DNA from: Candidatus Woesearchaeota archaeon CG_4_10_14_0_2_um_filter_33_13
GTDB lineage: Archaea > Nanobdellota > Nanobdellia > Woesearchaeales > GW2011-AR9
NCBI GenBank assembly: GCA_002792115.1
Contig: PFNQ01000048.1
Span: forward strand, 1-35,500
DNA length: 35,500 nt
Reading direction: 5' to 3'
A program made the position numbers and the translations under genes. The notes under the pieces were generated by a model. The model saw only the letters and a list, made by a program, of their open reading frames with translations. It was not told the origin of the DNA and did not search any database. The number at the start of each line of letters is the position of its first letter. The first letter of the stretch is position 1. Positions 1-35,500 of this stretch are shown piece by piece.

Positions 1-127
1 GAAAATTCAATTGGTGGAGTTTAATTAAAATCAATATTTGGTTTAGTACTTATTGATTATTTGGAAACACTGTCTAAATACGTAACTTTTATTAACTTTG
101 ATGTTATTAACTAGAATGGTGAAGAAG

Positions 128-400
128 ATGTCTTTAAAGAAAGAACTTTTACAAAAAGTGCCGGCTTCTATCAAAGACGAGCCTCATTTTACAGCTTTAT
201 TAGATCATATTGAAGGGCATAAAATAGAAACAAAGGAACATTTAGCAGATTTCTTAAAAAAAGAGATTGCTCTTATTGAAGGTTGGTTAGAGAGTAATAC
301 TCATTCCTCTGCCGCTAAAACAAAATCGGTAAGAGATAAAATTATTCATTTAGATGTATTAAAAAAATGTTATGATTTGTCCCAAGAATTTTTATTTTGA
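128..400 (+). CDS. hypothetical protein (start likely at 128 rather than 98)
   Basis: ORF MSLKKELLQKVPASIKDEP...; internal ATG gives a more natural N-terminus; no family recognised. Confidence 0.6.
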   Translation: MSLKKELLQKVPASIKDEPHFTALLDHIEGHKIETKEHLADFLKKEIALIEGWLESNTHSSAAKTKSVRDKIIHLDVLKKCYDLSQEFLF

Positions 401-408
401 TGGTTTAA

Positions 409-1272
409 ATGGTAGAAAAAAATTTAAGTTCGTTTGATGGTACCAAGATCTATTATCGTGTTGAGAAAAACAAAAATCCTCATACTTTAGTCTTTTTGCA
501 TGGCGTTGGTGGGAACTGGACAGTTTGGAAGAAAGAATTACAATACTTTCAAAAAAGAGGATATTCTACCTTAGTTTTTGATCTGAGGGGCCATGGTTTG
601 TCTGATGCACCTGATGATTTGAGTAAGTATCGTTTATACTCATTTTCTCGTGATTTACATAACATCTTAAATAAAGAAAAGATTGATCCGTTTACTTTAG
701 TGGGTCATAGTCTTGGTGGAGGAGTGGCGATAAATTATTGTATGCGTTACAAAAAAAAGTTGCCTGTTTCTTTAGTACTAGTTGAGAGTTCTACTACTTT
801 TCCGTTTAAACATAATCGTCTTTTAAATTTGGGAACTTACATGACTGAGTTTTTACGTTTTGTATCTAGTCACAAACTAACATCCAGGGAACATTTTTTT
901 CATCTAAAAGATATAGATTTGTCTTTTACAGGTATGAAAGAAAATTTGAAGATTATTTCTCATCTGTTACATATCACTCCTATCAGAAGTGTTGTTAAAG
1001 CTTTGGATAACCTAGAAAACTTTGTATTTAAAAATCATAAGCGAATAGATCTTACTATGAAAAATTTTCCTTCTCCAATATTGCTCATTGCGGGTAGATT
1101 AGATGAGGTTATTCCTCCTAAATATGTTCGTCTAGTTAAAAAGTTGAATAACAATGCTAAATATCATCTATTTAGAAATGCTGGACACAAAGTTATTATG
1201 GATCAAGCAGATCAAGTTAGTCATGTAATTCATAATTTTATCAAAGAAAGTTTAGAAAATGCAAAAAAATAA
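409..1272 (+). CDS. alpha/beta hydrolase fold protein
   Basis: Oxyanion motif HGVGGNWTVW, nucleophile elbow GHSLGGG, late acid and His (RLDEVIPP...NAGHKVIMDQ). Confidence 0.9.
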   Translation: MVEKNLSSFDGTKIYYRVEKNKNPHTLVFLHGVGGNWTVWKKELQYFQKRGYSTLVFDLRGHGLSDAPDDLSKYRLYSFSRDLHNILNKEKIDPFTLVGHSLGGGVAINYCMRYKKKLPVSLVLVESSTTFPFKHNRLLNLGTYMTEFLRFVSSHKLTSREHFFHLKDIDLSFTGMKENLKIISHLLHITPIRSVVKALDNLENFVFKNHKRIDLTMKNFPSPILLIAGRLDEVIPPKYVRLVKKLNNNAKYHLFRNAGHKVIMDQADQVSHVIHNFIKESLENAKK

Positions 1273-1346
1273 AATTGTTAAATGGACGAAATTTGTTAAG
1301 ATTGTCAAAATTGTTTAAATTAGGGTAATTAAAACAATTAAGATTA

Positions 1347-1859
1347 TTAAAAAATTAAGGTGCTTAACCAATAGGTTAGAATTCCTAATAGTGCACCTGC
1401 AGACAAATCAATCCAATCGTGTTTCTTTAAGTGATATCTTGAGTACATTACTAACAAAGAGACAAGTATCCAAAATAAGGTTGTATAAACAGAGTTGAAT
1501 TTAAAGATAAAAACCATGGCTACAAAAACAATTCTGGAAGCATGAATACTAGGAAAGGAAGATGCATCTAAGCGTTCTATCCAATTGTTATGTTTTTGTT
1601 TGTTTGGTCTGTTTTTAAAATAAATTAAACGGATTGATATAGAGATTATGTAACTTATAGCTAAACCAAATATGAGTAATAAGACCAATTTGTATTCTTG
1701 CACTGATAAAAACAATAATAAAAATAGCCCGTAAAGTGTAATACTTCCTAAGGCAGTGATATCTCGAATTGGAGCAATATCAACGTTGTATTTTTTTAAC
1801 ATAAAAGAATCATATTTTTCAATATTATAAATGTTATTATTGTGTTTATTTCCTTCCAT
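1347..1859 (-). CDS. PAP2-family membrane phosphatase
   Basis: PAP2 motifs KNRPNK, SFPSIHASR, SRYHLKKHDWID in a multi-TM protein. Confidence 0.85.
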   Translation of the reverse strand: MEGNKHNNNIYNIEKYDSFMLKKYNVDIAPIRDITALGSITLYGLFLLLFLSVQEYKLVLLLIFGLAISYIISISIRLIYFKNRPNKQKHNNWIERLDASSFPSIHASRIVFVAMVFIFKFNSVYTTLFWILVSLLVMYSRYHLKKHDWIDLSAGALLGILTYWLSTLIF

Positions 1860-1937
1860 GGTTATGTTAGAGAATATAAATATATATAAATCAGTTATGT
1901 ACCTATGTAGTAGTAATGAAATTAATGGTGATGCAAA

Positions 1938-2933
1938 ATGACAAATGATGATAAAAAAAGAACTTTACCTCCCTTGGAACCAACTACTTACCGCCTTGAT
2001 CCTGATAATTTGGATTTAGATGGTCGTTTGACTAGGGGAGAACAACCAGAATTGGATTTAGAGATCGTTGTTCCTGGTGCAGAAATGCAAAGGAGTAGAT
2101 TAAATGCAACTCAAGATGTTCTTTACGTAGTGATTGAGGACATGCAGGAACAAAGAGAAACCTTATCTAGAGTACTATTGAAAGGTTACCAAACTTTAGA
2201 AACACAGGCTTTAACGAGGGGAGTAGAGTTAGGTCGTCGCGATGTTGTTGCTTTTCCTTCTGCTGTTGCTGCAGTGGATGCGTTGGCATTTAACAAAGAA
2301 GTAAGGTTAACACAATATTTTAGGGATGATGGAAAATTGAAGAAAAGAGAAGGTGTCGTTAATGGGGCCAAATTTTCAAATCATCTTATTTTTGCTTTTG
2401 TTGATTACAGGATGGATCAGGGAGACAAAGGTGTTTTTAGTGAAGATCAAGTAAGATTATTTAAAGAAGCGAGAGCTATTCGAAGTTCATTTTCTGGAGC
2501 CACTATTGAAGTAGCTAGGGCTAAACAGGTAGAACTGGATAGGTTGTCAAAAGAATTTGAGGCTGCTGGTAGATCTTACACCAGACCTGGAACAACTTTT
2601 GCTTATGCAATGGCTAATGATCCACGTTTAGTTGGATTAGAATTTGTATCGGCTAACATCGATCTTGTTGCCCAAGATCCAATTTCTGTACAGCTAGAAA
2701 GGTCTACACAAAGTGGAAAACTTCCAGTTGTATTGTATCTTCCAAAATCGGCTAATCCATTGGCAGATGCTAGAACTGCATTTTATTCATCTTTAGGTGT
2801 AACTAGAGAATTAACAGATGTGGTTGGTGAGACAAGAAGAGCTTGTGCTGGAAGGACAATTACTGAAGATGTAGTGAGGAGTAATTTCTTTGCTGGTAAG
2901 TATGTTCAGTTGAAAGGATTAGATAGAAAATAA
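1938..2933 (+). CDS. divergent response-regulator receiver (REC)-like protein without recognisable output domain
   Basis: VVIED (acidic pair), FAFVDYRMD (phosphoacceptor Asp strand), FVSA (Ser/Thr position), VVLYLPKS (Lys position), with an insertion between them. Confidence 0.6.
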   Translation: MTNDDKKRTLPPLEPTTYRLDPDNLDLDGRLTRGEQPELDLEIVVPGAEMQRSRLNATQDVLYVVIEDMQEQRETLSRVLLKGYQTLETQALTRGVELGRRDVVAFPSAVAAVDALAFNKEVRLTQYFRDDGKLKKREGVVNGAKFSNHLIFAFVDYRMDQGDKGVFSEDQVRLFKEARAIRSSFSGATIEVARAKQVELDRLSKEFEAAGRSYTRPGTTFAYAMANDPRLVGLEFVSANIDLVAQDPISVQLERSTQSGKLPVVLYLPKSANPLADARTAFYSSLGVTRELTDVVGETRRACAGRTITEDVVRSNFFAGKYVQLKGLDRK

Positions 2934-3005
2934 GTGTTTTTTCTTTTCTTTATCTATCTTTGATTTTCTTAATCTTTTAATTTTCTTTAATCAATAAAAT
3001 CGTAA

Positions 3006-3488
3006 TTAAGAATTGTTTATCATCAGATTATAAGGTATAATCCCTACTACTCGCACATAAACTCCACCAATAGTTTGTTGATAATGTTGTTCTAATCTTG
3101 CAACTTCCATACTTAATCTTTGTTCTGTTGATTGATCAACATTTGTAAGCCACATCATAATAGATTCATTAACATTAGCAGATCCATTTAACTTAAACAG
3201 GTGAGGATTTCTTAATTCTGCTTCTATCTGTTGTAAAACTGGTTGCAATTGCTGATCTTGTGAACATGACCTTAATCCTTCAATGTATTCTTTGAAATAT
3301 ATTCCTAAGTGCCTTGTTGTTCTGGTAAATCTTTCTCTACGCCGATTTAGTTCAGTTGCTTTATCTGTTAATTCTCTTGCAACTTGAATCCTTGGTCTAT
3401 AATCTATCAAAGTTTTACACTCAGAAAATCTTTCTTCTAATCTAATTACAGTATCCTCTAAACCACCAATTCGCATTTTAATCCTCAA
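3006..3488 (-). CDS. hypothetical helical protein, translationally coupled to histidine kinase
   Basis: 160-aa ORF overlapping the kinase stop by 4 nt; charged helical composition. Confidence 0.7.
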   Translation of the reverse strand: MRIKMRIGGLEDTVIRLEERFSECKTLIDYRPRIQVARELTDKATELNRRRERFTRTTRHLGIYFKEYIEGLRSCSQDQQLQPVLQQIEAELRNPHLFKLNGSANVNESIMMWLTNVDQSTEQRLSMEVARLEQHYQQTIGGVYVRVVGIIPYNLMINNS

Positions 3489-5737
3489 AACATTGTTTTA
3501 CTTGTAAAAAACATAGTTGCTCTGGTTCCTCCTTCTGAACTCACTCTTTCAAAATGTGAATAGGCGTTTTGTAAAGAACCAAACCTCTTTACATTTATAG
3601 TTCCTTCTCCACCACTACCATCTTCTCTACTGGAGAAATTAACTAGGCCTTGTTGTGTTGTATCATTAACATATGCAGTCATCTCCATAGCTTTTTGTGG
3701 ATCAATACCAATTCCATCATCAGTAATCGCTAAATAATATTCTATGTTTATGTTTGCCGGAATATGCATCTCTCTTTTATATCTTTCTTGTTCTGATAGT
3801 GTTAGGGTAGAAAATTTTCCTAACCGAATCGAGATGTTGTTTGCATCTCCATGTTTAATTGCATTTCTAGCTAAATCCACAACTGCACCAACAAAAAGAT
3901 CTTTTATGGATTGCAGGGCATATTCACTTCTATCTCCTTCAACATCTATAGTATATGATAATGGATAACTAGTTTTTAATTGTTCTAATGATTCAGTTAT
4001 AGTGGCTGCAAGATCAACTTCTGTGTTAATTCCTTTAAGCATATCTTTAATTTTATCCACATTATGATGAATTGATTCGGAGTGTTTCTTAACTTTTGCA
4101 TAAGCTGCAATTTTCTCTATTGTTGGAGCAACTAACGCTTCTATTCCAGTTGTATCTATGGACTCTCCTAAGCCTGAAACCGACCTTTGGTGTTGTCTGG
4201 CATATTCAGTTAATAATTCGTCGCTGAACAACATTGCATCACCAATTTTTTCTCTTATGTCTTCAATAGTTGTTTCTTCTTCCATTGAAAGTTCTAGTTC
4301 AAATGTTTCATTAACTTGTGTTAAGTATTCTCTAGCCCCGGCAATATTATTTTGTCCTGTTAACAAACCGTACAAGCTTGTAGCAAACTGAGTGACGGTA
4401 ATTTTTTGTAATTCAGAATCAATTTCTCTGAGATGATTGACAATATCATGTCTTTCATAAGAAGTTTTTAATCCAACAATTTCTCCATAAAGGCGGAAGA
4501 TTGTTTCCGCTTGTTGTCTTGTTCTTTCATACAAGTTAAGAACTTCTGCAGTTCTTTGTTTTACTTTTCCTGCTAAATCTCTTTCACTTTCTCTTACTTT
4601 GTCCAATGCTTGTTCTAAAGCAGCATGTCCTTCTCTGGCTGCATCCATCCTTTGTTGGTTTTCTATTTGAGCTCTTTCTAAAGCTTGATTACTCCCAATT
4701 CTAAACCATCCACTAGCCCCGGCAATTGCTGAAGCAGCGTATAATGCTGGTTCAGCCAAGTCTGTGCCTACTAAGTGTAATCCTGCTCCTGTTAAAAAAG
4801 CAGCGGAAACTGCCCAAAATGCTCTTTTTTTAAGATGTTCTTTACTAGTCTTTGGTTTTTTGTAATCCATTCTAAGAATGGTTGAATGTCGACCATCAGC
4901 TCTCGTCGCTTCTTCTCCTTTCATTGCTTTTTGAACAGCATCCTCTAATAAAACATAATGTAATTGATTTAATTTCCACATAGTTGGAACTCCATCTAAA
5001 ATTCCTCCCGTGTAACTCTGGCCATTAAAATCAAAGCGTGGATCAAATAAAACAGGAACATCATCAATTTTGTACCATTCTGATTCTGGAAATTCATTGT
5101 AAGCAATCTCAATAGTTACCCCCAATGGTTGATCTCGAACGAACCATTCTGTAACGTTATTAAAGCGAGTAGCTTCTTTTTTAGCTCCTTTGTAAACCAT
5201 ACTTAACGGAGCTAGGCGAACTAAATTATGATGGATGCCTAGATTAGTGTGCTGCATTGCTGTTAATCCGATACGATAGGCTACTGGTCTTGGATCTTCA
5301 TCTCCTAAATCACGAAAAATTTCATCTACTCTCTGAAATACATGCAAAGACCTTTCCCAAGACGTATATCTTGCTTCATCATTATAATCTTGCCAATTAG
5401 GAACATCTGTAAGAGTATGAAGTGCTAAGATATCGATGATACTTTGAGGACCATGGGTTTTATACCATCCTGAATATTGTTCGATTAAAGCAGTGTTTTC
5501 TGGTTTTTCTGCAAATTTTCTTAATGGCAAACCACTTTCTATGGCTAGAATTTTGGCATTAACTAATACTGCCCAAATATTGTGCTGCATATTTACTTCT
5601 TCCCTAACTGCTCCTTCATTATGGCGGGCCATTATCCTGGCTGGATCTAAAAATTGCCGATATCGTTTTTGCAATGCTGGATCAGTAAGTACAACTTCAT
5701 CAAGGGTCTGTCTAGTCAATTTAATTAGGGAAGTCAA
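3485..5737 (-). CDS. membrane-associated sensor histidine kinase
   Basis: H-box-like ERHDIVNHLREI, N-box DLARNAIKHG, G1 AITDDGIGID, G2 EDGSGGEGTINVKRFG; hydrophobic pair plus coiled coil before the H-box. Confidence 0.85.
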   Translation of the reverse strand: MTSLIKLTRQTLDEVVLTDPALQKRYRQFLDPARIMARHNEGAVREEVNMQHNIWAVLVNAKILAIESGLPLRKFAEKPENTALIEQYSGWYKTHGPQSIIDILALHTLTDVPNWQDYNDEARYTSWERSLHVFQRVDEIFRDLGDEDPRPVAYRIGLTAMQHTNLGIHHNLVRLAPLSMVYKGAKKEATRFNNVTEWFVRDQPLGVTIEIAYNEFPESEWYKIDDVPVLFDPRFDFNGQSYTGGILDGVPTMWKLNQLHYVLLEDAVQKAMKGEEATRADGRHSTILRMDYKKPKTSKEHLKKRAFWAVSAAFLTGAGLHLVGTDLAEPALYAASAIAGASGWFRIGSNQALERAQIENQQRMDAAREGHAALEQALDKVRESERDLAGKVKQRTAEVLNLYERTRQQAETIFRLYGEIVGLKTSYERHDIVNHLREIDSELQKITVTQFATSLYGLLTGQNNIAGAREYLTQVNETFELELSMEEETTIEDIREKIGDAMLFSDELLTEYARQHQRSVSGLGESIDTTGIEALVAPTIEKIAAYAKVKKHSESIHHNVDKIKDMLKGINTEVDLAATITESLEQLKTSYPLSYTIDVEGDRSEYALQSIKDLFVGAVVDLARNAIKHGDANNISIRLGKFSTLTLSEQERYKREMHIPANINIEYYLAITDDGIGIDPQKAMEMTAYVNDTTQQGLVNFSSREDGSGGEGTINVKRFGSLQNAYSHFERVSSEGGTRATMFFTSKTMF

Positions 5738-5811
5738 AATAAAGTATAAAAGTCTTTCGTTACTCTAGAATAGTTAAAAACCCTTAATAAGTCCAAACCC
5801 TGTATCTTCTC

Positions 5812-6600
5812 ATGATCTTTAGTATTTTATATAATATTTATGGATTTACAATCGGGATTGTGATAATTTTAATCTTTACTTTGTTAGGTTTTTTCTTACA
5901 AATTTTTGTTAGGAAAAGTAAAGTTAAAAGAATTTGGCAAGGATTATCAAGGTTATTATGTAATTTAATTTTGAAATTACTTTTTTTAAGAATAAAAGTG
6001 GAGGGATTAGAAAATATTCCTTCTGGTCAATGTATTATTACACCAAACCAACTAAGTCATCTTGATGGCATAGTGGTTAAGAAATTCGTTAAGAAAGATA
6101 TTTTTGCCATTACTGAACCTTTTGACAAGTTTAACTCATTTGCCGCATTCTGGATGAAAAAGTTGTCTTTTGTAGATTTGCGAAGAACAAAAGAAGAGGA
6201 TCAGAGATATCCTAATAGCCATAGTCGTAAAGAAGCGATGCTTCTTGCTGAAAAGCAATTGAACTCTGGGTTAAGTTTGTTAATCTTTCCTGAAGGACAC
6301 TTTGAAAGAGATAAACAACTTAAAAAGTTTTATCCAGGAGCCGTAAAGTTATCTTTAGCAACGGGCGTTCCAATTGTTCCAGTTTCTATTCAAGGCACGG
6401 AAGAAGTTTGGCCCCCAGATAAAATGTTGCGCAGACCGGCAACAATAATAATAATAAAGTTTGGAAGACCATTTTTAAATAAAATAATGAAGAAACCTAC
6501 AGAAAGGTTAATTAAGCAAAAAGTAATACTTCTTAAGAAAGAGATTGCCAAGATGTTACCGCAGAGTTTTTTGTCAAAGAGGTGGGAGAAAAATGTCTAA
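5812..6600 (+). CDS. 1-acyl-glycerol-3-phosphate acyltransferase (PlsC/LPLAT)-like protein
   Basis: Block I TPNQLSHLDG (HX4D variant), FPEGHFERD, VPIVPVSIQGTEEVWP. Confidence 0.8.
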   Translation: MIFSILYNIYGFTIGIVIILIFTLLGFFLQIFVRKSKVKRIWQGLSRLLCNLILKLLFLRIKVEGLENIPSGQCIITPNQLSHLDGIVVKKFVKKDIFAITEPFDKFNSFAAFWMKKLSFVDLRRTKEEDQRYPNSHSRKEAMLLAEKQLNSGLSLLIFPEGHFERDKQLKKFYPGAVKLSLATGVPIVPVSIQGTEEVWPPDKMLRRPATIIIIKFGRPFLNKIMKKPTERLIKQKVILLKKEIAKMLPQSFLSKRWEKNV

Positions 6601-7744
6601 ACCAGAAGTTAATCATCAAAAGAATAAGACTAATCAAAAGAGTAAGTTCGAAATTCAACCAGCAAAGCACATTGAGAGATTAGTTCCTTACAAAACATCT
6701 GAAGCTTTTAGGACCATGTTAAGACAAGAAGTTTTTCGTTATGTTAATCACAAATATGTTGCTAAATTAGACTATAACGAATCGGTGTATCCTCCTTCAC
6801 CAAAAGTAATTAAATCTGTTAAGAAAGCTTTGAAAAGTTATCCTCTTAATTGGTATCCTGATCCAGATTATTTGGAATTAAAGAATGAGATTGAAAAGGT
6901 TCATGAAGGTAAAGTTGGATTTGAAAATATTCTTATCACTAATGGGTCGTGTGAAGCTTTAGCAGTAATTGCTAAAACTTATTGTAATCATGATCAAGAA
7001 GTTTTATTGATTTCTCCAACTTATGATTACTTACGTTATTCTGCTGAAGCAGAAGGAATTAAAGTTAAAAATTTTTTCCTTGATAAACAATTTAGATTTA
7101 ATTTTGATGATTTTAAAAAAAGTGTTAACAAGAAAACAAAAGTAGTTTATTTAGTAAATCCAAATAATCCTACTGGAACAACCTATTCTGTTAAACAATT
7201 GAAAGAAATTGCAGCATATTTAGAAAGTAAAAAAGTAATTTTAATTGTTGATGAGGCTTATCTGGAATATACTAATCTTCCATCAGCAATAAATCTAATG
7301 AAGGGATTTAGTAACATTGTTGTAACTAGAACTTTTTCTAAAGCCTATGGTTTAGCTAATTTTAGGGTGGGATATTTAATTTCTAATGAGAAAAACATTA
7401 AATGGATGGATAAATTGATTCCAGATTTTCCCATTACTACAATTAGTGAAGATGCTGCTATTGCGGCATTAAAAGACCAGAAATATCTTTTAAAAAATGT
7501 TGCTAAAATAAATCAAGATAGAGAATTATTAGTTAATGGTCTTAAAAACAAAGGGTATACCGTTTTTAATACTCCCGCGAGTTATATCTTAGTTCAAGTT
7601 GAAGATGTAGAAAAAGTTAACAATCTGTTATCAAAAAATAATATTGTTGTTCGCCCGAAGAAGCATATCTATCCTTTGGATAACTTTATTCGAATAACGA
7701 TTGGAACAAGAAGCGATTGTAAAAAGGTACTTTCTTTACTATGA
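6593..7744 (+). CDS. PLP-dependent fold-type I aminotransferase, HisC/CobD-like
   Basis: NPNNPTGTTYS, IVDEAYLEY, TRTFSKAYGLANFRVGY (PLP Lys); start at 6593 overlaps upstream gene by 8 nt. Confidence 0.85.
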   Translation: MSKPEVNHQKNKTNQKSKFEIQPAKHIERLVPYKTSEAFRTMLRQEVFRYVNHKYVAKLDYNESVYPPSPKVIKSVKKALKSYPLNWYPDPDYLELKNEIEKVHEGKVGFENILITNGSCEALAVIAKTYCNHDQEVLLISPTYDYLRYSAEAEGIKVKNFFLDKQFRFNFDDFKKSVNKKTKVVYLVNPNNPTGTTYSVKQLKEIAAYLESKKVILIVDEAYLEYTNLPSAINLMKGFSNIVVTRTFSKAYGLANFRVGYLISNEKNIKWMDKLIPDFPITTISEDAAIAALKDQKYLLKNVAKINQDRELLVNGLKNKGYTVFNTPASYILVQVEDVEKVNNLLSKNNIVVRPKKHIYPLDNFIRITIGTRSDCKKVLSLL

Positions 7745-9384
7745 CACTTAGATATAACATGAATCAAAATAAATTACAAAATATTTCTGAACTCATTGAT
7801 TATAATTTTGATAAAAAAAAGAATGGACTAGCATTAATTAATTTAGCTAATTCTGAGGAGAGATATACCTACACTCAATTTAAAGATGAAGTTGAAAAGG
7901 TTGCTAAGATACTTATTGGAATTGGTGTGAAAAAAACAGATCGATGTGCGATATTTTCTTTTAATTGTCCAAAATGGGTTATTGTGGATTTAGCTATCCA
8001 GAAACTTGGAGCCGTTTCTGTTCCACTTTACTGGCGATCTACACCTAATGAGATTGAATATATTGTTAATTTGGTTAATCCAAAAGTTATATTTTTTGGT
8101 GATATGGCTTTAGCTAGAGTATTCCAATCATTAAAAACAAAAACGCAACTTCATTCTGTTCTGTTTAGTGAGGAAAAAGAAAAAGGAACGTTAAACTGGT
8201 CATCTTTTTGTAGTCTTAAAGGCATAGATAATGTTGAGAGGGTATCAGAAAATGATTTAGCTCGTATTGTCTTTACCTCTGGTAGTACTGGCGCTCCTAA
8301 AGGAGTTATGTTAACACACAAAAATTTAATTTATGAGGCCTTTGCTTTAAGTAAAGGGTTTAAGATTAATCCAAGTGATATCTTTTTATCTTACCTTCCT
8401 TTAAACCATATGTTTGGTCTTGCTGGAGAGGTTTATACCCCTATACTTGCTGGAGCAGAAATTAACTTTTCCAATGATCCAAAAGCAGCAATTGGTTATT
8501 TATCTCAGGTAAAACCTACAATTTTTTTATCTGTTCCTTTTGTATTAGAAAAAGTTTGTAAAAATTCTTTACAAAAATTGTCATTCTTAGGTTTAGAAGA
8601 AAAGTTGATGCAGTTAACAGAACGGAGACCACCCTTTGCGTATAATTGGTTATTGAATTATGTTGGAAAAAAGATCAAACAAAAATTTGGTGGTCAGATT
8701 CGTTGTTTAATTGTTGGTGGTGCTCATCTAAGTAGAGATGTGGAAATATTTTTTAAACACACAAATATTCCTTTATATCAAGGTTATGGTATGACTGAAG
8801 CAGCTCCTGTAATAGCTGTTAACACCCCCGGACATAGTAAGATTTTTTCTGTTGGCAATCCATTTGATAAAATTAAGATTTCAAAAGATGGAGAAATCTT
8901 AGTAAAGGGAGAGAATGTTATGTCTGGCTATTTTAAAGACGAAACTAAGACATTAGAGGTTTTACAACATGGATGGTTACATACCGGTGATTTGGGTAAG
9001 GTTGATCATTATGGGCATCTTTTTATCTATGAGCGTAAGGACGATCTAATTGTTTTATCTACAGGAAAGAATATTAATCCCTTGCCGATTGAAGAAAAGT
9101 TGGAAGAATTATTTGGAATTTTTAAGGCGGTTGTTTATGGTAATAAGAAACCATATTTGGTGGCGGTTTTATTTGTTAGTGGCAATATTAATGTAGATTA
9201 TGAGAAAAAAGTTGTTAAACATCTACAGTTGATAAATGCTTATCTTCCTCATTATGAACGGGTGGTTAAATATAAATTATTGTCCGCTAAAGATTTAGAA
9301 GGATCAAAATCTCTCAAAGTAAGTCGTAAAAAGATAATTAATGAACAAAGAGAAGTATTAGAACAACTATATCTCCAAAACTAA
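7741..9384 (+). CDS. AMP-forming acyl-CoA synthetase (long-chain fatty acid-CoA ligase-like)
   Basis: FTSGSTGAPKGVMLTH, YQGYGMTEAAP, GWLHTGDLG, ERKDDLIVLSTGKNINP; 4-nt overlap with upstream gene. Confidence 0.92.
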   Translation: MTLRYNMNQNKLQNISELIDYNFDKKKNGLALINLANSEERYTYTQFKDEVEKVAKILIGIGVKKTDRCAIFSFNCPKWVIVDLAIQKLGAVSVPLYWRSTPNEIEYIVNLVNPKVIFFGDMALARVFQSLKTKTQLHSVLFSEEKEKGTLNWSSFCSLKGIDNVERVSENDLARIVFTSGSTGAPKGVMLTHKNLIYEAFALSKGFKINPSDIFLSYLPLNHMFGLAGEVYTPILAGAEINFSNDPKAAIGYLSQVKPTIFLSVPFVLEKVCKNSLQKLSFLGLEEKLMQLTERRPPFAYNWLLNYVGKKIKQKFGGQIRCLIVGGAHLSRDVEIFFKHTNIPLYQGYGMTEAAPVIAVNTPGHSKIFSVGNPFDKIKISKDGEILVKGENVMSGYFKDETKTLEVLQHGWLHTGDLGKVDHYGHLFIYERKDDLIVLSTGKNINPLPIEEKLEELFGIFKAVVYGNKKPYLVAVLFVSGNINVDYEKKVVKHLQLINAYLPHYERVVKYKLLSAKDLEGSKSLKVSRKKIINEQREVLEQLYLQN

Positions 9385-9443
9385 AATAAAGTAAAATAAG
9401 AATAAAACAAGAATAAACAAAAATAAAACATTATTCTAAAAAA

Positions 9444-10244
9444 TTAATTTAATTTTAAGTTTAGTTCTTCTCCTTGTAAACTAATTCCATTAGTTGTTCC
9501 ATCTAAAACAACGAGAGTATCATCTTTATTGTTAAGGGTAAAACTTCCAGAATATTTGTAAAAACCAATCTCTTCATTCTGAACTAAATAAGTTAGTTTT
9601 TCTTCTACCGCTAAAGAACCCTCTCCTGGTGGTAAGACCAATTCATCCAAATCAAGTTGACTGAGGGATAAACTATTATAATCTAAGTTTTCAAAAGAAA
9701 TTTTAATCTCTCCTTTTGAAGATAAAGCTATATCATTAACCTCAATGCGTTTAGCTGTTCCATCAACGGAAGCACCTTTTGGTTCTATGCCAAAATCTCC
9801 ACTAAACCCGATTATTCTTAAGTTAACATCATTTAGGTTATTTAGTTCTAATTTGTCGTTATTAATTTTGATAATAGTACTTAAATCATTAAAGTTAATC
9901 GAAAGATCTTCCACATCTGCTTTTGTATCAAAATAAGGAACTTTATCCAGTTTAAGAGTAAAATCTATTTTGTTTACTCTTTTAACAACCTTTTGTGTAT
10001 CGGTCTTTGCTGTTTCTGGAGTGTTGTCTTTAGAAAACGTAAAATCTAAACCACTCCCTTCATTGGCAGTTGTGTCTGTATCCAATTGAACTTTCTCATC
10101 TGCTCCGACAAAAGCACTAGTTAGGCTTAATCCTTCTTTATCGTTATTGATAAATAAAAATAAAAAAATTGCTCCTACTACCAATGTAATAACTACAACA
10201 TAAAATCTTAAATGGTGATGATTGGGGGTATTTGAATTGAACAT
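9444..10244 (-). CDS. membrane-anchored hypothetical protein
   Basis: N-terminal TM (FYVVVITLVVGAIFLFLFI) followed by Asp/Asn-rich beta-type ectodomain. Confidence 0.7.
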   Translation of the reverse strand: MFNSNTPNHHHLRFYVVVITLVVGAIFLFLFINNDKEGLSLTSAFVGADEKVQLDTDTTANEGSGLDFTFSKDNTPETAKTDTQKVVKRVNKIDFTLKLDKVPYFDTKADVEDLSINFNDLSTIIKINNDKLELNNLNDVNLRIIGFSGDFGIEPKGASVDGTAKRIEVNDIALSSKGEIKISFENLDYNSLSLSQLDLDELVLPPGEGSLAVEEKLTYLVQNEEIGFYKYSGSFTLNNKDDTLVVLDGTTNGISLQGEELNLKLN

Positions 10245-10327
10245 GATTTACACCTCTATTTTAATATTGAATCTTTAAAGAATAGTATTTAATAAACTTT
10301 TTGCTTTTCTAAAATGCTTATTGATGT

Positions 10328-10819
10328 TTATTCCTTTTTCTTTTCAGGATGCTTACTAAGTTTAATTTGTCTTTCAATAACAGCCATAACTTCTTCTGGT
10401 TTATCAACATCACTAATCTCAAAGGAATTTTGACCACTAACCGTAACTGAAATAGTTCCATAACCTAAAATTCTTTGAATTCTGCTTTGTTTAACATTAA
10501 TGTCTGGAACAAACCCCAAAGGATGATAATAAATGTTTTTTTTATCTTGTTTGATAATCCCCTTTATTATCTCTAATTTTTCTACTCCAATCTCATATCT
10601 TAACGTAGCTCGAGATAATTCAATGAGGAGGATAATTACTAAGACTAATCCTAAAAGAACAGATTCAATTGTTGACATTAAAATTATTATTTTTATTTTA
10701 GAGAAAAACCATATACTGAAGATAATGAAAACACAAATATATTCTACCCAAAATGCTTTTCTGGTATTCTTTAAAGTGAAGGGTACTTTTTTATCAAGCA
10801 AAGTTTCCTCTTTATCCAT
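10328..10819 (-). CDS. membrane protein with bacterial PH-like domain (bPH2/DUF304 type)
   Basis: Two TM segments, then LRYEIGVEKLEIIKGIIKQDKKNIYYHPLGFVPDINVKQSRIQRILGYGTISV. Confidence 0.7.
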   Translation of the reverse strand: MDKEETLLDKKVPFTLKNTRKAFWVEYICVFIIFSIWFFSKIKIIILMSTIESVLLGLVLVIILLIELSRATLRYEIGVEKLEIIKGIIKQDKKNIYYHPLGFVPDINVKQSRIQRILGYGTISVTVSGQNSFEISDVDKPEEVMAVIERQIKLSKHPEKKKE

Positions 10820-10870
10820 AAAGAGATTAATCTAAAAAGCTTTATATATTTTATGGGGAATATCTATTAA

Positions 10871-11671
10871 ATGCCAGAATTACCAGAAGTGGAAACAATT
10901 GTTAGACAGTTAAGAACTAAAGTTAAAGGAAAAACGATTGTTTCTGCAGAGATTTTTGATATGGGGGTGGTTGACCCCAATATAAAAGCAATTCTTCCAG
11001 TTAAGATTTTGGATGTGCTTAGAAGAGGAAAATCAATTATTTTTTATTTAAATGATGGTAAATTCATTTTAACCCATCTAAGAATGACGGGCCATTTTTA
11101 TTATGTTAATATTTTACCCAACGAAGAATATCGTAAGTTTATGGTGGGAAAATTTGATTTTAGTGATGGCACATTCTTAACCCATAATTCTATTCGTAAA
11201 TTTGGTAGTATGCGCTTAGTTGATAAGGATAGGTTGAAGCAAGAGTTGGATAAGCTTGGCGTAGAACCATTAGGAGCTGGGTTTACATTAAATCGATTTA
11301 ATGAGATTTTGGGTAAGAAAGCTCGATCTAACATTAAAACTGTGTTGTTGGATCAGAGCCAAATTGCGGGAATAGGCAACATTTATGCACAAGAAGCACT
11401 TTATTTTGCTGGGATAAATCCTTGTCGCAAAGCTGGAGAAATTCAGTTTGAAGAAGTTAAGAAGTTACATTTAGAAGTAGTTAGAATCTTAACGGCAGCG
11501 GTAAAACAAAAAGGTTCTACCGTTGATAATTATTCTAATATTGATGGTGCTGGAAATTATCAAAAGTATCTAGTGGTGTATAATAAACAATTTTGTCCAA
11601 AAAAACATCCATTAGAAAAGATTAATCTAGGCGGAAGGGGAACATCTTTCTGCTCAGTATGTCAGAGGTGA
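10871..11671 (+). CDS. mutM: formamidopyrimidine-DNA glycosylase
   Basis: N-terminal MPELPEVETIVRQL, LRMTGHF, IAGIGNIYAQEALY, C-terminal GGRGTSFCSVCQR. Confidence 0.95.
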   Translation: MPELPEVETIVRQLRTKVKGKTIVSAEIFDMGVVDPNIKAILPVKILDVLRRGKSIIFYLNDGKFILTHLRMTGHFYYVNILPNEEYRKFMVGKFDFSDGTFLTHNSIRKFGSMRLVDKDRLKQELDKLGVEPLGAGFTLNRFNEILGKKARSNIKTVLLDQSQIAGIGNIYAQEALYFAGINPCRKAGEIQFEEVKKLHLEVVRILTAAVKQKGSTVDNYSNIDGAGNYQKYLVVYNKQFCPKKHPLEKINLGGRGTSFCSVCQR

Positions 11672-11919
11672 GAGCTATGTTAAAAAAGTTGTTAAGTAAA
11701 TTTAAGAGAAAAGAAGAGAAAAAGTATCCTAATCGTTTTTTAAAGTTTTATTATGAAAACCAGCAACGTTTAAACAAGGAAAGACGTAGTACATATACTG
11801 AAAAGAAAGATGCTGGTATTTGCGTTCGATGTAATAAGAAAGCTCTTTCTGGAATTGTTTTTTGTGATTACCATCAGAAAAAGCAGATCAATTATAACAA
11901 GAAAGCAAGGCTAAAATAA
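11659..11919 (+). CDS. small basic putative zinc-binding protein
   Basis: 86-aa ORF overlapping mutM; motif CVRCNKKALSGIVFCDYH. Confidence 0.65.
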   Translation: MSEVRAMLKKLLSKFKRKEEKKYPNRFLKFYYENQQRLNKERRSTYTEKKDAGICVRCNKKALSGIVFCDYHQKKQINYNKKARLK

Positions 11920-11950
11920 TTAGTTTTAAACTAACTATTTTTTACTTTTT

Positions 11951-12649
11951 TTATTGCCTTAATTCCCTTACTGTTCCAAAGTTGAAGATCTCTTCTCCAA
12001 CAACAAAAACTTGGAATTTAGAAACATCTTTAAGATATGGGCTTAATAATTTTTCTTTGAGTATGTCCGTTCCTTCTAATAACGGATTAAAACTAGGCAT
12101 TACAATTAATTCCTTTTGTTTATATTTACCCTTTAAGAAACACTTAAACTTTTCAACCTTGCCATGATCTTTAAGAACAATTGCTGGATGTTCATGTCCA
12201 ATTACCACTCTTTTTTTTGTTGTGGGTATAGTTTTATCTCCATGAACTATTAATATATTATCAACTTCATATTTTTCTAGTACCTTGATATTTCTTTTTA
12301 AGGCAATTGGACCAAGAATTTTGTCATGGTTTCCTTTTATTAAAATAATCTCTTTACTATTCTTAGTTAAGAAGTCAATTAATTGTAATACATCTTCCCA
12401 TTCTTGTGAAAGAACTTTTCCAAACTCATGTTTAAGATCGCCATTAATGATGATTATTTGTGGTTTTGTTTTCTGGATTATTTTTTGTAACCTTTTTGTA
12501 ATCTCTTGTATTTGAAATTTTGGTAAAAAAATACCTTTTTTTTGCATATACTCTTCATATCCCAAATGGAGATCACCAATTATTAAAATCTGTTCTTTTT
12601 TAATCCACAAGGCCAAATCTACAATCTCTATTTCCTGGCTGATTTCCAT
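11951..12649 (-). CDS. calcineurin-like metallophosphoesterase (archaeal SbcD/ICC-like)
   Basis: GDLHLGYE, INGDLKHEFG, KGNHDK, IVHGD, IGHEHP. Confidence 0.9.
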   Translation of the reverse strand: MEISQEIEIVDLALWIKKEQILIIGDLHLGYEEYMQKKGIFLPKFQIQEITKRLQKIIQKTKPQIIIINGDLKHEFGKVLSQEWEDVLQLIDFLTKNSKEIILIKGNHDKILGPIALKRNIKVLEKYEVDNILIVHGDKTIPTTKKRVVIGHEHPAIVLKDHGKVEKFKCFLKGKYKQKELIVMPSFNPLLEGTDILKEKLLSPYLKDVSKFQVFVVGEEIFNFGTVRELRQ

Positions 12650-12733
12650 CTAATCTTTATTGTGCAGAAACTTTTATAAATGAATTGTTTATTTTGCGCT
12701 TATAGTATTTGTAGATAAATACCTGACAATCCT

Positions 12734-12823
12734 GCCCCAGTGGCTTAGAGGTTAGAGCAATCGGCTGTTATCCTTAATAGGGAAGATACCGATGGATCGT
12801 CGGTTCAATTCCGACCTGGGGCG
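12734..12823 (+). tRNA. tRNA-Asn (GUU) with 17-nt intron at 37/38 (intron 12771..12787)
   Basis: Acceptor GCCCCAG/CTGGGGC, D arm GCTT/GAGC, T arm GTCGG-TTCAATT-CCGAC, anticodon stem ATCGG/CCGAT; removing TCCTTAATAGGGAAGAT leaves loop CTGTTAA; discriminator G; no encoded CCA. Confidence 0.88.
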
Positions 12824-12824
12824 C

Positions 12825-13766
12825 TCATTTTTCTTGTAAATAAGGATCAATTAAACACATCTCTGGAGAAAATGAAGTTAAAGAGAGTTCAGCTTTCTTA
12901 TAATGTTTTCTTACAAAAGCATCAACTAGATACTGGCGAGTATCTCTTAACATTATCTTTAAGGCGTATTCAGAAGTATTTCGAGGTTGAAATCTTAAGT
13001 TTTGAATCAAAGGGCCGTTGGAATAATCTATGTCTTCTCTAATATTAGAAAGAATCCCCACAATCCTTCCGTGTTCTTGATCCACGTAAACCCCGCCGCT
13101 ATTTCCGTGGATGCCTTTGACGTTTGTTTCTATTATCGGTCGGCCATTTCTTAATCTAACATTAATGACTTGTCCTTCTCGAACAACCAATTTTTCTTTA
13201 TCATAGGCTAATAAAGCGATAGGCATACCGGAATAAACAACTTCTTGATAAAACTGAACTCCTGGCGTGTAATTTAGGGTTTTTTCAGAATTGATAATGG
13301 CAATATCAGCTAGGGCATTAGACTCTACTACTAGTTGAGCATCTTGTAATTGCATAGGACCTTTTGGACTATGGCTGACATCATATCTATTTTCTTGGTC
13401 GTCTGCAACATGTTGAACAGTAAGAATTTGGTTGTAGCTGACGATACAACCACTACCAAAACTATCTCCTGCCCTTATTCGTACTAGATTGGCAGCAACA
13501 CTTTGGTATTGTGGTTTAATTCTATCCAATTGTAAGAAAGTTACAGTTGGTAAAGTTCCTGTTTCTGTAAAGACTGTAACTTTTTGCTCTAGGGACGATA
13601 TTTGAATAGATGTTTCTACTATCTCGCGAACAATTCTTTCTAAATCGTTCGTTTGTTCTGTATAAGTTTCAGCCTGTGTGCATTGTTGCTGCGATCTTTC
13701 CTCCGGTGCACTAAACAATAACGCTGCCCCTAAACCTAATGCTCTGAGAAAATTACCTGCCCCCAT
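12825..13766 (-). CDS. trypsin-like (S1 family) serine protease, probably secreted
   Basis: Hydrophobic N-terminus; GSGCIVSYNQILTVQHVAD (His), ALADIAII (Asp), IHGNSGGVYVD (Ser). Confidence 0.85.
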   Translation of the reverse strand: MGAGNFLRALGLGAALLFSAPEERSQQQCTQAETYTEQTNDLERIVREIVETSIQISSLEQKVTVFTETGTLPTVTFLQLDRIKPQYQSVAANLVRIRAGDSFGSGCIVSYNQILTVQHVADDQENRYDVSHSPKGPMQLQDAQLVVESNALADIAIINSEKTLNYTPGVQFYQEVVYSGMPIALLAYDKEKLVVREGQVINVRLRNGRPIIETNVKGIHGNSGGVYVDQEHGRIVGILSNIREDIDYSNGPLIQNLRFQPRNTSEYALKIMLRDTRQYLVDAFVRKHYKKAELSLTSFSPEMCLIDPYLQEK

Positions 13767-13958
13767 CTGGGCGGGTAGTAAAAGTTAATTTAAAAGGATT
13801 GTTATCTAAAAGTCGGTATAACCTTCAGCTCGTTTTGTTTTAGTACAATTTCTACAAAAATAATCTTGATATAGAACAATTTATAAAATATTGTTACTCT
13901 AAAAATAGATTTCCTTTAAATTAAAAGTCTAACTCTTAAAAGGTTAATCATTAAAAGG

Positions 13959-14219
13959 TTAACTTAAACCAATATCATAAATTGTTTTAGCAGTCTTTTC
14001 TATCAAAACAACATCTTTGCAATTTTTGAATAAAAGTTCGCCATGAGAATGTATAATAATTTCTCCTGCTTCGGAATCAACCACTAACAAAATTGGTGTT
14101 TCTAATAAAACTTTAAACTTAACTTTGATTTTACTTAGATTAATCTTGCCTTTTTGCAATAACTTTGTGGAGAAGGCTGCCCGTGTTTTACATTTTGCTA
14201 AGGAAAATTTTATTACCAT
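13959..14219 (-). CDS. hypothetical protein
   Basis: 86-aa ORF, no recognised domain. Confidence 0.55.
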   Translation of the reverse strand: MVIKFSLAKCKTRAAFSTKLLQKGKINLSKIKVKFKVLLETPILLVVDSEAGEIIIHSHGELLFKNCKDVVLIEKTAKTIYDIGLS

Positions 14220-14325
14220 AGTAATTAAATTGTCTTTTTTTATTATAAACTTAACTCTTAATAAAAGCGAATGATTTAAATACTAAATTTATTTTATAAG
14301 AGAATATATTTATGAGGTGATTTTG

Positions 14326-14721
14326 ATGGCAAAAAAAAGAGGAAGTAAGGCAGCATCTACTGGGACTACCTTTGGGAAAAGTGGAATTGAATTACATCGA
14401 GTTGCTCATTACACATTTTTTGTAGGATTATTGATAGCGATAGTGGCTGGATTATTTAGAAATATAATCTCTCCTGAAGTTTTAGTTACAACGTTGGTAA
14501 TTCTTGGGTTTGTAGTGGGATTATTTAATTTGACTGCACAAGAAACAACTCCATTCTTAACTGCAGCGATTGCTTTGATGTTAGCAGGAATTGTTAATCT
14601 TGGTTTAATTCCTGGCGTTGGTCTTTATCTTAGATCAATCTTAAGCAACATTGTGGTTTTTGTTGTACCTGGAGCAATTATTTTAGGAATGAAAACAATT
14701 TGGAAGCTTGCTTCTGATTAA
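14326..14721 (+). CDS. small multi-TM membrane protein
   Basis: Basic N-terminus MAKKRGSKAAS then hydrophobic segments; track start at 14317, preferred ATG 14326 after GGTGAT SD. Confidence 0.7.
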   Translation: MAKKRGSKAASTGTTFGKSGIELHRVAHYTFFVGLLIAIVAGLFRNIISPEVLVTTLVILGFVVGLFNLTAQETTPFLTAAIALMLAGIVNLGLIPGVGLYLRSILSNIVVFVVPGAIILGMKTIWKLASD

Positions 14722-14820
14722 TTTTCTTTCTTACTTTCTTACTTTTTTAAATTTTTATTCTTTGTTCTTATGTCACAAGATTTATAAATCGTTTATTTTC
14801 TTAAATGGTATATTCAGTAT

Positions 14821-14949
14821 ATGTGGGTGAGAAAGATTAATAATAAAACATTTGAATGTCCGGGTTGTAAAAGAACTTTTATTGCTCCTGTTTTCTCTGG
14901 TTTAATTAAAGTTGGTTGTCCATTCTGTAGCAATAGAATAAAGATTTAA
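14821..14949 (+). CDS. 42-aa zinc-ribbon microprotein (not in supplied ORF track)
   Basis: Translated by eye: MWVRKINNKTFECPGCKRTFIAPVFSGLIKVGCPFCSNRIKI*; two CPxC-type knuckles. Confidence 0.65.
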   Translation: MWVRKINNKTFECPGCKRTFIAPVFSGLIKVGCPFCSNRIKI

Positions 14950-14974
14950 AAGGGATCAAGTTTTCTTTAGGAAG

Positions 14975-15451
14975 ATGAGTGCATTATTACAGATGGTTCT
15001 GTTAACTTTAGCTCCGTTCTTAGAATTAAGAGCATCAATACCTTACGGGGTTTTTGCTACTAATTATTCATTGTTGACAGTTTTTACGATTTGTGTGTTA
15101 GTAAACATTATTTTGGGGCCAATCGTTTATTTTTTTTATGACAAAATAATTCACATCTTTTTAAAAATAAAATTTATTGATCGAATTTATCAAAAGATGG
15201 TCTTGAAAACACAGAAAAAAGTTCATCCTTATGTTGAAAAGTATGGTATATTGGGATTAGCTGTTTTTATTGGTGTTCCTCTTCCCGGTTCCGGAGTTTA
15301 TACTGGTGCATTAGCTGCTTATTTACTTGGTTTTAGAAAAAGAGATTTTTTGTTTGCAACTATAATTGGGGTGGTCATTGCGGGAATTATAGTAATGTTA
15401 GTATCTACTGCTGGAAACGGTATTTGGCAGTTTCTAATTAAGAAAGTCTGA
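14975..15451 (+). CDS. COG2426-type putative small multidrug export membrane protein
   Basis: APFLELRASIPYG and GVPLPGSGVYTGALAAYLLG motifs characteristic of the family. Confidence 0.8.
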   Translation: MSALLQMVLLTLAPFLELRASIPYGVFATNYSLLTVFTICVLVNIILGPIVYFFYDKIIHIFLKIKFIDRIYQKMVLKTQKKVHPYVEKYGILGLAVFIGVPLPGSGVYTGALAAYLLGFRKRDFLFATIIGVVIAGIIVMLVSTAGNGIWQFLIKKV

Positions 15452-15479
15452 AGATTTAATTTGTTGTAGTGTCTTATAT

Positions 15480-15875
15480 TTAACTTAATCTCTCATCAAT
15501 TTCTTTAGCAACTTCTTTTAGTTGGTTAAAGATACCTTCTATGTCTCTATGCATATCTTTAATCATCTCTTGTAGGTTAGCCTCTCTTAATAGATAACCG
15601 CCTTGTTCTCTAATTACAATTCCAGAATCCATCAATTTAGTAAGGTGATGAACAACCGTTCCCCGGCTTAGGTGTAATCTTTCAGCTACTTCATCCGAAG
15701 TAACGGGATTGTTATTCTTAGATCTTTTGACTAATGTAATAAATACTCGAAAACAACTGCTGTCTTTATCTCTTAAGTTGAACAATCCTAAAGAATTTCC
15801 TAACCATTGAAGCTCTTCATTGACATTATCTGCCGCTTTTCTACGAATTCTCACAATTGTAATGCGATTGGCCAT
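15480..15875 (-). CDS. winged-helix (ArsR/MarR-like) transcriptional regulator
   Basis: HTH segment VTSDEVAERLHLSRGTVVHHLTKLMDSGIVIREQGGYLLR. Confidence 0.8.
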   Translation of the reverse strand: MANRITIVRIRRKAADNVNEELQWLGNSLGLFNLRDKDSSCFRVFITLVKRSKNNNPVTSDEVAERLHLSRGTVVHHLTKLMDSGIVIREQGGYLLREANLQEMIKDMHRDIEGIFNQLKEVAKEIDERLS

Positions 15876-15896
15876 AACAATGGTGTAATTCTTTTG

Positions 15897-15930
15897 CTAT
15901 TTTTAAGCATTTCGCGAAAGGTTTATATAC
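15897..15930. promoter_or_regulatory. divergent BRE/TATA promoter pair centred on palindrome TTTCGCGAAA (15910..15919)
   Basis: Plus strand CGAAAGGTTTATATAC; minus strand CGAAATGCTTAAAAATAG; divergent genes on both sides. Confidence 0.65.
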
Positions 15931-15953
15931 TACATGCAACTTAGCTAGTTTTA

Positions 15954-15970
15954 GTTGACCTTAAGTCAAC
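15954..15970. promoter_or_regulatory. inverted repeat GTTGAC-N5-GTCAAC, candidate operator at predicted grpE start site
   Basis: Perfect 6-bp arms; about 25-30 nt downstream of TATA box. Confidence 0.5.
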
Positions 15971-16016
15971 AGCAGTTGGTAAAACTGTGCTTAAAAATGG
16001 AGGACCTGTTTAAAGA

Positions 16017-16607
16017 ATGAGTTTAAAAAAAGAAAACAAGGTTGAATCAACTGAACCGACTCAAGAGCAAGTTAAAACTGAGCCAGTTCAAGAAAATGTT
16101 GAGAAACAACAAGACCCTTTAATGGAGATGACAGACTTATTAAAAAGAACACAAGCTAATTTTGAAAATTATCGTAAACAAACTGAAAAGCGTGTTGAGG
16201 ACATTCGCTTAATGGCTTCTCGTAATATAATTTCACAGCTTTTACCAGTGATTGATAATTTTGAATTGGCGATAAAGTCTGGTAGTAATAATGTACAAAA
16301 TAATGAGTTGGTTAAAGGTATTGAGTTAATATATTCTCAATTTTTTACAATTCTTGAAGATAATGGTGTAAAGGCTATTGAATCTGAAGGAAAGAAATTT
16401 GATCCCTATCTTCATGAAGCTTTGATCAAAGTGGAGAGCATGCTTCCAGAAAATGTGGTTGTTGAGGAATTACAAAAAGGTTTTACTTTGAACAACGTAG
16501 TAATAAGGCATGCTAAAGTAAAATTATCTTCAGGTAAGAAACTAGAAGTAAAAGAAGAAAATAAAAACGAAAATAAAAACGAAAATAATAATCAGGGAGG
16601 TCAATAA
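16017..16607 (+). CDS. grpE: nucleotide exchange factor GrpE
   Basis: ANFENYRKQTEKR, LLPVIDNFELAI, FDPYLHEAL, signature HAKVKLS near C-terminus; immediately upstream of dnaK. Confidence 0.95.
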   Translation: MSLKKENKVESTEPTQEQVKTEPVQENVEKQQDPLMEMTDLLKRTQANFENYRKQTEKRVEDIRLMASRNIISQLLPVIDNFELAIKSGSNNVQNNELVKGIELIYSQFFTILEDNGVKAIESEGKKFDPYLHEALIKVESMLPENVVVEELQKGFTLNNVVIRHAKVKLSSGKKLEVKEENKNENKNENNNQGGQ

Positions 16608-16610
16608 AAA

Positions 16611-18470
16611 ATGACAGATAAAAAATTTAGTGGAGCAACAATTGGAATTGATTTAGGTACAACCTTTTCAGCTATGGCTGTATTAGAGGGTGGAAAACCA
16701 AGCATTATTTCTAATGTTGAGGGAACAAGAACTACACCTAGTGTAGTACATATTAAAGATGGCGAAATTATCGTCGGACAGATTGCCAGGAATCAGGCTA
16801 TTGTTGATCCTTCTCATACAATTCGTTCTATTAAAAGAAAGATGGGTAGTAATGAGAAAGTTGAGATTGATGGTAAGGAATACACTCCTGAACAGATCTC
16901 TGCAATGATTTTACAAAAGTTAAAGAAAGATGCAGAAGATTACATTGGGCAGCCTGTTAAGAATGCAGTAATTACTGTACCTGCTTACTTTAATGATTCT
17001 CAAAGACAAGCAACAAAACATGCAGGAGAGATTGCCGGTTTAAACGTATTAAGGATAATCAACGAACCTACTGCAGCAGCATTAGCTTATGGTTTAGATA
17101 AACAAGATAGGACTCACACTATTTTAGTTTTTGACTTTGGTGGTGGAACTTTTGATGTTTCTATCCTTGAATTAGGAGATGGAGTATTTGAAGTTAAAGC
17201 TACTAATGGCGATAACATGTTAGGTGGAGATGATGTTGATGAAATTATCATGAACCATTTAATTAGTAATTTTAAAAAGTCAACTGGGATTAATTTGAAC
17301 AATGATCCAACAGCTGTGCAAAGATTAAAGGAAGCATCAGAGAAAGCAAAGATTGAACTTTCCACTAAGGCTAAGGTTGAGATCAGTTTACCTTTTATCA
17401 CTGCTGATCAAAATGGACCAAAGCATATCAAAGAAGAGTTGACTAAGGCTAAATTTGAAGAATTAATTGCTGACATCTTGCGGAGATTAGAAATACCTAC
17501 TCGAAACGCACTTAAGGACGCAAATTTGAGTTTAGACAAGCTTGACAAAGTTATTTTTGTTGGTGGTTCTACTAGAACTCCTGCAGTGCAAGAATTAGTT
17601 AAGAGATTAACCGGAAAGGAAGGAGACAAATCAGTTAATCCTGACGAGGCAGTAGCAGTAGGTGCAGCAATCCAAGCTGGAGTTATGGCTGGAGACGTTA
17701 AAGATGTTTTATTATTAGATGTCACACCTCTATCACTCGGTATTGAAACACTTGGCGGAGTTTTTACTAAGTTGATTGATCGTAACAGTACGATTCCAAC
17801 TAGGAAAAGCCAAGTGTTCAGTACCGCAGCTGATAATCAGACTGCAGTAACTATTAGGGTTGCACAGGGTGAAAGGTCAATGTTTAACGACAACAAGTTG
17901 TTAGGTCAATTTGATCTAGTTGGTATTCCACCAGCTCCGAGGGGAGTTCCTCAAGTTGAAGTCACTTTTGATATTGATGCTAACGGAATACTTAACGTCG
18001 GAGCTAAGGATCTTGGTACTGGAAAAGAACAGACTATCAAACTTACTGGATCAAGCAGCTTGAGTAAAGATGAAGTTGAGAAGATGCGTCAAGATGCAGA
18101 GAAGTATGCTGCTGAAGATGAGCAAAAGAAAGCTAAGATTGAAGCAGACAACAATGCTGAATCTGTTATCTTTCAAACAAAAAAAGTCTTGGATGAGTTT
18201 AAGGACAAGGTTGATGCAGCTACCAAGAAAAAGATTGAGGATAAGATCAAAGAGTTAGAAGAAGCTAAAGTTAAAGGCGATACTACTGAGATCAACCAGA
18301 AGATTGAAGAAGTTAACAAAGTTGTCCAAGAGATTGGTGCTAAAGTGTATCAAGATGCTGCTGCTAAAGGGCAAGCTGAACAACCTCAGAATGATGGGGA
18401 AGAGAAAACTGAAAGCAAGAAGAAGGGCGAGAAGGTAGTTGACGCTGACTTCAAAGAAAAGAAAGGATAA
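16611..18470 (+). CDS. dnaK: molecular chaperone DnaK (Hsp70)
   Basis: [55 protein letters not shown]. Confidence 0.98.
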
Positions 18471-18510
18471 GTTTTTAACTTATTTATTTTTTTAATTTTT
18501 ATTTTTAAAG

Positions 18511-19845
18511 ATGGCAGAGATTAATTTCGATGAGTATGAAGTTACTGCTAGTCACAATTCTGATTTGTTAACTCAAGATCTAATTTTTCAAGGAATTCTT
18601 AATGGAGCACGATTTAGTGATTTTGGTTTAAGTTTTGATTATCCTTTGATGTATTATGATCATCGCACCGGAGATATTGGTTGGAACAAGAAACAAGTTA
18701 CAGAAATTAGAGAGACCCTATTAACTTTGGAGCAATATGATCAGTTAATTAAATTACTTGATAACAATCTTTCTGAGTATAAATTATTTCTTAAAAGATT
18801 TTCCAATGAATTAATGCTGGCAAAGGATACCTCTGAGGTAATTAAAGAGTTCTTTACACATTCTATAATGGTTACGAAGGCTATTGCATTGCATATTTTT
18901 GAATATGGTCTTAGTAACTATCTAGAAAAACACGGCGTTAAACTTGAATCACTAAATTCTTATACTACTGAAACTGCTAAAGCAATGTCTTTACTGAAAA
19001 ATATTTCTGTCAAATTTAATTCCAAATTAATCTTATTTAAAGAAGGGGGATCTTTAGATCTAGAGCTTAAGAAGGCCTTAATTAGTTTTATTGATGAATT
19101 TGGATATTTGGGGATGATCTACTTTAAAGGTAGTCCTTGGACACTTTGGGATGTTATTGAGATGGTTAATAATTCTATTAATCTTCCTGAAGGAAAACAA
19201 GGTTCTGATAATAATTTGGATAATAAATATGTTTATTATTTAGAACAGTTAATCCGCTTAAGAACAGAATCGTGGGAAGTAATGTGTCGTGCGTGTTATC
19301 TTTTTAGGACGATGGTTAAAGATAATTTCTCCGAAATAATTAATTATAATAATCTATTGGAGATGCGAATTAGTGAAGTTATTGATGTCTTGTCTGGAAA
19401 GTTTGTTGATAAAGTAGAGGTGAGTTCTAGAAAATATTTTTTATTACAGTTAACAAAGGACGGTTTAGAAATTTCAAAAGTTACTAAGAAGAGTATCTCA
19501 GAAAAAAATAATCTTTGTGTTGAAAAGATTGTTAAGGGTCAAATAGCACATTTAGGTAAGGTTGTTGGTAAGGCCAAAGTCGTTTTGAGTCCTAAGGAAT
19601 GTGATAAGGTTGATGTTGGCGATATAATTATAGCTAAAATGTCAACTCCTGATTATCTACCTGCGATGGTTAAGGCAGCAGCTTTCGTAACAGATGTTGG
19701 AGGAATAACTTCTCATGCTTCAATTGTTTCTAGAGAAATGAAAAAGCCATGCATCATTGGAACTAAAATTGCTACTCACATTTTTAATGATGGAGATTTA
19801 ATTGAGGTTGATGCTAATACTGGCGTTGTGAGGATAATAAAATGA
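18511..19845 (+). CDS. stand-alone PEP-utilising-enzyme mobile (phosphohistidine swivel) domain protein with novel N-terminal region
   Basis: C-terminal GKVVGKAKVVLSP...GDIIIAKMSTPDYLPAMVKAAAFVTDVGGITSHASIVSREMKKPCIIGT. Confidence 0.85.
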   Translation: MAEINFDEYEVTASHNSDLLTQDLIFQGILNGARFSDFGLSFDYPLMYYDHRTGDIGWNKKQVTEIRETLLTLEQYDQLIKLLDNNLSEYKLFLKRFSNELMLAKDTSEVIKEFFTHSIMVTKAIALHIFEYGLSNYLEKHGVKLESLNSYTTETAKAMSLLKNISVKFNSKLILFKEGGSLDLELKKALISFIDEFGYLGMIYFKGSPWTLWDVIEMVNNSINLPEGKQGSDNNLDNKYVYYLEQLIRLRTESWEVMCRACYLFRTMVKDNFSEIINYNNLLEMRISEVIDVLSGKFVDKVEVSSRKYFLLQLTKDGLEISKVTKKSISEKNNLCVEKIVKGQIAHLGKVVGKAKVVLSPKECDKVDVGDIIIAKMSTPDYLPAMVKAAAFVTDVGGITSHASIVSREMKKPCIIGTKIATHIFNDGDLIEVDANTGVVRIIK

Positions 19846-20465
19846 ACTCAACGAGACAAATGAATCTGCCGACAGAACAAGAATGCTTGCAGTACTTTGA
19901 AGAGTTTAAAGTACCTAGCAATATTTTCAAGCATTGTTTGAAGGTGCAGAGTGTTTCAGTATTTTTAGCAGAAAAACTAATTCAAGATGGAATATCTGTC
20001 AATGTCCAATTAGTTAGTTGTTTATCATTAATTCATGATCTTTTTAAACCAGTTGTTATTGAAAATTTTAAGCCCTTTAGCGGTGAGGTAGTTACTCCTG
20101 AACAAATATCTATTTGGAAAGAATTAAGGGAAAAATATTCTGGTAAGTTTGAGAATGATATTGCGTACGAATTTTTTAAGGAGGAATACCCGCTTCTGGC
20201 TTTAACAATAAAAAATGGTTGTGATCCTGGACAAGAAAAGGAGTCTTGGGAAGAGAAGATTGTCCATTATGTTGATTGGAGAACCTCTGAAGATCAATTA
20301 ATTTCATTAAATACCAGAATGGATATCTTAGAGAAACGTTATCCCAATGAGGAGAAATGGGGATTATTTAGGCAGATTGCACAAGATACAGAGAAAGATT
20401 TATTTAACCAACTTAGATTCAAACCAGAACAATTAGCAGAAGAGATGAACAGAAATGGCCAATAA
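19842..20465 (+). CDS. HD-domain protein
   Basis: IFKHCLKVQSVSVFLAEKL...LSLIHDLFKP...HYVDWR; 4-nt ATGA overlap with upstream gene. Confidence 0.75.
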   Translation: MNSTRQMNLPTEQECLQYFEEFKVPSNIFKHCLKVQSVSVFLAEKLIQDGISVNVQLVSCLSLIHDLFKPVVIENFKPFSGEVVTPEQISIWKELREKYSGKFENDIAYEFFKEEYPLLALTIKNGCDPGQEKESWEEKIVHYVDWRTSEDQLISLNTRMDILEKRYPNEEKWGLFRQIAQDTEKDLFNQLRFKPEQLAEEMNRNGQ

Positions 20466-21570
20466 AGATTATTATAAGATTTTAGGAGTAGAAAAGAGTG
20501 CAACTAAAGAAGAGATCAAAAAAGCGTTTAAGAAATTAGCGTTAAAATTTCATCCAGACAGAGCTCCCGAAGATAAGAAGAAAGAGTCCGAAGAACAATT
20601 TAAAGAAATTAATGAGGCCGTTTCTGTTTTAGGTGATGATAAGAAAAGACAACAGTATGATCAGTATGGAAGTTCTGCTTTTCAAGGTGGATCTTCTGGA
20701 TTTGAAGGGTTTGATTATTCTGATGTAATGTCACAGTTCCGTTCTGGTGCGTTTGGAAATTTTGATGACATTTTTGAAAGTCTGTTTGGTGGTGGAAGTA
20801 GCAGAGGAAAAAGTAGAGCAAGAAGAGGAAATGATTTAGCATATGAAACTTCTATCACTTTAGAAGAGGTTGCTAAGGGAACGAAACAGGAATTAAATCT
20901 AAATAAGTTAGAACATTGTCCGGAATGTCATGGTAAGGGTGCTAAAGAATTTACTCAATGTCATCATTGTCACGGTTCTGGTTACATGAAAAAAACTCAG
21001 AGAACACCATTTGGATTGTTTCAACAAACCGGTCCATGTCCTTATTGTAATGGTCAAGGTCAATTACCAAAAGATTCTTGCAGTAGTTGTGGTGGGGACG
21101 GATTAATTAGAAAAAGAAAAGATATTGAAATTGAAATTCCTGCAGGAGTAGAAGACGGAATGCGTTTAAGAGTTGCAGGAGAAGGTGAAGTTGGTTCACA
21201 AGGTGGGCCAAGTGGTGATTTGTATGTTATCATCAGTGTTAAGGAACATAAATTCTTTGAAAGAGATGAAGATGATTTGTTAATAACAATCCCCATTTCA
21301 TTTACTCAAGCTGTTTTAGGAGATGAAATTGAGGTTCCAACTATTACTGGAAAAGCAACGTTAACAATTCCTGCCGGTACAGATTCAGAAACTACATTTA
21401 GAATGAGGGGGCAAGGTATGCCACATCTGCGTGGTTCTGGTAAGGGAGATCAAATGGTTAAAATGCAGATTGAAGTTCCAAAGAAATTGAATAAGAAACA
21501 AAAAGATTCTTTAAAACAGTTTGGTGAGGATAAACCAAGTAAAAGTTTCTTTAAGAAGTTTTTTGGATAA
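20455..21570 (+). CDS. dnaJ: co-chaperone DnaJ (Hsp40)
   Basis: J domain with HPD (FHPDRAP), G/F region, four CxxCxGxG-type zinc repeats. Confidence 0.97.
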   Translation: MANKDYYKILGVEKSATKEEIKKAFKKLALKFHPDRAPEDKKKESEEQFKEINEAVSVLGDDKKRQQYDQYGSSAFQGGSSGFEGFDYSDVMSQFRSGAFGNFDDIFESLFGGGSSRGKSRARRGNDLAYETSITLEEVAKGTKQELNLNKLEHCPECHGKGAKEFTQCHHCHGSGYMKKTQRTPFGLFQQTGPCPYCNGQGQLPKDSCSSCGGDGLIRKRKDIEIEIPAGVEDGMRLRVAGEGEVGSQGGPSGDLYVIISVKEHKFFERDEDDLLITIPISFTQAVLGDEIEVPTITGKATLTIPAGTDSETTFRMRGQGMPHLRGSGKGDQMVKMQIEVPKKLNKKQKDSLKQFGEDKPSKSFFKKFFG

Positions 21571-21648
21571 TTTCTTGTTAATTATCTTTTTATTTATCTT
21601 TTTATTTTCATAAATTATTAAATTAGTTTTATTTTTAAGTCTTATTTT

Positions 21649-21924
21649 TTAAAAGCCAAATGATTTTTCAAAGCCTTGCATTTCTCTCCATTTTTGTACA
21701 AAATCATCGCCAGTTTCTGTGATAATTAAGTAAGTATTATCTTTGTTATTCTTGACAACTTCAATCATTTCTTTCTCTATTAGTTCATCTAGATATAGCT
21801 TAAGCTGAGCATGGGACAGGTTTGCTTTATACATTAGGTGGGTAGGTTTAATTTTTCCGTTTTTGTTTTGGATTGCTTCTAACATATCCCCCACAATGTC
21901 AATTCTTGTTCTTTTTTTTGCCAT
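21649..21924 (-). CDS. archaeal winged-helix protein
   Basis: KKRTRIDIVGDMLEAIQNKNGKIKPTHLMYKANLSHAQLKLYLDELIEKEMIE. Confidence 0.75.
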   Translation of the reverse strand: MAKKRTRIDIVGDMLEAIQNKNGKIKPTHLMYKANLSHAQLKLYLDELIEKEMIEVVKNNKDNTYLIITETGDDFVQKWREMQGFEKSFGF

Positions 21925-22603
21925 AATGTTTGACCATGATAAATCCGGTTAACAATAACCCATAACCTAATAATTGAATTAACTCTGCTAAAACATAAAA
22001 TTGTCTTGTGATCAAAAGGAATATGAAAATTAATTGGCTCAAGGCAATAATCATAAAGGCTTTGTAAATAACCTTAGCAGAAATTTCTTTGTTATTTTTA
22101 CTATTGATTCTTAATTTGTAAAGTATTGATAATATGAACAATAATGTTGTTAAATGGAAAATATAATGTGCTGAGGAAGTAAAATAGGTTATCAAGATAA
22201 GGAAATATATTGTAAATAAAGGCAAAGGCGACCCTTGATTTTTATAATAAACTAAGAATAATAAATAGAATCCTAATAAGGTTAAAAATCGGAATAATAA
22301 TGTTCCCCAGATTGAGAAGATTGCAATTTGTTCTATTGTTTGATAAGCAATAGTAATAAACCCAATTTGTTTAGTATGCCATTCAACATTATAAATTACA
22401 AAGTTAGTAGTTATCTTAAACAGGAAAGAGATCATTAACAATAATGCTCCTCCAGAAAATAAGAGATAATTCTTGTTTTTTCGGTTAAGTTTGTAATATT
22501 GTCTAGTATAATAAGCAATGAGAAACAGTACTACAACGCTGACTACATCTATGACAATATCAATTCCATAAAACCATGGTGGACTATAAACAAGGTTAAC
22601 CAT
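21899..22603 (-). CDS. multi-TM membrane protein, co-transcribed with downstream winged-helix protein
   Basis: Repeated hydrophobic segments; overlaps the winged-helix ORF. Confidence 0.7.
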   Translation of the reverse strand: MVNLVYSPPWFYGIDIVIDVVSVVVLFLIAYYTRQYYKLNRKNKNYLLFSGGALLLMISFLFKITTNFVIYNVEWHTKQIGFITIAYQTIEQIAIFSIWGTLLFRFLTLLGFYLLFLVYYKNQGSPLPLFTIYFLILITYFTSSAHYIFHLTTLLFILSILYKLRINSKNNKEISAKVIYKAFMIIALSQLIFIFLLITRQFYVLAELIQLLGYGLLLTGFIMVKHYGKKKNKN

Positions 22604-22725
22604 AGACGGAAATTTAACTTTTTAGTTTAAAAAACTTATGCTGTTGGTCTCTAGTAGTTCTCTCTAGAACACATCTGCAATGGTCATTTATAAGAGTTTT
22701 ACAAATTAGTTGTTGGTGATAACAA

Positions 22726-22881
22726 ATGAAAACAAAGACTAACTTAATTAAGGATAAAGGATCTTACACCGGCTTTTTAAATTGGTTAAAAGCCGATGAA
22801 AGAGAATATTTGAAGTATCGGAAAGAGAAAGAAGATAAGGGTCAGCATTGGAACAAACAATTTGTTCAGAATTATTTTTAG
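22726..22881 (+). CDS. 51-aa hypothetical protein (not in supplied ORF track)
   Basis: Translated by eye: MKTKTNLIKDKGSYTGFLNWLKADEREYLKYRKEKEDKGQHWNKQFVQNYF*; GGTGAT SD just upstream. Confidence 0.6.
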   Translation: MKTKTNLIKDKGSYTGFLNWLKADEREYLKYRKEKEDKGQHWNKQFVQNYF

Positions 22882-22950
22882 TGTGATCTCTTATTTTCTT
22901 ACTTTCCATTTTTCAGTTAAATTTAATAAGGGTGCGTAATTTATAGTTTT

Positions 22951-23280
22951 ATGGTAGTTCCAAAATTTAAGCAGAAATGTGCTATGTGTAAGACTAACTG
23001 GGTGGAGATGTTTTCTCGTAAACAATTTCCAATTTGTTCTAAATGTCAGATGAAAAAGTTGAACAAACCGATTGAAGATCCTAAATTCAAAAAGATGTTT
23101 GATCTTCCGACAGAATTATATGAAAAATCTTCCTTCTTAAGAAATATTAAAGAAGCATATTTGCGATTTGGTAATTTAACCGAGAAACAGATTGAAGCTT
23201 TTAAGAAAACTGTTAAGGATTTAAAGGAAAATAAAGAACCAGGAACAGCTAAACCTACCAAAGCAGTTAAAGAAGATTAA
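22951..23280 (+). CDS. putative zinc-binding protein
   Basis: CAMCKTNWVEMFSRKQFPICSKCQ four-Cys motif. Confidence 0.7.
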   Translation: MVVPKFKQKCAMCKTNWVEMFSRKQFPICSKCQMKKLNKPIEDPKFKKMFDLPTELYEKSSFLRNIKEAYLRFGNLTEKQIEAFKKTVKDLKENKEPGTAKPTKAVKED

Positions 23281-24221
23281 TGGTACATTTTTTGCCATCT
23301 TGGATCTTTAGCAACATCAGCAAGATTTCTTCCCAAAACTAAATCTCTTTTACCTCTTAATAATATGGCGTTTCCGTCGCTTTTTACAAAAATTGCTCGA
23401 GAGACATTGTGTTTTGCCGATGTAAATCCTGATCCGCCCTCACCATTATATTCAAAAATGGGTTTTTTCTTTAGCTCTTGCATTCTTGCCATTGCATTAT
23501 CAACATTGGTTAATTGATCAGAAACAGAATATGCCATGTACATTAATCCTAATTCAATTAAGTATTCTACAAACTTTTCAGATAACACATCATTTATATT
23601 TTCATCTCTAACCGTTATAACTCCACCAAAAAGAGCCCTTCTTGATTTTAAGTAATCGGTAGCTTTAACAAGTTTATTGAAAGAACCTCTACCTCGAATT
23701 AAATCGTTTACAGGTTGAAATCCATCAATACTTAAAGCGATAGTATAATTTGGTTGATCCACTAAATGATCTAATGGTCCGGCATGTTTTGCTAGATAGT
23801 GGCCATTTGTGCAACTAAAAAAAGATGTTGTTGGATGAGTTCTAACAATATCCTCAATTAATCCTATTGTTTCTTGTTGTAGTGGTTCTCCACCATACAG
23901 GTTGATCACTCGGATACCCATATCAACTGCTTCTTGGACAATACTATTGGCGAGTCTGGGGTCGATTATATCTTTTTTTCTGCGTTCATCAATTGGGATA
24001 TAACATCCATCGCATCGGTATGGGCAAAAACTGGTTAATTCTAAGTTTAAAGAAGTAGGTGATAGGGTTCCGTTTTTATTTTGTCGTGCAACTTCTCGTT
24101 CATGATGTAAATATGTGTGTCCTAATATTGCTAAAGAACTAAGTTTGACATCTCTTAATCCTCTTGCTACTAATGACAAAGGGATGCTTTTTGCAATATT
24201 ACTTATTAATTGGTAGGTCAT
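23277..24221 (-). CDS. radical SAM protein
   Basis: CPYRCDGCY (CxxxCxxC), INLYGGEPLQ, ALSIDGFQPVNDLIRGRGSF. Confidence 0.9.
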   Translation of the reverse strand: MTYQLISNIAKSIPLSLVARGLRDVKLSSLAILGHTYLHHEREVARQNKNGTLSPTSLNLELTSFCPYRCDGCYIPIDERRKKDIIDPRLANSIVQEAVDMGIRVINLYGGEPLQQETIGLIEDIVRTHPTTSFFSCTNGHYLAKHAGPLDHLVDQPNYTIALSIDGFQPVNDLIRGRGSFNKLVKATDYLKSRRALFGGVITVRDENINDVLSEKFVEYLIELGLMYMAYSVSDQLTNVDNAMARMQELKKKPIFEYNGEGGSGFTSAKHNVSRAIFVKSDGNAILLRGKRDLVLGRNLADVAKDPRWQKMYH

Positions 24222-26596
24222 CTTAATTCTGCAATTCTATCTCTATAATTTAAGTAGTGGCCTAACATTATGGCGGCTTTGTCATCATTCTTAAATACGG
24301 GAATACCTTCGTTCTGTAACAATTGCCTTAAGGGGTCATACTCTGATCCTCCATCTATGCTAACTACAAAGGGCTTGTTATAATCTCTAGCAAGTTTAGC
24401 AACTATTGGCCCGAAGGCATCATCAGCACGTATGTCATGAGACCTGCCATCTGGCAAAAGTAATTCTGGAAGGGTTATTGTCTGCATCTTGGTTGTGTTT
24501 GGAGTTAATCCAATAATTAAACCGTCAACGTTGTCATCTTCTAATAATGGGCGACAGATATCATCATACATTTTATCGTCGCATGCTGCAGTTAGATCTA
24601 AGACTGCACTTAAGTCTATGTAATCAAGTACTCCTTTGCTTTCGTAAACTGCGCGAAGTTTTGCTAGAGTCTCTTCAGTACAACTTGCAGATTGTAATCT
24701 TGCTTTTTCTAAAGCATCAGCGATGGAAACTTTCCCATATCCGGCATTATTCATTCCAACGACTTGTGGTTTTCTATCTTTTGTAGAATAATCTTTGCCA
24801 TCAAATAAAGAACTTAATTTAGCAATTGTTCTAAATTCTTCAATGCTTTCTGCTATATATACTCCTGCTTGTTCTAATACTGCCTCTAGCACAGAATATG
24901 CTCCAGCAGTTGAGGCCGTATGTCCGGCAGTAGCATCAGCACCATCTTTGGTTCTTCCGCCTTTAAGGACAATTACTTCTTTGCCATTTTTAATCGCGTG
25001 TCTAGCTTCTTGGGCAAATCGTAATCCATCACATTCTTGAAATGCTTCTATGTAAAATGCGCAGGTGTGGATCTGTTGTTGTTCAGTAAAATAATGTAAA
25101 AATTCGCTGACAGAAACATCTATTTGGTTACCATTTGTAACATTAAAAGCAGCAAGGCCATTAAAATCGCTAGTTAAAGAAACCCCAAATCCGCCGCTTT
25201 GAGCATACAAAGCTAAATTATTAAATGGTTTACCCGTTGGAGAATTTTTAATAGCTGGAACAAAAGTTAAATCCACATCGGTCGTTCTAATTCCTACACA
25301 ATTAGGCCCGACTAATAAAGCGCCTTTGCTTTCTGTTACTCTAGAATCAGTTAATAACGTCTTTAATTGTTCTCCGTAAGTGGCAGTACCAGAACTTTCT
25401 CCGAATCCACTTGTAACTACAATAAAAGATTCTGTTAAGTCGGCGTTTAAGACCTCCTCAATGTTTCTTACCGCAACTGGAGCGGGCGTGGCAACTACAA
25501 AAGTATCCAGTTTTTTGTTGCCTAATGCGACTCTAAGTTCCTCAACAGAAGAATAACATTTACATCCACTAATTTCTGTCGCTCTTGGGTGAACAATATA
25601 AATGTTATCTTCTCTAAATCCGGAATGAATTAAATTTTCTACTATTCCGCGGCCGATGTTTGGACCATTGCCAGAAACTCCAATAAACCCAACCCTTTTT
25701 GGGTTTAGTAAATTTCCAATCTTATGGACTGGTCGCTGAACGTCATGATGATGGATAGTGCTAAATCTTAATAAGCCGTCTAGTGGTGTTAATCTTTCAC
25801 CAACTGCAAAAGGATTAATTTCTAACTCATCGATGTTCCATCGAGCTTCTGGGCTTAGATGAGAATAATGTCTGGCTAATTCAGTAAATAGTTTAGTTAC
25901 TCTACTTAGTTCGCTATCTTCAACTTTATGAGAAACTCCGCGAACTTTTCCGCTTACTAATTGGTAAGTTGTAGTTCTTTGTATTCTTTCTAACTCATCA
26001 CCCAAAAAAGCTGAACTAATCGATGTTGATCCATGTAAATGCTGAGACAAAAACTCTGTTGCTGTTCCACCGGGGCCAAAGAGTAAAATCGGGCCAAATG
26101 CGTCATCATTCTTTATCCCCATTAAAAGTTCAGTGCCATAAGCATTTGAAGTAAAAGGTACATATTCTACAACCAGTACTCCTTGCAAATCATTAGCTAT
26201 TTCGGTAGTTAGTCGATCGCCATCTCTTAAGAATTGTTGATAGGGTGCCGGAGCTTGTTGTGGATGTTTAATAAGGTGGCGTGCAAATGCTCTGGGAACA
26301 TCATCTTGCATTCTGCGAACGGTCTCTTCTAATGAATCGGTATGTGTAATCTTTACTCCTCCTACATCAGATTTATGAAGAATGTGTGGGTGAGAAACTT
26401 TAACTACAACTTTTCCTTGCATTTCTGTTCGTTGTTGCGGTTGTGTTATTAATTCAAATCTGGGTGTGTTAATTCCAGCAATTTGCATGATTCTGTAAAC
26501 TTCATGCTCAAACAAAACATTTCTTTTCTCAGAAGCAGCTTGCTCAAAAATAATATCAATTGTTGCAAAATCTAAATCCCTAGTCTCACTCCACAA
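24218..26596 (-). CDS. ADP/NDP-forming acyl-CoA synthetase, fused, with ATP-grasp (beta) part N-terminal to CoA-binding/ligase (alpha) part
   Basis: N-terminal VVVKVSHPHILHKSDVGGVKI...ELEINPFAV; then PKRVGFIGVSGNGPNIGRGIVENL; GADATAGHTAS phosphohistidine loop. Confidence 0.88.
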   Translation of the reverse strand: MWSETRDLDFATIDIIFEQAASEKRNVLFEHEVYRIMQIAGINTPRFELITQPQQRTEMQGKVVVKVSHPHILHKSDVGGVKITHTDSLEETVRRMQDDVPRAFARHLIKHPQQAPAPYQQFLRDGDRLTTEIANDLQGVLVVEYVPFTSNAYGTELLMGIKNDDAFGPILLFGPGGTATEFLSQHLHGSTSISSAFLGDELERIQRTTTYQLVSGKVRGVSHKVEDSELSRVTKLFTELARHYSHLSPEARWNIDELEINPFAVGERLTPLDGLLRFSTIHHHDVQRPVHKIGNLLNPKRVGFIGVSGNGPNIGRGIVENLIHSGFREDNIYIVHPRATEISGCKCYSSVEELRVALGNKKLDTFVVATPAPVAVRNIEEVLNADLTESFIVVTSGFGESSGTATYGEQLKTLLTDSRVTESKGALLVGPNCVGIRTTDVDLTFVPAIKNSPTGKPFNNLALYAQSGGFGVSLTSDFNGLAAFNVTNGNQIDVSVSEFLHYFTEQQQIHTCAFYIEAFQECDGLRFAQEARHAIKNGKEVIVLKGGRTKDGADATAGHTASTAGAYSVLEAVLEQAGVYIAESIEEFRTIAKLSSLFDGKDYSTKDRKPQVVGMNNAGYGKVSIADALEKARLQSASCTEETLAKLRAVYESKGVLDYIDLSAVLDLTAACDDKMYDDICRPLLEDDNVDGLIIGLTPNTTKMQTITLPELLLPDGRSHDIRADDAFGPIVAKLARDYNKPFVVSIDGGSEYDPLRQLLQNEGIPVFKNDDKAAIMLGHYLNYRDRIAELR

Positions 26597-26627
26597 TAGT
26601 AATTTAAATTAAGCGTAGTTAATTTAT

Positions 26628-27794
26628 TTATAAATCTTTCTTTGCTCTGAAATTTTTTCTAGAAACAACCGTAAATAAAATTAAAGTTATTAAGGCCACC
26701 CCTGCACCAAACAAAAAAGTATAAGTTTTGTTTAAGTTCCATAACAAACCTGATATTACGCCTCCGGGCAATAAAGCTAAAGATGTAAATAAATAATATG
26801 TTCCTAATGCCGTTCCTCGCATCTTCTCTGAAGAAAGGTCAGAAACGTAAGCTCTTTCTGTGGCGTTAACAAAAGCATACATTATCCCATAAAGTATAAA
26901 CAATACTATTGATAAGATCAGATTGTTTAAGAACATAAATCCTATGCAGACCAAAACAAACAAAGCATATCCTATTATTAACATGTTTTTTCTTCCAAGT
27001 TTATCACTAAGAATTCCTGCTGGAACAGAAAATGCAGTGTAAGAAATCTGGTACAATATATAAAGCATTAATGGTCCGGCAATAAATAAACTTCCTGTCA
27101 AAAAATCTTGTACCTTTAAAACAAAAAACATGTAACTAAAATTTGCTAAAGAAAATAATCCAGAAGTTACAAAAAACCATTTTAATCTTTTGTCAACTCC
27201 GTGCCATTTTAGTTTGAATATTTTTTTTGTTGTGGTTGCTTTTTTTTCTTTGACAAAGAATAAAGGAGTTATTGAAAAGATTCCTAAGAGTCCTGCAACA
27301 ATAAACAAAGTCTCAAAATTTAATCCAAGTCCCCAAAATAAAATCAAAGCTAGAATTGAGCCTAATACAGACCCGCCACTATCAAAAGCGCGATGGATTC
27401 CAAAATATCTTCCTCTTACGGATTTTTTAGTAGAACTTGCTAATAATGCATCTCTTGGTGCTGCGCGAATTCCTTTACCAATTCTTTCTATGGATTTTAA
27501 TCCAAGAATGTAACCCCAACCTGTTGAAAAAGCTAATCCTAATTTGGATATGGCGGAGGTTAAATAACCGCCAGTGACAAAAACTTTCTGTTTTTTGATT
27601 TTATCACTCCAATATCCAGAGAGCATTTCAAATAATGCAGCAACGGAATCACTTACACCAGAAATTAAGCCAAGAGCAGTTCCTCCTCCTCCTAAAGAAA
27701 CAATGAATAATGGCAAAAGTGGTTCGATTAGTTTGCTAGACGTGTCATTGATAAGACTAACTAATCCCAGAAGCCAAACATTCCTCTTTTTCAT
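26628..27794 (-). CDS. MFS transporter
   Basis: About 12 hydrophobic segments; GYWSDKIKKQK and GILSDKLGRKN loop motifs. Confidence 0.88.
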   Translation of the reverse strand: MKKRNVWLLGLVSLINDTSSKLIEPLLPLFIVSLGGGGTALGLISGVSDSVAALFEMLSGYWSDKIKKQKVFVTGGYLTSAISKLGLAFSTGWGYILGLKSIERIGKGIRAAPRDALLASSTKKSVRGRYFGIHRAFDSGGSVLGSILALILFWGLGLNFETLFIVAGLLGIFSITPLFFVKEKKATTTKKIFKLKWHGVDKRLKWFFVTSGLFSLANFSYMFFVLKVQDFLTGSLFIAGPLMLYILYQISYTAFSVPAGILSDKLGRKNMLIIGYALFVLVCIGFMFLNNLILSIVLFILYGIMYAFVNATERAYVSDLSSEKMRGTALGTYYLFTSLALLPGGVISGLLWNLNKTYTFLFGAGVALITLILFTVVSRKNFRAKKDL

Positions 27795-27908
27795 TAATGA
27801 AGGATTAATGAATTTATGTTTATATAATTTTGTGCTAATGGTTTAGGTAGTCGCAGACAGCGGAGAATCAATCACTATTTAAGTAACAGATTTTGTTTCT
27901 GGGGGGTT

Positions 27909-28148
27909 ATGGTAAATACTGACTTGAAAGAGCAATTTTTAAGAGATCCAATTGGAACTCTTGTAGCGTACTTAACCTTTAGTTATGCTAAAGGAAGAAC
28001 AGGAACAACACCATCTATTCCGGTTACGGACCTTGGACCAAAGCAACAATTTGATCCTAGAGAACATTATCAGATTGGTAAAAGTCAAGTTGATGGTGTA
28101 AACCCAACTTCAGATAGAAGAAGAGGGCGGTTTGGTGATTACAAGTAA
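27909..28148 (+). CDS. hypothetical protein
   Basis: 79-aa ORF, start just after GGGGGGTT. Confidence 0.55.
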   Translation: MVNTDLKEQFLRDPIGTLVAYLTFSYAKGRTGTTPSIPVTDLGPKQQFDPREHYQIGKSQVDGVNPTSDRRRGRFGDYK

Positions 28149-28232
28149 AATAAAGAATAAACCAAAATCTTTATAAATAAGTCACAATCTCAAGCATTAA
28201 CCGATAAAACTACGCATAGTAGGAGGTAAGAA

Positions 28233-28874
28233 ATGGATAAACAACAAGTTATGAAGGCTCTGGAAGAGATTAAGAAGCAGCCTAATCGTAAATTTACTCA
28301 ATCTTATGACCTGGTTATTAATCTAAGAAACTTAGATATTAAGCAGACACAATTGGATTTCTTTGTTACTTTACACTTTCCAAAAGGAAGAAAGATTAAA
28401 GTGGTAGCATTTGTAGATCAGTTGCTAAGAGATCAAGCGAAAGAACATTGTGATTTAGTGATTGAAGAAAAGGAATTTGATAATTATAAAGATAAGAAAT
28501 TAGCTAAAAAATTAGCGGAGTCTTATGATTATTTTATTGCACAAGCAAACTTAATGCCAAAGGTTGCAGCAGCATTTGGTAAGGTATTAGGTACAAAAGG
28601 CAAGATGCCTAACCCAAAATTAGGGTGTGTAGTCCCTTCTAACGCTAACTTAGAACCATTAATTCAGAAATTAAACTTTACTGTAAGGTTAACTGCTAAA
28701 AAAGCAACTAACTTACAATGTATTGTTGGTAAGGAAAATCAGCCAAATGAAGAGATTATTGATAATATTATAACTGTTTATCAAGTAGCAGTTAAGCAGT
28801 TGCCTAACGAGTTACAGAACGTAAAGGACGTAACTTTGAAATTAACTATGGGCCAACCAGTGAGGGTTTTATAA
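28233..28874 (+). CDS. rpl1: large-subunit ribosomal protein L1 (uL1)
   Basis: LGTKGKMPNPKLGCVVP, upstream GGAGGT SD, followed by L10 and L12. Confidence 0.93.
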   Translation: MDKQQVMKALEEIKKQPNRKFTQSYDLVINLRNLDIKQTQLDFFVTLHFPKGRKIKVVAFVDQLLRDQAKEHCDLVIEEKEFDNYKDKKLAKKLAESYDYFIAQANLMPKVAAAFGKVLGTKGKMPNPKLGCVVPSNANLEPLIQKLNFTVRLTAKKATNLQCIVGKENQPNEEIIDNIITVYQVAVKQLPNELQNVKDVTLKLTMGQPVRVL

Positions 28875-28875
28875 A

Positions 28876-29742
28876 ATGGTCAGCGACAAGAAACTAAAAT
28901 TAGTACAGGAACTTGTTAAAGACGTTAAAAGCTATCCTATTGTTGGTGTTATCAACATGTGTAACTTACCTGCTCAACAGTTGCAAGATATGCGAGCAAC
29001 TTTAGGTAAGAAAGGTGTCAAGATTGTTATGGCTAGAAAAAGGTTATTGCAATTAGCTTTACAACAATCTGGTGTTGAAAATATTGAAGAGTTACGTAGC
29101 AAAATTAAAGGTATGCCTGCATTATTGTTCAGTAAAGACAATCCTTTTACTTTATACTCAATCATTCAGAAGAACAAGTCTAGTGCACCTGCTAAAGCTG
29201 GTCAAGTATCACCAAAAGATATTGTTGTTAAAGCCGGACCAACTAACTTTGCTCCAGGACCAATCATTTCAGAGTTGGCTTCTGTAGGAATTAAGACTAA
29301 AGTTGAGAATGGTAAATTAGCAATTATTAATGACGTTACTGTTGCTAAAGAAGGAGCAGTTATAACTCCTAAATTAGCTGAATCATTAAAACGTTTAGAT
29401 ATCCAACCAATGGAAGTTGGTTTAGACTTAATTGCAGTGTGGGAAAATGGTTTAGTCTTTAATGCTAAGCAGTTACATGTTGATGAGCAAGAATACACTA
29501 ACAACTTTGTTTCAGCAGCTCAAGCAGCTATCAATTTAGCAGTTGAGATTACATTCCTAACTGCAGAAACAACAGATATGATCTTGCAAAAAGCAGCTAG
29601 AGAAGCAAGAGCCGTAGCACTTGAACAAAATTTTATGACTGAAGATACTAGGGATGAAATTTTGGCAAAGGCTGAAGCTCAGGCTACTTCAGTTAAGAAT
29701 GAAGGTAAGATAGAAGCACAATCTGAGCCAAAAAAAAACTAA
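28876..29742 (+). CDS. rpl10: large-subunit ribosomal protein L10 / P0 (uL10), zero-frame product of 288 aa
   Basis: MRATLGKKGVKIVMARKRLL, FAPGPIISELASVGIKTKVENGKLAI, AAINLAVEITFLTAETTDMILQKAAREARAVA. Confidence 0.93.
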   Translation: MVSDKKLKLVQELVKDVKSYPIVGVINMCNLPAQQLQDMRATLGKKGVKIVMARKRLLQLALQQSGVENIEELRSKIKGMPALLFSKDNPFTLYSIIQKNKSSAPAKAGQVSPKDIVVKAGPTNFAPGPIISELASVGIKTKVENGKLAIINDVTVAKEGAVITPKLAESLKRLDIQPMEVGLDLIAVWENGLVFNAKQLHVDEQEYTNNFVSAAQAAINLAVEITFLTAETTDMILQKAAREARAVALEQNFMTEDTRDEILAKAEAQATSVKNEGKIEAQSEPKKN

Positions 29743-29951
29743 AACTGGAGAAACAGCCGGAAAAGCAACCGGAGAAAACACAACCAAATGCGGTAGAAAT
29801 TGCTAAAGAAATTGAAAAAATTCCTTTAGAAAAACCGGAAATAATTGTGGATAAGAAACCGCATCCTAATCATGGGGATGTTTCAATTAATCAAGCTCAA
29901 GAGTTGTGGGAGAAACTTCAAAAGGAAGGGACTCTGCGTGAGAAAAAATAG
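29733..29951 (+). other. -1-frame C-terminal extension of L10 (70 codons) downstream of slippery A AAA AAC
   Basis: -1 frame from 29739: LKLEKQPEKQPEKTQPNAVEIAKEIEKIPLEKPEIIVDKKPHPNHGDVSINQAQELWEKLQKEGTLREKK*, stop at 29949..29951. Confidence 0.75.
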
Positions 29952-29983
29952 TTACAAAGTAAATTCATAAGGAGGAGTCAAAA

Positions 29984-30286
29984 ATGGAATACGTTTATGC
30001 CACAATGCTTTTACACAAAGCTGGAAAAGAGATTACTGAGGATGCAGTTAAAGCTGTGCTTAAATCTGCTGGAGTTAATGTTGACGAAGCAAGAGTTAAA
30101 GCTTTAGTAGCAGCTCTACAAGGAGTTGATATTGAAGAAGCTATCAAAAAAGCTGCTGTAGCTGCACCTGTAGCTGCACCTGTAGCAAGTGAAGCAAAAG
30201 CTGAAAAGAAAGACGATAAACCAAAAGAAGATGACAAGAAAGCTGAAGAATCTGCTGCAGCTGGACTTGGCGCACTTTTTGGATAA
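29984..30286 (+). CDS. rpl12: acidic ribosomal protein P1 (archaeal L12)
   Basis: [31 protein letters not shown], Ala/Pro hinge, C-terminal GLGALFG. Confidence 0.96.
30158..30187 (+). repeat. 12-bp tandem repeat (GTAGCTGCACCT x2.5) in L12 hinge
   Basis: gtagctgcacct gtagctgcacct gtagca. Confidence 0.9.
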
Positions 30287-30337
30287 GTTTTTTTATTTTT
30301 GCTTTTTTTATTTTTAATTTAGTGTCGTGATGAAATC

Positions 30338-31216
30338 ATGGTGGAAGGCTCAACGGAAATAAGTAATGGAGAAGAACTGCGGGAAGAGTTAAAGCAGAAG
30401 AGAAGAGAACTCTCTAGTCTGAAACCTACACTTAGTGCCTTAAACTCAGAAAAAGAAGAAACATTTAGGCAGCTACGTTCATTGCGTGATAAAATTCGTT
30501 CTAGGACTGATAAAATTAAGAATCTTAAGAAAGAAAGGGACCAATTAACTAATCAAGTTAAAGGTCTTAAGGGTGAGAGAGAGAAGCTTAACTTAGAGGT
30601 TAAAGAACAATCCGGTAAGAAGAAAGAAGTAGATTCCAAGAAAAAAGAGTTATTGGGTCAAGTTGATTTTAAAGGTGATCCTCATCAACTAAAAAGACAA
30701 ATCGACGCGCTAGAGACAAAGATTGAAACTGAAGTTATGCCTTTTTCTAAGGAGCAACAATTAAGAAAGAGTGTTAAGGAGTTACAAGCTCAACTTAAAG
30801 AATTAAGTAAAATGGGAGATGTCTGGAAAGAGATTAATTCTACTTCTGCTGAGTTTGTTGAAGCAAGAAGAAAAGCGGAAGATGCTCATAAGGGCGTTCA
30901 AGATTTAGCTAAGCAATCTCAAGAAAAACATGAGAAGATTAACGAGTTGTACGAAGAAGTTAAAAAATATCGTGCAGAAGAAACTCCACTGGCTGAAAAT
31001 CACACCCAACTTAGAGTTAGGTATGAACAGGCTAGAAAATCATTTGAAGAGATTCTTTCCAGAGTAAATGAATTAAGTAAATTGCTTAATGAAGAGGATG
31101 AGAAAAGCTTTAAAGTTAAGGCAAAAGAAAAGACTGCTGAAGTCAAAGATAAGATTAAAAAAGGTAAAAAGTTGAGTACTGAAGATATTCTTGCTTTCCA
31201 AGCAATCAAAGAATAA
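30338..31216 (+). CDS. archaeal coiled-coil protein (COG1340-like)
   Basis: Long heptad-rich charged sequence; LRDKIRSRTDKIKNLKKERDQL. Confidence 0.8.
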   Translation: MVEGSTEISNGEELREELKQKRRELSSLKPTLSALNSEKEETFRQLRSLRDKIRSRTDKIKNLKKERDQLTNQVKGLKGEREKLNLEVKEQSGKKKEVDSKKKELLGQVDFKGDPHQLKRQIDALETKIETEVMPFSKEQQLRKSVKELQAQLKELSKMGDVWKEINSTSAEFVEARRKAEDAHKGVQDLAKQSQEKHEKINELYEEVKKYRAEETPLAENHTQLRVRYEQARKSFEEILSRVNELSKLLNEEDEKSFKVKAKEKTAEVKDKIKKGKKLSTEDILAFQAIKE

Positions 31217-31249
31217 GTTTAAATACCAATTTAATTTACTATTTCTATC

Positions 31250-31543
31250 ATGTTAAACAAGTTAGAAAAAAAAGTTCGTAATTTGGAAAAGAAAGAGTTG
31301 AGGGTTATTAAAAAGGAAGATCAAACCTTTACACAGAAATTATCCTCTATGAAAACACACCATCAGATAATCTATGCGTTGATTGTTGGTTTTGCAGCAA
31401 TCTCTTATTGGCGAGGAGTGTGGGGATTAAGTGATGTTTATATTCTCCCAAATAATTACGGATTGAGTAGTGTTGTTTCTTTGATTTTGGGATTAGTTTT
31501 GTTAATAGGTACGCATTACTTTACAAAAGAATTTTTAAATTAA
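31250..31543 (+). CDS. small membrane protein
   Basis: Basic N-terminus, two hydrophobic segments. Confidence 0.65.
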   Translation: MLNKLEKKVRNLEKKELRVIKKEDQTFTQKLSSMKTHHQIIYALIVGFAAISYWRGVWGLSDVYILPNNYGLSSVVSLILGLVLLIGTHYFTKEFLN

Positions 31544-31923
31544 TTTTGGGTAAAATATCTTTTTACAAACGGAGTTAGATCTAAAGAAATAATTTGTTCT
31601 TTGGTCAACCAAGAAAATTTAAAATGGTCTTCACTTAATTTAACCTTGCCATCATATCCTTTTATTGAAAAGATAGTGTAACTTATGTTTACTTTACTTT
31701 CTAGATGGTTATCTTGAATAATTATTTTGTCAAGAATTATTGTTAAACCAGTTTCTTCTTTGGTTTCTCGGACGGCACAGTGTTCTGCGGTTTCTTTTGG
31801 TTCTATCTTTCCTCCAGGAAAGTCCCACAATGAAGGAAAGAACTTTGATAAAACAGACCTTTTGATTAACAAATATTTATCTTGATTTTTAACTACTATT
31901 TTAACAACATTTATTGTTTTCAT
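31540..31923 (-). CDS. NUDIX hydrolase
   Basis: Nudix box GGKIEPKETAEHCAVRETKEETGL. Confidence 0.93.
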   Translation of the reverse strand: MKTINVVKIVVKNQDKYLLIKRSVLSKFFPSLWDFPGGKIEPKETAEHCAVRETKEETGLTIILDKIIIQDNHLESKVNISYTIFSIKGYDGKVKLSEDHFKFSWLTKEQIISLDLTPFVKRYFTQN

Positions 31924-32459
31924 GAAATCTTACCTAAAATATCTGCTTTAGAAACTATTCCCTGAATTTCTCCTTTATTGCCTACTAAGACGATTTGAAA
32001 AACTTTTAATAACTCTAAAATAACTTTTCTTGGAGTATCTAATGCAACAATTGGCGGAACATCTGCCATAATCTCTCTAACTTCTTTTTCTGCTAAATTT
32101 TTATCAAAATTTTCTAGGATAGTACTTTCAGAGATAAAGCCAACAATTCGAGATTTATCTCCTATCGGAACTTGAGAGATTCCATGTCTCTTCATTTTTT
32201 GGATGATGTTTGCTACTTTTTCTTCCGGCTCGGAAAAGATAATTTTTTTGTTCATTATCTCTTTAGCTATTGGTTCTTTTTTTCCTTGCTCTTCATGTAA
32301 TACATCTAGGATTCGTTTTGCTTTACCATATGTTGGTTCAATCAATCCTGCTTCTATTTTAGCGATAAAACTTTGTGATACTTCTGCTTTATCAGCCAAT
32401 TCCTTTTGATTCCAGCCTAAGCGCTTCCTTAATACTTTGACTTGTTCTAATTCATTCAT
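31920..32459 (-). CDS. XRE-family HTH plus CBS-pair transcriptional regulator
   Basis: RKRLGWNQKELADKAEVSQSFIAKIEAG followed by two CBS-like repeats. Confidence 0.9.
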   Translation of the reverse strand: MNELEQVKVLRKRLGWNQKELADKAEVSQSFIAKIEAGLIEPTYGKAKRILDVLHEEQGKKEPIAKEIMNKKIIFSEPEEKVANIIQKMKRHGISQVPIGDKSRIVGFISESTILENFDKNLAEKEVREIMADVPPIVALDTPRKVILELLKVFQIVLVGNKGEIQGIVSKADILGKIS

Positions 32460-32572
32460 ATGGTTTAAAGAATATACTTTCTTTATAAATATTCCGATTG
32501 GAATATTATTTTCAAAAGAGTTTATAATGAATTTGTAGTTGTTGATAGATTAAATAGGGAGGAGATTTAACT

Positions 32573-32926
32573 ATGGTCGCACAAACTCTTACGGAGAAGG
32601 TTTTACCTTATGACACTCGAATAAATCGAGAACTAAAAGATCTTGCAGGTAAAAAAGAACTGGCTAGTTTGGTTTTAGGACACGTTTTGGCTTACTTGAG
32701 TGAAGATGGATCTAGACCAATGCAACATGAAGTAGTCTATGGATTAAGGATTGCGGGAGAATTAGCAAGAGAAGATCCACAAGTTTGTGAGTTGATTACA
32801 GAACTAGGAAATACGTATAATCAATCAGTTGATCGTGGAAGCCAGATTCATCGAGTAAATTTTTACAGAGATGGTCCAGTGGGGGACAAGTCTATTGTTG
32901 ACACATTAAGATTTGAGGTAAATTAA
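32573..32926 (+). CDS. hypothetical protein, upstream of metK
   Basis: 117-aa ORF with GGGAGGAG SD; 1 nt before metK. Confidence 0.65.
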
Positions 32927-32927
32927 A

Positions 32928-34103
32928 ATGAAAGAAAAATATTTTTTTACAAGTGAAAGTGTTACTGAAGGTCATCCAGACAAGATGTGTGATCAAATAA
33001 GTGATGCAGTATTGGACGCTATTTATACTGAAGATCCTAACGCAAGGGTTGCAGTTGAATGTTTAACTAAGACAGGATTTGTTGTAGTTGCTGGTGAAGT
33101 AACAACTAATACTTATGTTGATGTACAAAAGATTGTTAGAGATACTGTTTTAGAGATAGGTTATGATAAACCCGATTATGGATTTGAAGGAAGCACTTGC
33201 GGTGTTCTTGTAGCACTTTCAGAACAATCTCCAGATATTTCTCAAGGTGTTTCTGAAGGTCAAGGTTTATATGAAGAACAAGGTGCTGGTGACCAAGGAT
33301 TAATGTTTGGTTTTGCAACTAATGAAACTCCTGAATTTATGCCTCTGCCAATTGTTCTTGCTCACAAACTTACACAAAGATTAGCTTCTGCTCGTAAAAG
33401 AGGAGAAATTTGGTATTTGAGGCCAGATGGAAAATCTCAAGTTACTATTGAATATTATAATGGTAAGCCCAAACGGGTTGATGCAGTTGTAATCTCTATT
33501 CAACACCATCCTGATGTTGATTTAGAGACGATAAGAAAAGACATGATTGAGAAGATTATCAAACCAATCTGTAATGAATGGATTGATGCAGAAACAAAAT
33601 ATTTTGTAAATCCAACTGGTAAGTTTGTTATTGGTGGTCCCGTAGGAGATGCAGGAGTTACAGGGAGAAAAATTATTGTTGATACTTATGGTGGACATGG
33701 GTCTCATGGTGGAGGGGCTTTCTCTGGAAAAGATCCTAGTAAAGTAGATCGTTCTGCGGCTTATTACGCAAGATACGTAGCTAAGAACATTGTCGCTGCT
33801 GGTCTTGCTGATAAGTGTGAATTACAAGTTGCTTATGCTATTGGTGTTTCTAAACCCGTTTCAATTTTAGTTGATACTTTTGGTACTAATAAAATTCCTG
33901 AAGAACAGATTGAAGCTTTAGTTGAAAAGAACTTTGATTTCAGACCAAAAGCAATAATTGAACACTTAAGATTGAGAAGACCAATCTACAAAAAGACTGC
34001 TGCTTATGGACACTTTGGTAGAAATGATCCGGACTTTACCTGGGAGAAAACTGATAAAGTTGAAGCCTTAAAATTAGGATTGGGTTCTGAAAGTAATCTT
34101 TAA
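32928..34103 (+). CDS. metK: S-adenosylmethionine synthetase, bacterial-type
   Basis: [60 protein letters not shown]. Confidence 0.97.
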
Positions 34104-34165
34104 GGTTAAATTTATATACTTCCTTTCTTTTTTCTTTTCTATTAAAAAAGTGTAGGTGATGTTTA

Positions 34166-34612
34166 ATGAGAACAATTGGAATTTTAGTTTTGATGCTTTT
34201 GGTTGTTTCGATCTTTTTAGTAAGTTGTTCAACGGAAGATGCTGTTCAGCTTTCAGACGAACAATTGTCTGAGATGAGTAATGATGAGTTAGAAGTAATT
34301 GCAGAAGGAATTGATAACAATGATGCTATAGCTGGACAGGCGGTAAAGTCTTTAAATATTAATACGCGTTTAGCAGCGAGCCAAAAGCTGATTGAAAAAC
34401 TGAAAACACAGATTAGTCTTAACAAACAAGTTATTATTGCCGATAATAAATATGTGGAGATTAGTGGTGCTAAAGCTACTCTAAAATCGGATTTGATAAA
34501 TACTTTAATTGGGAGTGGTGTTATTTCTGGTCAATACGAGAATTGTTGCAAAGAAGAATGTGTAACAAATCCTGATGGTGGTTTTACTTGTTATGTAACT
34601 TGTGTTTGTTAA
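34166..34612 (+). CDS. secreted lipoprotein-like protein with Cys-rich C-terminus
   Basis: MRTIGILVLMLLVVSIFLVSC lipobox-like; C-terminal CCKEEC...CYVTCVC. Confidence 0.75.
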   Translation: MRTIGILVLMLLVVSIFLVSCSTEDAVQLSDEQLSEMSNDELEVIAEGIDNNDAIAGQAVKSLNINTRLAASQKLIEKLKTQISLNKQVIIADNKYVEISGAKATLKSDLINTLIGSGVISGQYENCCKEECVTNPDGGFTCYVTCVC

Positions 34613-34650
34613 ATCTCTAATTTATTTTTTATTGTTTTTATTTTCTATAA

Positions 34651-34727
34651 TCCCCGCTTTAGTGATCCACTTTTGGTGGGTGGATAAACAGAACCCCTTT
34701 AGGGTGTGATAAAAAGAGAAGCTTTTT
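34651..34727. other. candidate structured element: three consecutive hairpins
   Basis: ATCCAC-N9-GTGGAT, ACCC-CTTTA-GGGT, AAAAAG-AGAAG-CTTTTT. Confidence 0.35.
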
Positions 34728-34873
34728 CTTTAAGTTCTTTCTAATAATTTTTGCATAGCGAATTAAATTTAATATGAGCTTATACTATTTTTGTATCATA
34801 GTAATTTTTATATACTCTACAATTATCTTAAACCTATAATTTTAACTTAACAAAAAATGTAGGTGATAAAAAG

Positions 34874-35398
34874 ATGAAAAAAATGTTTATTTTGGTTGTT
34901 ATTGCCATAATGGTGATGACGGTATTCTTAATAGGTTGTGCAGAAAAGACGCCAACTGATGGTTCTGATACAATTGAAGTTGTCGATGAAGATGGCGCTT
35001 TAATTGGGGAAGCTACTCGTTCTGGAAGTCAGTTTAAGTTAACACCATCTCTTGGATCTAACGTGGGCGTCTCAAAGGAATTGAACACTTTTATGGAGAG
35101 TATGGCATTTAGAACAAAGGTAGTAAATGTCATTCGTCAAGGAATGGTAACAACCTATGCACTGGACGATGAAAATTGTGATAATGCGTGTGAAAAGGCT
35201 GGGTTTGATGATGGTACGGAAGTAGTACCCCTTAAAAAAGAATGTTTGCTTGCATTTGAATTTTTTAACAATACTATCACAAAACCAAGTGAAGGAGTTG
35301 AAGCTATTCCTTATTTATTAAGAGCATCAAGTTGTGATACATACGCTAATACAATAACTGAGGGTAATAAACATTATGTATACTGTGTATGTATTTAA
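34874..35398 (+). CDS. secreted lipoprotein-like protein with Cys-rich C-terminus
   Basis: MKKMFILVVIAIMVMTVFLIGC lipobox-like; several Cys, C-terminal YVYCVCI; AGGTGAT SD. Confidence 0.75.
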   Translation: MKKMFILVVIAIMVMTVFLIGCAEKTPTDGSDTIEVVDEDGALIGEATRSGSQFKLTPSLGSNVGVSKELNTFMESMAFRTKVVNVIRQGMVTTYALDDENCDNACEKAGFDDGTEVVPLKKECLLAFEFFNNTITKPSEGVEAIPYLLRASSCDTYANTITEGNKHYVYCVCI

Positions 35399-35406
35399 GA
35401 AATCCT

Positions 35407-35500
35407 TTATTTTTTATTTTTTTCTAATTCTCTTAACCAAGTTAAACCAATCTTAATCATTAGTTTGTTAAACTTATCAGAAACTTTGTACGTCTTTTTG
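35407..35500 (-). CDS. C-terminal fragment of a CDS continuing beyond the window
   Basis: Open minus frame KKTYKVSDKFNKLMIKIGLTWLRELEKNKK*. Confidence 0.55.
   Translation of the reverse strand, partial: KKTYKVSDKFNKLMIKIGLTWLRELEKNKK

What the first reader, a model, noticed from the sequence alone, without database searches (positions are those of the whole stretch)
29728..29951. Possible frameshift-decoded L10 (P0): A AAA AAC TAA followed by a 70-codon open -1 frame
The zero frame reads CCA AAA AAA AAC TAA within a nine-A run. The last seven bases before the stop (29733-29739) form the canonical -1 slippery heptamer A_AAA_AAC, with a stop as the next codon. Slipping -1, or gaining one A, opens 70 codons in the same charged style (LKLEKQPEKQPEK...NQAQELWEKLQKEGTLREKK) ending 32 nt before the L12 start. 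The fused product would be about 358 aa, close to typical full-length archaeal L10, against 288 aa for the zero frame. The L12-binding helices precede the slip, so a mix of forms would alter only the flexible stalk tail. Explanations: programmed -1 frameshift, transcriptional slippage on A9, fixed truncation, or homopolymer error. Only weak downstream structure was found (CTGG-N8-CCGG), which tempers the programmed hypothesis.
Basis: partly seen in the sequence, partly recalled or inferred. Interest (0 to 1): 0.75.

Follow-up and report, generated by a model that had tools for sequence, protein, structure and literature searches.

The report
Slippery-run recoding of archaeal ribosomal L10
In this Woesearchaeota genome the gene for ribosomal stalk protein uL10 stops at a run of nine A's while a conserved C-terminal tail continues in the -1 frame; two related species break the gene in exactly the same way and still keep the tail under selection, so slippage at the A-run probably makes two forms of a core ribosomal protein.

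Summary
In detail: CCA AAA AAA AAC TAA, then 70 open -1 codons ending 32 nt before L12. The -1 tail is real coding sequence. It ends in a conserved module (EA..L..LKKxGTLR) that relatives carry in one frame at the end of uL10, or instead at the end of uL22, never on both. Against G016 it is as constrained as the L10 body (pN/pS 0.14/0.66 versus 0.18/0.66). It is the only copy found in this genome.

Immediate relatives have unbroken genes, which alone suggested a recent indel or an assembly error. But of about 135 uL10 3' ends examined across the order, exactly two others are broken, both in another family, and both read AAA AAA AAC TAG with the module in -1. Between those two species the -1 tail is under purifying selection (pN/pS 0.14, same as the body). 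Their break site is a 32/33-nt conserved island in an otherwise scrambled linker, with a 5-bp hairpin just 5' of A10.

I favour recoding by slippage at the A-run (about 0.58), transcriptional slightly ahead of ribosomal. Recent indel (0.2) and consensus error (0.2) remain open for this genome. Reads, RNA or peptides would decide.

The parts
28876..29742 (+). uL10 (P0) zero-frame gene, 288 aa plus TAA; body with PF00466 and RL10P_insert
   Evidence: PF00466 2.3e-21, PF17777 8.4e-19
29730..29738 (+). A9 run; a single extra A in the transcript, or a -1 slip, opens the tail frame
29733..29739 (+). slippery heptamer A_AAA_AAC in zero-frame phase
   Evidence: same heptamer plus stop in G268 and G270
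29740..29742 (+). zero-frame stop TAA directly after the heptamer
29739..29951 (+). -1 frame tail, 70 codons plus TAG; would give a 358-aa fusion
   Evidence: pS 0.66, pN 0.14 against G016 over 28 codons
29862..29939 (+). conserved C-terminal module HPNHGDVSINQAQELWEKLQKEGTLR
   Evidence: profile hits E 1.0e-18 and 6.3e-16; only copy found in this genome
29745..29772 (+). two small downstream hairpins (3 bp and 4 bp), starting 5 nt after the heptamer
   Evidence: -8.3 kcal/mol, z -3.0; not seen in the other two species
29971..29975 (+). GGAGG, Shine-Dalgarno-like site of L12
29984..30286 (+). L12 stalk protein gene, normal GLGALFG tail

Best explanation
The uL10 gene is recoded at the A-run. 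Most molecules end at the TAA and give a 288-aa stalk protein without a tail. A fraction gain one A in the mRNA (RNA polymerase slippage) or slip -1 on A_AAA_AAC (ribosome), and give a 358-aa protein carrying the conserved GTLR module on a charged flexible linker. The module is a short helix-plus-turn that other genomes of this order tether to the ribosome through uL10 or uL22, presumably to recruit a partner. Recoding would therefore set what share of ribosomes carries it. Shown: module homology, constraint on the -1 frame, recurrence of the site. Inferred: expression, ratio, module function, and which machine slips (I put transcriptional slippage somewhat ahead, about 0.35 against 0.23).
For: (1) The -1 tail matches in-frame tails of relatives and is as constrained as the L10 body. 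(2) G268 and G270, two species of another family, have uL10 ending GAC CAA AAA AAA AAC TAG with 255 and about 206 -1 codons that contain the same module. (3) Between them the -1 tail has pN/pS 0.14 over 140 codons, equal to the body's 0.137; read in the zero and +1 frames the same DNA gives 0.61 and 1.65. (4) The break site is a 32/33-nt identical island in a linker otherwise full of indels. It contains a 5-bp hairpin UCCUC-loop-GAGGA 2 nt upstream of A10; the only difference lies in the loop. (5) All three out-of-frame tails among about 135 uL10 3' ends have the same direction, heptamer, phase and immediate stop. (6) The module sits on uL10 or uL22 but never both (12 and 19 of 44 genomes with both genes; P for no overlap 2.5e-4, kinship ignored), and this genome's uL22 lacks it. 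(7) A9 slippage in Thermus dnaX gives about half full-length product, endosymbiont poly(A) runs give 12-50% corrected transcripts, and a 5'-adjacent nascent stem-loop stimulates slippage in a Roseiflexus IS (PMC5009743). Archaeal -1 shifting at A_AAA_AAT is shown for Sulfolobus fucA1 (PMC8211752).
Against: No reads, RNA or peptides were available. The nearest relatives with the tail (G016, G014) have no A-run and no break. The 5' hairpin of G268/G270 is absent here, and the downstream hairpin here is absent there. Thirteen family genomes with both genes lack the module altogether, so it is dispensable over evolution. The same genome has a second A10-run frame break, in a PEP-utilizing-enzyme paralogue, so homopolymer breaks do occur in it.
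Confidence: 0.58

Rival explanations
1. A recent real one-base indel in the A-run has cut the module off in this population; the tail is now (nearly) untranslated and only looks conserved because the event is young. The truncated uL10 works like the short form of many relatives.
For: Many relatives have 279-280-aa uL10 without a tail and 13 lack the module on both proteins. G021 shows another interruption between body and module, an in-frame TAA in its uL22 linker. A second A10 break exists in this genome. The tail differs from the consensus of other genomes at 3 of 16 conserved columns, not an outlier.
Against: Does not account for the same heptamer-plus-stop arrangement in G268 and G270, where the tail stayed under selection over their divergence. 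All 70 codons and the module are intact here.
Confidence: 0.2
2. Consensus or assembly error: the genome really has one more A and a single 358-aa frame.
For: Homopolymers are the usual place for indel errors; the genome is a 57-contig draft, 92% complete.
Against: Of 46 other A/T runs of 9 or more that overlap ORFs of at least 120 aa in this genome, only one clearly breaks a gene. In 246 kb sampled from G268/G270 no other run of 10 exists and the A9 runs well inside ORFs keep the frame. An error would have to recur at the same spot in three assemblies and each time yield AAC-stop.
Confidence: 0.2
3. The tail is made on its own by internal or coupled initiation, e.g. at GTG in the -1 frame, not as a fusion.
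For: A GTG occurs in the -1 frame upstream of the module (sequence).
Against: No Shine-Dalgarno-like site before it; a free tail would not be tethered, while every in-frame relative makes a fusion to uL10 or uL22.
Confidence: 0.02

Closest known systems
Sulfolobus solfataricus fucA1 -1 programmed frameshifting (PMC8211752)
   Same: Archaeon; -1 shift on A_AAA_AAY; relatives have the gene in one frame with a different A-run length
   Different: There an enzyme gene needs the shift for any function; here the zero frame is a complete ribosomal protein and the shift adds a tail module; no experiment yet here
Thermus thermophilus dnaX transcriptional slippage at nine A/T (PMC5009743)
   Same: A9 run, stop shortly after in one frame, short and long products from one gene
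   Different: Bacterial polymerase and a DNA polymerase subunit gene; here a ribosomal protein in an archaeon, and slippage not yet demonstrated
Roseiflexus IS stem-loop-dependent transcriptional slippage (PMC5009743)
   Same: Hairpin directly 5' of the slippery run, as in G268/G270
   Different: U5C5 motif with deletion; hairpin not present in the window's genome
Canonical archaeal uL10/P0 with GLGALFG tail
   Same: uL10 body, RL10P_insert, L12-binding helices, operon with L1 and L12
   Different: Factor-binding GLGALFG tail missing; a GTLR module takes the C-terminus in some lineages

Membership tests
-1 programmed ribosomal frameshift | X_XXY_YYZ heptamer in zero-frame phase | tested here: met
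   A AAA AAC at 29733-29739; same in G268, G270
-1 programmed ribosomal frameshift | -1 ORF conserved as protein | tested here: met
-1 programmed ribosomal frameshift | site conserved among related genes | tested here: inconclusive
   conserved between G268 and G270; absent in other family members with in-frame tails
-1 programmed ribosomal frameshift | stimulatory structure 5-9 nt downstream or SD upstream | tested here: inconclusive
   small hairpins here z -3.0, none downstream in G268/G270; GAGG 7 nt upstream of the heptamer in those two
-1 programmed ribosomal frameshift | trans-frame protein made at a set ratio | not testable with these tools
   needs proteomics or a reporter
programmed transcriptional slippage | homopolymer run long enough to slip (A9 or more) | tested here: met
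   A9 here, A10 in G268/G270
programmed transcriptional slippage | 5'-adjacent nascent stem-loop (an optional stimulator) | tested here: inconclusive
   present and conserved in G268/G270, absent in the window
programmed transcriptional slippage | mRNA length heterogeneity at the run | not testable with these tools
   needs RNA reads
uL10 (P0) family | Ribosomal_L10 and RL10P_insert domains, L1-L10-L12 order | tested here: met
uL10 (P0) family | canonical archaeal GLGALFG C-terminus | tested here: not met
   neither frame ends so; an optional feature in this order
SHOCT / SHOCT-like domain | profile score above the curated cut-off | tested here: not met
   17.2 bits against cut-off 27

The most novel reading that the evidence does not exclude
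A core archaeal ribosomal protein is routinely made in two forms by slippage at a selected A-run, so that only a set fraction of ribosomes carries a mobile recruitment module which in sister lineages has jumped to uL22. Site, hairpin and -1 tail are kept by selection in at least two species and arose or persisted separately in this genome.
Probability: 0.38. Interest if true: 0.88.

Novelty: new variant of a known kind. Interest (0 to 1): 0.72.

Why it matters
Proven non-viral -1 recoding in archaea rests essentially on one Sulfolobus enzyme gene (PMC8211752). A recoded ribosomal stalk protein would be a first of its kind as far as the searches here show. It would give a testable case of built-in ribosome heterogeneity, and it points to an undescribed ribosome-tethered motif that swaps between uL10 and uL22 in a large uncultured archaeal order.

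Tried and rejected
Looked for close relatives in viral contigs: none. Looked for the module elsewhere in this genome: none. PDB profile matches of the tail are repeats of designed PPR proteins that match only EEALELFEEMKEKG: rejected as helix-composition matches. Pfam matches to SHOCT-like and others are all below cut-off. The order-wide pattern A8CTAR was too long a list to intersect with uL10 positions, so uL10 3' ends were fetched and read instead; other long out-of-frame stretches flagged there are short, lack the module or run through L12. G269, the third genome of the G268 genus, lacks uL10 in its assembly. The sigma-70/terminator scan was uninformative.

Full report
OBSERVATION. The window is one whole contig of a 1.33-Mb draft archaeal genome. 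Its relatives in public records are titled Woesearchaeota or Nanoarchaeota MAGs. uL10 runs 28876-29742 and ends GAG CCA AAA AAA AAC TAA; A9 is 29730-29738 and A_AAA_AAC is 29733-29739. The -1 frame stays open for 70 codons to TAG 29951, and L12 starts at 29984.

THE TAIL IS REAL. In the family, 48 of 51 genomes gave a uL10 hit. Most are 279-280 aa, but twelve continue in one frame for 320-563 aa and end in a conserved block, e.g. G016 HPKQGDVSTDQAQELLEKLQKEGTLRKDD against the window's -1 frame HPNHGDVSINQAQELWEKLQKEGTLREKK. Over 28 codons the window and G016 differ with pS 0.66 and pN 0.14; the L10 body gives 0.66 and 0.18. The tail was therefore translated for nearly all of its history, and possibly still is.

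THE MODULE MOVES. A six-frame profile search showed the same C-terminal block at the end of uL22 in many genomes whose uL10 is short. In 44 genomes with both genes found, 12 have it on uL10, 19 on uL22, 13 on neither and none on both (P for no overlap 2.5e-4, kinship ignored). Parsimony needs about ten changes of place on a poorly resolved tree. An even sample of 380 genomes of the phylum shows the module only within this order. In this genome the sole copy is the out-of-frame one; its uL22 lacks it. I infer a ribosome-tethered binding motif; its partner is unknown.

IS THE BREAK MEANINGFUL? Three observations pull towards accident: in-frame relatives lack the A-run and stop; the module is lost altogether in some genomes; and one other A10 run in this genome breaks a PEP-utilizing-enzyme paralogue. 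Against rampant sequencing error, nearly all other A/T runs of nine or more that overlap ORFs keep the frame.

THE DECISIVE COMPARISON. Two of the order-wide module hits sat in open frames separate from their uL10. G268 and G270, two species of another family, have uL10 ending GAC CAA AAA AAA AAC TAG, and the module lies in the -1 frame 255 and about 206 codons long (the G270 tail contains two N's near the module, so its end is uncertain). The -1 tail between them has pN/pS 0.14 over 140 codons, the uL10 body 0.137. The same DNA read in the zero or +1 frame does not look coding (0.61, 1.65). The break site is an island of 32/33 identical bases, while the linker on both sides is scrambled by indels. 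The island folds into a five-pair hairpin ending 2 nt before A10, and the single difference is in its loop. Reading 90 further uL10 loci (including these two) across the order found no other such case. So of about 135 uL10 3' ends, three are out of frame and all three share direction, heptamer, phase and immediate stop.

MECHANISM. Two machines could slip. Bacterial RNA polymerases slip on A9 or longer and mostly add bases (PMC5574713; PMC5009743). One added A gives exactly the tail frame, and a 5'-adjacent hairpin is a known enhancer in a Roseiflexus IS (PMC5009743). Ribosomes slip -1 on A_AAA_AAT in Sulfolobus (PMC8211752), and the heptamer phase here is right in both lineages. Downstream structure is unusual only in the window (z -3.0) and absent in G268/G270, so no downstream element is conserved. 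I lean slightly to transcriptional slippage. No data on archaeal polymerase slippage were found, so this lean is weak.

VERDICT. Recoding about 0.58 for this genome (higher for G268/G270); recent indel 0.2; consensus error 0.2. The finding deserves follow-up with reads, RNA and peptides.

Noticed in passing
G021: L192 (reverse strand), uL22 and downstream: uL22 has an in-frame TAA in the linker, and the module (..VENLYEQLQKKGSLR) follows in the same frame: another interruption between ribosomal protein body and module, by stop codon rather than frame.
   Followed up: partly
G000:C20:23679-23688 (L086, reverse strand): A second A10-run frame break in this genome, in a PEP-utilizing-enzyme paralogue; homologues elsewhere read through the region in one frame.
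   Followed up: partly
uL22 loci L176, L179, L180, L182, L187, L195-L198, L201-L206, L211; uL10 loci L004, L011, L013, L015, L021: The GTLR C-terminal module occurs on uL10 or uL22, never both; upstream repeats PSAxELLxxAQxKAAELN accompany it in uL22 and in some uL10 tails.
   Followed up: partly
window 27909-28148: 79-aa ORF upstream of L1 (MVNTDLKEQFLRDPIGTLVAYLTFSYAKGRTGTTPSIPVTDLG...) with no identity assigned.
   Followed up: no
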